The translations under genes were made by a program, and so were the position numbers. From Aliidiomarina sedimenti (GTDB taxonomy: Bacteria > Pseudomonadota > Gammaproteobacteria > Enterobacterales > Alteromonadaceae), in the NCBI RefSeq assembly GCF_003986955.1, contig NZ_PIPN01000001.1, positions 558,001-622,000 of the forward strand: a DNA stretch of 64,000 nucleotides, written 5' to 3'. The notes below the pieces were generated by a model, which had not been told where the DNA came from, searched no databases, and saw only the letters and a program-made list of their open reading frames with translations. Positions 1 to 64,000 of this stretch are shown here, in pieces. Each line of letters opens with the position of its first letter. The stretch's first letter is position 1.

Positions 1-1932
1 AGCTAACGCCTGCGCATGTTGCTCCGGTGCGGTACGATCCGCCCAGTCCGCCAAATCAATAAAGCCGGCCATGGTATTACTACGCAGGGAACTGGCAATG
101 ATGTCGAAACCGGCAAACGAGGTGAAGTTATCCACTTCGTCCATGTCCAGCAGCATCTCAGCAATCCGATCGCGCACTTCTTCGGTGCGGGCCAGATGTG
201 AATTTGCAGGCAGTTGCGCGTACAACATGGCAACACCCTGATCCTCTGCAGGCACCAGGCTCGATGGCAAACGGGTTAACAGGAAGATAGCCAGCACCGT
301 ACAGCCAGCAAAAAGCGCAATACCAATCACCCAGCGACGAACCAACCAGGCTACCGTCCCTACGAAACCATTGGTCAGCTTCTCAAAAGCGGCGTTAAAC
401 CATTGAAATGGCTTGGCCACTTCCTTTTTCTGTCCATCCAGGAACAGTGCACACATGGCGGGTGTCAGGGTGACCGCAACCACACCAGAGACCACCACTG
501 AGACCGCAATAGTCACTGCGAACTGACGGTATAATTCACCACTTAAGCCGCCGAGGAAGGCAACCGGGGCAAATACAGCAACCAGTACCAGGGTTGAAGA
601 AACAACCGCACCCGTTACCTGCTGCATGGTTTCAACAGAGGCATCGCGCGCTTTCATGCCTTTTTCGGAGATCAGCCGCTCAACGTTTTCCATTACGATA
701 ATGGCATTATCAACCACGATACCAATCGCCAGGACCAGACCAAACAAGGTCAGCATGTTGATCGAGAAGCCAAGCATCTGCATACCAGCAAAAGTACCGA
801 TAAGAGAGACCGGAATCGCTGCGACCGGGATCAGCGTAGCGCGGAAACGTTGCAGGAACAGGAAAGTCACCAGAACCACCAGCAATACCGCAATCAGTAA
901 AGTGGTAACTACCTCTTTAACTGAAATTTCGATAAATTCTGTGGTGTCATATGGCACATAGTAATCCAGGCCTTCCGGAAAACGACTGCGCATATCGTCC
1001 AGTGCTTCATGCACCACCGACGCTGTTTCTAACGCGTTCGCGCCCGGTTGCAGGAAGATCCCCATTGGCACCGCACGCTGACCATTGTAGATGGCTGAGA
1101 AGTCATAGTTTTGCGACCCCAGCTCTACGTCCGCGACATCGCGCAAGCGCAGATAACCGCCATCGCCGTCGGTACGCAAAATGATATTTTCAAATTGCTC
1201 GGGCTGATTGAGCTGAGTATCCGTAGTCGCACTGTAAGTAAACGCCTGTCCTTCCGGAGCCGGGTTACCACCGAAACGGCCTGCTGCATACTGCGCGTTT
1301 TGTGCACCGACAGCCGCGGCCAGATCCTGCGGGATCAGTTTATTTTCAGCCAGTTTGGCCGGGTCGGTCCAGATCCGCATTGAATAGTCCTGCGGTCCGA
1401 ACAAGGACGCATCACCTACGCCAGGTAAGCGGGACAATTCGTCGAGCACATTGATCAGCGCATAGTTACTGATTTCCAGCGTTTCCATGCTGGCATCAGG
1501 TGAATACAGCACTGGCACCATCAGAATGTTGGTCGAACGTGCTTCGACCTGCACCCCTAACTGGCGAACAACCTGAGGCAAGCGCGATAATGCCGCCTGA
1601 ACCCGGTTATTGACGTTAATCTGTGCCTGATCCGGGTCTGTGCCCATAGCGAAGGAAATCGAAATTTGCAGCATACCGGCATCAGAACTGGTCGATTCCA
1701 TGTAAATCATGTCATCAACGCCGTTGATTTCCTGCTCCAACGGAGCTGCCAGCGAGTCGGCTATAACTTGCGAGCTTGCCCCCGGGTAGGTTGCAGAAAC
1801 CACCACCTGCGGTGGCACCACATCCGGATACTGCTCAATTGGCAAGGCGCGCAAGGCGACAATACCAACCAGCATAATAATCACTGAGATGACCGTCGAA
1901 AACAGCGGACGGTCAATAAAAAAACGTAGCAT
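1..1932 (-). CDS. RND efflux pump permease (AcrB/HAE-1 type), 3' part outside window
   Basis: Inner-membrane proton-driven drug exporter that would work with the adaptor encoded just upstream. The 644 codons present give the N-terminal part: a first membrane helix starting MLRFFIDRPLFSTVIS, the first periplasmic porter domain, transmembrane helices 2-6 and the start of the second half. The proton-relay helix 4 reads GIVVDNAIIVMENVER at about residues 404-419, so the second of the two Asp residues found in AcrB (D407/D408) is Asn here. The start codon lies directly after the adaptor stop codon with no spacer, suggesting translational coupling. RND family assignment is firm, the substrate is unknown, and an outer-membrane partner gene is not visible. 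Confidence 0.93.
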   Translation of the reverse strand, partial: MLRFFIDRPLFSTVISVIIMLVGIVALRALPIEQYPDVVPPQVVVSATYPGASSQVIADSLAAPLEQEINGVDDMIYMESTSSDAGMLQISISFAMGTDPDQAQINVNNRVQAALSRLPQVVRQLGVQVEARSTNILMVPVLYSPDASMETLEISNYALINVLDELSRLPGVGDASLFGPQDYSMRIWTDPAKLAENKLIPQDLAAAVGAQNAQYAAGRFGGNPAPEGQAFTYSATTDTQLNQPEQFENIILRTDGDGGYLRLRDVADVELGSQNYDFSAIYNGQRAVPMGIFLQPGANALETASVVHEALDDMRSRFPEGLDYYVPYDTTEFIEISVKEVVTTLLIAVLLVVLVTFLFLQRFRATLIPVAAIPVSLIGTFAGMQMLGFSINMLTLFGLVLAIGIVVDNAIIVMENVERLISEKGMKARDASVETMQQVTGAVVSSTLVLVAVFAPVAFLGGLSGELYRQFAVTIAVSVVVSGVVAVTLTPAMCALFLDGQKKEVAKPFQWFNAAFEKLTNGFVGTVAWLVRRWVIGIALFAGCTVLAIFLLTRLPSSLVPAEDQGVAMLYAQLPANSHLARTEEVRDRIAEMLLDMDEVDNFTSFAGFDIIASSLRSNTMAGFIDLADWADRTAPEQHAQALA

Positions 1933-3075
1933 CTAGCTCTCCCCGTTACCTTGGTTGGTAACCTGAACATCTGCACCATCACGCAAGGCGACATGGCCAT
2001 TAATCACCAGTTGGTCACCGCTCGATAAACCGCTTATAACCAGTTGACGACCGTCGATCACCGGACCAAGCTCAACCGGCTGCGCACGCACCTTGGCATC
2101 GCCGTCAAGGACAAATACCTGAGCGCCGTCCTGACTTTGGCTGACCGCAGTCGGCTCAATCATAAACACGTCGTCGTACTGACCAACCACAACCCGAACA
2201 CGAATAAACTGGCCCGGGATTAGTTGCCGTTCGGCGTTGCTGAATTCAGCCCGCATCGCGACGCTTCCCGATTGCTCATCAATTCGCGGATCGATAAAAT
2301 TGATCTCGCCAACTTCGGCATATTCGCTGCCATCGGGCAGGATAGCCCAGGCTTTATTCACCACATCATCCGCGCTGTCATTGTTATGAGCACTGCGGTG
2401 ACTAAACGCATCGGTTTCGGGAATGGAAAAGTGCACCCGAATCGGATCAACCTGGGTCACGTGGGTTAACGTCATGCCACTTTGAATGAGGTTACCAACG
2501 GTGACACGCTCACTGCCTGCCATGCCGTTCACTGGCGATTCAACGCGGGTGTACCGCAGATTACGTTCTGCATCCTGCAGCGCAGCCCGGGCACGGGCGA
2601 CGCTGGCTTCCGCTGTATCACGGTTACTCTGAGCCTGTTCGAAATCACGACGGCTTACCGCATCACGCTCGAACAGTCCCGACACCCGGTCCCATTCGCT
2701 TTGCGCCTGGCGGTTCGCTGATTCCGCATCGCTTAACGCAGCACGTGCGGTAGCCAATTGAATCTCGTAAGGTTCAGGGTCGATTTGAAACAGCGTTTCG
2801 CCCTGTTCAACTTCAGTGCCTTCGTCGAAGCGGCGCTCCTGCAAAATACCTGAGACCTGAGCAGCAATTTCCACTTCGCGTGCGCCACGTACCCGGGCGG
2901 CATACTCACCAAAATAGGTTACGTTTTCGCTATCCACCTCGGCTACTGTCACTGGCGCTGGCGGCATTCCACCTTGCTGTTGCTGTTGTGGCTGGTCGCC
3001 GCCACATGCAGTCAGGCCCAGTGCGGCCAAACTGACTGCCAGAGCCAAAGGGACTGGCCATATTTTTGTTGCCAT
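1933..3075 (-). CDS. RND efflux periplasmic adaptor lipoprotein (AcrA/MexA family)
   Basis: Membrane-fusion protein linking the permease to an outer-membrane channel. The precursor has a lipoprotein signal ending LGLTAC with Cys at residue 24, then a Gln-rich linker, a biotinyl-lipoyl-like half, a coiled-coil hairpin in the Ala/Glu/Gln/Arg-rich middle (about residues 100-170), a second lipoyl half and beta-barrel/membrane-proximal domains; about 380 residues is usual for the family. The ATG at 3075 was chosen because GGAG stands nine bases ahead of it; an in-frame ATG six codons upstream has no such site. Sits between the TetR gene and the permease in one operon. Confidence 0.93.
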   Translation of the reverse strand: MATKIWPVPLALAVSLAALGLTACGGDQPQQQQQGGMPPAPVTVAEVDSENVTYFGEYAARVRGAREVEIAAQVSGILQERRFDEGTEVEQGETLFQIDPEPYEIQLATARAALSDAESANRQAQSEWDRVSGLFERDAVSRRDFEQAQSNRDTAEASVARARAALQDAERNLRYTRVESPVNGMAGSERVTVGNLIQSGMTLTHVTQVDPIRVHFSIPETDAFSHRSAHNNDSADDVVNKAWAILPDGSEYAEVGEINFIDPRIDEQSGSVAMRAEFSNAERQLIPGQFIRVRVVVGQYDDVFMIEPTAVSQSQDGAQVFVLDGDAKVRAQPVELGPVIDGRQLVISGLSSGDQLVINGHVALRDGADVQVTNQGNGES

Positions 3076-3100
3076 CGGTGTATACTCCATCAACTATTAA

Positions 3101-3730
3101 CTAGATATTGTCTTGGCCCGGTTTAATAAAACCGTGCATAAAAATTCTCATCATCAAATCCACCCGTTGCCGGGTGCTTTGAGTAATCGCTGTGTGCTGG
3201 CTCAATAAGACAGCGCCATGCACTAACTGGCCACTAATGTCCATCAGCTCCGACGCCGTTACTTCATCGTTTGGATAGACCCGCAGGATATCTTCAAACA
3301 AGGCTCGCCACTCATCGCGTGAGCGTTCCAGACGGGTAAAGTAGAGGCTACGTTCCTGATCACGAAAGTAGAGACGCTCTTCGATAAAGAGCTCAATAAT
3401 ATTGTTGTTCTGCTCGAAGAAGCCAATATAGGCGAGCCAGGTGGCTCTTAGCTTCTCCAGCGGATCCTGCTCGCTCTCACGGGCACGCACAACGGTCGCT
3501 CGCAACTCGTCAAGGTGCATATCAAGCGTGGCTTTGAACAACTCTTCTTTGGATTTAAAATTACGGTACAGGGTGCCTTTGCCGACACCGGCTTTGTCAG
3601 CAACCGTCTGCGTATCGGTCGACTGAAAACCATGCTCAGCAAAAAGTTCGGAGGCAGCTGCCACAATATCGTGGCGGCGCTCTTCTGCACTTTTCTGTGG
3701 ACGTTTAAGTTTCGCTTTCTCGGTAGTCAT
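3101..3730 (-). CDS. TetR/AcrR family repressor of the RND operon
   Basis: Transcriptional repressor with an N-terminal TetR helix-turn-helix (about residues 20-65, containing KAGVGKGTLYRNFKSKEELF) and a ligand-binding C-terminal all-helical domain. 209 residues, normal for the family. It is the first gene of the pump operon, with a short gap of about 25 bases to the adaptor start, so it probably represses itself and the pump until a ligand binds. ATG at 3730 was chosen over the in-frame TTG one codon upstream. The likely operator is the inverted repeat between the -35 and -10 elements described separately. The inducing ligand cannot be read from sequence. Confidence 0.92.
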   Translation of the reverse strand: MTTEKAKLKRPQKSAEERRHDIVAAASELFAEHGFQSTDTQTVADKAGVGKGTLYRNFKSKEELFKATLDMHLDELRATVVRARESEQDPLEKLRATWLAYIGFFEQNNNIIELFIEERLYFRDQERSLYFTRLERSRDEWRALFEDILRVYPNDEVTASELMDISGQLVHGAVLLSQHTAITQSTRQRVDLMMRIFMHGFIKPGQDNI

Positions 3731-3753
3731 CAACAGTAACCATAAATTTCAAG

Positions 3754-3771
3754 GCGGACCAGCCAGTCCGC
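3754..3771. promoter_or_regulatory. Second inverted repeat downstream of the TetR-RND promoter
   Basis: GCGGAC-N6-GTCCGC lies at about the expected transcription start of the TetR operon. It has the same 6+6+6 layout as the repeat inside the promoter but a different sequence. It could be an operator for another regulator or a leader hairpin. Confidence 0.4.
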
Positions 3772-3774
3772 GCT

Positions 3775-3802
3775 ATTTTAGTCAGCAAAAACTGACTGTC
3801 AA
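3775..3802 (-). promoter_or_regulatory. Candidate promoter/operator of the TetR-RND operon
   Basis: On the minus strand TTGACA (3797-3802) and TAAAAT (3775-3780) are separated by 16 bases. The spacer is occupied by the inverted repeat AGTCAG-N6-CTGACT (3780-3797), the usual place for a TetR-family operator. This is a pattern match only; binding is inferred. Confidence 0.6.
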
Positions 3803-3885
3803 TCCAGTAACTACGCGAGTTTCAGAAAACTGGACCAACTAGTGAAGAAATTGATGGATACTGCAAGAAAAATAGAACGAACCAA

Positions 3886-4176
3886 TCAGGTTAGCGAGGT
3901 GATTTTACAGCCAAGCAATACTCGCCCATTGTCGGTTTCATCGACTCTGAGTATCTCAGCTTTAGCATCCAGAGGTTTAACGTTGACGCCTTCAATCAGT
4001 ACTTCTATTGATTCACCCACTGCAATCGGCTTCTCTACTTCCAACGAAAGGCCGGTTGCGCTCAGGTCACGGCAAATCGCTTTTACTTTATGCATCTCAT
4101 CGTTGTCCGCATAAATCACCATTGCTTCAGCGTTGATCGCCATTCGATGGAAGTTACGTTGATCTTGATATCGCAT
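3886..4176 (-). CDS. PilZ domain protein (c-di-GMP receptor type)
   Basis: Small stand-alone PilZ protein, 96 residues. The two c-di-GMP binding signatures are present: R7-N-F-H-R11 (RxxxR) and D37-L-S-A-T-G42 (DxSxxG), so it probably binds the second messenger. No membrane segment or second domain. AGGTTT precedes the ATG. It stands alone between the TetR promoter and the divergent hinT gene, so no target process can be inferred from context. Confidence 0.88.
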   Translation of the reverse strand: MRYQDQRNFHRMAINAEAMVIYADNDEMHKVKAICRDLSATGLSLEVEKPIAVGESIEVLIEGVNVKPLDAKAEILRVDETDNGRVLLGCKITSLT

Positions 4177-4274
4177 AGAAACCTCATTTGTCAGGAAAAC
4201 ATCTGCAAGTGCTTGAGTATAGGCTAGTAAATATCTAGAGTAAGATCAGTTATTGGTACAAGCAAGGGCATATT

Positions 4275-4643
4275 ATGAGCAACGAAACTATTTTCGATAA
4301 AATCATCAATCGCGAAATCCCCGCTACCATTGTCTATGAGGACGATATAGCACTTGCCTTTGAGGACATTAACCCGCAGGCGCCGACTCATTTATTGATT
4401 ATTCCGAAGCGCCGCATCGCCACCAGCAATGATATTCAGCAGGATGACCGGGAAACCGTTGGCCACCTGTTCTGGGTAGCCGGGGAAATTGCACGGCAAC
4501 AAGGTTTTGCCGAGGAGGGTTACCGCACAGTTATGAATTGCAATGAGAACGGCGGCCAAACCGTTTACCATATCCATGTGCACCTGCTGGCTGGTAAAGC
4601 GTTTGGCTGGCCGCCCTATCAGGACCGTAAAAAGCAGGCCTGA
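4275..4643 (+). CDS. hinT: HIT family purine nucleotide hydrolase (HinT-like)
   Basis: Histidine-triad nucleotide-binding protein that hydrolyses purine nucleoside phosphoramidates and adenylated adducts in the cytoplasm. The 122 residues carry the N-terminal IFDKIINREIPATIVYEDD segment typical of HinT and the catalytic triad HIHVH at residues 99-103. AAGGGC precedes the ATG. Convergent with the lipoprotein gene, whose stop lies only five bases away, leaving no room for a terminator hairpin between them. Confidence 0.93.
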   Translation: MSNETIFDKIINREIPATIVYEDDIALAFEDINPQAPTHLLIIPKRRIATSNDIQQDDRETVGHLFWVAGEIARQQGFAEEGYRTVMNCNENGGQTVYHIHVHLLAGKAFGWPPYQDRKKQA

Positions 4644-4648
4644 TTAAT

Positions 4649-5086
4649 TTAGTTCATTGGACCGTCAAGGATCCGCGCCAGGTACCATTTGCCGCCTTCG
4701 CGCACCATCAGCACGTCGCGAATGGTCTCCACCCGGCGTGAACCGGAAACGCCACCCAGACTGACCTGAACGCGAGCGGTGTTGGCTTGTTCATTGAACA
4801 AGGTAACACCCTGGCGGTCAGCATTGACTTCTACTTCGTCAAAATCCATGTTGTAAAGATAACGTCCTACCGAGGCTACTGAGCCATAACGCATGATCAG
4901 TTGCCGATGCTCTTCCGTAGCCAGCTTTGCCGCCGCTTCGATATCGCGTTCATTGTAAAGTAATTCAAAGTAATCAATGGCTCGTTCGTGCGCCTCTGGC
5001 TCCTGAATTTTCTGTTCCCAGCAGCCAGTCAGTAGTAATGCCCCCATGACTGTCAGCGCTGCCGCCCATGTGTTGCGTAGCTTCAT
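4649..5086 (-). CDS. Small lipoprotein of unknown function
   Basis: 145-residue precursor with a clear lipoprotein signal (LLLTGC, Cys22) followed by about 120 residues of mixed helix and strand. The first helical part (HERAIDYFELLYNERDIEAAAKL) and later beta-rich part ending GGKWYLARI resemble the NTF2-like/DUF4878 fold in layout, but I do not recognise the family with certainty. Its start is 15 bases downstream of the gamma-glutamyltransferase stop on the same strand, so it may be co-transcribed with that gene. Confidence 0.75.
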   Translation of the reverse strand: MKLRNTWAAALTVMGALLLTGCWEQKIQEPEAHERAIDYFELLYNERDIEAAAKLATEEHRQLIMRYGSVASVGRYLYNMDFDEVEVNADRQGVTLFNEQANTARVQVSLGGVSGSRRVETIRDVLMVREGGKWYLARILDGPMN

Positions 5087-5100
5087 AATGCTCTCTCTTT

Positions 5101-6861
5101 TTATTGCTCGGTTTTGTCCCCAAGCGCGACGCCTTCACGACGCGGATCAGCACCTCCGAGCAGGTACCCTTGACCACGGGTTATTCCATGCACACCACTG
5201 TTCAAATCACGCATGTCCAGCGGATGGCCACGGCTTTCAAATTCATCCTGCCACGAGCCAGGCACGACTTCCAGCTCTATTGCAGTGCGACCGTTTAAAT
5301 TGGTCACATTCGGCAGCTCAATTGCACTTTGCATATCCAGTTCAAAGTCGATCAGGCCGATCAGTGTTTTCCCCACGTAGTTGATAATTCTGGGTCCGCC
5401 CGGCGAGCCCAGCACGTGTTCCACGTCACCCTGCGGGTTAAAGGTAATCACCGGGGTCATTGAACTACGCGGCCTTTTACCCGGTTCAACCCGGTTCGCC
5501 ACCAGGCCTTGCCCATTTTCAGGCTGCCGCGCGAAGTCCGTCAGCTGGTTATTGAGCAGAAAGCCACCGACCATCACCGCCGAACCAAAGCCCATTTCGA
5601 TACTACTGGTCATTGACAAGGCATTGCCTTCGGCATCGATGATGCTGATGTGGCTGGTACTCGGTTGTTCATAGCTAATTCCAGCGCTGTACTCCTGGCT
5701 AAAGGACTCGGGCGCTCCGGGTTCAGCATGGCCCATGTCCTGCTCGCCAATCAGCGTAGCGCGCTGTCGCAGATACTCAGGGTCAAGCATTGCAGCGACC
5801 GGGACATTGCTAAAATCAGGATCGGCCAGATAGTGATCGCGATCGGCAAAGGCAAGCCGTGATGCCTGAGTAAACAGATGCCAGGGCTCCGCATCGCTGA
5901 CCTGATACTGACTAAAATCAAAATCCTCAAGCATGTTCAGTGTTTGCAATAAGGTAACGCCACCTGAACTTGGTGGTCCCATGCTGCATATGTCGCGTTG
6001 ACGGTATTCACTGCACACAGGTTCACGCCATTGGGTGGAGTAACTGGCCATGTCCTCCACGCTTAACTGCCCCGGCTCAACCGCTGCATTGTTAACCGCT
6101 GCGACAATGGATTCGGCTAACTCTCCCTGATAGAACCCTTGTGCTCCCTGCTCCGCAATAACGCGTAAACTGGCCGCTAATTGAGGATTGTATTTAGTGT
6201 CGCCAGCGTGCAACGGCTCTCCATCAGGAAAGAAATAGTCACGGGCAGTTGGCAGACGACGAACACCAGGGTTAATTTCCAGTTCGACCAGCCGTGCCAG
6301 CCGCGGTGACACAACGAAGCCCTGCTCTGCTTGCTCAATACTGGCACTGAAAAGTTGCTTCCACTCAAGCTGGCCCCAGCGTTGATGGGCATCTTCAAGT
6401 CCTTGTACCAGGCCAGGCACGCCCACCGAGCGACCGCCGACGACCGCGTCTATCCAACTGACCGGCTCGCCACTGTCATCGAGAAACAGTTCAGCGTCCG
6501 CCGCCATCGGCGCCGTTTCCCTGGCATCCAGGCTATACAGGCGTTTTTCTTTGGCATCCCAGTACAGAATAAATGCACCGCCGCCGATCCCCGAGGACTG
6601 CGGTTCAACCAGCGTCAGCATGCTTTGCACCGCGACCGCCGCATCAATGGCACTACCGCCTTGCGCCAGAATGTCACGTCCTGCCTCGGCAGCATATGGG
6701 TTGGCTGCTGCCACCATATAGTTCGAGCTTTGGACCAGCTGATGCTCTTGAGTACCAGTGGCCGCTTCAGGTTCGTAGGCTTCATACTGAGTCGTTGTCG
6801 GGCTACAGGCGATCACCAGTGTGCTGCTAATCGCCAGCACCAGGGTTGTCATCGGGCGCAT
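5101..6861 (-). CDS. ggt: Gamma-glutamyltransferase, exported
   Basis: N-terminal nucleophile hydrolase that cleaves or transfers the gamma-glutamyl group of glutathione and related peptides in the periplasm. The 586-residue precursor is expected to cleave itself before the conserved Thr of PSTSHISII (Thr402), giving large and small subunits. PGKRPRSSMTP and the glycine-rich LGSPGG(P)RI motif of the small subunit are present. The N-terminus ends VIAC, a plausible lipobox, so this copy may be membrane-anchored. ATG at 6861 was chosen because AAGGAAG lies five bases ahead; an upstream in-frame ATG lacks one. Divergent from rrtA. Confidence 0.93.
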   Translation of the reverse strand: MRPMTTLVLAISSTLVIACSPTTTQYEAYEPEAATGTQEHQLVQSSNYMVAAANPYAAEAGRDILAQGGSAIDAAVAVQSMLTLVEPQSSGIGGGAFILYWDAKEKRLYSLDARETAPMAADAELFLDDSGEPVSWIDAVVGGRSVGVPGLVQGLEDAHQRWGQLEWKQLFSASIEQAEQGFVVSPRLARLVELEINPGVRRLPTARDYFFPDGEPLHAGDTKYNPQLAASLRVIAEQGAQGFYQGELAESIVAAVNNAAVEPGQLSVEDMASYSTQWREPVCSEYRQRDICSMGPPSSGGVTLLQTLNMLEDFDFSQYQVSDAEPWHLFTQASRLAFADRDHYLADPDFSNVPVAAMLDPEYLRQRATLIGEQDMGHAEPGAPESFSQEYSAGISYEQPSTSHISIIDAEGNALSMTSSIEMGFGSAVMVGGFLLNNQLTDFARQPENGQGLVANRVEPGKRPRSSMTPVITFNPQGDVEHVLGSPGGPRIINYVGKTLIGLIDFELDMQSAIELPNVTNLNGRTAIELEVVPGSWQDEFESRGHPLDMRDLNSGVHGITRGQGYLLGGADPRREGVALGDKTEQ

Positions 6862-6942
6862 AATCTTCCTTTTGAGAATTGTCATCAAAGCAGGCTACAA
6901 TCAGCCTCAATTGAGCATACCAAAGTCAACCAAGGAAAACAT

Positions 6943-7542
6943 ATGCTTTCAGCCAGGCCCGGTGCAAACCTTGTGCAAAGCCATGCTGCCTGGGCAGTGC
7001 CGTTGCTGTTGATTGTCGGCATGCTGTACCTGCAGCAATGGTCTGCTGCACTAGATCTCCTCGACTACGCACCTGAGCGACTGAGCAGCGACCCCTGGCG
7101 CTGGTGGAGCGCCCACTTTGTCCATCTCAATGCGACTCATCTGGTGGCTAACCTGCTGGCCTTCACCGCAGTCTGTCTGATCTTTGCTCCCTGGCTACGC
7201 GGCTTTATGCTTCTTGGCGTCGTCCTGGTAAGCGCGACCTGTGCATCCTTGGTGCCCTGGCTGGCTAACCAGGACCTTCATTTTGCCGGCTTCTCCGGTG
7301 TGCTGCACGGATTACTCCTGTATGGCTGTGTTCGCGTTGCTCGGGAGCATTGGCTTGGCTTTGCCATGCTGGCGTTACTCGCCGCCAAATTACTCGCGGA
7401 ACTCTGCCTTGGCTACTTCAGCGGCAGCCAGCTTGCCATTGCCTGGCTGGGCAGCCCGACCGCCTATCTAGCCCATCTCGGTGGTGCCCTCGGCGGCGGT
7501 TTATCCCTCCTGGCCTTGCTTGCTGGCACTCGTAAAACGTAG
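6943..7542 (+). CDS. rrtA: Rhombosortase (rhomboid-family intramembrane serine protease)
   Basis: 199-residue polytopic membrane protein of the rhomboid superfamily. Signatures in order: HFVHLNATHLVANL in the second helix region, the nucleophile motif GFSGVLHG (GxSGxLHG form typical of rhombosortases), and the catalytic-His helix AHLGGALGG. Rhombosortases process proteins carrying a C-terminal GlyGly-CTERM tail for delivery to the cell surface through type II secretion. No GlyGly-CTERM substrate is visible in this window. AAGGAAAAC precedes the ATG; the reading frame is open much further upstream but that part runs antisense through ggt and is not coding. Confidence 0.88.
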   Translation: MLSARPGANLVQSHAAWAVPLLLIVGMLYLQQWSAALDLLDYAPERLSSDPWRWWSAHFVHLNATHLVANLLAFTAVCLIFAPWLRGFMLLGVVLVSATCASLVPWLANQDLHFAGFSGVLHGLLLYGCVRVAREHWLGFAMLALLAAKLLAELCLGYFSGSQLAIAWLGSPTAYLAHLGGALGGGLSLLALLAGTRKT

Positions 7543-7547
7543 CGACA

Positions 7548-7575
7548 AAAAAACGCGCCCAAAGGCGCGTTTTTT
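7548..7575. terminator. Bidirectional intrinsic terminator between rrtA and the S9 peptidase
   Basis: Stem CGCGCC/GGCGCG with a four-base loop, flanked by six A on the left and six T on the right, so it can work for both convergent genes. Confidence 0.9.
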
Positions 7576-7601
7576 AACCGGGATTTTGTAGCAGGTATCC
7601 C

Positions 7602-10106
7602 TTACTTCAGGTTGCTTTCAAACAGCTTATGAATTCGCCGGTATTGGTTCAGCCAGCTACTTGGCTGTACAAAGCCATGCGGCTCAACCGGGAAAATAGC
7701 CGTTTCAAAGTTTTCCTTTTCCAGCTCAATCAAACGTTGCACAAGGCGTACCGAGTCCTGGAAGAAAACATTGTCGTCAACCATCGGCGCGTTAATCAGC
7801 ATCGGCGTATTCTCATACTGTTCGGCAAAGTAAATCGGCGAACTACGACGGTACGCAATCATGTCGTCCTGCGGTAGGTTAAGAATATTGGACGTGTAAC
7901 CCGTATTGTAGTGAGCCCAGTCCGTTACCGGACGCAATGCAGCCCCAGCCTGAAACAGATCAGGTTCTTTAAACAGCGACATGAACGTCAGGAAGCCACC
8001 GTACGAACCACCATAGGTTCCCACACGCGACGTATCCACGTTGACCTGATCACCCATCCAGCTCACTACATCGACCAAATCTTCAACTTCCGGGGTCCCC
8101 ATCTGACGGTAAACCGCCGTCCGCCAGTCACGGCCATAGCCTTTCGAGCCACGGAAATCTAAATCCAGTACCACATAACCTTGCTGGGTCAGCATGTTAT
8201 GGAACATGAATTCGCGACTGTAGTTTGACCAGCCCGAATGCGCATTCTGCAGGTAACCCGCACCGTGAATAAAGACCACTGCCGGGTACCCTTCAGCCTG
8301 GTTTGGATCGAAATCATCTGGCAAATACACCCGCGAGTAAATCGGCTCGTCCACGTGACTGGATGGCACAGCAACGATGTCACCCTTCTTCCACGGGATC
8401 GAATTAAATTCATCGCTGACCGTGTGAGTCAGACGCTCAGCGTTCGACGCACCCAGCTCCTGCAGATACAGCTCATGGGGCTGCACCGCAGTGGAATGCG
8501 TTATCAACAACTGGCTTTCGTCCGGGCTCAGGGCGAAGGTATTAATACCGCCCAGGTCGGTTAACTGCTCGATGTCACCGCTGCTGATAGCAACCCGATA
8601 AACTTCATACACCCCAGGGTGTGGCTGGTTCGCCGTGTAGTAGAGGTAGTCACCATCCTGACCGGACACCACATTATTAACTACATACTGACCCTGAGTT
8701 AACTGACGGCTGCGACCACTGTCCAGGTTACGCACATAGAGGTGGCCATAGCCGTCCTCTTCCGAGCCATACCACAACGCGTTTTGTCCCGGTACCCAGT
8801 CGAAATCATTGTAGTCACGGTTGATCCAGGCCTCATCATGCAAACGGTGCTGGCTTACCAGACGCGCATCGTCAAAGTTTACGGTCGCAATCCAGCGGTC
8901 TTTGTTGTCCCAGGCGCGCAGCATAACCGCCACCTGACTGCCATCATGGTTCCAGTTTATATTACCCTGTGGTGCAGACCAGGCAGCCATCAGGTTAATC
9001 GCCCGCGGCTTGCGCTCGCTGCGGTAAGTCTCACCGCGTGCCGCATAATTCTCTTCACGCACCGACGCCAGTACATCCTCATCAAAGCCCGGCAGGCTAT
9101 CAAAGCCTAACGCCTGTTTTTCACCGGAATCCAGGTCGAGCACATACATTTGGTGCTCAACCGGCTTAGCATCAGCCACCCGACGACGCACATCCTGGTT
9201 CTCAATACGCCCAGTTTCAGTGACGTATCGCGGCATCAGATCGCCGTCCGCACGCCAGCTTTGTGGTTCCGTAATCACCACAATCGCCTTATCACCAGCC
9301 GGCGACAGGCTCAGGTCAACCAGCTCCATGCCCTCACCCATGTAAAATGGCTGTGGTGCCAACGTTGAATTCTGTGCAGCCAGCTGTTGTTGATGTTCAA
9401 AACGCTCCGTCCGTTGACGGCGCTGGATCTGGTTGTACTCCATCAGATCGATTTCTTCTTCGGCAATCAAATCCGCAGGCTCCTGAGTGGCCTCAGGTTC
9501 GTCACTAAACGCCAGCGTCAACAAAGTTTGGCGGCGTCCACTGGCTGGTTCAATCGCAACCAACCGATTCTCAACGCGATAGCTTAAACGACCATCATGC
9601 AAAAATTGCAGCGCCGTTTTGCTTTGTGCGTCACCCGTCAGCTGACTTAGCTCACCGCTGCGCAGGTCGCGCACAAATATATTATTTTCAAATACATAGG
9701 CATGCATACTCTGGTCGTCATTCACCACCGCATCACGGTGCGCATAGCCGTGTAATTGCGCCAGCGCCACCCGCTCACCGTTGCCATCCGCAGTCAGGTC
9801 GCGAACATAGAGGTCGCGCATCGGCGAACCCTGACGTTTACGCTCAAACAAAATCTGCGAGCCATCATAGGACCAGTAAGCAGACTCAGGTGAACGTGCC
9901 ACCCAGTCCTGATCAGCCATAATACGCTCCAGAGTCAGCGTGCTCGTTTCGTTGCGCGGTCCCGTTTGCTGTGCCTGCGCCTGATATTCAGTGGCCGCTC
10001 GTTCCGTCGGCTGAGCTGAACTTTGATCCGTGCTGGCACAGGAAACAGTCATCAGGGTCGCCGCGACCGCAATGGCTAATTTTGTTTTTAAATGAGTTAC
10101 TTGCAT
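7602..10106 (-). CDS. Exported S9 family prolyl oligopeptidase / dipeptidyl peptidase IV-like
   Basis: Large secreted serine peptidase, 834 residues. A signal sequence with possible lipobox (TVSCAS) is followed by a beta-propeller region with repeated WSYDGSQ/WNHDGSQ/LSPDESQ blades, then a C-terminal alpha/beta hydrolase. The nucleophile elbow is GTYGGSYGGF (GxSxGG), the Asp is in APMVDDNVFF and the His in VEPHGF. It probably removes dipeptides or cleaves after proline in peptides outside the cytoplasm. The start at 10106 gives a normal signal peptide; GGAAGG lies about 12 bases ahead. Single gene between two terminators. Confidence 0.9.
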   Translation of the reverse strand: MQVTHLKTKLAIAVAATLMTVSCASTDQSSAQPTERAATEYQAQAQQTGPRNETSTLTLERIMADQDWVARSPESAYWSYDGSQILFERKRQGSPMRDLYVRDLTADGNGERVALAQLHGYAHRDAVVNDDQSMHAYVFENNIFVRDLRSGELSQLTGDAQSKTALQFLHDGRLSYRVENRLVAIEPASGRRQTLLTLAFSDEPEATQEPADLIAEEEIDLMEYNQIQRRQRTERFEHQQQLAAQNSTLAPQPFYMGEGMELVDLSLSPAGDKAIVVITEPQSWRADGDLMPRYVTETGRIENQDVRRRVADAKPVEHQMYVLDLDSGEKQALGFDSLPGFDEDVLASVREENYAARGETYRSERKPRAINLMAAWSAPQGNINWNHDGSQVAVMLRAWDNKDRWIATVNFDDARLVSQHRLHDEAWINRDYNDFDWVPGQNALWYGSEEDGYGHLYVRNLDSGRSRQLTQGQYVVNNVVSGQDGDYLYYTANQPHPGVYEVYRVAISSGDIEQLTDLGGINTFALSPDESQLLITHSTAVQPHELYLQELGASNAERLTHTVSDEFNSIPWKKGDIVAVPSSHVDEPIYSRVYLPDDFDPNQAEGYPAVVFIHGAGYLQNAHSGWSNYSREFMFHNMLTQQGYVVLDLDFRGSKGYGRDWRTAVYRQMGTPEVEDLVDVVSWMGDQVNVDTSRVGTYGGSYGGFLTFMSLFKEPDLFQAGAALRPVTDWAHYNTGYTSNILNLPQDDMIAYRRSSPIYFAEQYENTPMLINAPMVDDNVFFQDSVRLVQRLIELEKENFETAIFPVEPHGFVQPSSWLNQYRRIHKLFESNLK

Positions 10107-10143
10107 GGATTGCTTGATCCTTCCAGTTAGTCGTGAGCCTATT

Positions 10144-10174
10144 AAAACAAAAGCGCCCGCCAATGGCGAGCGCT
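10144..10174 (-). terminator. Intrinsic terminator after maiA
   Basis: On the minus strand a ten-pair stem with one mismatch (AGCGCTCGCC / GGCGGGCGCT, loop ATT) is followed by TTTTGTTTT. It closes the tyrosine-degradation genes 28 bases after the maiA stop and before the S9 peptidase gene. Confidence 0.85.
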
Positions 10175-10201
10175 GCTGCGTTGAGTCGCAGGTTAGGCTG
10201 G

Positions 10202-10840
10202 TTAAAGCACAGCGTCGGGCTGTTGATCAGGCTGCGCTTTCTGAAATGCGTCAATCTGCTGCAAGTTTTCATAAACCTGCAACAGCCGTGGATACGGCGA
10301 CAAATCAATCTTAAATCGCAGTGCGTTGTACACCTGCGGCACCAGACACACATCTGCCAGGCTCACTTCATCACCCACGCAACATGCACCCGCATGTTTC
10401 TCCAGACGCTTTTCAAATGCCGCAAACGCCGACGACACCCAATGCTCGATCCAGGCCTGACGGCCCTCATCACCGGCATTCAACGTGCCACTAACATACT
10501 GCAGTACCCGTAAATTGGTAATCGGCTGCAAATCACACGCCATATCCAACGCCAGCATGCGCACAATCGCCGCCTCTTTCGGGTCCTCCGGCACCAGCAA
10601 CGGCCCCGCCTTGCTGTCCAGATACTCAATAATCGCCAGCGACTGATTAAGCTCCAGCTCACCATCAACCAGCGTCGGCACCAGCTTAGCCGGATTCAGC
10701 TTCGCATAGTCGGCACTTTTCTGCTCGCCGCCATCTTTAACCAGATGCACCGGCTTGTAGTCAAACGCCAACTGCTTCAGGTGCAACGCAATCCGCACCC
10801 GATAACTAGCCGACGAACGCCAATACCCATAAAGTTCCAT
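10202..10840 (-). CDS. maiA: Maleylacetoacetate isomerase (zeta-class glutathione S-transferase)
   Basis: Glutathione-dependent cis-trans isomerase converting maleylacetoacetate to fumarylacetoacetate in tyrosine/homogentisate breakdown. 212 residues with a thioredoxin-like N-terminal domain and a helical C-terminal domain. The zeta-class active-site motif appears as SSASYRVRIAL at residues 9-19; the Cys of the SSCS form seen in eukaryotic enzymes is Ala while the Ser residues stay. QSLAIIEYLD marks glutathione binding. AGGAGG precedes the ATG. Same strand as hppD-hmgA-fahA but separated from fahA by 427 bases holding two palindromic elements. Confidence 0.93.
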   Translation of the reverse strand: MELYGYWRSSASYRVRIALHLKQLAFDYKPVHLVKDGGEQKSADYAKLNPAKLVPTLVDGELELNQSLAIIEYLDSKAGPLLVPEDPKEAAIVRMLALDMACDLQPITNLRVLQYVSGTLNAGDEGRQAWIEHWVSSAFAAFEKRLEKHAGACCVGDEVSLADVCLVPQVYNALRFKIDLSPYPRLLQVYENLQQIDAFQKAQPDQQPDAVL

Positions 10841-10883
10841 AAAACCTCCTAGTTGCGCACTCGGCGCGAACGGGCGTCGCAGT

Positions 10884-11040
10884 TGGACATTGAGGAAAAG
10901 GCTGGCTTCCGTGGGCGCCGGCAGACTCGTTGCTGGGGACGCCGTAAATACATCCCTGTAGGCTCGGCTCGCGCATCCATGCGCTCAACGCCCCAACAAC
11001 GAGTCCTGCCGTCTCCCACACGCCAGCCTGTCACTGTCCT
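10884..11040. repeat. Long imperfect palindrome, unit A
   Basis: Outer arms 10884-10938 and 10991-11040 are largely complementary (GGCAG(A)CTCGTTG.TGGGG against CCCCAACAACGAGTCCTGCC, and GGCTGGC against GCCAGCC). Between them lies a 30-base core (10935-10964, starting GGGGACGCCGT and containing ATACATCCCTGTAGG) and a small hairpin GCGCAT-CC-ATGCGC (10971-10984). The region has no credible gene. Unit B carries the same core in reverse orientation. Confidence 0.8.
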
Positions 11041-11106
11041 GTTTATCTTGCCCGAACTTGTCAACAATCCACGCAAGCGCTCTCAAGGCTGATCGCGATG
11101 CTTGCA

Positions 11107-11252
11107 GCATGCAGGATTGGCGCGTGGCGGATGGCATGTTTCCCTGGCGGGGTGTCGGCAGCATGGATGCTGCCGTCAAGCCTACAGGGATGTATTCACG
11201 GCGTCCCCTCCAGGGAATATGCCAGCCGCCACAGAAGCCAATCCCTGCATGC
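11107..11252. repeat. Long imperfect palindrome, unit B
   Basis: Arms 11107-11152 and 11204-11252 pair as GCATGCAGG.ATTGGC...GTGGCGG.TGGCAT.TT.CCCTGG and its complement. The core at 11179-11208 is the reverse complement of the unit A core with one difference in 30. A small hairpin GGCAGCAT-GG-ATGCTGCC sits at 11157-11174. Arm and inner-stem sequences differ from unit A, yet pairing is kept, which points to selection or propagation of the structure. It begins 16 bases downstream of the fahA stop on the transcribed strand. Confidence 0.8.
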
Positions 11253-11267
11253 TCCCCCGATGCGCGG

Positions 11268-12290
11268 TTATTCAGGCCCGTCGTAGCGGACGACTTTTTG
11301 TTCGATGGAGCCGAAGATGCTTTGGCCGCTGGCGTCGAGCATTTCCATGTGAATGGTGTCGCCGTATTTCATGAAGCCTGTGGCTGGTTTGCCATCGCGG
11401 ATGGTTTCAATCATGCGCACTTCGGCAATGCAGCTGTAGCCGACGCCGCCTTCTGAAATGGCGCTGCCATGATCGGTGCCCTGCTTGTTAGATACAGTGC
11501 CTGAACCGATGATTGAACCGGCCGCTAATGGGCGACTTTTCGCTGCGTGTTCTACCAGGCGCGAAAAGTTAAAGGTCATATCAACGCCGGCGTTCGGTTC
11601 ACCGAACAATTCACCGTTGTAGGTTGAACGCAGTGGCAAGTGCAGTTTGCTCTCTTTCCATGCATCCGCTAACTCATCCGGGGTTACCGCGACCGGTGAA
11701 AATGCTGACGAGGGTTTGGACTGGAAGAAGCCAAAGCCTTTTGCCAGTTCGCCTGGGATCAGGCCACGCAGCGAGACGTCGTTCACCAGCATCACCAAGC
11801 GAATGTATTTCTCGGCGTTGTCGGCTTTAACCGCCATTGGTACGTCACCGGTAACAATTGCGATTTCGCCTTCAAAATCGATGCCCCACTCATCCGATGG
11901 CATCTCGATATTATCACGCGGGCCTAAAAACGAGTCAGAACCGCCCTGATACATAAGCGGGTCTTCCCAGAAGCTTTCTGGCATTTCTGCATTACGTGCC
12001 CGACGCACCAGTTCCACATGGTTTACATACGCACTGCCGTCGGCCCATTGGTAGGCGCGTGGCAACGGTGACTCACACTCGTCCTGATGAAAGGCGATGT
12101 CGTCACTGAATTTGCCGTTGTTCAGCGCCATGTAGCTTTCACGCAGTTTTTGTTCAACGTCATCCCAGTGATCCAGCGCGTACTGCATCGTCGGTGCGAT
12201 TTCCGGCACCATCACCGCCCGTTTCAGATCTTTACTGACAACGACCAGTTGACCATCGCGACTGCCATTTCTATAGGTTGCTAACTTCAT
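11268..12290 (-). CDS. fahA: Fumarylacetoacetate hydrolase
   Basis: Last step of homogentisate degradation: splits fumarylacetoacetate into fumarate and acetoacetate. 340 residues. The metal-binding and catalytic core is visible in the DFEGEIAIVTGDVP segment and the VNDVSLRG and GSGTVSNKQGTDHGSA segments typical of the FAH family. Overall length matches the short bacterial form paired with the 377-residue HmgA. Starts three bases after hmgA on the same strand, so it is clearly part of the hppD-hmgA-fahA operon. Confidence 0.93.
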   Translation of the reverse strand: MKLATYRNGSRDGQLVVVSKDLKRAVMVPEIAPTMQYALDHWDDVEQKLRESYMALNNGKFSDDIAFHQDECESPLPRAYQWADGSAYVNHVELVRRARNAEMPESFWEDPLMYQGGSDSFLGPRDNIEMPSDEWGIDFEGEIAIVTGDVPMAVKADNAEKYIRLVMLVNDVSLRGLIPGELAKGFGFFQSKPSSAFSPVAVTPDELADAWKESKLHLPLRSTYNGELFGEPNAGVDMTFNFSRLVEHAAKSRPLAAGSIIGSGTVSNKQGTDHGSAISEGGVGYSCIAEVRMIETIRDGKPATGFMKYGDTIHMEMLDASGQSIFGSIEQKVVRYDGPE

Positions 12291-12293
12291 AAA

Positions 12294-13427
12294 CTATTTT
12301 TTCTCCTGCCAGCTGTACACATAGTCTGGATTCTCCACCCCATCAGCGGCCTGGCCGGCTGACAATGAATCACGGGTGTCCAGCATTACAGCGACTTCGT
12401 CAGTGAATTTTTTCTTGTGCTCACGCCCTGCCTGAAAGGCTTTCGGGTGTGGGCCATGGGTAAAGCCCGCTGGGTGAAAGGTTACCATACCGCGATCAAT
12501 ATTATCGCGGCTGAAGAAATCCCCAGCGTGATAGAACAAGACTTCATCATAGTCGTCATTGTTGTGATAGAAAGGTACTTTGAGCGCGCCGGGGTCGCTT
12601 TCGATCGGCCGCGGTACAAAGGTACAGACCACAAAACGGTCGGCGACAAAGGTGGTATGCGCCGATGGTGGTAAATGATAGCGATGGCTCATCAGCGGCC
12701 GGATATCACGCCAGTTAACACGCACCGGCGCTAAATCACCATGCCAGCCAACGGCATCCAGTGGGTTGTAGGGGAAGGTCACGACGGACACTTCACCATG
12801 GCGTTTCACTTCCACCTGCCATTCGTCTTCGCTGTACTGTGCTTTAAAAGCCTCGTTGATTTCCGGTACATCCAGTACCGCCGGATCAAAGATCGCATGG
12901 TTACCGACTAAGCCTTTATCGGGCAGCTGATAGGCACTGTTGGTGGCCTCAATCATCAGAATCCGCATTTGTTCATTCGGCACCAGACGCCAGTTGGTAG
13001 ACCGTGGAATGACCACGTAATCCCCATCGCGCAGACTCATGTGGCCATAGTCACAAAATAGTTCAGCACTGCCGTCATGAATAAACAACAGATCATCACC
13101 GTCGGCATTACGCGCGAGCTTTTTCATCGGCTCGCTGATATCCCACAGGCGGAACTTACAATGCGCATTGTGCAGCAAGGTTGGCACCGCCCAGGGTGAC
13201 GCCGGGTTGATGTCTTTGAGCTGGTTAAAGTCAAACAGGCGCGGACGCAACGGGCCTTGCCAGTCGCTCCACCCGGTTGGTGCATGTTGGTGATGAAAGT
13301 GGGTGGCGGGACCGAAGAAGCCACTACGGCCCGCTTCCCGCTCATATATCGCTTCCTCAGGGAAGTCTGCATGCGCCTGGCGCGATGCAGTCCCCTGTTT
13401 TTGAGGAAATGAAATCCACTTACGCAT
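12294..13427 (-). CDS. hmgA: Homogentisate 1,2-dioxygenase
   Basis: Non-haem Fe(II) cupin enzyme that opens the ring of homogentisate to maleylacetoacetate. 377 residues, the shorter bacterial form. The iron-site region is recognisable: YHNNDDYDEVLFYHAGDFF followed by HPAGFTHGPHP, giving the His, Glu and His ligands by family comparison. The start codon lies inside the last codons of hppD (8-base overlap), implying translational coupling. Middle gene of hppD-hmgA-fahA. Confidence 0.92.
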   Translation of the reverse strand: MRKWISFPQKQGTASRQAHADFPEEAIYEREAGRSGFFGPATHFHHQHAPTGWSDWQGPLRPRLFDFNQLKDINPASPWAVPTLLHNAHCKFRLWDISEPMKKLARNADGDDLLFIHDGSAELFCDYGHMSLRDGDYVVIPRSTNWRLVPNEQMRILMIEATNSAYQLPDKGLVGNHAIFDPAVLDVPEINEAFKAQYSEDEWQVEVKRHGEVSVVTFPYNPLDAVGWHGDLAPVRVNWRDIRPLMSHRYHLPPSAHTTFVADRFVVCTFVPRPIESDPGALKVPFYHNNDDYDEVLFYHAGDFFSRDNIDRGMVTFHPAGFTHGPHPKAFQAGREHKKKFTDEVAVMLDTRDSLSAGQAADGVENPDYVYSWQEKK

Positions 13428-14499
13428 CGCTTAACACTCCACGACGGATTTGATCTTCTTCAATCGATTCAAACAGTGCTTTGAAGTTACCTTCACCAAA
13501 GCCTTCGTTGCCTTTACGCTGGATGATTTCAAAGAACACCGGACCAATCACCGTCTTAGTAAAGATCTGTAACAGGATACCGTCTTTCATTGGCGCGCCA
13601 TCGATCAGGATACGCAGATCACGCAAGTCATCGAGGTTTTCGCTATGGCCTTCTACGCGCTCGTTGACTTTGTCATAGTACGTATCTGGCGTGCTCATGA
13701 ATTCCATGCCCTTGTCACGCAGGCTGCGCACCGTGTTATAGATATCGTCTGTGCTCAGAGCGATATGCTGAATGCCTTCGCCTTTGTATTCGCGCAGGTA
13801 TTCTTCAATCTGTGATTTATCGTCATGTGATTCGTTGATTGGGATGCGGATCTTACCGCACGGCGAGGTCATGGCGCGGCTCAGCAAGCCAGTCAGCTTA
13901 CCTTCGATATCAAAGTAACGCACTTCACGGAAGTTACCGATACGCTCGTAGAAACCAGCCCATACGTCCATGTTGCCACGGAACACGTTGTGGGTCAGGT
14001 GATCGACGTAGTCCATACCGGCACTGTTTTTGTCCATTTCAGCTTCCCAGTTGTCATAGAACTGGAAGTCGACGTCATAAATGCTTTTGCCGTCTTTATA
14101 ACGGTCAACAAAATACAGTGCACTTTCGCCGATGCCATAGACTGCCGGAATATTCAGCTCCATTGCGCCGACATCCGGGCGGAACTCTTTCGCCCCATTG
14201 GCCAGTGCATGCTTCATCGCAACGTTGGCGTCAGCAACGCGGAATGCCATACCACAGACACTTGGTCCGTGTTCGCGGGCGAATTCTTCGGCCTGTGATG
14301 ACGGTTGTGCATTAACGATAAAGTTGACGTCATTTTGCTTGTACAGCCAGACATCTTTACGACGGTGCTTGGCGACCTCGGTAAAGCCGAACAAGGTGAA
14401 CAGCTCTTTTAAATCGTTAATGCCCTTAGGATCAGCTGCGGTGTATTCAACGAATTCAAATCCGTCAGTGCCTAATGGATTAATAGTCTTGTCGCTCAT
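13420..14499 (-). CDS. hppD: 4-hydroxyphenylpyruvate dioxygenase
   Basis: Fe(II) enzyme of the vicinal-oxygen-chelate fold converting 4-hydroxyphenylpyruvate to homogentisate. 359 residues with two glyoxalase-like halves; conserved stretches include DHLTHNV (first His ligand region), EGIQHIAL (second His ligand region) and FFEIIQRKGNEGFGEGNFKAL near the C-terminus with the Glu ligand. ATG at 14499 was chosen because AGAGG stands seven bases ahead. First gene of the homogentisate operon; two candidate TyrR boxes lie 150-220 bases upstream. Confidence 0.95.
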   Translation of the reverse strand: MSDKTINPLGTDGFEFVEYTAADPKGINDLKELFTLFGFTEVAKHRRKDVWLYKQNDVNFIVNAQPSSQAEEFAREHGPSVCGMAFRVADANVAMKHALANGAKEFRPDVGAMELNIPAVYGIGESALYFVDRYKDGKSIYDVDFQFYDNWEAEMDKNSAGMDYVDHLTHNVFRGNMDVWAGFYERIGNFREVRYFDIEGKLTGLLSRAMTSPCGKIRIPINESHDDKSQIEEYLREYKGEGIQHIALSTDDIYNTVRSLRDKGMEFMSTPDTYYDKVNERVEGHSENLDDLRDLRILIDGAPMKDGILLQIFTKTVIGPVFFEIIQRKGNEGFGEGNFKALFESIEEDQIRRGVLSDA

Positions 14500-14650
14500 G
14501 GGGAAACCTCTTTGTTGTCGCATATCAGTTGTGCGGACTGGCCTTAGCCAAGCCGTTTTTAATTCGAATAGTCAGCCTAGTTGTATCTTCTGTAGGTAGG
14601 AAGTGCCAGTACTCAGGAGGTACTACCAGACGCGTAAAAAACAGGCTAAC

Positions 14651-14668
14651 TGGATAGATATGTTTACA
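14651..14668. promoter_or_regulatory. Candidate TyrR box 1 upstream of hppD
   Basis: TGGATA-N6-TTTACA compared with the E. coli consensus TGTAAA-N6-TTTACA; the near-invariant G at position 2 and C at position 17 are kept. Three mismatches, so it would be a weak box working with its neighbour. Confidence 0.5.
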
Positions 14669-14699
14669 TACGAGGAGAGTAGCCTGTAATCAGGGGTAG

Positions 14700-14717
14700 T
14701 GTACGGATTAGTTTACA
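14700..14717. promoter_or_regulatory. Candidate TyrR box 2 upstream of hppD, inside an inverted repeat
   Basis: TGTACG-N6-TTTACA keeps the G/C pair of the TyrR consensus with two mismatches. It lies within an exact 11-base inverted repeat, GGGGTAGTGTA (14693-14703) and TACACTACCCC (14714-14724), loop ten bases. The repeat has no T-run on either strand, so an operator is more likely than a terminator, although it also lies 29 bases past the tyrR stop. Confidence 0.6.
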
Positions 14718-14752
14718 CTACCCCTTGAAGGCTGTTCTGAAATCTTTACAGG

Positions 14753-16303
14753 TCAGCTTTTACGTTGTTTGCCAATTCCGTACTCGCGCAGTTTATTAGC
14801 GATGGCGGTATGGCTTAAGCCCAGTTTTCGTGCCAGCTGGCGGGTACTGGGGTAATTCGGATAAAGGCGTCGCAAGAGGCTGGCTTCAAAGGTTTTAACC
14901 GCCTCTTCCAGTGAGGTCTGCTCAAGATCGATATCAATCCCTGAAGCCAGGGGCGGTGCTTCCGGCAACTGAATGTCACTGGCCTCAAGCTGCTCCCCTT
15001 CAAGCATGGATACAGCGCGAAACAGAGTATTCTCCAACTGACGAATATTGCCCGGCCAGCTGTACTGATTAAGCAGGTTACGCGCCCCGCTGCTAAGACC
15101 GACTAAGGGTCTCCCCAGACGCTGACAGGCCTGTTGCAGAAAGTGCCCGGCGAGTAGCAGAATATCACCACGGCGTTCACGCAATGGCGGCAGCATCAGG
15201 TTCAGCACATTCAGACGATAATACAGGTCTTCACGAAAATCACCGGACTCAACACGGTCAATTAAAGCGCCACGCGCTGAGCAAATAACCCGCACGTCGA
15301 CAGTCACTTCAGCTTCTTCGCCAATCCGGCGAAAGGTACCATCCTGTATAAAACGCAACAGTTTTGCCTGCAACTCACGCGACATATCAGCGACCGAATC
15401 GAGCAATACGACACCACCTGCCGCCTGCTCGAAAATACCTTTTTTTCCGTCCGGATGGTTATCAAAAATACTGGCACCGTACCCAAATAGTTCGCTTTCT
15501 GCCACGTTGTCAGGCAAAGCACCACAGTTCACCGCCAAAAAGGGCTTATCGCCACGCCGACTGGCTTTATGGCAGGCCCGAGCGAGGAGTTCTTTACCGA
15601 CCCCGGTTTCACCTTCAATCAATAACGGAACATCCAGACTGGCCATGCGTTCTGCATCTTTGAGCACTTTGCGCATCCCCGTGTGCTGGGTCAGGATCCC
15701 AGCGAAGGCGGCAGCGGTCGGGCTACTCAGTGACGGCACTGCAATTGGTTCAGACTGACAATGAATCACAGCACCAGCAAAAATGGGTTCACCTTCATCA
15801 TCGGTAAGCCAGATCGGGAATAGATTGGCATAGTAGCTGGAGCGACCACATTTAACCTGCGCGTTATCGGCCTCGGTCGGTTTGCGTTCGAGCCAGCGTT
15901 GAATAGAAAAGCCGCCAAGCCAGTCATCCACCAACTCGCCTTTCAACGCGTTCTTATCCGTGGTCAGTAAGGCTGCACCGGCTGCATTGATAACGTCAAT
16001 GTGCCCTTTTGCGTCGACCGAAATAACCGGGTTGGGCAAGGTGCTTAGCAACAGATTGAATTCGTAGTGCTCTCGCTCTGAAGGCATGTACGAGGTGGTT
16101 TTTACGTCTTCGACGTTGGGAATACGGCGGATCTTAGGCATCAATGCCTGGAAATCAGCAAACTCCATCGCTGGAAAATTAAGGAAAATCTTACCGATGG
16201 GGTCGACTTCAATGCCCCGCAAATCGATTTCATTTTCTCGCAAAATGGCAAGGACTTCCTGGCATAAGCCAAGACGGTCCTGGCAGGTAATCTCTAAACG
16301 CAT
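14753..16303 (-). CDS. tyrR: Aromatic amino acid-responsive regulator TyrR
   Basis: DNA-binding regulator of aromatic amino acid genes. 516 residues: N-terminal ACT domain (MRLEITCQDRLGLCQEVL), PAS domain (about 80-190), AAA+ sigma-54-type domain with Walker A GETGVGKE, and a C-terminal helix-turn-helix (TRQLARKLGLSHTAIANKLREYG). The GAFTGA loop is absent, the corresponding stretch reading YGASIFDNHPDGKKGIF, as expected for TyrR, which works with sigma-70. It sits between hppD and phhB-phhA on the same strand. A near-consensus TyrR box 24 bases ahead of the start suggests autoregulation. Confidence 0.95.
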   Translation of the reverse strand: MRLEITCQDRLGLCQEVLAILRENEIDLRGIEVDPIGKIFLNFPAMEFADFQALMPKIRRIPNVEDVKTTSYMPSEREHYEFNLLLSTLPNPVISVDAKGHIDVINAAGAALLTTDKNALKGELVDDWLGGFSIQRWLERKPTEADNAQVKCGRSSYYANLFPIWLTDDEGEPIFAGAVIHCQSEPIAVPSLSSPTAAAFAGILTQHTGMRKVLKDAERMASLDVPLLIEGETGVGKELLARACHKASRRGDKPFLAVNCGALPDNVAESELFGYGASIFDNHPDGKKGIFEQAAGGVVLLDSVADMSRELQAKLLRFIQDGTFRRIGEEAEVTVDVRVICSARGALIDRVESGDFREDLYYRLNVLNLMLPPLRERRGDILLLAGHFLQQACQRLGRPLVGLSSGARNLLNQYSWPGNIRQLENTLFRAVSMLEGEQLEASDIQLPEAPPLASGIDIDLEQTSLEEAVKTFEASLLRRLYPNYPSTRQLARKLGLSHTAIANKLREYGIGKQRKS

Positions 16304-16326
16304 AGGTTCTCAGCGCGGCTAAAAAG

Positions 16327-16344
16327 TGTAAAAAAAATTATACA
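16327..16344. promoter_or_regulatory. Candidate TyrR box upstream of tyrR
   Basis: TGTAAA-N6-TATACA differs from the consensus at one defined position and keeps G2/C17. It lies 24 bases before the tyrR start codon, where a bound repressor would block the gene. The A-rich spacer lowers the specificity of the match a little. Confidence 0.6.
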
Positions 16345-16354
16345 GGGGCAGCAA

Positions 16355-16391
16355 CAAAAAAGCAGCAACTGTCGACCGACAGATTGCTGCT
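16355..16391 (-). terminator. Intrinsic terminator after phhA-phhB
   Basis: On the minus strand AGCAGCAAtCTGTCG is followed by its imperfect complement ending TTGCTGCT and then a run of T. It lies 25 bases past the phhB stop and just ahead of the tyrR promoter region, separating the two transcription units. Confidence 0.88.
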
Positions 16392-16415
16392 TGCGATAAA
16401 TGTAGAAAGGCGGAG

Positions 16416-16766
16416 TTAACTATCCAGCTTTTCCAGTAAGGCGTCGGTTTTCGCTGCCATAATAAAGTCGTTGCGGTGCAGCCCTTTGATAGCATGGGTC
16501 CACCAGGTCACGGTCAGCTTACCCCACTCCAGGGTCAGGGTCGGATGGTGAAATTCATCTTCGGCCATCTGCGCCACCAGCTCATGAAATGCCCAGGCTT
16601 TCTTAAAGTTCTTAAACTTATAAGCTCGCTCAAGTTGCATCACACCGTCGCGGCTGACTGGCGCCCATTCCGGGATTTCGCGCATGAGTTCTTTCAGCTC
16701 CTGGTCAGACACTGCGGGAGCATCAGCCTGACAGGCTTCACAGGTTTGGTTCTTTAAATCGCTCAT
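16416..16766 (-). CDS. phhB: Pterin-4-alpha-carbinolamine dehydratase
   Basis: Recycles the pterin cofactor of phenylalanine hydroxylase by dehydrating 4a-hydroxytetrahydropterin. 116 residues; the active-site strand and helix are recognisable in [20 protein letters not shown] followed by [12 protein letters not shown], the conserved His-His and the second His region of the DCoH family. Lies 36 bases after phhA on the same strand and ends before a terminator, so phhA-phhB form a two-gene unit. Confidence 0.94.
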
Positions 16767-16802
16767 TGGTAGTCCTGTTGTTTAAATAAATAGTTTACTT
16801 GT

Positions 16803-17609
16803 TTACGCGGCGTCATTTTTTTCTTTCGGCGGAAACTTCGGCTCGTACAAGCCCAGTTCCATCGCTTCATGGACCATACTCATGATGTCCATATCGGCTA
16901 TTTTAAACAGCTCATCGACGGACTCAATGGTGTAATACAACGGCTGCATAATATCAATTCGGTATGGCGTGCGCAGCGCATCCAGCACCGTTAGCGGGTG
17001 ACGCTCAGGGGTGTCACTGTTAACTGAGTAATCGGTTTCGCCAGGCGAGGAAAGAATACCGCCGCCATAAATACGCAGGCCATCTTTCGTTTTCAGCAAA
17101 CCGAACTCAACTGTAAACCAGTATAGCCGGGCCAGATAAACCCGCTCTTTCGGCGTCGCCGCGTAACCCAGCTTACCGTACATATGCGTAAATTCGGCAA
17201 ACGCAGGGTTAGTTAGCAGCGGACAGTGACCGAAGATCTCATGGAATATATCCGGCTCCTGCAGGTAATCAAATTCTTCACGGGTACGAATAAACGTCGC
17301 AACCGGGAACTGCTTATTCGCCAGCAAACGGAAGAATTCGTCAAACGGGATCAACGCCGGTACCTGCGCTACTTGCCAGCCAGTGGTTTCACCCAGCACT
17401 TTATTGATTTCACCCAGCTGAGGAATACGGTCACGGGGAAAATCAATTAAGCGCAGACCTTCCATATACTCATCACAGGCTTTACCGGGCATGAGTTTCA
17501 GCTGGCGTTCCACCAGGTCACGCCAAACGGCATTTTCCTCGTCACTCCAGTGAATGATGCCCTGCTCGTCAGGTTCACGGGATACATACTGAGTTTGCTT
17601 CTTAGCCAT
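16803..17609 (-). CDS. phhA: Phenylalanine 4-monooxygenase
   Basis: Tetrahydropterin-dependent Fe(II) enzyme hydroxylating phenylalanine to tyrosine, feeding the hppD pathway. 268 residues, the single-domain bacterial form without the ACT regulatory domain of animals. Iron ligands are H123 and H128 in DIFHEIFGHCP and E168 in YWFTVEFGL. GGIL(SS)PGE and the C-terminal helical segment follow. First gene of phhA-phhB; a candidate TyrR box lies about 110 bases ahead of the start. Confidence 0.96.
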   Translation of the reverse strand: MAKKQTQYVSREPDEQGIIHWSDEENAVWRDLVERQLKLMPGKACDEYMEGLRLIDFPRDRIPQLGEINKVLGETTGWQVAQVPALIPFDEFFRLLANKQFPVATFIRTREEFDYLQEPDIFHEIFGHCPLLTNPAFAEFTHMYGKLGYAATPKERVYLARLYWFTVEFGLLKTKDGLRIYGGGILSSPGETDYSVNSDTPERHPLTVLDALRTPYRIDIMQPLYYTIESVDELFKIADMDIMSMVHEAMELGLYEPKFPPKEKNDAA

Positions 17610-17717
17610 GTTGCACCTTGTTGTCTGTTGTTGCTGACAGTCGCGTGCTGTCGCTGTACTTAGAACTCACGTTAGCCGAGTCTGCTGCACCCTGGCAAAC
17701 TGCACTCGCCGGAGTGC

Positions 17718-17735
17718 TGTAAACTTAAAGTTCCA
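17718..17735. promoter_or_regulatory. Candidate TyrR box upstream of phhA
   Basis: TGTAAA-N6-GTTCCA keeps the full left half-site and G2/C17, with two mismatches on the right. It lies immediately after the methionine gamma-lyase stop codon and about 109 bases before the phhA start, a plausible activator position. Confidence 0.5.
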
Positions 17736-18980
17736 TTAATCGGTATTCACCGCCGTGTTTTCAGCGCTGTTTTTCAGCGAAGTAAAGGCCTGACGCAAAT
17801 CCGTAATAATATCGTCTGCGTGCTCTAAGCCGACTGACAGCCTCACCAGGCCATCACCGATACCTGCGGCAGCGCGGGCTTCCGGCGTTAGCGGCGAATG
17901 CGTCATCGATGCGGGGTGCTGAATAAGGCTCTCGGCGTCGCCCAGGCTAACCGCTAATTTGATCATGCTGAGTTGGTCAAGCAGCCGGGTCGCGGCGCGA
18001 AAGCCACCAGTCATATCAAAGGCGATGACCGCACCAGCGGCTTTCATCTGGGTCTGCAGCAAGTCACTCTCATGACTTTGCTCATCCTGGTTAACCCCCG
18101 GGAAATACAACCGGCTAATCATCCCGGCCTGCTGCATTTCCTGCAGAAAGGCCACCACTGCCAGCGCATTTTCGCAATGCCGCTGCATTCGCACGGGCAA
18201 GGTTTTCAGGCCGCGCAAAATCAGCCAGGCATCATGCGGCGACATAGTCGCGCCCATGTCTTTTAAGGTGGTGAACTTAATCAGCTCAATGTCTTCGCTA
18301 CGCCCGGTAACCAGTCCGGCAACCACATCACCATGGCCATTGAGGTACTTAGTCGCGCTGTGCACGACCAGATCTGCGCCGAACTCACCTGGTCGCTGTA
18401 GGAGCGGGGTCATAAAGGTATTGTCGACCACCAGACGGGCCTTGTGCTGATGTGCAAGCTTGCTGACCGCGGCAATATCGACCAGCTTTAGATGCGGATT
18501 GGCAGGGGTTTCCAGAAACACCAGTTGGGTGTTGTCACGAAAGGCCGCTTTGGTTTGCTCCAGATCGCTCATATCGACAAAGCTGACGTCGACACCGAAA
18601 CGACGAAACAAATGGTCAAACAAAGCAAAACTGCAGCCGTAGATAGCGTCCGAGGCCACCACATGGTCACCTTGCTGCAAAAAAGCCATCATCGTCGCGG
18701 CGACTGCGCCCATACCTGTCGCTGCCGCAGCACCCGCCTGCATGCCTTCCAGCTCAGCAATACGCTGCTCCAGCTGGTTGACAGTGGGGTTGCCTAAACG
18801 GGAATAGATATAACCCGCTTCTTCACCGGCAAACCGCTGACCACCCTGGTGGGTACTATCAAAAACAAAGGTCGAAGTCTGATACAGCGGCGCCACTAAC
18901 GCACCATGTGGATCCTGCGGCGCATCGCCACCATGAATTGCGATGGTATCGGCGTGCCAGCCAGCGGTCGGTTTATGCAT
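17736..18980 (-). CDS. megL: Methionine gamma-lyase (PLP-dependent)
   Basis: Cys/Met-metabolism PLP enzyme; methionine gamma-lyase gives 2-oxobutyrate, methanethiol and ammonia. 414 residues. The PLP lysine is K211 in SATKYLNGHGD, and the phosphate site YIYSRLGNPT is present. The substrate-specific Cys of methionine gamma-lyases is present at C116 in YGCSFALFDHL, matching the numbering of the Pseudomonas enzyme, which favours this activity over cystathionine lyase or synthase. Upstream of phhA on the same strand, but with 126 bases and a possible TyrR box between. Trans-sulfuration side activity cannot be excluded. Confidence 0.85.
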   Translation of the reverse strand: MHKPTAGWHADTIAIHGGDAPQDPHGALVAPLYQTSTFVFDSTHQGGQRFAGEEAGYIYSRLGNPTVNQLEQRIAELEGMQAGAAAATGMGAVAATMMAFLQQGDHVVASDAIYGCSFALFDHLFRRFGVDVSFVDMSDLEQTKAAFRDNTQLVFLETPANPHLKLVDIAAVSKLAHQHKARLVVDNTFMTPLLQRPGEFGADLVVHSATKYLNGHGDVVAGLVTGRSEDIELIKFTTLKDMGATMSPHDAWLILRGLKTLPVRMQRHCENALAVVAFLQEMQQAGMISRLYFPGVNQDEQSHESDLLQTQMKAAGAVIAFDMTGGFRAATRLLDQLSMIKLAVSLGDAESLIQHPASMTHSPLTPEARAAAGIGDGLVRLSVGLEHADDIITDLRQAFTSLKNSAENTAVNTD

Positions 18981-19029
18981 ATCTTAGAAGCCATAGTTAT
19001 AGTTATTTGCGGCTAGAGTATGCAGACAT

Positions 19030-19053
19030 AAAAAATGGCGCAATATGCGCCAT
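19030..19053 (-). terminator. Intrinsic terminator after pspABC
   Basis: On the minus strand ATGGCGCA-TAT-TGCGCCAT, an eight-pair perfect stem with a three-base loop, is followed by TTTTTT. Located 45 bases past the pspC stop. Confidence 0.9.
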
Positions 19054-19097
19054 CTTCTCGGACCAGTTACCTATGTAACGTTTTTTTGCCAATCAGG

Positions 19098-19526
19098 TTA
19101 CAAGCGGTTGATCTCCTGCCGAACCTTGTATTCACTCGAGGTTACATAGCTTTCCATGGCACGTACACTTTGTTCCATGGTCGCAAAACGACCCGCAATA
19201 TCTTTAATCGCTTCTTTAGGCACCTCACCGGCTTCCCATACCCGGGTCTTTACTTCTATTGAACGGCCATCTTCGGTGCGCTCAACCGTGGTTGTTTCTC
19301 GCACCACACGTGGCTCACCGCTGGCAGACTTTGGGCCCTGATCAAGCACCACCCAGGCAATAATGTACCCCAACACAATAAATTTCGTCAGCAACAAGGC
19401 GGACGTCACGGCCACGATGCGAACCACCCAGACTTCCCAGCCGAAATAGCGCGCTATACCTGCACAGACGCCGCCTAACTTGCCGCGTTGAACATCGCGG
19501 TAAAATCGTTTCTTTTCATCACTCAT
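19098..19526 (-). CDS. pspC: Phage shock protein C
   Basis: Inner-membrane partner of PspB in the phage-shock envelope-stress response. 142 residues: cytosolic N-terminus with the PspC signature GKLGGVCAGIARYFGWEVWVV, a transmembrane helix (about residues 30-60), then a soluble C-terminal part ending in an amphipathic region. Overlaps the pspB stop by four bases. Last gene of pspABC, closed by a terminator. Confidence 0.94.
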   Translation of the reverse strand: MSDEKKRFYRDVQRGKLGGVCAGIARYFGWEVWVVRIVAVTSALLLTKFIVLGYIIAWVVLDQGPKSASGEPRVVRETTTVERTEDGRSIEVKTRVWEAGEVPKEAIKDIAGRFATMEQSVRAMESYVTSSEYKVRQEINRL

Positions 19527-19774
19527 GCTCCACCTCCCTGATGCTTATGGCGCCAGCTAGGGTGCTCCGCATCAAGAATAGACTCCAGCGTCTGAATACG
19601 GTCCTGCAAACGTTCTGCGGTCCGCGCCAGATCCTGCAACGACTGCCGCTCATCATCATTCAGCCCGGCATTGATTTTATTGCGGCTGCGGTAATGCAGT
19701 ATCAACCAGATGGGAGCCACGAAAATCATAAAAATAATAACTGGGGCCGCCATGATGGCTACTAATCCTTCCAT
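19523..19774 (-). CDS. pspB: Phage shock protein B
   Basis: Small inner-membrane protein that with PspC senses membrane stress and releases PspF from PspA. 83 residues from the ATG at 19774: one N-terminal transmembrane helix (about residues 5-28), then a cytosolic coiled-coil (DDERQSLQDLARTAERLQDRIQTLESILD). An in-frame GTG five codons upstream is an alternative start. The 82-base gap to pspA and four-base overlap with pspC fit one operon. Confidence 0.92.
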   Translation of the reverse strand: MEGLVAIMAAPVIIFMIFVAPIWLILHYRSRNKINAGLNDDERQSLQDLARTAERLQDRIQTLESILDAEHPSWRHKHQGGGA

Positions 19775-19856
19775 TGTCTCAATCCTCACCTGAGAGTAGA
19801 TCGGCTGGCCTTGCGATGCTTCTCAGCATGGCCTGACCACCTCTCTTGTGCATTGC

Positions 19857-20540
19857 TTACGCGTCGTTGCTCTGTTTACCTTTCGCTTCGTTCACCTTCG
19901 CCTTCAGAGCAGCCAGTTCATCCTCAACTTTAGCGTCGTTTTCTAACGCTTTGAATTCATCAGCGAGCGTTTTCTTACCCAGGTCATAGGCATCAACCTG
20001 CGCCTCGATACCATCAATTTTAGCTTCATAGCGGTCAAATTTCTGCAGTGCTTCATCCACTTTGCCACTGTCCAGCTTGCTCTTCACCGATAACCGCGAA
20101 GACACGGTACGCTGGCGCATCAGAATCGACTTCTGGCGAGCTTTGGCGTCTGACAGCTTTTCCTGCAACTGGCCAATCTCTTCACTTAGACGGTCAACAT
20201 GCTCATCGACCCGGTCGATTTCGCGCTGCACACTGTCCATGGTTTCCTGTAACTTCTTTTTCTCTAACAAAGCTGAACGTGCTAAATCTTCCCGATCTTT
20301 GGACAATGCCAGTTCCGCTTTGCTCTGCCAGTCCTGAGCTTCCCGCTCGATCTGTCCCAGATGGCGTGCCAGTTCTTTCTTCTCGGCCAGGGTTCGGGCC
20401 GAATTTGAACGAACTTCAACCAGAGTGTCTTCCATTTCCTGGATAATCAGACGCACCATTTTTTGCGGATCTTCAGCTTTATCCAACAGGGAGTTCAAAT
20501 TAGCGTTTACGATGTCTGTAAAGCGTGAAAAAATACTCAT
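19857..20540 (-). CDS. pspA: Phage shock protein A
   Basis: PspA/IM30 family peripheral membrane protein: binds and inhibits PspF, and under stress oligomerises on the inner membrane to maintain the proton motive force. 227 residues, almost entirely coiled coil, starting [28 protein letters not shown], the amphipathic N-terminus that contacts membrane. First gene of pspABC, behind a sigma-54 type promoter and divergent from pspF. Confidence 0.96.
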
Positions 20541-20583
20541 GACCTTTACCTCTGTTTCTCAGTGTATGCTTCCAGTGAAGAAC

Positions 20584-20601
20584 ATTCAGGAATTGAGCCA
20601 A
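20584..20601 (-). promoter_or_regulatory. Candidate sigma-54 promoter of pspABC
   Basis: Minus-strand TTGGCTC-N5-CTGAA matches the -24/-12 form (consensus TGGCAC-N5-TTGC): the GG is exact and the -12 element reads TGA instead of TGC. It lies 44-61 bases ahead of the pspA start with AT-rich sequence upstream, where PspF and IHF would bind. Expected because all known pspA promoters use sigma-54 and PspF. Confidence 0.65.
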
Positions 20602-20726
20602 CTTGTGAATTATTTATAATACGTTGAAAATAAAAGATTTTAAATAATAGGCTGAGTAGGTCATTGACTGCTACATTAACTAAAACAACTAAAAGTTAGT
20701 CAAAAACACTAACCTTAAGGTAGATC

Positions 20727-21836
20727 ATGAGTCCCCGACGCAACGACAATCTGATTGGTCAGGCGAATAGTTTTCTCGAAGTTCTCGATCGTGTTTCCCA
20801 GGCGGCTCCGCTCGGCAAACCGGTATTAATCATTGGAGAACGCGGTACTGGTAAAGAGTTGATTGCAGCGCGACTACACTATTTGTCCCAGCGCTGGGAC
20901 CAGACCTATATCAAACTCAACTGCGCGGCATTGAACGAAACGCTGCTTGAAACCGAACTTTTTGGCCATGAATCCGGCGCCTTTACCGGTGCCAGCAAAC
21001 GTCATGAAGGTCGCTTTGAACGTGCCAATGGCGGGTCGCTTTTTCTTGACGAACTGGCTACGACATCGTCGCTGGTCCAGGAAAAGCTGCTGCGGGTCAT
21101 TGAATATGGTGAATTTGAACGGGTCGGTGGCAGTAAAACGATTAAAACCGATGTCCGTCTGATTGCTGCCACCAATGAAGACTTACCGACGCTGGCGGAA
21201 CGTAATGAATTCCGCGCCGATCTGCTCGACCGACTGGCGTTTGATGTTATTACCCTGCCCCCGCTACGCGAGCGTCGCGAGGACATCATGGTATTAGCAG
21301 AGCACTTCGCGATTCAGATGGCGCGGGAACTTGATCTGGAGCTGTTCAGTGGCTTCACCAGCAAAGCTAAGCAGCATCTGCTTGATTACCATTGGCCGGG
21401 CAACGTGCGTGAGCTTAAAAATGTCGTCGAACGCAGTGTCTATCGACTGAATAACGCCCATTTACCAGTCAGTGAAATCGTCACTGACCCGTTTGAAAGT
21501 CCCTACAGACCAGGCACACGCCCGCCTAAAACGGGCTCATTGAGCCGTCAGGCCAGCCATATTGTTGAGCAGGATGCAAATGCGACAAGTTCTGCGGAGA
21601 CCCCGTCGCCACGAATGAATGGCAACGGCGCAGACGAGCATTTTGTGCTGCCTGATTTAAACGACAATTGCGACTTTAAACAGCTCACCCAGGACTTTGA
21701 AATCAAAATGCTACGTTGTGCACTGGAAAAAGCGCAGTTTAATCAGAAGAAAACAGCAGAAAAGCTTGGGCTGACCTATCATCAGCTGCGTGGTTACCTT
21801 AAAAAATATGCGCTGCTGGATGCTCAAAGTGAATAA
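20727..21836 (+). CDS. pspF: Sigma-54 activator PspF
   Basis: Bacterial enhancer-binding protein that drives the psp operon. 369 residues: no N-terminal receiver domain, AAA+ domain beginning at residue 1, Walker A GERGTGKE (37-44), GAFTGA at 84-89, Walker B region GGSLFLDEL, arginine-finger region, a variable linker (about 245-310) and a Fis-type helix-turn-helix (NQKKTAEKLGLTYHQLRGYLKKY). Divergent from pspA; its 3' end overlaps sapA by 17 bases, a neighbourhood also known from E. coli. Confidence 0.96.
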   Translation: MSPRRNDNLIGQANSFLEVLDRVSQAAPLGKPVLIIGERGTGKELIAARLHYLSQRWDQTYIKLNCAALNETLLETELFGHESGAFTGASKRHEGRFERANGGSLFLDELATTSSLVQEKLLRVIEYGEFERVGGSKTIKTDVRLIAATNEDLPTLAERNEFRADLLDRLAFDVITLPPLRERREDIMVLAEHFAIQMARELDLELFSGFTSKAKQHLLDYHWPGNVRELKNVVERSVYRLNNAHLPVSEIVTDPFESPYRPGTRPPKTGSLSRQASHIVEQDANATSSAETPSPRMNGNGADEHFVLPDLNDNCDFKQLTQDFEIKMLRCALEKAQFNQKKTAEKLGLTYHQLRGYLKKYALLDAQSE

Positions 21837-23472
21837 ACAGACCCCATTCGACCACGCCATAAGAGCCGTCAGCATCCTGTTATCGGCGCTGACAGCGATA
21901 GCTTGCAGCCCATCGCCGGAGAATGACCCGCAAATGCTCAGCGAGGGGCTACTCTACTGCGCTGAAGGTAACCCCGAGTCGTTTAACCCGCAGTTGGTGA
22001 CCTCGGGGACGACCCTCGATATGACCGCCAATCTGCTCTATGACCGTTTAATTGAATACAGTGACGAAGCGAAAGAATATGTCCCTGCACTGGCCGAATC
22101 CTGGCAGATCAACGAGGACGGCACCGAATACAGCTTCACCCTGCGCGAAGGGGTCGAATTTCATCAGACCCGCTATTTCACTCCCACCCGGCCGCTGACG
22201 GCGACCGACGTTCAGTTTAGTTTTGAACGCTGGCTCAATACCGATCACCCATTCCATTTGATTTCAATGACCGGGTATCCGTTTTTTTCTGCAGTGGGCC
22301 TGGATCGCCTTATTCAACGCATAGAAGTGAAGGACGATCATAATTTCACTATCCACCTGCACGAACCTGACAGCTCCTTCATTGCCAATTTGGCCACCGA
22401 CTTTGCAGTCATTTTATCCGCCGAATATGGCGAGCAACTGATCGCAGAAGACAATCGCGTGGCGCTGGATAACCTTCCGGTCGGCACCGGTCCTTTTAAA
22501 TTCCAGCATTTTCGCAAAGACGTCAGTCTGAGTTATCGACGCCATCCGGACTACTGGCAAGGAGCGGCGAAATCAGAACGCGTGGTTTTCCGCATCATCC
22601 CCAGCGACCACAAACGCATTCTGATGCTGCTGACCAAAGACTGCGATATCGTGCCGTATCCACCGGCACGTGATTTAGATAACCTCGATGCGCGCGACGA
22701 CATAAATCTATACTCAACGGTTAGTCCAAACACCGCATTCTGGGCCTTTAACACCCAAAAGCCACCATTTGACGATGTCAGGGTACGGCAGGCGCTTATT
22801 CATGCAATTGACCGCGAATCCATTGTCAAAGCAGTCTATTTCGGCCATGCGGCGCTGGCTCAGAGTATTTTACCCAACACCTCCTGGGCTCATTTTAGTG
22901 ATGAAGAGGCCTATACCTATGACCCGGTCGCGGCGCGTGAACTGCTTGCCGACGCGGGCTACCCGAATGGGTTCTCAATGAACATCTGGGCCTTGCCAGT
23001 GCAACGTGCTTACAACCCGAATGCGCGCAAAATGGCAGAGCTGATGCAGTCCGATCTGGCGAACATTGGTGTTCAGGTCAATATTGTCAGCTACGAATGG
23101 AGTACCTTCCGTCGCCGCCTGGCTGACGGCGACCATGATTCGGTATTAATTGGCTGGTCAGGCGATAACCCGGATCCGGATAATTTCTTTCGCCCACTGT
23201 TAAGTTGTGCCGCCGTTCAGTCGGGTAGTAACCGCGCTCGTTGGTGCGAACCGCGCTTTGACCGCCTGGTAATGAGTGCCATTCGTACCGCCGACCGCGA
23301 CGAGCGTCTTGCCTTTTATCGCGAAGCACAGGAGCTGCTCAATAATCAGGTCCCATTAATGCCTATTGTGCACTCGATGCGTTATAAGGCGACCCAGCCC
23401 TATATCGAGGGCATGCATCTTGAACCCTATGGGGGCACCCGCCTGCTGAATACGCATAAGGGGCAACCATGA
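21820..23472 (+). CDS. sapA: SapA-like peptide ABC transporter substrate-binding protein
   Basis: Periplasmic peptide-binding protein (SBP family 5) of the SapABCDF importer, linked in enteric bacteria to resistance against antimicrobial peptides and to peptide/haem uptake. 550 residues; a signal with possible lipobox TAIAC, then the family 5 signature with GLLYCAEGNPESFNPQ and ATDVQFSFERW. ATG at 21820 overlaps pspF by 17 bases; GTG at 21829 is an alternative. First gene of five tightly packed sap genes. Confidence 0.9.
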   Translation: MLKVNKQTPFDHAIRAVSILLSALTAIACSPSPENDPQMLSEGLLYCAEGNPESFNPQLVTSGTTLDMTANLLYDRLIEYSDEAKEYVPALAESWQINEDGTEYSFTLREGVEFHQTRYFTPTRPLTATDVQFSFERWLNTDHPFHLISMTGYPFFSAVGLDRLIQRIEVKDDHNFTIHLHEPDSSFIANLATDFAVILSAEYGEQLIAEDNRVALDNLPVGTGPFKFQHFRKDVSLSYRRHPDYWQGAAKSERVVFRIIPSDHKRILMLLTKDCDIVPYPPARDLDNLDARDDINLYSTVSPNTAFWAFNTQKPPFDDVRVRQALIHAIDRESIVKAVYFGHAALAQSILPNTSWAHFSDEEAYTYDPVAARELLADAGYPNGFSMNIWALPVQRAYNPNARKMAELMQSDLANIGVQVNIVSYEWSTFRRRLADGDHDSVLIGWSGDNPDPDNFFRPLLSCAAVQSGSNRARWCEPRFDRLVMSAIRTADRDERLAFYREAQELLNNQVPLMPIVHSMRYKATQPYIEGMHLEPYGGTRLLNTHKGQP

Positions 23473-24500
23473 CAAGGTACTTGCTGCGTCAACTTAGCCT
23501 GTTACTGGTGACCTTATTTTTGCTTACCGTGCTGTCTTTCAGCCTGGGTTACTGGTTTCCCGGCGATGCGCTGGTTAACTTAAGCGGTGTTCAGACCCTC
23601 GACTCGGCGCTCTATCAGCAGGTCGCCAGCAGCCGTGGCTTTGACAGCAATATTCTGGTCCAGTATTTCCGTTACCTCAGTCATTTGCTGCAAGGCGACT
23701 GGGGCGTGTCGCTGCAGGACGGAACACCAGTATGGAATGAGGTCAAAGCACGCTTCCCGGCGACCATGGAACTGGCTGTACTGGCCAGTATTCTGGCGCT
23801 GATGCTTGGCATTCCGATGGGCATTATCAGTGCCCTCAATCTGGGCCGCTGGCCGGATCGTTTTTTAATGGGCCTTAGCTTGTCAGCCTACTCGATTCCC
23901 GTGTTCTGGCTCGCTCAGCTGTTTATTCTGGTCTTCGCCGTCAATTTGCAGTGGTTTCCGATAGCCGGTCAGATCAACCCGCTTTACAACATCGAACCCG
24001 TGACTGGCTCCATTGTTCTGGATTTGGCGCGTGCTGATCATCCGGCGAAATCGGCTGCGCTGGTTGACGTACTGCGTCATCTGCTACTCCCATTGCTGGT
24101 TCTCGCGGTCATGCCTGCAACCCTGTTAGCTCGCCTTACCCGGGCCGCCATGCATGATGTCCTGCGGCGCAATTACATTAAATCGGCACGAGCCAAAGGA
24201 CTTACCGCCTCACAGGTGATCTTTAAGCATGCGGTACCTAATACCATGCAGTCAGTTACCCGTGACCTGGGTGTTATTTTTAGTTTTCTGATTACCAATA
24301 CCATGATCACCGAAGTGATTTTTTCCTGGCCAGGCCTTGGCAGCTGGTTAATACGCAGTATTTACGAACGCGACTATCCGGTAATGCAAGCGGGCCTGTT
24401 AACCCTGGCAGCACTCATTTTGCTGGTCAACGTATTGCTCAACCTGCTCCACGCCTGGCGATACCCTCAAATAAGGCAGGAACTCTATGCCAACGCCTAA
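23469..24500 (+). CDS. sapB: SapB-like peptide ABC transporter permease
   Basis: Inner-membrane permease of the Sap/oligopeptide class. 343 residues with six predicted helices; N-terminal helix YLLRQLSLLLVTLFLLTVLS, then a large periplasmic loop, and the EAA-type cytoplasmic loop (NYIKSARAKGLTASQVIFKHAVPN) that contacts the ATPase. Overlaps sapA by four bases and sapC by fourteen. Confidence 0.92.
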   Translation: MTRYLLRQLSLLLVTLFLLTVLSFSLGYWFPGDALVNLSGVQTLDSALYQQVASSRGFDSNILVQYFRYLSHLLQGDWGVSLQDGTPVWNEVKARFPATMELAVLASILALMLGIPMGIISALNLGRWPDRFLMGLSLSAYSIPVFWLAQLFILVFAVNLQWFPIAGQINPLYNIEPVTGSIVLDLARADHPAKSAALVDVLRHLLLPLLVLAVMPATLLARLTRAAMHDVLRRNYIKSARAKGLTASQVIFKHAVPNTMQSVTRDLGVIFSFLITNTMITEVIFSWPGLGSWLIRSIYERDYPVMQAGLLTLAALILLVNVLLNLLHAWRYPQIRQELYANA

Positions 24501-25380
24501 GCTGTATTACGAAGAACGGACACCATCGCCGCTGGAGCAGGTTTGGGTCCAGTTCCGGCACAATATGTGGGCTATGATTGCGCTTCATATTCTCGGCGCG
24601 ATCGTCCTGTTTACACTGTTTGCCCCGGTGCTGGCGCCCTATTCACCCAACACCCAGTTTACCGATGCGCTGTCGATGCCGCCGGCCTGGACCGAAGAAG
24701 GGACCATCCGCTTTCTGTTAGGCACTGATGAGCTCGGCCGCGATATGTTATCGCGCCTTTTATACGGCGCCCGGCTTAGCTTTGGGCTGCCGTTTCTGGT
24801 GGTATTGGCGGCCGCGGCCATCGGCATTCCGTTGGGTGCGCTGGCGGCGATGAGTGTGGGTGTCAAAAGCTCAACCCTGAAGCATCTGCTCGACGTGCTG
24901 TTAAGCATTCCCTCGTTACTGCTGGCGCTGATTATTGTGGCCATTCTGGGGCCAGGGCTGGACAACGCCTTGCTCGCTATCTGGCTGGTACTGATTCCGC
25001 AGTTTTTGCATGCCACGCGCAACGCCGTGCATGACCAGCGCCATCGTGAATACGTTATTGCCTCGCGCTTAAATGGCGTCAGTCAGTGGTACCTGCTGAG
25101 CGTGGTTATCTTTCCAAACACGGTCAAGGTGCTGGTAGTACAGCTGACCATGGCGTTATCTACGGCGATTCTTGATATTGCGGCGCTCGGCTTTCTTGGC
25201 CTTGGTGCACAGTCACCCGCACCTGAATGGGGTAGCATGCTGGCGAAGTCAGTCGAGGTTGCCTATAGCTCGCCATGGGTGATGGCGTTACCTGGGTTTG
25301 CATTGTTTATGACCCTGGTCAGTGTCAATGTAGTCGGTGACAGTCTGAAATCGGCGATCGATGAAAGGATAAAACGCTAA
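24487..25380 (+). CDS. sapC: SapC-like peptide ABC transporter permease
   Basis: Second permease of the Sap transporter, 297 residues, DppC/OppC type. N-terminal helix after a short cytosolic segment, then FLLGTDELGRDMLSRLLYGARLSF, diagnostic for this permease class, and the EAA loop HREYVIASRLNGVSQWYLLSVVIFPN. Start overlaps sapB; its stop overlaps the sapD start codon by one base. Confidence 0.92.
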   Translation: MPTPKLYYEERTPSPLEQVWVQFRHNMWAMIALHILGAIVLFTLFAPVLAPYSPNTQFTDALSMPPAWTEEGTIRFLLGTDELGRDMLSRLLYGARLSFGLPFLVVLAAAAIGIPLGALAAMSVGVKSSTLKHLLDVLLSIPSLLLALIIVAILGPGLDNALLAIWLVLIPQFLHATRNAVHDQRHREYVIASRLNGVSQWYLLSVVIFPNTVKVLVVQLTMALSTAILDIAALGFLGLGAQSPAPEWGSMLAKSVEVAYSSPWVMALPGFALFMTLVSVNVVGDSLKSAIDERIKR

Positions 25381-26387
25381 TGTTGCTCGATGTGCGAAAC
25401 CTGACCATCACCGGTGATAGCGATCACGGCCCTATCGATGTGATTGACCGGGTCAGTTTTAGTGTTGCTGAAGGCGAAGTGCATAGCCTGGTCGGTGAAT
25501 CGGGCTCGGGTAAAAGCCTGATTGCCAGTGCCATTATGGGCTTTCTTGATCCGCGATGGACCGTTCGCGCTGACCGCCTCTGGTTTGACGGTAAAGACCT
25601 TCTGAGCATGCCTGCTGCCGAACGACGCCGCATTATCGGCGTCGATATCGCCATGATATTTCAGGATCCGCGCAGCTACCTGGACCCCAACGACACCGTC
25701 GAAGCGCAACTGGGCGAAGCCATTCTCGACAGCGATCTGTCCAGCAAACACTGGTGGAGCCGGCGCAAAGAACGTCACAAGAAGGTGATTAAACTGCTTC
25801 ATCGGGTTGGAATTAAAGAGCATCAGGCGGTAATGGAAAGTTTTCCATTTGAACTGTCTGAAGGCGCGGCGCAAAAAATCATGATCGCATCCGCCATCGC
25901 CCACCGTCCGCGGCTGTTAATTGCCGATGAGCCCACGACCGCGATGGAGCCGTCAACCCGGCAGCAAATTTATCGACTGCTTGGGCGGTTCCATGCCAGT
26001 CATAAAATGTCGATCCTGCTGATGTCTCAGGATATGGGCACCATTATGCCCGAGAGCGAGCGACTGACATTGCTCTATAGTGGCCAGATCATGGAATCCG
26101 GTCCGGCTCAGGCTTTGTTGAAAGAACCCTTTCATCCGTACACCGAGGCACTAACCTCGACCTCGCTGTACCAACAGAGTCGCTGTGAACCAAAAACACA
26201 TCTACCAACGCTGACCGGGGCGTCTCCACCGATGCAGCATTTACCGATCGGATGCCGGCTCGGCCCACGATGCCCGAACGCCCGGCGTAAATGCGTGACC
26301 ACTCCGCAAACACGCAAGTTGCGTTCGCATTTTTACGCCTGTCACTATCCATTAAATAGCGCAGCTAAGGTACAAGGCAATGACTAG
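25380..26387 (+). CDS. sapD: SapD-like ABC transporter ATPase
   Basis: ATP-binding subunit of the Sap system; in E. coli SapD also supports Trk potassium uptake. 335 residues: Walker A GESGSGKS, Q-loop MIFQDPRSYLDP, divergent signature LSEGAAQK, Walker B RLLIADEP, and a C-terminal oligopeptide-transporter Cys region (CRLGPRCPNARRKC), known to hold an iron-sulfur site in relatives. The switch His is replaced: the H-loop reads LLMSQDMG, Gln instead of His. Overlaps sapF by eight bases. Confidence 0.9.
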   Translation: MLLDVRNLTITGDSDHGPIDVIDRVSFSVAEGEVHSLVGESGSGKSLIASAIMGFLDPRWTVRADRLWFDGKDLLSMPAAERRRIIGVDIAMIFQDPRSYLDPNDTVEAQLGEAILDSDLSSKHWWSRRKERHKKVIKLLHRVGIKEHQAVMESFPFELSEGAAQKIMIASAIAHRPRLLIADEPTTAMEPSTRQQIYRLLGRFHASHKMSILLMSQDMGTIMPESERLTLLYSGQIMESGPAQALLKEPFHPYTEALTSTSLYQQSRCEPKTHLPTLTGASPPMQHLPIGCRLGPRCPNARRKCVTTPQTRKLRSHFYACHYPLNSAAKVQGND

Positions 26388-27153
26388 TCTGCTCCGCGTT
26401 GAGAACCTCAATAAAGCGTACCTGCACAAAGGGCGCTGGTGGGCGCCCAAACGGATTCGTGCGCTCAATAATGTGTCGTTTGACCTCGAAAGTGGTCAAA
26501 CGCTGGCCATTATGGGCGAAACCGGCTCTGGTAAAAGTAGCCTGGCAAAAATAATTGCCGGTGCAGAACGCCCCAGCAGCGGCACCGTGTACCTGCGCGG
26601 GAAGCCGCTCAAAGCGCAGGACTATCGCTTTCGCTGTCGCCATATCCGGATGGTGTTTCAGGACACCGATGCATCGCTCAATCCGCATCTGACGATTGGT
26701 CGACAGCTGGAAGAACCCCTGCTTTTTAACACGCATTTAAGCAGTGAACAGCGCCGCGAAACTGTTTCCGAAGCCCTTCTTAAGGTCGGTTTGCTTCCTG
26801 AGCACGCGGTTTTCCACTCCCACATGATGTCGACCGGACAAAAGCAACGCGCCTGCATTGCCCGTGCTATCATGCTTAATCCCGATGTCATTGTAGCCGA
26901 TGAAGCCCTGGCAGCACTGGACTCCTCCATTCGGGCCCAGATTATTAACTTATTACTCGATCTGCAGCGTGATATGAAAATGTCCTATGTGTTTGTTTCG
27001 CACAGTCCGGAGATTATTCGCCACATCGCCGACAAAGTAATGATTATGCGTCATGGTGAGATTGTGACCTATGAAGATACCGCCAGTGTGTTTAACAAGC
27101 CGGTAGACGGTTATACCGAAAGCCTGTTGCAACAAACCTACACGCTCAGCTAA
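26380..27153 (+). CDS. sapF: SapF-like ABC transporter ATPase
   Basis: Second ATPase of the Sap transporter, 257 residues. Walker A GETGSGKSS, Q-loop MVFQDTDASLNP, signature MSTGQKQR (with M-S-T-G in place of LSGGQ), Walker B DVIVADEALAALD and an intact H-loop FVSHSPE. With SapD lacking the switch His, SapF probably supplies the fully competent catalytic site of the heterodimer. Last gene of sapABCDF; no obvious terminator hairpin follows. Confidence 0.9.
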   Translation: MTSLLRVENLNKAYLHKGRWWAPKRIRALNNVSFDLESGQTLAIMGETGSGKSSLAKIIAGAERPSSGTVYLRGKPLKAQDYRFRCRHIRMVFQDTDASLNPHLTIGRQLEEPLLFNTHLSSEQRRETVSEALLKVGLLPEHAVFHSHMMSTGQKQRACIARAIMLNPDVIVADEALAALDSSIRAQIINLLLDLQRDMKMSYVFVSHSPEIIRHIADKVMIMRHGEIVTYEDTASVFNKPVDGYTESLLQQTYTLS

Positions 27154-27259
27154 TTAGTGTCAGCTTGATGCTTAGTAAAGATTTTGTTAGCGTAATCCGC
27201 TTTCAGTAAGCGCTGCATTTAAACGATGCGGTAACTTTTAATTGTTACAGGAGTTTTTT

Positions 27260-28801
27260 GTGGAAACAGGTACTCTGATTTCATTAGCGCTCTACTTCAT
27301 TGCCATGCTCGGCATTGGTGTGTATGGCTATTTCAAATCAACCAGTGATCTGGGTGATTATATGCTCGGCGGTCGCCGTCTCGGCCCTGGTGTTACAGCA
27401 CTATCGGCTGGTGCGTCGGACATGAGTGGTTGGATGTTAATGGGCCTGCCCGGTGCATTTTTCGTGTCAGGGTTCGCAGAAGTATGGTTGGCTTTAGGCC
27501 TGCTTATCGGTGCATACGTAAATTACCGGTTAGTAGCCCCAAGGCTTCGCACGTACACTGAGGTCGCCAAAGACTCGATTACCATTCCTGATTATTTTGA
27601 AAACCGCTTCCAGGATAAAAGCCGCGTGCTGCGTCTGGTGTCCGCTGTGGTGATCATTATCTTCTTCACCTTGTACACCGCTTCAGGAGTGTATGCAGGT
27701 GGCACCCTGTTCGAAAACGCCTTTGGTATGAACTACCACACTGGTCTTATCGTGACCGCTGCGGTCGTAGTCGCCTACACCCTGCTTGGCGGCTTTCTCG
27801 CCGTCAGCATGACTGACTTTGTGCAGGGTTGTATTATGTTCATTGCCCTCATTATGGTGCCCCTGGTGGGCTTTAGCGTGCTTGGTGGTATCGAACCCGT
27901 CACCGCTGAAGTTCGCGAGATCGATCCGGCGATGCTCAATCCATTCCATGGCATTACCTTTTTAGGTACCGTCTCATTATTGGCATGGGGTCTTGGCTAC
28001 TTTGGTCAGCCACATATTATCGTTCGCTTTATGGCAATCAAATCAGTTCGTGATTTCAAAGCCGCGCGTCGTATTGGTATGACCTGGATGACGGTCGCTA
28101 TCATTGGTGCCATGCTGACAGGCCTGTTGGGTGCAGCCTACATGTCGATCAACGCTGAAGACGTCGAAGTAGGCGCCTATGTCACCGACGGCACCCTGGA
28201 TAACGCAGAAACTATCTTTATCGTTCTGTCGCAAATCCTGTTCCATCCGTTTATTGGTGGTTTCTTACTGGCGGCGATTCTGGCAGCCATTATGAGCACA
28301 ATTTCGTCGCAACTGCTGGTGACCTCAAGTGCACTGACTCAGGACTTCTACAAAAGCTTCCTCAATAAAAATGCAAGTGACAAGATACAGGTCGCCGTTG
28401 GCCGCTTGTCGGTGTTCCTGGTTGCGATTGTGGCAATAGCCATTGTCTGGGTACCTCAAGGCACTATTCTTGACCAGGTCGGTAACGCCTGGGCTGGTTT
28501 CGGTTCCGCATTTGGCCCGCTGATTGTGCTTAGCCTCTACTGGAAGCGCATGACCATGCAGGGAGCTCTGGCTGGTATGCTGACAGGTGCAGTGACAGTG
28601 CTGTTCTGGATATACGTCCCTGTGCTTGAAGATGGCGCTACGCTCAGCTCAGTGCTTTATGAAATGGTCCCTGGTGTCTTGTTAGCCACCCTGGCAATTG
28701 TTGTGGTCAGTCGGATGACTAACAAACCAACCAAAGCCGTTGATAGTGAATTCAACGATATGGAAGACGAACTGCAAACACAGATGGATAAAACGAGCTA
28801 G
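27260..28801 (+). CDS. putP: Sodium/proline symporter (SSS family)
   Basis: Sodium-driven proline importer of the inner membrane. 513 residues with thirteen predicted helices. Family features: DYMLGGRRLGPGVTALSAGASDMSGWMLMGLPG in helices 1-2, forming the sodium site, and ISSQLLVTSSALTQDFYK in helix 8, with conserved Ser residues. GTG at 27260 was chosen because AGGAG stands six bases ahead; the frame is open to an upstream TTG without one. A short inverted repeat GTAAC/GTTAC (27231-27248) ends next to this ribosome site. No putA gene adjoins it. Confidence 0.9.
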   Translation: METGTLISLALYFIAMLGIGVYGYFKSTSDLGDYMLGGRRLGPGVTALSAGASDMSGWMLMGLPGAFFVSGFAEVWLALGLLIGAYVNYRLVAPRLRTYTEVAKDSITIPDYFENRFQDKSRVLRLVSAVVIIIFFTLYTASGVYAGGTLFENAFGMNYHTGLIVTAAVVVAYTLLGGFLAVSMTDFVQGCIMFIALIMVPLVGFSVLGGIEPVTAEVREIDPAMLNPFHGITFLGTVSLLAWGLGYFGQPHIIVRFMAIKSVRDFKAARRIGMTWMTVAIIGAMLTGLLGAAYMSINAEDVEVGAYVTDGTLDNAETIFIVLSQILFHPFIGGFLLAAILAAIMSTISSQLLVTSSALTQDFYKSFLNKNASDKIQVAVGRLSVFLVAIVAIAIVWVPQGTILDQVGNAWAGFGSAFGPLIVLSLYWKRMTMQGALAGMLTGAVTVLFWIYVPVLEDGATLSSVLYEMVPGVLLATLAIVVVSRMTNKPTKAVDSEFNDMEDELQTQMDKTS

Positions 28802-28827
28802 CTCATTCTCTGTCGACAGATAAACCT

Positions 28828-28867
28828 AAAAAACCCCCGGTCCACGTCATCCGTGCCGGGGGTTTTT
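28828..28867. terminator. Bidirectional terminator between putP and the patatin-like gene
   Basis: AAACCCCCGG and CCGGGGGTTTTT form the stem with a further CACG/CGTG pair in the loop; A-run on the left and T-run on the right serve both convergent genes. Confidence 0.9.
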
Positions 28868-28917
28868 ATTGTCTGCTTCCACTCATCATGTAGTGCGCTT
28901 AGTGAAATCGCGACAGC

Positions 28918-29928
28918 TTAATCAACCACCCGCTCGCCGCGTCGGAAGCGGAGCATTTTAATGTCTTCTTCGATCAGATCTTTCAGTCGTCTGGTGGTTT
29001 CATAGCCGACATCAATCGCATCCTGGCCACGTTCGAATTCAAGAATACCAATATGACCCAGTTTAGGCTGCAGTAAAATATCCGGTGGATCGCCTGCCAT
29101 ACGCGCTTTGGTGACCCGTTCCTGCATAATATCAATCGCTCCCGCCATGACCCCCATCACCCCGGGCGTCTGATGGTCTTTTTTGAATTTCTGCTTCACA
29201 TTGTCAAAGTAGGTTTGCCCTTGCGCGAGGAAGCTTTTAAACGGGTTGGTGTCATCAGCACTCGCTTTGTCAGCCGACTGTGGCGCTCTGCGCTTATCTT
29301 CTTCCTGCTCAACCTGCTCATTGAGACCCTGGGGGTTCATATCCTGAGGCGGCAGTTTGGGCGGCGACGTATTAAGTTGAGAGTTTAAGTGCACCGCAAT
29401 CACAAATTCTGCTTCCAGCGCCCTGCATAACGAGACCGGAACCGGGTTGACTAACGCGCCGTCAACCAGCCAGCGATTGTCCATTGGTTTCGGTGACAGC
29501 AGGCCGGGCATGGCACATGAGGCGCGCGCAACGTCGTAGACGTCACCTTTTTTTAACCAAATTTCGCGACCGGTATACAGGTCAGTGGCAACGGCCGCAA
29601 AGCGAATCGGTAGATCTTCGATGCAAATTGCCCCAAAGTGTTCACGTGCGAAATTAAAAACCCGTTCGCCGGAGACGATTCCACCATTACTAAAACCAAA
29701 GTCGAGCAGGTTAAACACCTCCCAACGGTCCATATCGCGAACCCACTTTTCCAGTTCGTCTAATCGACCAGCACAGTACGCGCCACCGACCAGGGAGCCG
29801 ATCGAGGTTCCGGTCACCACATTGGGTTTAACACCCATTTCATGCAATGCCCGGAGCACACCAATATGGGCCCATCCCCGTGCCGCGCCTGAGCCTAACG
29901 CAATTCCAACCTTCATATCCTTCTTCAC
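28918..29928 (-). CDS. Patatin-like phospholipase (RssA family)
   Basis: Predicted cytoplasmic or membrane-associated lipid acyl hydrolase. 336 residues with the oxyanion glycine-rich motif GSGAARGWAHIGVL, the nucleophile GTSIGS (GxSxG) and the catalytic Asp in VDGALVNP (DG[AG]). A charged insertion (about 200-235) separates the patatin core from a C-terminal helical part. GTG at 29928 was chosen because AAAGGAG lies seven bases ahead; the in-frame ATG four codons later has poorer spacing. No signal peptide. Confidence 0.88.
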   Translation of the reverse strand: MKKDMKVGIALGSGAARGWAHIGVLRALHEMGVKPNVVTGTSIGSLVGGAYCAGRLDELEKWVRDMDRWEVFNLLDFGFSNGGIVSGERVFNFAREHFGAICIEDLPIRFAAVATDLYTGREIWLKKGDVYDVARASCAMPGLLSPKPMDNRWLVDGALVNPVPVSLCRALEAEFVIAVHLNSQLNTSPPKLPPQDMNPQGLNEQVEQEEDKRRAPQSADKASADDTNPFKSFLAQGQTYFDNVKQKFKKDHQTPGVMGVMAGAIDIMQERVTKARMAGDPPDILLQPKLGHIGILEFERGQDAIDVGYETTRRLKDLIEEDIKMLRFRRGERVVD

Positions 29929-29988
29929 TTCTAGGCTCCTTTGCTTTTATCTGCTACCATCCGAAAATCGATAACAATATAAGATGCT

Positions 29989-31230
29989 ATGTTCTTTTAT
30001 CTAGCGCGACAACCAATTCTTGACCGCCATCAAAAGCTGTACGGTTATGAGCTGCTTTTCCGTGATGGCGAAAGCAATGCATTTCCTGATATTGACGCTG
30101 ATATTGCTACCAGCACTTTAATTCAGGACAGTGAGCTGCAGCATACATTAAGCGAGATCACCGATCATTGCCCTGCCTTCATTAATTTTGCCAGGGGCGG
30201 TTTATTAACCTCACTACCCACCCTGCTTAACCCGATGGAAGTGTATATCGAGGTGTTGGAAAATGTTGAACCAACGCCTGAAGTACTCACCCGTATCCGC
30301 GAGCTGCGTAATCTTGGTTATCATATCGCATTGGACGACTACCGTTTTCAAAGCGAATGGCTTGAAGTATTCGATTGCATTTCTATTATCAAAGTCGATT
30401 TGCAGGCGTACACCTTCCGTCAGTTACAGGCGCTAAAATACCAGGTTCGCGATTACAGTATCGAATTACTGGCGGAAAAAGTGGAAACCCAGGAACAGTT
30501 CAACGATGCGCTGGAAGACGGTTTCAGTTATTTTCAGGGCTATTTTTTTTCACGGCCTGAGTTAATTAAGCGTCGGCGAATTAACCCGACCAAAGCAGCC
30601 TGCACTGAATTACTGGCGGAAACTGCCCGCGAAGAGTTTGATTTTCGCCGGATGACGGTCATCCTGCAAAGGGACGTTGCCCTCTCCTACCGTCTGCTTC
30701 GTTTCGTCAACGCTGCCGCCTTTGGTTTACGCGAAAAAGTGACCTCGTTACAGCAAGCAGTGGTGTTTTTGGGCGCTGCCGAGGTTAACCGCTTTGTGAC
30801 CATGGCTGTCACCGCCGCACTGACCGATGACAAGCCAAATGAACTCATCCGCCTTAGTATCACCCGAGCACGTTTTTGCGAATTAGTCGCCGAATACCAC
30901 CAACAACCCAAAGTACAGCCTAATCAGGCCTTCCTGGTCGGTATGTTTTCGTTGCTTGATGCTATGTTTGACGAGGATCTGGAAACGGCTATCCGGCGCA
31001 TTAATCTCAGCCCTGCTATTACCCAGGCGCTGACTCAACGGCGTGGACTACTGGCGTTCTATCTCGGCTTGATTCGCTGCTATGAAGAGGCGCACTGGCG
31101 TAAAGTTGAAGCCATTGCCCGTCGTTTGCAAATTGCCCACAACGAGATTGCCAGAATGTATTTGCAGGCCAGCGAATGGGCACAGGAAATTATTCCAACG
31201 GATTATCGCAACGCAGAGTCAGAGAAGTGA
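29989..31230 (+). CDS. EAL-HDOD signalling protein (YuxH/CdgJ type)
   Basis: 413 residues: N-terminal EAL-like domain (about 1-200) starting FLARQPILDRHQKLYGYELLFRDG and a C-terminal HDOD domain (about 205-390, with LLRFVNAAAFGLREKVTSLQQAV). The EAL motif reads EVL, and the metal-binding loop normally DDFG(T)G is ALDDYRFQSE, although AEKVET and YFQGYFFSRP remain. c-di-GMP hydrolysis may therefore be weak or lost, leaving a binding or scaffold role; relatives in Vibrio affect motility. Convergent with the metallophosphatase gene, overlapping it by 28 bases. Confidence 0.88.
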   Translation: MFFYLARQPILDRHQKLYGYELLFRDGESNAFPDIDADIATSTLIQDSELQHTLSEITDHCPAFINFARGGLLTSLPTLLNPMEVYIEVLENVEPTPEVLTRIRELRNLGYHIALDDYRFQSEWLEVFDCISIIKVDLQAYTFRQLQALKYQVRDYSIELLAEKVETQEQFNDALEDGFSYFQGYFFSRPELIKRRRINPTKAACTELLAETAREEFDFRRMTVILQRDVALSYRLLRFVNAAAFGLREKVTSLQQAVVFLGAAEVNRFVTMAVTAALTDDKPNELIRLSITRARFCELVAEYHQQPKVQPNQAFLVGMFSLLDAMFDEDLETAIRRINLSPAITQALTQRRGLLAFYLGLIRCYEEAHWRKVEAIARRLQIAHNEIARMYLQASEWAQEIIPTDYRNAESEK

Positions 31231-31940
31231 TGCAGGCGGTCAGGCAGTTCCAGTACCGTTAACTCGCCGCCTTGCTCCTCCGCACGGTAGGCTCCTGTAT
31301 CGATAAGCCAGACATTACCGCTTTGATGAGCGCCCTGTACGATCTGATGCCCCGCTACAACCTGGCGTACCCCTTCAACCCGATCAGACCGCAGGCCCCG
31401 GCCACGTTCACGCGCCCACAGGGTGTCGTATTGCAGCCGGCTGTTCTCGCCGATCGCGCTGGTAAATTGTGACCAGCTCATTCCAACAGGTACATCCGCG
31501 TGCACAATACCGGTTTCTGCATGGCCATTCTGATCGCTGATTTCGACGGCGTAGCTGCAGTGTTGCAGCACTCGTTGAGCCAGTGATGTCTGCATTTTAA
31601 ATGACAGGTCAAAGAACCACTCGCCACCAAAACGACACCAGGTATCCGCAAGGTCTTCGTCCTGGCTGTAAAGGTAATCCAGTAATACCGACTCGTGATT
31701 TCCCAGGCAGGCGTAAAACCAGGGCTTACCGAGCCAGCCCATACTGGCTATTGAATCAGGTCCGCGGTCAATCAGGTCACCGACGCTAAACAAGCGGTCA
31801 ACACGCTCGTCAAACGCCAGTGAATCCAGTGCCGATTGAAGCAAATCAAAACAGCCGTGAATATCGCCGACCACCAGGTCACGCCCTTTCAGATTGGCCT
31901 TAACCCGTCGCACGGGGTTAGCAAGTTGCCATCCGCTCAT
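31203..31940 (-). CDS. Metallophosphatase, serine/threonine protein phosphatase-like
   Basis: Calcineurin-like metallophosphoesterase of the PrpA/PrpB or bis(5'-nucleosyl)-tetraphosphatase class. 245 residues with VVGDIHGCFDLL, SVGDLIDRGPDS and LGNHESVLLDY, supplying the two-metal ligands. Cannot separate protein phosphatase from ApaH-like nucleotide hydrolase by sequence alone. Starts on an ATGA overlap with the stop of the DUF885 gene, so the two are translationally coupled, and overlaps the convergent EAL-HDOD gene at its end. Confidence 0.85.
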   Translation of the reverse strand: MSGWQLANPVRRVKANLKGRDLVVGDIHGCFDLLQSALDSLAFDERVDRLFSVGDLIDRGPDSIASMGWLGKPWFYACLGNHESVLLDYLYSQDEDLADTWCRFGGEWFFDLSFKMQTSLAQRVLQHCSYAVEISDQNGHAETGIVHADVPVGMSWSQFTSAIGENSRLQYDTLWARERGRGLRSDRVEGVRQVVAGHQIVQGAHQSGNVWLIDTGAYRAEEQGGELTVLELPDRLHHFSDSALR

Positions 31941-33748
31941 GCTTGCTGATCAGCCACCCAACGCTCGATCTGCTGGCGTAGCACGGACAACGGCAACGAG
32001 CCGTTACGCAGAACCTCGCGGTGGAAGTCACGGACATTAAACGAGTCACCCAATGCCTGCTCTGCTTCCGTGCGCAATTTACGAATTTCAAGCTGCCCTA
32101 TTTTATAGGCAAGGGCCTGACCTGGTAGCGCCATAAAACGCTCGGCTTCAGAAATCGCCCGAGCGTCTGCTACTGGGGCGTTGCTACGCATGTAATCAAG
32201 TACCTCGTCTCTCGACCAGCCTTTGGCATGAATGCCGGTGTCGACGACCAGGCGAATCGAACGCCACAGCTCAGCTACCAGCGCACCAAATTGGTCATAG
32301 TCATTGTACACACCGAGTTCGTTGCCAAGTGACTCTGCATACAGTCCCCAGCCTTCGATAAACGCAGTTTCACCGCCAAAGCGACGGAACCGTGGCAGGT
32401 TCTCCATTTCTCTTTGCAACGCTATCTGATAATGGTGACCCGGCGCGGCTTCATGCAGAACCAGCGCCCCTTTTGCCCAGGTGGGTCGGGCCGACAAGTC
32501 ATAGGTATTTAAATAGAAAATACCAGCGCGTGAACCGTCTTCCGGTGGTGCCTGATAGCTTCCCGAACTTGCGCTTTGCTCACGAAATTCCTCTACCTTA
32601 CGAATCTCATAGTCAGCGTTTGGAAACATATCCTGATGGAAAAGCTGGGGCGTCACTTCATCAACCTGTGCGGCGAAGGTACGGTAAGCCTCCAGCATGG
32701 CGTCGCGGCTGGCATAAATAAATTGCTCGTTACTCTGGGTAAACTCAAAAAACTCTTCCAGCGTCCCTTCAAACTCAACACGCTGCATAATGTCTTCGAT
32801 TTCACCATGAATGCGGGCGACTTCATCCAGCCCGATCTGATGGATCTCGTTGGCACTCAAATCGGTGGTGGTACGCCAGCGAACATTAAAGTCATACCAT
32901 TCCTCACCACCTGGTAAGGCGCCCAGCCCAAAACTATCAGTTCGAGTATGTTCAAGGTAGGTCGTGCGGATAAAATCAGCTAAACGCTGATAAGCAGGTA
33001 ACACTTCATCGGTCAGGATCTGTTGATACTGAGCACTCAGCTGTTGCTTTTGCTCGTCGCTAAAGTCTGACGGAAATTCCTGCAACGGGGCGAAAAACAT
33101 GCTGTCTTCCAAATCATCAACAACATGCGCGTCGATTTGCGGCAACGCTTTTTCCATCAGTATACGGGGCTGCACGATATCGAGCTCGATGCCCTGCTCC
33201 ATGTTGCTGATGGCCTGATCAAATATGGCCGGGATACGACGCAGACGAGCGGCCCAGTTCTGGTAATCTTCGACGCTATTAAAAGGCTGTGCGGATTGAC
33301 CGGAGCCGAGCATTGCAAAGCGGCCAGCAATATTATAGAACTGATCAACCGGTAATAAATGGGTAGGATATTCTAACTGCTCGAGGGTTGTTTCACGGTC
33401 ACGCTTAAAAATTTCATAACTCAGTCTGTCTTGCTCTGTCAGATCATCTGGATCCGTTTCTGTCACAAGACTCAGGTATTCTTCTTCCAGCATTCGCTGT
33501 CGGGTTCGATGCTCTTCAGTGAGAAAATTTGCCAGCTTATTATTGTACCTGTGTTCGCCGACAAAGGTCGCCTGCAAAGGATTCAGCTGCAGATTAGCGG
33601 TAAAGTACTCCGCATAAATGGTCTCCAGGTATGCTGACTTTTGTTCGCTTTGCTGTTGCGCAGACGGGTTTTCAGCCTGGCTACAGGCGGTGGTAACCCC
33701 AAGGGATAGCGCAGCAACCAAAGCCATTTTCAAGATAGAATACTTCAT
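31937..33748 (-). CDS. DUF885 family exported zinc-peptidase-like lipoprotein
   Basis: Large exported protein, 603 residues, of the DUF885 family, whose members carry an HExxxGHH metal site. Here LVLHEAAPGHHYQIALQRE is followed by a downstream GGETAFIEGWGLYAESLG, probably containing the third ligand. The signal sequence ends VTTAC, a possible lipobox. Family members are believed to be metallopeptidases but substrates are largely unknown. The ATG at 33748 was preferred to one five codons upstream because it gives a compact signal peptide. Confidence 0.85.
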   Translation of the reverse strand: MKYSILKMALVAALSLGVTTACSQAENPSAQQQSEQKSAYLETIYAEYFTANLQLNPLQATFVGEHRYNNKLANFLTEEHRTRQRMLEEEYLSLVTETDPDDLTEQDRLSYEIFKRDRETTLEQLEYPTHLLPVDQFYNIAGRFAMLGSGQSAQPFNSVEDYQNWAARLRRIPAIFDQAISNMEQGIELDIVQPRILMEKALPQIDAHVVDDLEDSMFFAPLQEFPSDFSDEQKQQLSAQYQQILTDEVLPAYQRLADFIRTTYLEHTRTDSFGLGALPGGEEWYDFNVRWRTTTDLSANEIHQIGLDEVARIHGEIEDIMQRVEFEGTLEEFFEFTQSNEQFIYASRDAMLEAYRTFAAQVDEVTPQLFHQDMFPNADYEIRKVEEFREQSASSGSYQAPPEDGSRAGIFYLNTYDLSARPTWAKGALVLHEAAPGHHYQIALQREMENLPRFRRFGGETAFIEGWGLYAESLGNELGVYNDYDQFGALVAELWRSIRLVVDTGIHAKGWSRDEVLDYMRSNAPVADARAISEAERFMALPGQALAYKIGQLEIRKLRTEAEQALGDSFNVRDFHREVLRNGSLPLSVLRQQIERWVADQQA

Positions 33749-33817
33749 CACTTTACTCGACATCTATTTTTACGGTTCAGGATCCTAACCATTACATAAA
33801 TTTGTCATCGAGAAAAG

Positions 33818-33857
33818 AAAAACCCACGGTCAGTTATTTAACTGACCGTGGGTTTTT
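33818..33857 (-). terminator. Intrinsic terminator after recA
   Basis: Perfect 17-pair stem counting the A/T run (AAAAACCCACGGTCAGT and its complement) with loop TATTTA, 22 bases beyond the recA stop. Symmetric, so it could also stop plus-strand transcripts. Confidence 0.92.
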
Positions 33858-33878
33858 AACTTTAAATTGCAGAAAACC

Positions 33879-34982
33879 TTATAGCAGGTCGTCTTGCTCT
33901 TCTTTCGCAGCACTTGCTGCTTTTGACGCTTTAGTGCTTTTTGTTTCTTTGGCTACTACTGGCTCTCCGTTGGCATTTACATCGTCCAGCTTAGGCTTCA
34001 GCAGCAACATTTCACGTAAGCGTGCTTCAATATCTTTAGCGATTTTAGGATTTTCAGCAAGGAAGTTCATTGAATTGGCTTTACCCTGACCTATTTTATC
34101 GCCCTGATAGCTATACCAGGCACCCGCTTTTTCTACCAGCTTATGTTTAACCCCCAGGTCAATCAACTCGCCTTCTTTCGAAATACCTTTGCCGTACATG
34201 ATCTGGAATTCAGCCTGCTTAAAGGGAGGTGCGACTTTGTTTTTCACGACCTTAACGCGGGTTTCGTTACCAACCACTTCATCACCTTCTTTCAATGCGC
34301 CGGTACGACGAATATCAAGACGAACCGATGAATAGAATTTCAGGGCATTACCGCCAGTGGTGGTTTCAGGATTCCCAAACATCACCCCGATTTTCATCCG
34401 GATTTGGTTGATGAAAATACACATGGTGTTGGACTTTTTCAGGTTCGCGGTTAATTTACGCAACGCCTGAGACATCAGACGAGCCTGCAAACCAACGTGG
34501 CTGTCACCCATTTCACCTTCAATTTCAGCTTTCGGTGTTAACGCGGCAACCGAGTCAATAATGACCACATCGACGGCAGCAGAACGTACCAGCATGTCAC
34601 AAATTTCCAGCGCTTGTTCACCGGTATCCGGCTGTGACACCAGCAGTTCATCGACCTTAACCCCAAGGTTTTCGGCATAAACAGGATCCAAAGCATGCTC
34701 AGCATCGACGAAGGCACAGGTTTTACCTACCCGCTGTGCTTCTGCAATAACCTGCAGCGTTAACGTGGTTTTACCACTTGATTCAGGGCCATAAATTTCA
34801 ACCACACGACCCGTTGGTAAACCACCAATGCCCAACGCAATATCAAGGCTTAAAGAACCAGTCGAAATAGCCTCGATGTCCATTGCTTTGTTATCACCTA
34901 AGCGCATGATAGCGCCTTTACCAAACTGACGTTCAATCTGGCCTAATGCTGCGTCTAATGCTTTTGATCTGTTATCACTCAT
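33879..34982 (-). CDS. recA: Recombinase RecA
   Basis: DNA strand-exchange ATPase and LexA co-protease. 367 residues: Walker [10 protein letters not shown], Walker [14 protein letters not shown]-binding loops L1 ([12 protein letters not shown]) and L2 ([13 protein letters not shown]), and a charged, Lys/Ala-rich C-terminal tail. ATG at 34982 has GGAG seven bases ahead. Expressed from a promoter overlapped by a LexA box. recX, often directly downstream, is not present; a terminator and the DUF885 gene follow. Confidence 0.98.
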
Positions 34983-35038
34983 ATTCTTGCTCCAAACAAT
35001 GATGGGCTCCACCCAATGATGGGAGGTCATTTGCACCT

Positions 35039-35066
35039 AGTATACTGTAGATACATACAGTATCAA
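35039..35066 (-). promoter_or_regulatory. recA promoter with overlapping LexA (SOS) box
   Basis: Minus-strand TTGATA (35061-35066) and TATACT (35039-35044) with a 16-base spacer. The SOS box at 35043-35062 reads TACTGT on one side and ACAGTA on the other with the obligatory CTG-N10-CAG; it departs from the E. coli consensus only in the centre. It covers the spacer and -10 element, so LexA binding would block the promoter. Confidence 0.93.
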
Positions 35067-35112
35067 CCCAGTAGTGCTGATTTCTTACAAAACCGTCTAA
35101 TAAAAACATGTA

Positions 35113-35601
35113 TCATTTTGATTTAATTAGTTTTAATAACACATTCAGGGCGTAAAAAGTGGTCTCAACACGAACCGTATCACGGTTGCCAGCGAGCAGA
35201 ATACGCTCACTACGGGTAAAATCAGGTCCCTGCCAGGCAAGCCAGACCGTCCCCACAGGTTTATCATCTGAGCCGCCACCCGGGCCGGCAATTCCGGTGG
35301 TTGCGATACTGTACTCACATCCACACAGACGGCGCACCCCTGCCGCCATTTGCTCAGCACAGCTTTGTGAAACGGCGCCATGGCTTTGCAGAGTAAATGG
35401 ACTGACTCCAAGCAGCTGCTTTTTCATCGCATTGCTGTAACTAACAACCGCGCCTTCAAACCAGGCGGAGCTGCCCGCCTTATCAGTAATTCGGCTTGCA
35501 ATCATTCCACCCGTGCAGGACTCCGCCGTAGCCAGCCTGGCCCCCTTAGCAGTAAGACAGCCTGCCAGTTCATCAAGTACGCCTGTTAACTCGCTATGCA
35601 T
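35113..35601 (-). CDS. pncC: Nicotinamide-nucleotide amidase (CinA C-terminal domain type)
   Basis: Deamidates nicotinamide mononucleotide to nicotinic acid mononucleotide in pyridine nucleotide salvage. 162 residues, the stand-alone CinA C-terminal domain with LATAESCTGGMIASRIT and TTGIAGPGGG. Located just upstream of recA on the same strand, a pairing known in enteric bacteria, and divergent from mutS. Confidence 0.93.
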   Translation of the reverse strand: MHSELTGVLDELAGCLTAKGARLATAESCTGGMIASRITDKAGSSAWFEGAVVSYSNAMKKQLLGVSPFTLQSHGAVSQSCAEQMAAGVRRLCGCEYSIATTGIAGPGGGSDDKPVGTVWLAWQGPDFTRSERILLAGNRDTVRVETTFYALNVLLKLIKSK

Positions 35602-35718
35602 GGTAAATTCTCTTCGTTTTATTCACCCTGAGGGTTGGCTTTTGCGGACGAAAACGGGATCATACAGACTTCGTATCGAACGCACTATTTCTGGGCAAAG
35701 GATAACAAGACAACGACC

Positions 35719-38289
35719 ATGGTGGCGAGTACTCATACCCCAATGATGCAGCAATATCTGCGTATCAAAGCTGAACATCCGCAAACCCTGCTGTTTTACC
35801 GTATGGGAGATTTTTACGAGCTGTTTTTTGACGATGCAAAGAAAGCCGCTCAGCTGTTAGACATCTCCCTGACCAAGCGCGGTCAGTCTGCGGGTGAGCC
35901 CATTCCAATGGCCGGGGTGCCCTACCATGCGGCAGAAAGCTACCTTGGCCGTTTATTAAGATTGGGTGAATCCGTTGCTATCTGTGAACAAATTGGCGAT
36001 CCCGCGACCAGTAAGGGACCGGTCGAACGTAAAGTAGTGCGGGTTCTGACACCAGGTACGCTGAGTGACGAAGCACTGCTCGACACCCATCAGGAAAGTC
36101 TGTTGGTCGCCGTGAGCGACTACGACAATACCTTTGGCGTTGCCTCGCTGGAGCTGTCCAGTGGACGTTTCAGTGTGTCCGAGCATGCCAGTACCGAGAA
36201 TCTGCAAGCGGAACTGCAACGCCTTCAGCCCGCCGAGCTATTGATTGCGGAGCAAAGTGACGTGCAGGCGCTGGCGAAAGGCTTCATCGCTGCCTCAACC
36301 CCCCTTCGCGCTCGCCCCGCCTGGGAATTTGCAGCAGACTCAAACACCCAGGTGCTGTGCCGCCAGTTTGCCACTCAGGATCTGACCGGCTTTGGCTTAC
36401 AGCAGGCAGAGGCGGCTATCGCAGCCGCCGGTGCAGTGCTGCACTACGTCAAAGCGACCCAGCAAAGCAGCTTACCGCATATTCAAAGCATCCAGTTTGA
36501 GCACCATGACGATGCCATTACCATGGATGCAGCGACACGGCGCAACCTAGAATTAACCGAGAATCTGTCCGGCGGCAAAACACACTGCTTAAGCGCGGTC
36601 CTCGACCGCAGTGTCACCGCCATGGGCAGTCGCCTGTTAAAGCGTTGGCTGCATCGTCCATTGCGTAACCAGCAGCTTATTAATCAGCGTCTGGACGCGG
36701 TCAGCTGGCTGGCCAGTGAATTTCAGGCTGAAAGTCTGCAGGACAGTCTGAAAGCCGTCGGCGATATGGAGCGTATTCTGGCTCGTGTAGCCTTACAAAG
36801 CGCGCGGCCACGTGACCTCACCCGCCTGCGTCAGGCCCTGCAGCAGGTTCCGGCTATTCGCCGTGTACTCAAAGCAAAGCCGGTGTCTTTTCTGGCTGAA
36901 GCCATGGACGACTTCACTGAGCTTGAACGCTTGTTAAGCAACGCTATTGTCGATAACCCGCCGGTGGTTATTCGTGACGGTGGCGTGCTGGCCAGCGGCT
37001 ATCATGCTGAGCTGGACGAACTGCGGGCGTTAAGCCAGGGCGCGACCGATCAACTTGACAAATTGGCTGAACGGGAACGCCAGCGGACCGGAATTAGCAG
37101 CCTCAAAGTCGGTTACAACCGGGTCCATGGCTTTTACATTGAAACCTCCAGACAAGCGGATGTGCCTGCAGATTACCAGCGCCGGCAAACGCTGAAAAAT
37201 GCTGAACGCTATATTATTCCAGAGCTAAAAGCGTTTGAAGACAAGGTGCTGCGCAGTCAGAGCCAGGCGTTAGCCTTGGAAAAACAACTCTACCAACAAC
37301 TACTTACAGATCTGCTCCCGTTTGTTCCTGCTCTGCAGCGCTGCGCCGCCGCGCTGGCCCAGCTCGATGTCCTGACTGCCTTTGCTCTGCACGCCGACGA
37401 ACAAAACTACTGCCGCCCTGAACTGCATAGCGGCATGGGCATTCAGATCGAGCAAGGCCGCCATCCGGTCGTCGAGTTTTATAGCGAGAGTCCGTTTATC
37501 GCCAATGATCTGCAAATAAATGAGCAGCGCCGGCTGAATATAATCACCGGCCCCAACATGGGCGGTAAATCAACCTACATGCGCCAGGCAGCGCTGATTA
37601 CGCTACTTGCTCATATCGGCTGTTTCGTGCCGGCGCAAAGGGCCCGAATTGGCGTCATTGAACGGATTTTCACTCGTATTGGGGCCTCTGATGAACTGGC
37701 CTCAGGCCGCTCGACCTTTATGGTCGAAATGACTGAAACCGCTAATATTCTGAATAATGCCAATGCCCGCAGTCTGGTTTTAATGGACGAAATCGGGCGC
37801 GGTACTTCCACTTACGACGGGCTGTCGCTGGCCTGGGCCTGTGCCCATGCCTTAGCCTCAGACCGTCAGTGTATGACGCTGTTTGCCACCCACTATTTTG
37901 AATTAACCGAATTAGCTGAGCAGTTGCCAGCCACCGTTAATCTGCACGTGGATGCCTCAGAGCACGGCGATACTGTCGCCTTTTTACACCATGTCAGAGA
38001 CGGAGCTGCAAACCGTAGCTTCGGTTTACAGGTGGCGCGTCTGGCTGGAGTTCCGTACGACGTAATCCGCAATGCCAAGGTCAAACTCAGCGAACTGGAA
38101 AAGTCTGCCGCCCGCAACGACAAACAAATACCATTATTCGCCGCGCAACCCGAAACCGTGCCGAGCGAAGCGGACCAGGCAGCGGTGCAAATTGCCGATG
38201 CACTGCGTGAGCTGGATGCTGATGAGCTAACACCGCGGCAAGCGCATGACCTGCTCTATCGGTGGAAGAAGAAACTTAACCAAATCTAA
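35719..38289 (+). CDS. mutS: DNA mismatch repair protein MutS
   Basis: Recognises mismatches and small loops and recruits MutL. 856 residues, close to the E. coli length of 853. The mismatch-reading loop is in [13 protein letters not shown] (F-x-E), followed by connector, lever and clamp domains, then the ABC ATPase with Walker [24 protein letters not shown] and ATHYFEL. The start at 35719 was chosen because [13 protein letters not shown] aligns with other MutS N-termini; no strong ribosome site is seen. The frame is open further upstream but that part is not conserved in style. Confidence 0.97.
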
Positions 38290-38301
38290 TCTGTGAAACA
38301 A

Positions 38302-38329
38302 AAAAACAGCGCCAAAAGGCGCTGTTTTT
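38302..38329. terminator. Bidirectional terminator between mutS and rpoS
   Basis: AAAAACAGCGCC and GGCGCTGTTTTT pair perfectly around a four-A loop. It lies 12 bases past mutS and 19 past rpoS, serving both convergent genes. Confidence 0.92.
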
Positions 38330-38348
38330 GTTTGTAACTTTGCTGCTG

Positions 38349-39326
38349 TTATTGCTCAGAAGCAAATACAGATTCCAGTGATAGTCCTTGCTGACGTAGT
38401 GTTTCACGCAACTTACGCAACGCTTCGACCTGGATCTGACGAACCCGTTCGCGAGTCAAACCAATTTCGCGACCGACATCTTCTAACGTCGAAGGTTCGT
38501 AGCCGAGCAGACCAAAACGACGCGCCAGTACTTCACGTTGTTTTGAGTTCAACGTCTCCAGCCAGTGCAGAATATTTCCGCGCATGTCCTCGTCCTGTAC
38601 TTCGACTTCAGGTCCAGAGGCTTTCTCATCTGCAATAATGTCCAGCAGACCTTTATCAGAGTCGCCACCAATTGGGGTGTCAACGGAGGAAATACGCTCG
38701 TTCAGACGGAGCATTTTAGTGACATCTTCAACTGGCTTCTCAAGGCTTTTTGCGATGTCTTCAGCGGTCGGCTCATGATCCAGCTTGTGCGCCAGTTCGC
38801 GCGCCGCACGCAAGTATACGTTTAACTCTTTAACCACATGAATCGGCAGACGAATAGTCCGTGTCTGATTCATAATGGCACGTTCGATGGTCTGGCGGAT
38901 CCACCAGGTTGCATAGGTTGAAAAACGGAAACCACGTTCCGGGTCAAATTTTTCAACAGCACGGATAAGACCTAAATTACCTTCCTCAATCAGGTCCAGC
39001 AGTGCAAGGCCGCGGTTATTGTAGCGGCGGGCTATTTTCACAACCAGTCGCAGGTTGCTTTCTATCATTCGTTTGCGGGCCGCTTCTTCGCCGCGCAGCG
39101 CTTTACGCGCGTAATAAACTTCTTCTTCTGCACTAAGCAGTGGCGAGAAACCAATCTCGCTCAAGTACATTTGCGTGGCGTCCAACTTCCGTTGTGACTT
39201 GCTACTGCTACTAGCCAGCGCGTCAGTTAACTCCGCATCGTCCTGCGCGCGTTCCGCATTTTCTGTTGACTCAACTTCTTCAACTGATGCTATATCGTTA
39301 ATAATATTCTTAGGTTCTTCACGCAT
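38349..39326 (-). CDS. rpoS: Stationary-phase sigma factor RpoS
   Basis: Alternative sigma-70 family factor for the general stress response. 325 residues: acidic N-terminus, region 1.2 with [21 protein letters not shown], region 2 with [21 protein letters not shown], region 3, and region 4 helix-turn-helix ([24 protein letters not shown]). The identity as RpoS rather than RpoD is supported by size, lack of the long region 1.1 and by nlpD directly upstream, where the rpoS promoter normally lies. Confidence 0.97.
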
Positions 39327-39362
39327 GTACCTTTCTCCTTATTGTGAGACCGGATGACAGCG

Positions 39363-40274
39363 CTAGCGAGACCTCGGTAAATACTGCTCAGGGTTCACCG
39401 AACTGCCTTGATAGCGTAACTCGAAGCGTAAACGAACATCGTCCGCGTCTGAATCACCCATTGTGGCTATTTGTTGCCCTGCTGAGACCCATTGTTGTTC
39501 CTCAACCATGAGTTCATCATTGTGAGCATATGCCGTTATATAATCATCGTTATGTTTCAGAATGATTAAGCGACCAAATCCACGCAAAGCACTTCCAACA
39601 TAAACCACTTTACCCGCTGCCGCGGCTGTCACCGGATCGCCTTTAAGTCCTGAAAATTGAATCCCATTGGCGCCGGGTCGGTTGGTAGAAAATCGCTGTA
39701 CAATGCGCCCTTGTGAAGGCCACTGCCATTCAATGTCGCCATTTTCAGCCATTTGCCGTGAAGGCGTTTGAGCTGAAGAAGACGAACGTTGAGTGGCATT
39801 ATTTTGCTGTACTGTTCGATTTTCACCATACTCCTGTTCGATATTACTGGCAACGGAGCCGTTTAGATCATTATTAACGCTATTTTTACGCTCACTACTA
39901 CTATTCGGACTATTGGTGGTCTGACTACCCGCTGACTGAGCAATCGCGACCGGGCGGGACGCAGCCTGTCGGTCAAGGCGCAGCACCTGGCCCGGAAAAA
40001 TTTGATACGGCTCCTGCAAATTATTCAAACGTGCGACATCGCGTAAATCCATTTCAGCGCGAAAAGCAATCGAGTACAGCGTATCACCACGCTGCACCTG
40101 ATAGGTGTTGCTACTGAGAGAACCACGGGCAAAGTCGTGCACTGTACGCCCCTGGTAGACAGCGTCTACCGGCGCAGGCTGACCACGCTGAGCACATCCA
40201 CTCAGCGTCGCTATGGTAAAAATTGAAAAAAGCAGTGTTGCCCTCAGTCTCATCACCTTTTTGTCGTAGTACAT
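39363..40274 (-). CDS. nlpD: Murein hydrolase activator NlpD
   Basis: Outer-membrane lipoprotein activating the amidase AmiC at division. About 303 residues: lipobox TLSGC, LysM domain (NTYQVQRGDTLYSIAF...IFPGQVLRL), a Ser/Asn/Gln-rich linker, and a C-terminal LytM (M23) domain. The LytM metal ligands are missing in part (GIQFSG and LRFEL where active enzymes have His/Asp and His), as usual for NlpD, so it is a regulator rather than a hydrolase. ATG at 40274 is four bases after the pcm stop; ATG at 40253 is an alternative. Confidence 0.93.
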   Translation of the reverse strand: MYYDKKVMRLRATLLFSIFTIATLSGCAQRGQPAPVDAVYQGRTVHDFARGSLSSNTYQVQRGDTLYSIAFRAEMDLRDVARLNNLQEPYQIFPGQVLRLDRQAASRPVAIAQSAGSQTTNSPNSSSERKNSVNNDLNGSVASNIEQEYGENRTVQQNNATQRSSSSAQTPSRQMAENGDIEWQWPSQGRIVQRFSTNRPGANGIQFSGLKGDPVTAAAAGKVVYVGSALRGFGRLIILKHNDDYITAYAHNDELMVEEQQWVSAGQQIATMGDSDADDVRLRFELRYQGSSVNPEQYLPRSR

Positions 40275-40278
40275 GACA

Positions 40279-40920
40279 CTATTCAGTGTCACCTTCAATT
40301 AAAGGGACAAAGCGAACGTCTTCCAGTTCCCGGTAACTGAAATCGTCCCCATCTCGTTCGATCACTAACAGACGCTGCCGCTCTTCACCGACTGGAATCA
40401 CCATCACTCCGTGTTGCGGCGACAACTGATGGAGCAAAGCTTCCGGAATACGGGCCGCCGCCGCAGTGACAATAATGCCATCAAACGGTGCCTTTGACGC
40501 CCAGCCCTGCCAGCCGTCGCCAAGTCGGGTGCGTACGTTGTGCAGGTCGAGCTGCTTAAAGCGACGTTTCGCCTGATACTGCAAATGTGAGATCCGCTCG
40601 ACACTGTAAACCTGCTCGACCAATGCCGCCAGGACTGCGGTCTGATAGCCGGAGCCAGTGCCAATTTCGAGCACGCTGCGAGCCCCTGCTTTGGTCAGTA
40701 CGCTGGTCATCACCGCAACCATATAAGGCTGGGAAATAGTTTGCCCGTTGCCAATCGGCAATGCCGTATTCTCGTACGCTTTATGTGCCAGCGATTCCGG
40801 CATAAAGGCATGTCGCGGCGTCTGTTCAATGACCTTCAGTACCTGGTCATCGTCAATGCCCAGTGCGCGCAATTGCTCGGTTAAACGGCGGGCGACCCCT
40901 TGAAAGTTTGTTACCATCAT
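40279..40920 (-). CDS. pcm: Protein-L-isoaspartate O-methyltransferase
   Basis: Repairs isoaspartyl residues in aged proteins with S-adenosylmethionine. 213 residues with the family stretch [19 protein letters not shown] and the SAM-binding [16 protein letters not shown]. The start codon overlaps the surE stop in an ATGA arrangement, so surE and pcm are translationally coupled as in many proteobacteria. An ATG one codon later is possible. Confidence 0.96.
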
Positions 40921-41669
40921 AAATCGTCTGTTAACCAATCCCTGACGTTGTCTTGTTGAGTCACTGGCGCAGTCATATCCACGGTCAATGGTGTAATCGA
41001 AACATAGTGGTCGCGAATCGCAGCAAAGTCGGTATCCGGGCCATCATCCTGGTGCTGCCCTACAGGCCCATACCAGAATAATTCGCGGCCCCGCGGGTCA
41101 GTCCCGCGAACCATACCTTCGGCACGGTGGCGACGGCCAAGACGGGTAATCCGCGTCCCTTTTATCCCTTTTAGGCTGCAATATGGCACGTTGACGTTGA
41201 GCACAAAGTCCGCGCTTAGCGGTTTCTGCTGCAAACGCAGGACTAAATCAGTGACCACTTTTGCTGCCGTTTCGTAATAGTCATGACCCGGCGCCCCCAT
41301 CGAAACAGCAATCGCCGGCAAGCCCATAAAACGGCCCTCTGTCGCCGCTGCAACGGTACCAGAATAGAGTACATCGTCGCCCATATTCGGCGCATCGTTA
41401 ATACCGGAAACGACCAGATCAGGGATCTCCGCCAATGGCGAATTCGTGCCTAAATGGACACAGTCTGTGGGCGTCCCATTAACCGAAATAAAGCCATTTT
41501 CAAGTTGTTCAACCCGCAGCGGGTCATGCAGGGTCAATGAATTACTGGCGCCACTGCAGTTGCGCTCCGGTGCGATCACGCGAACATCTGCAATCTCGCT
41601 GAGTGCTTTATAAAGTACCGTAATACCCGGCGCACGTACGCCATCGTCATTACTTAAGAGTATTTTCAC
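40917..41669 (-). CDS. surE: 5'/3'-nucleotidase SurE
   Basis: Divalent-metal-dependent nucleoside monophosphate phosphatase, a survival protein of stationary phase. 250 residues, starting [16 protein letters not shown] with the Asp-Asp metal site; [23 protein letters not shown] and [22 protein letters not shown] complete the active site. Starts directly after the truD stop and overlaps pcm. Confidence 0.97.
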
Positions 41670-42722
41670 CTAGTCGTCTCCTGTGCTAACGGGGGCTGAG
41701 CGTAATTGCGCGACTTCGCGCAAGACACTGGTAGCGTACGCGCCCGCTGGAAGGTTCATGCGCACTTCGCAGTCAGCGCCTGACCACTGCCACTGCAACC
41801 CGTCCGGTATGACTCGCAAAGGCCGCCGTTCCTGCTTTAACCCTGCTTTTTCCAGACCATCCTGCAATTCATTCATCGCGGTCAATGCCTGCTGTTCAAA
41901 GTCTGCTGCGCTTCCCTGACTGAGCCGCTCGCCACGGCCCCATAATGGCCCGCCAATATCAATATCGCCTTCGCTAAAACGTTGCAGTAACGCATCGTCC
42001 ACTTCATCGGCAATAAAATAAGAGTGGCTGCCACGCAACGTCATCACGTCGCCCTCGATGGGCGTTTGCAACATGCCCTGCCGGATCCGCTCGCTAAGGT
42101 AATGGTTAAATATATAGGAGCGTGCCGCTGAAATTAAAAGGCCGCGCAGGTTTCTGTCTTTGATCCGCTTACCCGCGAACATGGTCAGCGCCTTGCTAAT
42201 ATTATTGCCCTGATGGCCAAAACGCTGTTCGCCAAAATAATGCGGCGCTCCCTGCTCCTTCACCTGCTGCAACGCTGCGTTTAGCGCCTCTATGTCTGAC
42301 ACATCGCGCAGGGTGATGACAAATTCATTGCTCTGGTGGCTACCGCGGCGCAGCTTACGCCCGCAACGCTTGACCTCAACAATACGAAATTCGTCATCAA
42401 CCAGTGCCGACCAGTCCACTTCACGAGTCGCCGGTAACTGCACCGAAAACCATTGCCAGGTCCGTGCCTGTCGATCTTTAATCCCGGAGTAACTCACTTC
42501 ACGAGCCGGAACATCAACAAAGCGGGCCAGCTGCTTGGCAACAAAGTCGGTGTTGGCACCGCTTTTCTCTATCCACAGCCAATGGTGCTGACCTTTCGGC
42601 TCCTCTTCAATCTCAAAACCCAGTACTTCACGCACCTGAAAGTCGTCAGGTTGCTGTTTAAACAATGCCTGAGCGGTCGGGGCCGCACCACAGGCATAGG
42701 CAAAATCAAAATTAATTGTCAT
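41670..42722 (-). CDS. truD: tRNA pseudouridine(13) synthase TruD
   Basis: Makes pseudouridine at position 13 of tRNA-Glu. 350 residues; catalytic Asp in [15 protein letters not shown], with the TruD insertion domain in the middle (about 150-300). The ATG at 42722 lies inside the last codons of ispF (11-base overlap), matching family N-termini; the long upstream frame extension is antisense-free but lies within ispF and is not used. Confidence 0.95.
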
Positions 42723-43206
42723 CAGACAGCGCCATTTTCTCAAGGAGTACCACCGCAGAGCAGGCAATGCCTTCCTCACGGCCGGTAAAACCAAGTTTTT
42801 CTGTTGTCGTCGCCTTCACACTCACTGCATCCACTGCACAGTCCAGTAAGGCACAAATCGACTGGCGTAGCGCCAGGTTATGCGGTTTTAATTTGGGAAC
42901 TTCGGCCATCACGGTGACATCAGCATTGACCAGTTGATACCCGGCCTCCTGCACCCGACGGTAAACCTCGCGGGTCAGTTCTTTGCTGTCAGCCCCTTTG
43001 TAAGCCGGATCGGTATCCGGAAATAAATGACCGATATCACCCATGGCTAACGCGCCGAGCAATGCATCACACAGCGCATGCAGCAGCACGTCACCGTCGG
43101 AATGCGCAAGCAACCCGTGTGCATGCTCAATCGCCACGCCGCCTAAATATACAGGGCCGTCCCCGCCAAATTTATGAACGTCAAAGCCCTGACCAATTCT
43201 CATCAT
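42712..43206 (-). CDS. ispF: 2-C-methyl-D-erythritol 2,4-cyclodiphosphate synthase
   Basis: MEP-pathway enzyme forming the cyclodiphosphate intermediate of isoprenoid synthesis. 164 residues: [12 protein letters not shown] with metal ligands Asp and His, [20 protein letters not shown] and the C-terminal [16 protein letters not shown], which binds the cytidine. Follows ispD by 29 bases on the same strand. Confidence 0.97.
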
Positions 43207-43235
43207 ACTGAGTAAACCTTACAGATGGTAAACGA

Positions 43236-43958
43236 TTACTGATTACCAATGAATTGTTGCAGCCATAGATCGACAAAGTCCAAGTCGTCAGGTTGCGTTA
43301 CTTTTATATTACTCGACCGCCCGCTGACCAAATGCGGCTGCCCCCCGGCCCATTCCATCGCAGAAGCTTCATCCGTGATCTCAACTTTGGCCTGCTCGGC
43401 TTTTAGTAACACCTCGAGCAATGCTGTTGCCGAAAATACCTGAGGCGTTAACGCATGCCACAGATGCTCCCGTGACACGGTTTGCAGGACCCGTTGTTGC
43501 ACCGTGCTGCGCTTCATTGTATCGCGCACCGGATAGGCCAGCAGCGCCCCGTCGTCGGGATACTCAGCAGCCGTATCCAGTAAACAGGCCAGATCAGAAG
43601 GTTGTAAGCAAGGCCGGGCCGCATCATGCACCACGGCATGCGCATGCGGCCAGTGTTGTACCAGATAGCGCAAAGCCGAGGTTACTGAACTGGCTCTGCT
43701 GGCACCGCCAATGACGGTATGCAGGCGCGTATCCTGAGCCAGCGGAAGTTGGCTGAACTGATCATCGTCGGCGTGCAGGGCCACTACCACGGCCTGAATG
43801 CGAGGCTCAGCGAGCAAAGTCGCGATGCTGTGTTCAAGAATCGTTTTCCCAGCCAGTTGCAGGTACTGCTTAGGCTGTTCCAACTGCATTCGGCTACCAA
43901 TACCGGCAGCCGGAACCACTGCGATATAGGGTGTCGCCGGGGTTTGTCGGGTTGTCAT
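43236..43958 (-). CDS. ispD: 2-C-methyl-D-erythritol 4-phosphate cytidylyltransferase
   Basis: MEP-pathway enzyme coupling CTP to methylerythritol phosphate. 240 residues with AAGIGSRMQLEQPKQYLQL (nucleotide-binding and catalytic Arg/Lys), VVHDAARPCL and TDEASAMEW. Part of the ftsB-ispD-ispF-truD-surE-pcm order found across gammaproteobacteria. Confidence 0.97.
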   Translation of the reverse strand: MTTRQTPATPYIAVVPAAGIGSRMQLEQPKQYLQLAGKTILEHSIATLLAEPRIQAVVVALHADDDQFSQLPLAQDTRLHTVIGGASRASSVTSALRYLVQHWPHAHAVVHDAARPCLQPSDLACLLDTAAEYPDDGALLAYPVRDTMKRSTVQQRVLQTVSREHLWHALTPQVFSATALLEVLLKAEQAKVEITDEASAMEWAGGQPHLVSGRSSNIKVTQPDDLDFVDLWLQQFIGNQ

Positions 43959-43982
43959 TATAATGCTGCTCAGTGCGGGGTT

Positions 43983-44291
43983 TTAATTGCTATTAACGGG
44001 TTGCAACGATTCATCGGGCTGCAAACGAACCAGGCGAAAAAACGTCTCGTCTTCTTTAATCAGTCCCAGCTCATTGCGGGCGAACTCTTCAACGGCTTCC
44101 TGCGCATTGCGCAAGTCGTGGATGTCAGCTCGTAATAGCTGATTGCGTTGTTCCAGCTGCTCGTTAGACGCCTGCTGACGTTCTATATCCTGCTGCATTG
44201 CGTGCAATTCTGCCAGGCCATTGTCGCCAGCCCAGAACCGATATTGCAATGCCAGCAACAAGGCAAGAGTAATCAAAGTTAATAAACGCAT
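43983..44291 (-). CDS. ftsB: Cell division protein FtsB
   Basis: Bitopic divisome protein that bridges FtsQ, FtsL and the septal wall synthase. 102 residues: transmembrane helix (about residues 4-20), then a periplasmic leucine-zipper coiled coil (about 28-70) with QLEQRNQLLRADIHDLRN, and the conserved EEFARNELGLIKEDETFFRL. Just upstream of ispD in the usual order. Confidence 0.95.
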   Translation of the reverse strand: MRLLTLITLALLLALQYRFWAGDNGLAELHAMQQDIERQQASNEQLEQRNQLLRADIHDLRNAQEAVEEFARNELGLIKEDETFFRLVRLQPDESLQPVNSN

Positions 44292-44299
44292 AGTTCAAC

Positions 44300-44971
44300 C
44301 TAAGCAGGTAACGGGACAACCTGAGTAAAACGCGGCCACTGTAATGTGGTGGCCAGCAACACCTCACGCAAGCTTAATGTACGCGGCAGCTTACGTCCAG
44401 CCACCGACCACTGATGACCGCAACAGGCTGCCGTCATGCTCTGCCTGGTCGGTTTCAGTAACAGCGCCCCGGCTTCATCTAACGGCCTGCCATCAAGGTA
44501 GAACCAGCCATAGCGGTTCAGATGAACACGGCCCGCTTCGCTGGCCTCCAGATCTAACTGGTCAATGCTATCCAGGTATACGCTTTGTAGCTGCTGATGT
44601 TCAACCTGTACCGGCATCACCAGACCCAGGGCAGCGTTTTTTTGCAACCAGTGTTGCAGTTTCTCGCCCTGATGCTTCCTGGCTGGTGCGTGGGCGGCTT
44701 GTTTGCCCTGCCAGCTGGCATTCTGCACATCCAACAACAAACCCTGGTAGCCGCCGTTCTGGTGCTGCTGCAAACGCGTTTGCTCTAAACGAAGTAAAGC
44801 GTGCGAGGCACGCTTTACATACGAAGGCAGACTGGCCAGACGGCGCTTCAAAAAGCCCGCGTTGTCTGGCCCATTCCAGCTTAAATCATGCAGCTCCCGT
44901 TCATACAGCGCATTGCAAAGCTCAGCAAACTGGCTTTGCCCATAACCGGAGAGAAAGTCCGCCTGATTCAT
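44300..44971 (-). CDS. Unrecognised protein between eno and ftsB
   Basis: 223-residue soluble protein with no signal peptide, membrane helix or motif I recognise. Composition is rich in Gln, Leu, His and Arg. The first half is mostly helical; the middle (VYLDSIDQLDLEASEAGRVHLNRYGWFYLDGRPLD) suggests a beta domain, and two adjacent Cys lie near TAACCGHQW. It is 17 bases after eno and eight before ftsB, thus locked in an operon of core genes. ATG at 44971 was taken over an in-frame GTG one codon upstream; no good ribosome site is seen. Coding is supported by frame length and neighbours only. Confidence 0.7.
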   Translation of the reverse strand: MNQADFLSGYGQSQFAELCNALYERELHDLSWNGPDNAGFLKRRLASLPSYVKRASHALLRLEQTRLQQHQNGGYQGLLLDVQNASWQGKQAAHAPARKHQGEKLQHWLQKNAALGLVMPVQVEHQQLQSVYLDSIDQLDLEASEAGRVHLNRYGWFYLDGRPLDEAGALLLKPTRQSMTAACCGHQWSVAGRKLPRTLSLREVLLATTLQWPRFTQVVPLPA

Positions 44972-44988
44972 CACTGGTGCCGGGTGGC

Positions 44989-47954
<2,966 letters not shown>

Positions 47955-48022
47955 TCAGGGAATTTTTAGGAAAAGTACTTAAGACGGGGAAATAGTATAC
48001 CCGTTATCCGCACCCGCAACAA

Positions 48023-48832
48023 TCACGATTGTTTCGCCAGCTGCCAGAAAGTCTCTAATTCAACTAAAGAAAAGTCGGCCAGCGGACGTTGCGCGGCCTC
48101 GGCCTGGCGCTCCACCGCGTTAAACCGATGAATAAACTTCTGGTTCGCAGCCCGTAACGCTGATTCCGGGTTCACTTTGGCATGGCGCGCCAGGTTGACC
48201 ACTGAAAACAGCAAATCGCCAATTTCTTCCGCCAGTTTGTCCTCATCCAACTGCGCTGCATCAAGCTCAGCCTGGACTTCATCGACCTCTTCACGCACTT
48301 TATCCAGCACTGGCCGAATATCGTTCCAGTCAAAACCAACACTGCGGCAGCGCTTTTGAATTTTCACCGCCTGCAGCAGTGCCGGTAAATTGGCCGGCAC
48401 ATCGGCAAATACACTCGCAGAGGCGTCTTTTTCTGCACGCTCGTCGCGTTTAATCGCTTCCCACTGCTCTTTGACTGCATCGGCGGTCATGCCATCAGAG
48501 CCCGCGGCAAAGACATGGGGATGACGTCGAATCAGTTTATCGCCGACACCGGCAGCAATGTCATCAAAGCCAAACCAGCCTTGTTCACGTCCCAGCTGAG
48601 CATAAAAAACCACCTGAAACAGCAAATCACCCAGCTCATCCTGAATCGCCTGAGGTTCGCCCCTGGCAATGGCATCTGCTACTTCATAGGCTTCCTCAAT
48701 GGTGTGCGGCACTATGCTGGCAAAATCCTGCTTTAGATCCCAGGGGCAGCCGGACTCTGGGTCGCGCAACGCCGCCATAATCTGCAGCAAGCGTTGTAGT
48801 GGAGATGAATCGGTCGGTACTGATACCTGCAT
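48023..48832 (-). CDS. mazG: Nucleoside triphosphate pyrophosphohydrolase MazG
   Basis: House-cleaning NTP pyrophosphatase; in E. coli it also lowers ppGpp signalling. 269 residues with two MazG repeats: the first has CPWDLKQDFASIVPHTIEEAYEVADAI and DELGDLLFQVVFYA, the second EVDEVQAELD and EEIGDLLFSVVNLAR, giving the EEDE-type metal sites. Follows relA by 19 bases, as in E. coli where relA, mazEF and mazG adjoin. Confidence 0.95.
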   Translation of the reverse strand: MQVSVPTDSSPLQRLLQIMAALRDPESGCPWDLKQDFASIVPHTIEEAYEVADAIARGEPQAIQDELGDLLFQVVFYAQLGREQGWFGFDDIAAGVGDKLIRRHPHVFAAGSDGMTADAVKEQWEAIKRDERAEKDASASVFADVPANLPALLQAVKIQKRCRSVGFDWNDIRPVLDKVREEVDEVQAELDAAQLDEDKLAEEIGDLLFSVVNLARHAKVNPESALRAANQKFIHRFNAVERQAEAAQRPLADFSLVELETFWQLAKQS

Positions 48833-48851
48833 TACCCTTTCCTCAGGTCTG

Positions 48852-51050
48852 TTATAACTGCATCCGTTGGACGCTGATAACGTCGGTCAACTGGCGAATA
48901 CGCCCCAGCACACGCTGCAGCTCGTCGTGGTCGCGAACAAACAGCGTCAGCAGCAGGCTCACCTGCGACGAGCGCGGGTCCAGCTTCGAATTAACCTCAC
49001 TGACGTTCACTTTTTCATTCGACATAATGGTGGTAATTTCGTGCAGTAAACCGCTGCGGTCCATCGCCTGCACTTCGATGCGTGCTTCATATTGTTGTTG
49101 CGTGCCACCTGACCAGTGCACGTCGATTCCCCGTTCAGGGCTTATCTCGAGAAGCTGTTGCAGTTGTTCACAGTGTTTCTGGTGCACCGAAACGCCTCGC
49201 CCCTGGGTCACATAGCCCATAATGGGGTCGCCCGGCAACGGCTGACAACAGCGGGCAAAGCTCATCATCAGATTGCCTATTCCTTCAACCTGAACGCCTT
49301 CTTTACCTTTTTTGCTCGCAGTTTTGCGTTTAATGACCTTTTTCAGCACCTGCTCAGCCGACTGATCTTCGCTTTCCGACGGCGGTTTAAGGTAATTGAC
49401 CACCTGATGCAACCCTATATCACCAGCACCAATTGCTGCCAGCAGGTCATCGGGGTGGGTCATATTAAAGCGCGACACCGCTTTATCCGCATCGGCCATG
49501 GTCAGCTTCTGTCGGGCCAGTTCCGCATCAAGCAGCTCTTTACCGGCATGAATATGTTTATCGCGGTCGAGCTTTTTAAAATAGGTGGCAACCTTGGTTC
49601 GCGCCCGACCGGAATTGAGATAGCCCAGGCCCGGGTTCATCCAGTCACGCCGCGGTGACGGTTCTTTCTGCGTCAGTATTTCAACCCGTTCACCGTTTTG
49701 CAGATGATAGGTAAAAGGCACAATGCGTCCATCGACCTTGGCCCCAATACAGCGGTGGCCAACCTGGCTATGAATGTAATAGGCAAAATCCAGCGGCGTC
49801 GAACCGGCCGGCAGATCAATTACGTCCCCTTTTGGGGTAAACACATAGACCCGGTCTTCGAAAACCTGACTGCGAATTTCCTGCACCAGATCCTCGTTTT
49901 CGGCCATGTCTTCATGCCAGGCTAACAACTTACGCAGCCAGGCAATGCGTTCCTCGTAGCCCTGACCACGGCCGCCAGGTGCGCCTTCTTTATACACCCA
50001 GTGCGCCGCGACTCCCATTTCGGCGTCGTCATGCATCTGCTCTGAACGGATCTGGATCTCGACATTCTTACTTTCCGGCCCAATCACCACCGTATGAATA
50101 GACTGGTAGCCGTTTGCTTTCGGGGTCGCCACATAGTCATCAAACTCCGACGCCAGATGGCGCCATCTGGTGTGGACCACCCCCAGCGCGCCATAGCAGT
50201 CTTTCAGTGACTGAGTGACAACCCGCACCGCCCGGATATCGAACAGTTCATCAAAGCCGAGGTTCTTTTTTTGCATCTTGCGCCAGATGCTGTAGATATG
50301 TTTGGGCCGCCCATAGACGCTGGCATCGACGTGCTCTGCATCAAGATGGGCCTGTAAATCGGTGACAAACTCGTCGATATAGGCTTCCCGCTGCAGACGT
50401 TTTTCGTCCAGCTGTTTGGCGATTTGTTTGTAGGTTTGCGGATGCAGGTAACGAAAGGCGAGGTCTTCCAGCTCCCATTTAAGCTGACCTATGCCTAAAC
50501 GGTTGGCCAGCGGCGCATAGATTTCACTGCATTCTTTCGCTGCCAGTACACGCTCTTCTTCATCGGCATTTTTCAGTAAGCGCAACTGGCAAATCCGTTC
50601 GGCCAGCTTAATCAGCACCGCGCGGACATCTTCCACCATGGCCAGTAACATGCGGCGCACGGTGTCGATCTGAGCGGCATTGGGTTTACCGTGCTGGAAG
50701 TGTTGCAGCTCGCTGATACTCTGCATCTGATGCACGGTATCCACCATCGCCACCAGCTTGTCACCGCCCTGCTCATGCAGCCAGTCGTTGTCTATGGCGG
50801 CGTGTTCAAACGCCGGCAGACACAACGCCGCCTGCAGTCCCAGCTTATCAAGGTTGAGATCGGCCAGGATCTCAACCATTTCTTCGCCTTTAACCAACAA
50901 GGAAGGGTTTTGTTCAATCGCAGGAAGGCGTTGCAACGCTGCAGCCAACGCTTTCAGGTTGTCGCGCACCTTGTCACGTTTAATCGCGGCCAGCCAGCCA
51001 CCCTGCTGCTGAACCCCTTTGTCGACGTGAATACTGCGAACCTGAACCAT
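48852..51050 (-). CDS. relA: (p)ppGpp synthetase RelA
   Basis: Ribosome-associated stringent-response synthetase. 732 residues: N-terminal HD-like hydrolase domain that has lost the catalytic HD pair (FEHAAIDNDWLHEQ), the synthetase domain with YGRPKHIYSIWRKMQKK, DELFDIRAVRVV and NGYQSIHTVV, a TGS domain (VYVFTPKGDVIDLPAGSTPLDFAY), a Cys-containing zinc-finger region and a C-terminal ACT domain. The lost HD site marks RelA rather than SpoT. AGGAATAAC precedes the ATG. Confidence 0.97.
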   Translation of the reverse strand: MVQVRSIHVDKGVQQQGGWLAAIKRDKVRDNLKALAAALQRLPAIEQNPSLLVKGEEMVEILADLNLDKLGLQAALCLPAFEHAAIDNDWLHEQGGDKLVAMVDTVHQMQSISELQHFQHGKPNAAQIDTVRRMLLAMVEDVRAVLIKLAERICQLRLLKNADEEERVLAAKECSEIYAPLANRLGIGQLKWELEDLAFRYLHPQTYKQIAKQLDEKRLQREAYIDEFVTDLQAHLDAEHVDASVYGRPKHIYSIWRKMQKKNLGFDELFDIRAVRVVTQSLKDCYGALGVVHTRWRHLASEFDDYVATPKANGYQSIHTVVIGPESKNVEIQIRSEQMHDDAEMGVAAHWVYKEGAPGGRGQGYEERIAWLRKLLAWHEDMAENEDLVQEIRSQVFEDRVYVFTPKGDVIDLPAGSTPLDFAYYIHSQVGHRCIGAKVDGRIVPFTYHLQNGERVEILTQKEPSPRRDWMNPGLGYLNSGRARTKVATYFKKLDRDKHIHAGKELLDAELARQKLTMADADKAVSRFNMTHPDDLLAAIGAGDIGLHQVVNYLKPPSESEDQSAEQVLKKVIKRKTASKKGKEGVQVEGIGNLMMSFARCCQPLPGDPIMGYVTQGRGVSVHQKHCEQLQQLLEISPERGIDVHWSGGTQQQYEARIEVQAMDRSGLLHEITTIMSNEKVNVSEVNSKLDPRSSQVSLLLTLFVRDHDELQRVLGRIRQLTDVISVQRMQL

Positions 51051-51122
51051 GTTATTCCTACCTGCTACCAGAAAAAGCGACTGCCGTAGCTACAATGTGC
51101 GAAATCAGGCCTGCCCTGTCAA

Positions 51123-51500
51123 TCAAATAGCAGACAAAACCACGTAAGCTATGGCAAATTCGCGTTCATCGCTGAGGGAAAGGTGAAATTGGGTCGCTCC
51201 AAGGGCGGTCGCCTGCGCCTGAGCAGCACCATGCAACTGCAACTGAGGTTGCCCACTCGGCAAGCGGGTGACTTCGATATGCTGGAAGGAAACCTGCCCA
51301 ATGCCAGTTCCCAGCGCTTTCGCTGTCGCTTCCTTTGCCGCCCAGCGCTTGGCCAGAAAAGCTACCGGCTGGCTGTGTTGAGCAAAGGTTGCACGCTCTG
51401 TCGGGGTCAGTACCCGCTCAGCAAATGCCGGGTTGCGTTGCAGTAACCCGGCAATTCGTTCAATGCTGACAATGTCGGTCCCGATCCCAAGCACGCTCAT
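51123..51500 (-). CDS. acpS: Holo-[acyl-carrier-protein] synthase
   Basis: Transfers 4'-phosphopantetheine from CoA to acyl carrier protein. 125 residues with GIGTDIVSIERI (metal Asp) and FLAKRWAAKEATAKALGTGI (metal Glu and Lys). Follows pdxJ by two bases at the end of the lep-rnc-era-recO-pdxJ-acpS run. Confidence 0.96.
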   Translation of the reverse strand: MSVLGIGTDIVSIERIAGLLQRNPAFAERVLTPTERATFAQHSQPVAFLAKRWAAKEATAKALGTGIGQVSFQHIEVTRLPSGQPQLQLHGAAQAQATALGATQFHLSLSDEREFAIAYVVLSAI

Positions 51501-51502
51501 AG

Positions 51503-52231
51503 TTACACTCGCGCACTTTGCAGAATGTGTTTCATTTCCCGCACCGCCTGCTCCAGCCCGGTAAACACAGAACGGGCTACGATGGCATGACCGATATTCA
51601 GTTCATAAAACTCTGGGATCGCCGCGATTTCCGCAGTGTTGTGATAATGCAAACCATGCCCGGCATTCACTGTCAGCCCCAGCGCTTTCGCTTCGCGTGC
51701 CGATTTTCTCAGTTGCATCAAAGCATCCCGCTGAGCCTGGCCCGACACCTCGGCGTAATGGCCTGTATGCAGTTCAACCAGCGGTGCACCCACTTCACGG
51801 GCGGCTTCCAGTTGACGGGTGTCAGCATCAATAAACAGACTTACCTGAATACCCGCCTCAGTAAGTTGAGTTACCACATCGCGGGTCCGGGAAATCTGAC
51901 CGGCCACATCGAGCCCGCCTTCCGTGGTCAGTTCTTCGCGTTTTTCCGGTACCAGACACACATAAACCGGCTTCACCCGGCAGGCAATGGCAACCATCTC
52001 ATCGGTCATCGCCATTTCCAGGTTCATTCGGGTCTGCAGAGTTTCTGCCAACATCTCGACGTCGCGGTCAACAATGTGGCGACGGTCTTCACGCAAATGA
52101 ATGGTAATTCCATCTGCGCCGCCCTGCTCAGCTACCGCAGCTGCCTGCACCGGATCAGGATAGGCTACCCCACGTGCGTTACGCAGTGTCGCTACATGAT
52201 CAATATTTACCCCTAATAAAGGTCCCTGCAT
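51503..52231 (-). CDS. pdxJ: Pyridoxine 5'-phosphate synthase
   Basis: Final ring-closing enzyme of the DXP-dependent vitamin B6 route. 242-residue TIM barrel with [15 protein letters not shown] near the N-terminus, [12 protein letters not shown] and the phosphate-binding [14 protein letters not shown]. Located between recO and acpS, the usual order. Confidence 0.97.
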
Positions 52232-52248
52232 GCTGCATGCTCCTCTTA

Positions 52249-53025
52249 TTATTTGCTGTTAGTATCGGTTGGTTGATCGTCCGCGGATGCTGCTCCGGCA
52301 TTGCTTTCGAGCTTTCTCCCGGCGTTGCCTGACGCCGGCTTACCCTGGAAAAGTTCGCGGCTGCGCAATGGCTTATTGCCTAAATAGGCGCCCAGCGCTC
52401 TGCGCATCACAAACTTGAACTGGTTAAGAAGCTGCGGGTCCTGCAAGGCAAAGTCGGCCATCCGGGCAATATCTGCACCGCTAAAATGGGGAGTCGGTTC
52501 GCGTCCGTGCCAGACCCGTGCAAAGCCTTCACCGGGACGAAAGTAATATACTCCGTCAGCGACCATCGGCTCGCCCTGTTCAACCTCATGCTGCCAGTCA
52601 AACTCAAGTTCCAGGTGGCACAACAGTCGCCATTCAAATTTACGCAGCACAGGCTCCATCGGAAGCCCCTGACGCAATAAATCAATGGTGTGCTGATAAT
52701 CATTAAATAAGGCGGGTATCGCTGCGTGTTCCGGCATTAAACGTTGCAGCAGTTCATTGATATAAAAGCCGCAGTAAAGATAATCGCCAGCCAGGTTAGC
52801 GACGTATTCACCGGTGTCGACGCTGGTCAGCGTTTTTAAGTCGCTGCGCCCCCGCCATTCAACCTGTAACAGCCGAAACGGCTGCAGCAACGCTGCCTGA
52901 CCCTTCTTACTGCGTCTTGCGCCGCGTGCAACCACGCGAACGCGGCCCTGCTCTGCACTGAATAACTCAACGATCAGGCTATGTTCCTGATACGGCCAGC
53001 GGTGCAGGACATAAGCTGGCTGCAC
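52249..53025 (-). CDS. recO: DNA repair protein RecO
   Basis: Recombination mediator that helps load RecA at gaps together with RecR. 258 residues: N-terminal OB fold ([23 protein letters not shown], with GARRSKKG) and a helical C-terminal domain. The last 40 residues are a low-complexity Ser/Ala/Asp extension longer than in E. coli RecO. Starts three bases after era. Confidence 0.93.
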
Positions 53026-53028
53026 CTT

Positions 53029-53928
53029 TTAGTCCTCGCCGTACCCTAAGCTTCGCAATGCGCGTTCATCGTCAGCCCAACCGGACTTCACTTTGACCCA
53101 CAGGTTCAGGTGAACTTTGCCACCAATCAATTTCTCAATATCGCGTCGCGCCTGCTGACCCACTTCTTTTAATTTCGAGCCGCCCTGGCCGATAACCATG
53201 CGTTTTTGCGATTCTCGTTCAACCAGAATCAGGGCATGAATATGGGTGGTGCCCGACTCATGGGTCTCATATTTTTCCACTTCAACGGTCGTTGAATAGG
53301 GCAACTCGTCACCGGTTAAACGCATCAGCTTTTCGCGCACCGCTTCCGCCGCCATAAAACGCACTGAACGATCGGTAACATAGTCGTCCGGGAACATGTG
53401 AACGCCTTCCTGAAGAAAGCCTTTAACAATCTTTTTCAGTACCGGAATATGCTCGCCAGAACGGGCAACCATCGGCAGAATATCAGCAAAGGTGTGCTTT
53501 TCACTCAGCATCTGAATATGCGGCAACAAACTGGATTTGTCTTTCAGCTGATCAATTTTATTGAGGATAAGTACCACGGGTCGCTGGCTGCGGCGGATTT
53601 TTTGCAGCACCATTTCATCGTCTTCACCCCAGGTCGTTGCCTCGACCACGAAAAGCACCAGGTCGACATCGCCTATTGATGAGCTTGCAGCACGGTTCAT
53701 CAGACGGTTTATCGCCTTTTTCTCGTCGCTGTGTAAGCCGGGGGTATCAACATACACCACCTGATCTTCACCCTCAGTCTCAATACCGAGAATACGGTGG
53801 CGTGTGGTTTGGGCCTTTTTCGAGGTAATGCTGATTTTCTGCTTGAGGATCTGGTTCAGCAGGGTCGATTTACCCACGTTTGGGCGGCCAACAATGGCGA
53901 CGAAACCACTGCGTGTGTCTTCTGTCAT
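53029..53928 (-). CDS. era: GTPase Era
   Basis: Essential GTPase for 30S ribosome maturation. 299 residues: G1 [10 protein letters not shown]3 DTPGL, G4 NKID, and a C-terminal KH domain ([39 protein letters not shown]) that binds the 16S rRNA 3' end. Its start overlaps the rnc stop by four bases. Confidence 0.98.
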
Positions 53929-54617
53929 GATACATTACCTTCTATCTGTTGCAGTGCGGCACTGGCCGCTGATTGCTCCGCTTTGCGGCGACTGGTCCCG
54001 GTGCCTTTTACAGGCGTCTCGAGACCGTCAAAACTGCAACTCACGGTAAACTTCTGATTGTGTGCCTGGCCTTGTCTGGCCACCACTTCATACAACGGCA
54101 ACGGCAACTGCCTTGCCTGTAAATGTTCTTGCAAACGGGTTTTCGGATCTTTTTGGCTAACGCCTGGCTTAATCGTCTCTAGCATCGGCTCAAACCAGTT
54201 AAGGATCATTGCCTTGCAGGTATCCAGATCACTGTCTAAATAGACCGCACCAATAATGCCTTCCACCGCGTCCGATAAAATCGACTCACGCCGAAAGCCG
54301 CCACTTTTCAATTCGCCGGGACCAAGCTGTAAATGGTCACCAAGTTCAAACTGCTGCGCCAGTTTCGCCAGGGTCGGGCCACAAACCAGCGTAGCCCGCA
54401 TCCGGCTCAAGTCACCTTCGTCCTGTTTGGTAAAGCGCTGAAACAGGACCTCGGCAATAACCATGCTTAAAATGGAGTCGCCAAGAAATTCGAGTCGTTC
54501 GTAATGCTTGGTCGATGCACTGCGGTGCGTCAACGCACGCTTAAGCAGCGCGACGTCCTTGAATTCATAACCAATAACGTTATTTAACTGGCGAATGGCT
54601 GTTGCCGTTAAACTCAC
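53925..54617 (-). CDS. rnc: Ribonuclease III
   Basis: Double-strand-specific endonuclease for rRNA and mRNA processing. 230 residues with the RNase III signature [11 protein letters not shown], the second metal-site motif [13 protein letters not shown], and a C-terminal double-stranded-RNA-binding domain ([11 protein letters not shown] ... [18 protein letters not shown]). Overlaps lepB and era by four bases each, so translation is coupled. Confidence 0.98.
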
Positions 54618-55534
54618 TCAATGCCTCCCAGACGGTCAAAACGAACCTTGCTGGGCACCCAATCAGGCATCCAGCTATTACGATCACGGTCAAATTCGAA
54701 ACTCATCCAGATAAAGGTTGCCCGGCCGACCAGTAAATCCTCATGCACAAAGCCCCAAAAGCGGCTGTCGATGGAGTTATCACGGTTATCGCCAAGCATG
54801 AAATAATGCCCTTCAGGCACAATCCACTCGTCATCACGGGTGCCGTCCTGACGCGCATAAATGCCCAAATGCGGACGGCTGGCATGGTTAATCAGGATAT
54901 CATGCTCGCGCCCGTCCAGTGCTTCGCGGTATCGGGTAAGCGGGTAACGATCTTTAAAAAACTCACCCTGACTCAGCATTTCCCGCTCGGCGACCAGAAT
55001 CTCTGGTTCCTCGCAAGGCGCTTCACACTGTGCTGGCTGCACATAGACCTTCTTTTCACGGTAGATAACCCGGTCACCGGGCAGGCCTACAACACGTTTA
55101 ATATAGTCCACATCCGGTTCTTCCGGATATTTGAAGACTGCAATATCACCACGCTCAGGGCGGCCTGTTTCAATAAACTCATTGCGCCACACGGGATCGC
55201 GCAGGCCGTAGCGGAATTTTTCCACCAGAATGAAATCGCCTTCAAGCAAGGTCGGCATCATCGAACCGGACGGAATACGGAATGGCTCATAAATAAACGA
55301 ACGCATGATCAGTACAAACGCCAGGATCGGGAATGCCGCCTGAGCAAACTCCGCAATGCTTGACTGCGGTGCTGCCTGGTCTTTCTGGTCATCCGTAAAT
55401 GGGGTGCCGGTTTGCGATTCCAGTGCGGTTATTTTGTCGTTCCGTTTTGGCTTCCAGACAAAATGGTCGATGGCCCAAATAATACCAGTTGCTAACGTCA
55501 GCAAAACCAGAAAAATGGAAAAATACACAGTCAT
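54614..55534 (-). CDS. lepB: Signal peptidase I
   Basis: Membrane serine peptidase removing signal peptides from exported proteins. 306 residues: first membrane helix ([20 protein letters not shown]), second helix near 65-85, catalytic Ser in [17 protein letters not shown], Lys in [25 protein letters not shown], and [20 protein letters not shown]. Between lepA and rnc, the usual order. Confidence 0.97.
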
Positions 55535-55552
55535 ACTGTCATCCTTGTTGCC

Positions 55553-57370
55553 CTACTTGCTAGTTTTTAACACTGCAAGAAACGCTTCCTGAGGAACTTC
55601 CACATTACCTACCTGCTTCATCCGTTTCTTACCTTCTTTCTGCTTCTGCAACAGCTTTTTCTTCCGACTCACGTCACCACCATAGCACTTCGCGGTAACG
55701 TTTTTGCGTAATTGTTTGACCGTACTGCGCGCAATGATGTGATTTCCAATCGCCGCCTGAATAGCAATATCAAACATCTGCCGCGGGATTAGTTCACGCA
55801 TCTTGTCGACCACTTCACGACCGCGGAATTCTGCGTTGTCACGGTGCGTAATTAATGCCAGCGCATCGACCCGATCGCCGTTAATCATAATATCAACGCG
55901 AACCATGTGTGACGGCTCAAAACGTTTAAACTGGTAATCCAGCGAGGCGTAACCACGACTGGTTGACTTCAGACGGTCAAAGAAGTCCATGACCACTTCC
56001 GCCATCGGCAACTCGTAAGTTAACGCTACCTGATTGCCATGGTACTCCATTTTGGTTTGCACACCGCGTTTTTCCACGCACAGGGTAATAACATTACCCA
56101 AATGCTCCTGCGGCACCAGAATATTGGCTTCAACAATCGGCTCATAAATCGTATCGATATCGTTTACCGGCGGTAACGCAGACGGGTTGTCGACTTTAAC
56201 TTCGACACCTTTGGTAGTGGTAACTTTATAAATCACCGTTGGTGCCGTGGTAATCAGATCAATATCATATTCGCGTTCGAGGCGCTCCTGAATGATTTCC
56301 ATGTGCAGCATACCAAGGAAGCCACAGCGGAAACCGAAACCAAGCGCGGTCGAGTTTTCCGGTTCATAGAACAGTGACGCGTCATTCAGGCTAAGCTTAC
56401 CTAACGCATCGCGCATGTTCTCATAATCGTCTGAGCTGATCGGGAACATACCGGCGTAAACCTGTGGCTTCACTTTTTTAAAGCCAGGCAATTGTTTTTC
56501 CGCCGGATTTTTCGCCAGGGTCAGCGTATCACCGACCGGTGCACCCAAAATATCTTTAATCCCAGCGATCACAAAACCAACTTCACCGGCATGCAATACC
56601 CCAGTATCAAGGGGTTTCGGTGTGAAAATACCAACCTTGTCAATCTGGTGAACCTGGCCGGTACTCATCACTTTCATTTTGTCACCGGCACGTAACACAC
56701 CTTTTTTAATCCGCACCAGCGACACCACGCCCTGATAATTATCAAACCAGGAATCAATAATCAGTGCCTGCACAGGCGCATCGTCATCGGCTTCGGCTTG
56801 CGGGGAAGGGATCTGAGTAACAATGCGCTCCAGCACTTCTTCAATGCCAATTCCGGTTTTCGCTGAACACTGCACCGCATCGATGGCTTCAATACCGACA
56901 ATGTCTTCAATTTCCTGCGCCACGCGCATCGCGTCCGCCTGTGGCAAATCGATTTTATTCAATACCGGGACTACTTCCAGATCCATTTCGATCGCGGTAT
57001 AGCAGTTTGCCAGCGTTTGCGCTTCCACCCCTTGTGCCGCGTCGACGACCAATAAGGCACCTTCACAACCAGCGAGGCTGCGTGAAACTTCGTAGGAAAA
57101 GTCGACGTGACCTGGAGTGTCGATAAAGTTTAACTGGTAACGCTCACCGTCTCTGGCGTCGTAATACAAGGTAACGCTTTGCGCTTTGATGGTGATACCG
57201 CGCTCGCGTTCGATATCCATCGAATCAAGCACCTGTTCTGCCATTTCGCGATCAGCCAGACCACCACAATGCTGGATCAGACGATCCGACAGTGTCGATT
57301 TTCCGTGGTCAATGTGGGCAATAATGGAAAAGTTGCGAATATTCTTCTTGGCAATGCCTGGCTGGCTCAT
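55553..57370 (-). CDS. lepA: Elongation factor 4 (LepA)
   Basis: Translational GTPase acting in initiation and ribosome back-translocation. 605 residues: G1 [25 protein letters not shown], domains II-III, and the LepA-specific C-terminal domain ending [26 protein letters not shown]. Lies 122 bases after rseC; a GC-rich hairpin without T-run is in that gap. Confidence 0.98.
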
Positions 57371-57405
57371 TCAAACCTCGTTATAGAACCGCTGAATTCG
57401 TTCCT

Positions 57406-57430
57406 CTGGCGCCAGTCATGGGGGCGCCAG
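57406..57430. other. Hairpin in the rseC-lepA gap
   Basis: CTGGCGCC (57406-57413) and GGCGCCAG (57423-57430) pair exactly over a nine-base loop. There is no T-run on the minus strand after it, so it is not a standard terminator. It may be a leader or partial stop between the rpoE-rse genes and lepA. Confidence 0.5.
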
Positions 57431-57492
57431 AAATAGTGATAGCGCGAAATTTTACTCGCTTTTCACCATCCATACAACGAAAGTCGGCAGGC

Positions 57493-57933
57493 TTAAGGCG
57501 TCGTTGACAATCCTCTAACCTGTAATAAGGCCTGAACTTTGACATCTTTGTGGCGTAAATAACGACGAAGAAGGTAAAAACTAAAGGCAAATGCGGCAAA
57601 CCCGAGCCCGATGGAACCACCTTCATGGTCCGCAAACCACCATTGCCCAAGCAGAGCGCCGGCAAATAACGCCAGCAGTGGCAACATGTAAACCGCCAGT
57701 GAAAAACGCGTCAGCGCCTCTTCCGGCAACTGCAGCTCGACGTCCTGCCCCGGGCTTAGCGACTCATTCGTCACCACACTGAAATGCCCGCGACGCCCTG
57801 GCAACGCTTTCGATAACAAGCCTGCACCACAGGTATTTTGTTTGCTACAGCCGGAACAGCCGCTTTTTAACTGGGTCTGAATGTCAACGCTGCGTCCGTT
57901 GACTGCGGTGACTGTGCCGATTTCACGGATCAT
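57493..57933 (-). CDS. rseC: Sigma-E regulator RseC
   Basis: Inner-membrane protein that modulates sigma-E activity and, in relatives, redox systems such as Rsx. 146 residues: N-terminal domain with the Cys cluster SGCSGCSKQNTCGAG, then two transmembrane helices (about 75-95 and 100-120) and a short cytosolic tail. The ATG at 57933 has GAGG eight bases ahead and lies ten bases after the rseB stop; a longer upstream frame runs inside rseB and is not used. Confidence 0.93.
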   Translation of the reverse strand: MIREIGTVTAVNGRSVDIQTQLKSGCSGCSKQNTCGAGLLSKALPGRRGHFSVVTNESLSPGQDVELQLPEEALTRFSLAVYMLPLLALFAGALLGQWWFADHEGGSIGLGFAAFAFSFYLLRRYLRHKDVKVQALLQVRGLSTTP

Positions 57934-57943
57934 GGTGAGCCCC

Positions 57944-58927
57944 TCATCGCGGCGTACGAACTGACTGCGCAATTCGTTGTGCGGTCTCAGCCGGTACTCC
58001 GCCAACCACTGTCACCTGGTACTCACCAAGCTCAGTCGAATGCAGTGATTCGGCACCTTCTATCTGCATCGCCGAAGTCGCCTGATTGCGGGCGCTGATA
58101 TAGATAGACAATTTGGCCAGACCATCAGTATAGAGGTAGTAATCGACCGGCTGTCCGGTTACCGCCATACGATGATTATTCGAGCGGATCAGCTCAAACC
58201 CCTGTGGCAACCAGCCTATCTGCCACTGTTGGGCAAGAGGCCGTCGATTCGAGTTGTCATCAACCAGGGGTGGCCGTGACACCTCGCTTACGTCGCGTAA
58301 GTTATCCAGAAAGCTGTCACTGGTAAATAAGGTGGTTAACTGCACCTGCTCCAGAACATCGCCATGAACTGACAAGGTTGCCGTACGCAATAACATGCCA
58401 GTTTCGCGGTCAACCCAGATCGAGTAGCCATAACGCTGACGATCCCGGGCAATCACCCGAATATGGTCTGCGGCACGGTCCATCACCCGGCCACCACCGA
58501 CAGCCATGACGTTATAGGCCCCTGCTATTTTTTCAAAGGGCTGAAAAAAACCGGCGGGCAACGGTCCATTAAGCACGGTTGCGCGCAAACTATAAGGGGA
58601 ACCAAGCGAATGATAGTAAGAAACGTGATTATTGTGACGCAGCGCACGGTATTCAGGTCCGTTAAGCGTAGCCAGAACTTCAACTTCATTGCCGTTCTCT
58701 GAACGGCTGTGTAACCAGCGGTAGGGTTCAATACGTTGCCCGCGAACATGCACAAATGAGGCATCGAAATTTAATTCACGCAAAGCCTGCTGCATACGGT
58801 CAAATAACGCTGCACCCTGTGCACTCTCGCTACTGTCAGTCTGGTTCTGCGTCTGTGCCTGCACCGCGTGCATGCTCAGCGTCAACGCCAGACATGCGAA
58901 CGCATACTGTACCGCTTGTTTCATCAC
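57944..58927 (-). CDS. rseB: Periplasmic sigma-E regulator RseB
   Basis: Periplasmic sensor that binds RseA and shields it from DegS, released by mislocalised lipopolysaccharide or lipoproteins. 327 residues with a signal peptide (MMKQAVQYAFACLALTLSMHAVQA), a LolA/LolB-like large domain with ASFVHVRGQRIEPYRWLH and YGYSIWVDRETGML, and a small C-terminal domain. Its start overlaps the rseA stop by one base. Confidence 0.95.
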   Translation of the reverse strand: MMKQAVQYAFACLALTLSMHAVQAQTQNQTDSSESAQGAALFDRMQQALRELNFDASFVHVRGQRIEPYRWLHSRSENGNEVEVLATLNGPEYRALRHNNHVSYYHSLGSPYSLRATVLNGPLPAGFFQPFEKIAGAYNVMAVGGGRVMDRAADHIRVIARDRQRYGYSIWVDRETGMLLRTATLSVHGDVLEQVQLTTLFTSDSFLDNLRDVSEVSRPPLVDDNSNRRPLAQQWQIGWLPQGFELIRSNNHRMAVTGQPVDYYLYTDGLAKLSIYISARNQATSAMQIEGAESLHSTELGEYQVTVVGGVPAETAQRIAQSVRTPR

Positions 58928-59544
58928 TACCGTCCGTTATTGTCTGGTATCGGGTCTTGCGACGCCGCGTCCTGGGCCTCGGCTTCTTCCTGTTCCTGCT
59001 GACTTAACTGGGTCTGCTGTTGATGATCAAGGAAGAATGATTGGATCTGACGGCGCTGATCACTGCCGCTGGATGGTACCGCAGGCGCTTCCGTTGCATT
59101 AAAGCTCACGGGATTTGCCATGCCATCAAAAGGTGCGGTTTCAAACACCGGCGACGAACCAGACTGTGGAATATCATTGCCCGGTTCGAGTTGGTAATTG
59201 GTTACCCCAATCACGGTCACTAACGCAACACTTGCGGCGACTGCAAAGCTTGCTGCAGGGCGCCACCATGCATCGTTTGCGGCAGATTTCCACCAGCCAG
59301 CCTTGGCTGTAGCTGCCACAGCTGCGCGGTGCGCAGGTTCAGCGGCTACCTGAGCGGCAACGGCCGCCGAGATATCAATCGCCATACCCGGTTGTACATC
59401 GTTCCGAATAATAGAGCTTGCCAGCTGGTAACGCTGTAGAGTCGACTTCTGTTCGTCGTCTTTCAGCATGCGATCAAGCAGACTATGATTAACATCTTCA
59501 CCGTCCAGCAGTGCTGACAGATGTTCATTATGCTTGTCAGTCAT
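58927..59544 (-). CDS. rseA: Anti-sigma-E factor RseA
   Basis: Membrane-spanning anti-sigma factor cut by DegS and RseP to release sigma-E. 205 residues: cytosolic N-terminal domain (EHLSALLDGEDVNHSLLDRMLKDD...WQRYQLASSIIR-like segment), one transmembrane helix at about 95-115 (ASFAVAASVALVTVIGVTNY) and a periplasmic tail rich in Gln, Ser and Glu. Follows rpoE by 18 bases. Confidence 0.93.
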   Translation of the reverse strand: MTDKHNEHLSALLDGEDVNHSLLDRMLKDDEQKSTLQRYQLASSIIRNDVQPGMAIDISAAVAAQVAAEPAHRAAVAATAKAGWWKSAANDAWWRPAASFAVAASVALVTVIGVTNYQLEPGNDIPQSGSSPVFETAPFDGMANPVSFNATEAPAVPSSGSDQRRQIQSFFLDHQQQTQLSQQEQEEAEAQDAASQDPIPDNNGR

Positions 59545-59562
59545 ACGCGTTTCCTCAACAGT

Positions 59563-60141
59563 TTAACCTTCTAAAAGGGGTTTTAACTTTTTATCGATGG
59601 CCTCGCGTGCTCTGAAAATACGAGAACGTACGGTACCAATCGGACAATCCATGGTGACTGCTATCTCTTCATACCCCATGCCATCCAGCTCCCTCAGGGT
59701 AATTGCCTGCTTCAGGTCATCTGGCAAGGCATTGATGGCGTCGAGCACCACGGCTTTAATTTCATCAGATAACATCTGACTCTCAGGTGAAGCAATGTCC
59801 TTCAGACCATGACCGTCATCCAAAAACTCTGCATCCTGAGCATCAATATCGGTACCAGGTGGCTTACGACCACGCGATACCAGGTAATTTTTCGCGGTAT
59901 TCACCGCAATACGATACAGCCAGGTATAAAATGCGCTATCACCACGAAAGTTCGGCAACGCACGATACGCCTTAATGAATGCCTCCTGCGCTACATCCGG
60001 CACATCACCTTGCTGCTTAACGTAACGCGAAATCAAACTCATGATCTTGTGCTGATATTTCTTTACCAGAATATCAAACGCAGCCTGATCACCTTGTTGT
60101 ACTCGTTCTACAAGTTGTTGATCTATGTCCTGTTCGCTCAT
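59563..60141 (-). CDS. rpoE: Envelope-stress sigma factor RpoE (sigma-E)
   Basis: ECF sigma factor driving outer-membrane stress genes. 192 residues against 191 in E. coli. Region 2 (DILVKKYQHKIMSLISRYV, DVAQEAFIKAYRALPNFRGDSAFYTWLYRIAVNTAKNYL) and region 4 (ALPDDLKQAITLRELDGMGYEEIAVTMDCPIGTVRSRIFRARE). ATG at 60141 was chosen because MSEQ...LVERVQQGD aligns with the E. coli N-terminus; an in-frame ATG three codons upstream is possible. A sigma-E type promoter lies 69-95 bases ahead. Confidence 0.97.
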   Translation of the reverse strand: MSEQDIDQQLVERVQQGDQAAFDILVKKYQHKIMSLISRYVKQQGDVPDVAQEAFIKAYRALPNFRGDSAFYTWLYRIAVNTAKNYLVSRGRKPPGTDIDAQDAEFLDDGHGLKDIASPESQMLSDEIKAVVLDAINALPDDLKQAITLRELDGMGYEEIAVTMDCPIGTVRSRIFRAREAIDKKLKPLLEG

Positions 60142-60209
60142 CCGAGCCATCTCTCCCGTTCCCTTGCTCGTACTACAAGTAGCACTGGCTCGAGCTGCGT
60201 GTCACCTAC

Positions 60210-60237
60210 CTAGACCGACAGCCTTTTAAAAAGTTCG
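60210..60237 (-). promoter_or_regulatory. Candidate sigma-E promoter of rpoE
   Basis: Minus strand GAACTT (60231-60236) and TCTA (60211-60214) lie 16 bases apart, matching the sigma-E pattern GGAACTT-N16-TCTGA except for the first G and the last bases of the -10. Autoregulation of rpoE by its own product is usual in gammaproteobacteria. Confidence 0.7.
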
Positions 60238-60289
60238 CATTTACTGCACGAACAAGGGTAAAATTCATTTTCAATCTTCACAACAGTCT

Positions 60290-61903
60290 ATGGATACTAT
60301 GACCTCTCGTCACGCGTTCCAATGCGATGCGCTGATTATCGGCAGCGGCGCTGCCGGCCTGTCACTGGCTCTTAAACTTGCCCAACACCTGAACGTTATA
60401 GTACTGAGTAAAGGTCCTCTGGTCGAGGGCTCGACCTACTATGCGCAAGGCGGTATCGCAGCGGTATTCGATGAAAATGATAGCATTGAATCTCATGTCA
60501 ACGATACCTTAAAAGCTGGCGCAGGCCTGTGTGACGCCGAGGTCGTGCACTTTACCGCATCGCGTGCCAAAACTGCGTTGCAGTGGCTGATAGAACTTGG
60601 CACTCCGTTTGATCAGGAAACCGATGCCAAAGGTGAAGCCCGTTTTCACCTTACCCGTGAAGGCGGTCATAGCCATCGCCGCATTCTGCATGCGGCCGAC
60701 GCCACCGGGCGTGCTGTACAAACCACCCTGGTCAGTCAGATCGAACGCCACCCCAGAATCAAAGTGCTCGAAGGGTACAACGCCATCGACCTGATTAGTG
60801 CCGGCGAAGGCAACCAGCGCCGTTGTGTTGGGGCCTATGCCTGGAGCCGTGAAGAACGGCTGGTCTACACCATTAGTGCACCCTTTGTGACCCTTGCCAC
60901 CGGCGGTGCGAGTAAAGTGTACCAGTACACCAGCAACCCGGATGTCGCCTCCGGCGATGGCATAGCCATGGCGTGGCGTGCGGGCTGTCGGGTCGCGAAC
61001 ATGGAATTTAACCAGTTTCACCCGACCTGTTTGTACCACCCCAGAGCCCAGAACTTTCTGCTGACCGAAGCCTTGCGTGGTGAAGGCGCGATATTGAAAC
61101 GCCCGGATGGCTCAGCATTTATGGCCGACTTCCACCCGGACAACGAGCTGGCCCCACGGGATGTGGTCGCCCGAGCTATCGATTACGAGATGAAACGACT
61201 TGGCGCCGACTGCATGTTCCTCGATATTTCGCATCAGGACAGTGATTTTGTTAAGCAACACTTCCCCACTATCTATCAGCGTTGCCTCGATTTAGGCATC
61301 GACATTACCAAAGAAGCCATGCCGGTGGTGCCAGCTGCACATTACACCTGTGGCGGGGTGATGGCCGATAAAAATGCCCAGACCGATCTGGCCGGGCTTT
61401 ATGCCATTGGTGAAGTGGCTTACACCGGTCTGCATGGGGCCAACCGTATGGCCAGCAATTCGTTGCTGGAGTGCATTGTGTTTGCTCATGCGGCGGCAGA
61501 ACATATGTTAGCCGAGCATGCCACCGTTACACGGCCACCTGACCTGGCCCCCTGGGATGAAAGCAAAGTCACAGACTCAGATGAAGAAGTCATTATTCAG
61601 CACAACTGGCACGAGCTGCGCTTGTTTATGTGGGACTATGTCGGAATTGTACGCACCAATAAAAGGCTCGAACGCGCGGCACGGCGGATTGAACTGTTGC
61701 AGCAGGAAATCCATGACTATTATGCCAATTTCCGCGTCTCAAATAACCTGCTGGAACTGCGTAATCTGGTTCAGGTTGCAGAGTTAATTGTGATGAGTGC
61801 TATGCAGCGTAAAGAAAGCCGCGGCCTGCACTATAATCTCGACTATCCGGATTTACAGCCGAACCCACAACCTACGGTCGTTGCCCCGGGCCATAAGGCT
61901 TAA
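60290..61903 (+). CDS. nadB: L-aspartate oxidase
   Basis: FAD enzyme oxidising aspartate to iminoaspartate, the first step of NAD synthesis. 537 residues: dinucleotide-binding [35 protein letters not shown], the active-site [20 protein letters not shown] and [23 protein letters not shown], plus a helical C-terminal domain. Divergent from rpoE, as in E. coli. ATG at 60299 is an alternative start; neither has a strong ribosome site. The 3' end overlaps the convergent ygfX by 32 bases. Confidence 0.96.
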
Positions 61904-62321
61904 CGCCCTGCTGCTGACAATTCAGACAGACCCGGCGCAGGCGCGCCCAAGCAGCGTCGTCCAGTTGATCCCGATACAGCCAGCGCCACGGCAATGGCTG
62001 TTGCTCGCAACTGAATTGAACAAACACCACAAACGGTGTCAGTAACCCCTGTTTAAGTTGCAACCGCTGCTGCGTATCAGAGACGTAGTAACCACGGCCC
62101 TGCTCGCTGAGGCACAAAGTGTCGCCGTGCTGCGGCTGACTGCTTTGTCGCCAGCAACAAAATGCACTTACCAACAGCAAAGGCCAGCACCATAACCAGT
62201 CCAGCCACCAGGTCTGCAGGCTTCGCCAGAAAACCCAGGCTGCTGTACACGCGGTCACGGCGGCACACGCCAGAATAAGTTGCCTGCGCATCACCGACGG
62301 CTGAAGGCGCAGGCTCCACAT
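61872..62321 (-). CDS. ygfX: YgfX-like inner-membrane protein (CptA family)
   Basis: 149-residue membrane protein with two close transmembrane helices (about 12-30 and 38-56) and a cytosolic C-terminal domain holding the family stretch [18 protein letters not shown]. In E. coli this protein was reported as a growth inhibitor paired with SdhE, though the toxin-antitoxin reading is disputed. Its start codon shares a base with the sdhE stop. Overlaps nadB at its 3' end on the other strand. Confidence 0.82.
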
Positions 62322-62593
62322 CAGACTTTAACCCGACTTAGCATCAGCTTAACCATTGCATCCAGCTCCGCATCCTCACACACCTGGTGGCCCATGAACC
62401 AGCCGAACAAATCCGGATCATCGCAGGTAATCAGGCGACGGAAGACGGCCTTCTGCTCATCCGACAGCTCGTCATACGCCTCTTCAACAAAGGGCAGAAA
62501 AAGCACATCCAGCTCAAGCATGCCTCGACGGCAGGCCCAACGCAGGCGTTTTTTGTCAATCAACACATCGGCAGATTGTTTGATGTACTCCAT
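62321..62593 (-). CDS. sdhE: FAD assembly factor SdhE
   Basis: Small protein that promotes covalent FAD attachment to SdhA and FrdA. 90 residues, all helical, with the key RGMLELD motif (RGxxE) after RLRWACR, and DDPDLFGWFMG. A 13-residue N-terminal extension precedes the conserved start compared with E. coli. Two-gene unit with ygfX. Confidence 0.93.
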   Translation of the reverse strand: MEYIKQSADVLIDKKRLRWACRRGMLELDVLFLPFVEEAYDELSDEQKAVFRRLITCDDPDLFGWFMGHQVCEDAELDAMVKLMLSRVKV

Positions 62594-62802
62594 GGGTACT
62601 CCTCATGTCACTCCAGGCTGATGCCTGGTTTGGACGCTATTTTGTGCCGCCATGATACCATGGGAAAAATTTCCCCTGCAGCTTGTAATTCAGATTTTTG
62701 CCCCAAACTAGAGCTGTATACGCAATATCGCTGTGCTTCGGTGCGGGATATAACTTAATTCAGGCTGTTAGCTTAACGCTAACTCAAGGTAACTATAACG
62801 CT

Positions 62803-63693
62803 ATGCAATCATACCTCGTTAGTCAGCTTGCTGTTGTTGTCGCCAGCGGCGCCGACGCCGAAAGTTTTCTTCAGGGCCAGTTAACTGCTGATGTGCAGAA
62901 ATTGCCACCTGAACAGTGGAGCTATGCCGGCCATTGTGACGCCAAAGGTAAACTGCTGGCGGTGATGCGCTTGTGGCGCAGCGGCGGGGATTTCTACCTG
63001 CTGATGCCGCGGGCGAGTATTGAACATTCACTCGGCCAGCTGAAAAAATTCAGTGTCTTCAGCAAGGTCGAATTAGCTGAGCAAAGTGGTGAATTTGAGG
63101 TTGAACTAAGCCCCGTCAGTTCGCCGTTGTTTGCACTGGAGACAGCAGATGATGCTCACTTCAGTCTCGGCTTAGGCGATGCGCAGCTGCGTATCCGACC
63201 GGCTGGCATTGATACCGATGGCGACGATACCACAACTGATGAGCCAGAAATCGACGATGAAGCCTGGCTTCGTTATGAAATTGAACATGGCGTCGCCTGC
63301 CTGACGGACGCTACCGTACAGCAGTTTGTGCCACAAATGGTCGGGCTCGATCGACTTGCTGGCATTAACTATAAAAAAGGCTGTTATATCGGCCAGGAAA
63401 CCATCGCCCGCATGCATTACCTTGGGCAGAATAAACGAGCCGCCCGCTATCTGGTCGGCTCCGCAGATAAAATTCCCGCGGCAGGCGCCGACTTAGAACG
63501 TAGTCTCGGTGAAAGCTGGCGCCGTGCGGGTGCAGTTCTTAACGCAGTGCGTTATGATAGTGGCGAAGTTGCTGTATTAGCCGTTCTGCCGGCTGATCTG
63601 GAAAATGACGCAACCCTTCGCATCAAGGGCGATGAAGCGAGTCGACTGACCCCGCGCCCAAAATTCGACAACCAGGAAATTTCTAATGAGTGA
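62803..63693 (+). CDS. ygfZ: Folate-binding iron-sulfur/tRNA modification protein YgfZ
   Basis: Tetrahydrofolate-dependent factor needed for some iron-sulfur enzymes such as MiaB. 296 residues of the GcvT-like fold; the diagnostic Cys motif KKGCYIGQETIARMHYLG (KGC[YF]xGQE) is present. ATG at 62803 was taken because the protein then begins close to the conserved core; AAGGT is 12 bases ahead. Divergent from sdhE-ygfX, the same neighbourhood as in E. coli. Confidence 0.93.
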   Translation: MQSYLVSQLAVVVASGADAESFLQGQLTADVQKLPPEQWSYAGHCDAKGKLLAVMRLWRSGGDFYLLMPRASIEHSLGQLKKFSVFSKVELAEQSGEFEVELSPVSSPLFALETADDAHFSLGLGDAQLRIRPAGIDTDGDDTTTDEPEIDDEAWLRYEIEHGVACLTDATVQQFVPQMVGLDRLAGINYKKGCYIGQETIARMHYLGQNKRAARYLVGSADKIPAAGADLERSLGESWRRAGAVLNAVRYDSGEVAVLAVLPADLENDATLRIKGDEASRLTPRPKFDNQEISNE

Positions 63694-64000
63694 AGCAATA
63701 ACCGCAGATAAAGCCGTAACCATCCATTATGCTGTAAAAAACCCAGCAGGTGAGGTGTTAGACAAATCCAGCGAAGAACAGCCTTTGGCCTTTATTTTTG
63801 GCCGTGGCATGTTGATCCCAGGCCTGGAAAAAGCATTGGAAGGCAAGACCGCGGGCGACACTTTCTCAGCGGACGTAGCAGCAGAAGAAGCCTACGGTGA
63901 GCGTCACGACGGCCTAATCCAGGCTGTTCCTCGTCAAATGTTTGGCGAAAATGAAGTTGAGCCTGGCATGCAGTTCCGTGCCAGCACCGACCAGGGTGAG
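63686..64000 (+). CDS. FKBP-type peptidyl-prolyl isomerase, SlyD-like, cut by window end
   Basis: 105 codons are present. MSEAITADKAVTIHYAVKN begins the FKBP fold, followed by GRGMLIPGLEKALEGKTAGD and YGERHDGLIQAVPRQMFG with the insert-in-flap chaperone domain of the SlyD class. The start overlaps the ygfZ stop by eight bases, suggesting coupling. The His-rich metal-binding tail of SlyD, if present, lies outside the window. Confidence 0.9.
   Translation, partial: MSEAITADKAVTIHYAVKNPAGEVLDKSSEEQPLAFIFGRGMLIPGLEKALEGKTAGDTFSADVAAEEAYGERHDGLIQAVPRQMFGENEVEPGMQFRASTDQGE

Follow-up and report, generated by a model that had tools for sequence, protein, structure and literature searches.

An inverted pair of YPAL/RU-2-like palindromes between fahA and maiA of Aliidiomarina sedimenti: very probable mobile elements with a CsrA-like core

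The 427-nt gap between fahA and maiA, in the homogentisate operon of Aliidiomarina sedimenti, very probably records an insertion of mobile DNA: its two palindromic units would be non-autonomous, MITE-like elements of the YPAL/RU-2 kind, facing each other in inverted orientation across a 77-nt spacer, between genes that touch or overlap in relatives. At the least, the touching genes of an operon have been separated by such an insertion. The core of these units also unites repeats of Idiomarina, methanotrophs, Stenotrophomonas and other Gammaproteobacteria, and its conserved loops suggest what it is for. Tentatively, class-wide mobile palindromes may carry a constant ‘cargo’, a two-site CsrA/RsmA-binding module, on interchangeable MITE ends. 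The features listed here lie in a window of 64,000 nt (contig NZ_PIPN01000001.1, positions 558,001 to 622,000), and positions are those of the window; the A. sedimenti genome is G000, its sister genome G010, and R1 is a search model described below.

10202-10840, minus strand: maiA, homogentisate operon
10841-11267: the complete insert, filling the fahA-maiA gap (427 nt); missing in 14 of 17 same-genus genomes
10841-10897, minus strand: new maiA leader, with AGGAGG directly 5' of the start codon; assigned from sequence, and of the loci compared matched in G000 and G010 alone
about 10898-11029, core-sense strand minus, the operon strand: unit A, about 132 nt; 88.1 bits with R1; limits by eye and arm pairing
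10942-10962, minus strand: unit A hairpin 2 (CC-UAC-AGGGAU-GUA-UUUAC-GG), hexaloop 10952-10957; assigned from sequence
10971-10984, minus strand: unit A hairpin 1 (GCGC-AUGGAU-GCGC), hexaloop 10975-10980; assigned from sequence, loop kept across copies
11030-11106: 77-nt spacer separating unit A from unit B; full match in G000 and G010 only
about 11107-11252, core-sense strand plus, antisense to the operon: unit B, about 146 nt; 96.3 bits with R1; limits by eye and arm pairing
11157-11174, plus strand: unit B hairpin 1 (GGCAGC-AUGGAU-GCUGCC), hexaloop 11163-11168; from sequence, covariation and loop conservation
11181-11201, plus strand: unit B hairpin 2 (CC-UAC-AGGGAU-GUA-UUCAC-GG), hexaloop 11186-11191; from sequence, covariation and loop conservation
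11268-12290, minus strand: fahA, homogentisate operon

That the gap holds two inverted palindromic units had been claimed in a sequence-only reading of this DNA, and the comparison bears it out: A and B are inverted copies of one another, with 73% complementarity over 123 nt, and the 30-nt core at 10935-10964 agrees with the reverse complement of 11179-11208 at 29 of 30 positions, one base being different, just as that reading had counted. With up to three mismatches allowed, the window has two matches to the 24-nt core, where 100 shuffles gave 0.00 on average. Each unit is predicted to fold far more stably than shuffled sequence, at -76.5 kcal/mol for unit A (z -6.79) and -100.3 kcal/mol for unit B (z -7.99); for each, none of 200 dinucleotide shuffles did as well. 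On the operon strand, the whole gap has an alternative in the form of a single hairpin of A paired with B (-239.9 kcal/mol). If transcribed, the units would form long RNA hairpins, each alone or A with B, separating fahA from maiA, and these would probably change mRNA decay or polarity; on this model the insert likely affects fahA-maiA expression. In the operon transcript, unit A would expose the core-sense strand about 100 nt before maiA, and unit B its complement.

Mobility was one of the options raised earlier, as MITE-like palindromes, and it is now supported by empty sites in relatives, by copies across the genus and by the YPAL/RU-2 core. All 17 genomes of the genus, A. sedimenti included, have a detectable fahA; in 14 of them its stop codon and the maiA start overlap or are separated by no more than 2 nt (maiA start codons, GTG among them, were read by eye). 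The 427-nt insert is present in the two sister genomes only. In the remaining genome, G011, fahA is followed by one unit resembling unit B and then by other genes, with no maiA in the stretch compared. An 85-nt spacer query has full-length matches in G000 and G010 alone among 58 genomes, the next best reaching 36.5 bits over 22 nt. The flgH-flgI gap is a second filled and empty site: allowing up to 6 mismatches, a search of the loci of the 17 genus genomes finds the core in the sister genomes and in none of the other 15. Between aspS and yebC two inverted units are found in the sister genome, one complete (93 bits) and one partial (34.5 bits); A. sedimenti has a shorter unit remnant there (16.4 bits), for which a deletion is the best reading. 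At two more orthologous sites, a unit pair is arranged oppositely in the sister genomes; the spacers are different at one of these sites and have only a stretch in common at the other.

Arms differ among copies yet keep their pairing, with strong covariation. Model R1 was built on 43 copies picked for pairing (52 were picked and 9 dropped) and so leans to the structure; for this reason covariation was counted instead on set A2, in which thinning by identity, with no selection for pairing, left 69 of 167 distinct copies. Scored against a three-way junction with 26 pairs, A2 has 79.2% of its cells paired, as against 62.4 in shuffles; two-sided changes occupy 372 cells (148.8 shuffled, sd 10.8), and the covariation score is 0.425 (0.149 shuffled, 0.098-0.144 in slid versions of the structure). 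All 12 arm pairs and all 7 pairs of hairpin 1 show two-sided change. The number of pairs with such change, 20, does not discriminate alone, slid versions giving 13-20; the cells and the score do. Duplex energy, a poor measure, is -37.4 for a copy's own arms and -25.2 for crosses, with 80 of 167 copies under the 5th percentile of crosses; chimeric folds serve better, at least 15 arm pairs forming in 141 of 167 against 72 of 167. Compensatory change in place is found in orthologous Pantoea copies between fumA and SDR, GGGAATACAGTCAG/CTGACTGTATTCCC in one and GGGAACACGGTCAG/CTGACCGTGTTCCC in another. Selection on the fold is one possible source of the arm covariation; template switching inside a palindrome, which can also yield paired changes, is another. 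Copies in relatives and covariation, the two observations on which the sequence-only reading had staked its case, were thus both found.

The argument for a YPAL-type mobile element is strong. In Table 1b of PMC2759123 the RU-2 core is given as GCGCC-AAGGAT-GGCGC, and next GAGCC-TAC-ATGGAT-GTA-TTTACGGCGTC; the core of our units has the order and letters of this RU-2 (YPAL) core. Yersinia similis copies align with unit A over 45 nt (87%) and with unit B over 53 nt (79%); there the alignment stops, and no likeness of arms or ends was found beyond this core of 45-53 nt. The term YPAL-type is used, rather than YPAL in the strict sense, because only the core aligns and because unit B has no match in plasmid records or phage records, whereas an RU-2 query matches 17 of 72,556 plasmids (15 of these over at least 80% of its length) as well as 5 of 5,426 E. 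coli genomes. Like the units, YPAL/RU-2 elements are palindromic, about 130-170 nt long, multi-copy and intergenic, with both GGA hairpins in the core; our units, of about 132 and 146 nt with internal inverted repeats, compare with 130-169 nt for YPAL and YPAL*. The relevant parts of PMC2229807 describe YPAL as about 168 bp long, with duplications of 3-26 bp at targets spanning or adjoining dyad symmetry, and as a possible influence on RNA stability; PMC2847712 reports 37-144 copies in 10 of 11 Yersinia species and 2 in Y. ruckeri. Unlike Yersinia YPAL, the units are found in many other Gammaproteobacteria, and those of this genus stand in inverted pairs around a spacer. To our knowledge, most descriptions of YPAL-type repeats come from Yersinia, and we know of no role for the core. 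In the literature searched we noticed no report of such repeats outside the enterobacteria and found no occurrence of the core sequence strings and no paper naming YPAL together with CsrA, and the mobile-repeat literature found does not name CsrA; host breadth, end swapping, the orientation rule and the CsrA-type core were not seen there.

At its gathering thresholds Rfam has no match anywhere in the window. A permissive scan gave eight: MIR1437 (32.5 bits, E 7.5e-4), MIR1144, mir-2060, dr1 and two lncRNAs were rejected as chance, and two matches to Ysr224, one per unit, at 27.4 bits (E 2.9e-4) and 22 bits against a gathering score of 70, were retained as a lead. The sRNA family Ysr224 (RF02770), from Yersinia, shares its core with the units. 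ERIC and Correia/NEMIS MITEs are, like the units, small and non-autonomous, with RNA that folds into long stem-loops (PMC2229807). TA-rich ends, found in one subfamily of Methylotuvimicrobium buryatense, are a further feature in common with them. Their core sequence is presumably unrelated to that of the units. The TwoAYGGAY motif (Weinberg 2010, PMC2864571), whose name implies two AYGGAY loops, resembles the units by name only; it was dropped as an identity, being absent from the Rfam matches of both the gathering and the permissive scans.

Copies are numerous and widely distributed. With R1 there are 9 in A. sedimenti, and copies in 15 of 17 genomes of the genus, in 54 of 274 sampled genomes of the class (E 1e-4, own genome counted) and in 32 of 398 sampled across the phylum, all 32 belonging to the same class; in searches over more than 40 genomes the filters are stricter and weak matches are lost. 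One methanotroph genome has at least 150 copies. Core pattern matches number at least 119 stretches, in hosts that span several groups of Gammaproteobacteria; the class-wide pattern fixed K and Y at two loop N positions, both left free in the genus searches. Hosts among the matches listed include Idiomarina (a MAG), Methylotuvimicrobium, Stenotrophomonas, Ectothiorhodospira, Thioalkalivibrio, Sedimenticola, Microbulbifer, Pantoea and Yersinia. Apart from the first, we take these to include methanotrophs, purple and sulphur-oxidising Gammaproteobacteria and enterobacteria. The earlier association of the core with marine gammaproteobacteria is right as far as Idiomarina goes and too narrow as a description.

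One way to understand a constant core on variable arms is that it acts when folded as a single strand and is kept for that. In our judgement, the leading candidate for that action is that the two core-sense hexaloops would bind one CsrA/RsmA dimer; we infer from likeness of sequence that such binding may be the reason for the constancy. Across the 69 copies the hairpin-1 loop is C58 A57 N G63 G62 A58 N G63, and the stem columns are variable; CANGGANG is intact at hairpin 1 in 44 of the 69 and at hairpin 2 in 68, the latter conservation being partly built in, as A2 copies were found via hairpin 2. With 12 letters of hairpin 2 left open, ANGGAN is present in 316 of 334 contexts, at loci that had been gathered by that core, and the N positions of the loop vary (T160 G140 C23 A11; C179 T133 G12 A10). 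A hairpin-2 stem other than TAC/GTA occurs in 65 copies, of which 51 retain ANGGAN and 48 are fully paired (CCC/GGG 31, TGC/GCA 6, TCC/GGA 4, TAT/ATA 3, four others). The final A-U pair drawn in hairpin 2 is absent in 36 of 69 copies, which fits a hexaloop there. The GGAs of unit B are 23 nt apart, start to start, a spacing within the reach of a CsrA dimer.

Hairpin 2, with its ANGGAN loop, matches UACARGGAUGU; the CsrA SELEX consensus is RUACARGGAUGU, in which ACA and GGA are invariant and mostly in hairpin loops, and RNAs bound by RsmE have an ANGGAN hexaloop (passages of PMC7652899). SELEX hairpins mostly have at most 4 contiguous pairs (PMC7652899); hairpin-1 stems of 7-8 bp and the long arms are stabler than these, so the hairpin-1 stems may suit CsrA imperfectly. 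RNAs of the CsrB/RsmZ type and the CsrA SELEX ligand carry ANGGAN-loop hairpins, as the units do; unlike CsrB/RsmZ, the units have two sites only, inside a long palindrome that is mobile and multi-copy. The csrA gene is common both in element-bearing genomes (50 of 54) and in the others (184 of 220), in lists matched by hand; A. sedimenti has it, and of the four element-bearing genomes that show none, one is 98% complete. Should CsrA bind the core, each insertion would bring a ready-made site, present on a single strand, next to a new gene; transposition would rewire the Csr/Rsm network or titrate CsrA, hosts would tolerate insertion in mRNA 3' ends chiefly in the site-hiding orientation, and mobile repeats would be a source of new sites for a global regulator. 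Separately, a weak CsrB-like RNA was noted at G000:C4:159773-160002 (29.7 bits, gathering 71), with weaker matches in G007, G010, G011 and G013.

Placement relative to genes was scored on ORFs called mechanically by length, without annotation. Of 207 copies, 33 lie inside long ORFs, 9 are far from ORFs and 165 could be placed, 108 of them nearest a gene 3' end, a preference weaker in M. buryatense (51 vs 40). YPAL/RU-2 elements share this preference. Convergent gaps hold 45 of 153 copies, as against 67 of 315 in the background, and divergent gaps 23 of 153 against 70 of 315. At 3' ends 89 copies are antisense and 19 sense (p 5e-12), at 5' ends 25 and 32, and a cruder run had the same direction; with one vote per neighbour-gene family in all sets, the counts are 97 antisense to 21 sense at 3' ends (7 ties) and 37 to 49 at 5' ends (1 tie). 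The excess at 3' ends implies that mRNAs usually carry the strand without the GGA loops, a point that counts against the CsrA reading. It may be that CsrA sites are selected against, that the other strand is the one in use, or that insertion has a polarity. Loop decay, to be expected were such sites in mRNA harmful, was not seen in sense copies at 3' ends (both loops intact in 27 of 30, against 103 of 123 antisense copies); as the loops of sense copies are no more broken, selection against CsrA sites gains no support here.

Two other accounts of the core deserve serious weight. In the first, to which we give somewhat under an even chance, what preserves the core is its use, as a DNA hairpin, by a transposase or replication factor, and the core's likeness to CsrA sites is coincidental. 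Arms that are paired in either orientation, and loops equally intact in sense and antisense copies at 3' ends, are what a DNA hairpin would give; against it, the ends vary among subfamilies with the core constant, and the loop positions that are free to change are the N positions of ANGGAN in both hairpins. In the second, plausible enough to keep in view although we lean away from it, it is the antisense strand that functions as RNA, by forming a hairpin in the 3' UTR that stabilises the upstream mRNA, as reported for YPAL. At gene 3' ends the core complement is the strand found in mRNA for 97 neighbour-gene families against 21, the Rfam Ysr224 model lies on that same strand, and RNA-stability effects are reported for Yersinia repeats in a review and a genome survey (PMC2229807, PMC2267715). 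The bias at 3' ends in M. buryatense (34 antisense, 17 sense) counts against it: one subfamily shows it without exception (11:0), two show it weakly (13:7, 8:5) and the rest stand at 2:5, an unevenness that insertion polarity fits equally well. Moreover, we know of no protein that reads NUCCNU loops.

The 120 distinct copies in M. buryatense comprise 52 with TATACC..GGTATA ends, 23 with GGAAC..TTCC, 27 of a third kind and 18 others. Because one core stands on several end types, transposases probably read the ends and not the core; resident transposases would then move the units in trans. Copies of the GGAAC..TTCC kind have an identical 3 bp on both sides in 20 of the 22 with both ends located, as judged by eye (TAA/TAA, TTA/TTA, once TTT/TTT); automatic duplication tests, anchored a base off, gave three-base matches in 5 of 21 and 3 of 22. 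For the TATACC..GGTATA kind, with both ends located in 40 of 52, no repeat was found past the ends (two-base matches in 3 of 40 vs 2.87 shuffled). The 25 commonest of the 189 Pfam families represented in 124 proteins neighbouring units include no transposase; the 124 are what remained of 140 proteins drawn from 248 candidates after 16 had been set aside on no formal rule, most of these (14) being no longer than 216 aa.

The hairpin-1 loop can itself hold an insertion. In Pantoea AJ2b, a 77-nt hairpin element with its own CAGGGATG loop lies inside it, and is missing in strain SUH1. Smaller GGA-loop hairpin elements within the units' hairpin-1 loop were seen at L201 compared with L200 (Pantoea agglomerans plasmids) and at L086, L173 and L181. 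In the fumA-SDR gap of Pantoea vagans C9-1 pPag3 (L207) there is a RelE/ParE-type toxin gene with an HTH gene; relatives have a unit there.

Mobilisation of the units as REP/REPIN sequences by a RAYT transposase is improbable. REP/REPIN sequences are palindromic repeats frequently found as inverted pairs, and close inverted pairs of our units do have a preferred arrangement outside the G305 loci (-+ 25, +- 1), but within G305 the counts are 4 and 5; units in tandem are frequent too, with 23 and 15 pairs. A Y1_Tnp match, moreover, is present in 16 of 17 genus genomes. However, the RAYT-like Y1_Tnp gene examined in A. sedimenti (L237, G000:C4:304500-310000) stands amid several copies of another palindrome, TTCAAGCCCCGCGCTTGAA, unrelated to the units; R1 finds no unit at E up to 1 in four RAYT loci (L237-L240); and genome G007 has 21 copies with no Y1_Tnp match, whereas G013 and G014 have one and three Y1_Tnp matches and no copies. 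The units are also different in sequence, and several times longer than the 20-40 bp that PMC3733652 gives for a REP; no link to a RAYT gene was found. RAYT was therefore rejected as the mover, and the earlier label ‘REP-like’ holds for looks only, the RAYT gene examined in A. sedimenti having a different repeat.

Least credible of all is that the insert is a conserved RNA acting in cis on the homogentisate operon, as an attenuator or riboswitch: the operon-gap location, the strong fold and the position 5' of maiA speak for it, but 14 of the 17 genomes of the genus have no such insert in the operon, similar units occur in many genomes beside proteins whose 25 commonest families have at most two members each, and 10830-11290 contains no terminator-like or promoter-like site. 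Attenuation of maiA by a conserved element, the alternative put forward by the sequence-only reading, is left unsupported by those 14 genomes; the inserted hairpins may still affect expression at fahA-maiA. Some local arrangements merit record. In G011, the homogentisate cluster is rearranged at the unit (L038), with TAGGTCAGGC-bearing repeats close by; at L191 (G015:C1:339500-343000), five units stand head-to-tail with a period of about 174 bp.
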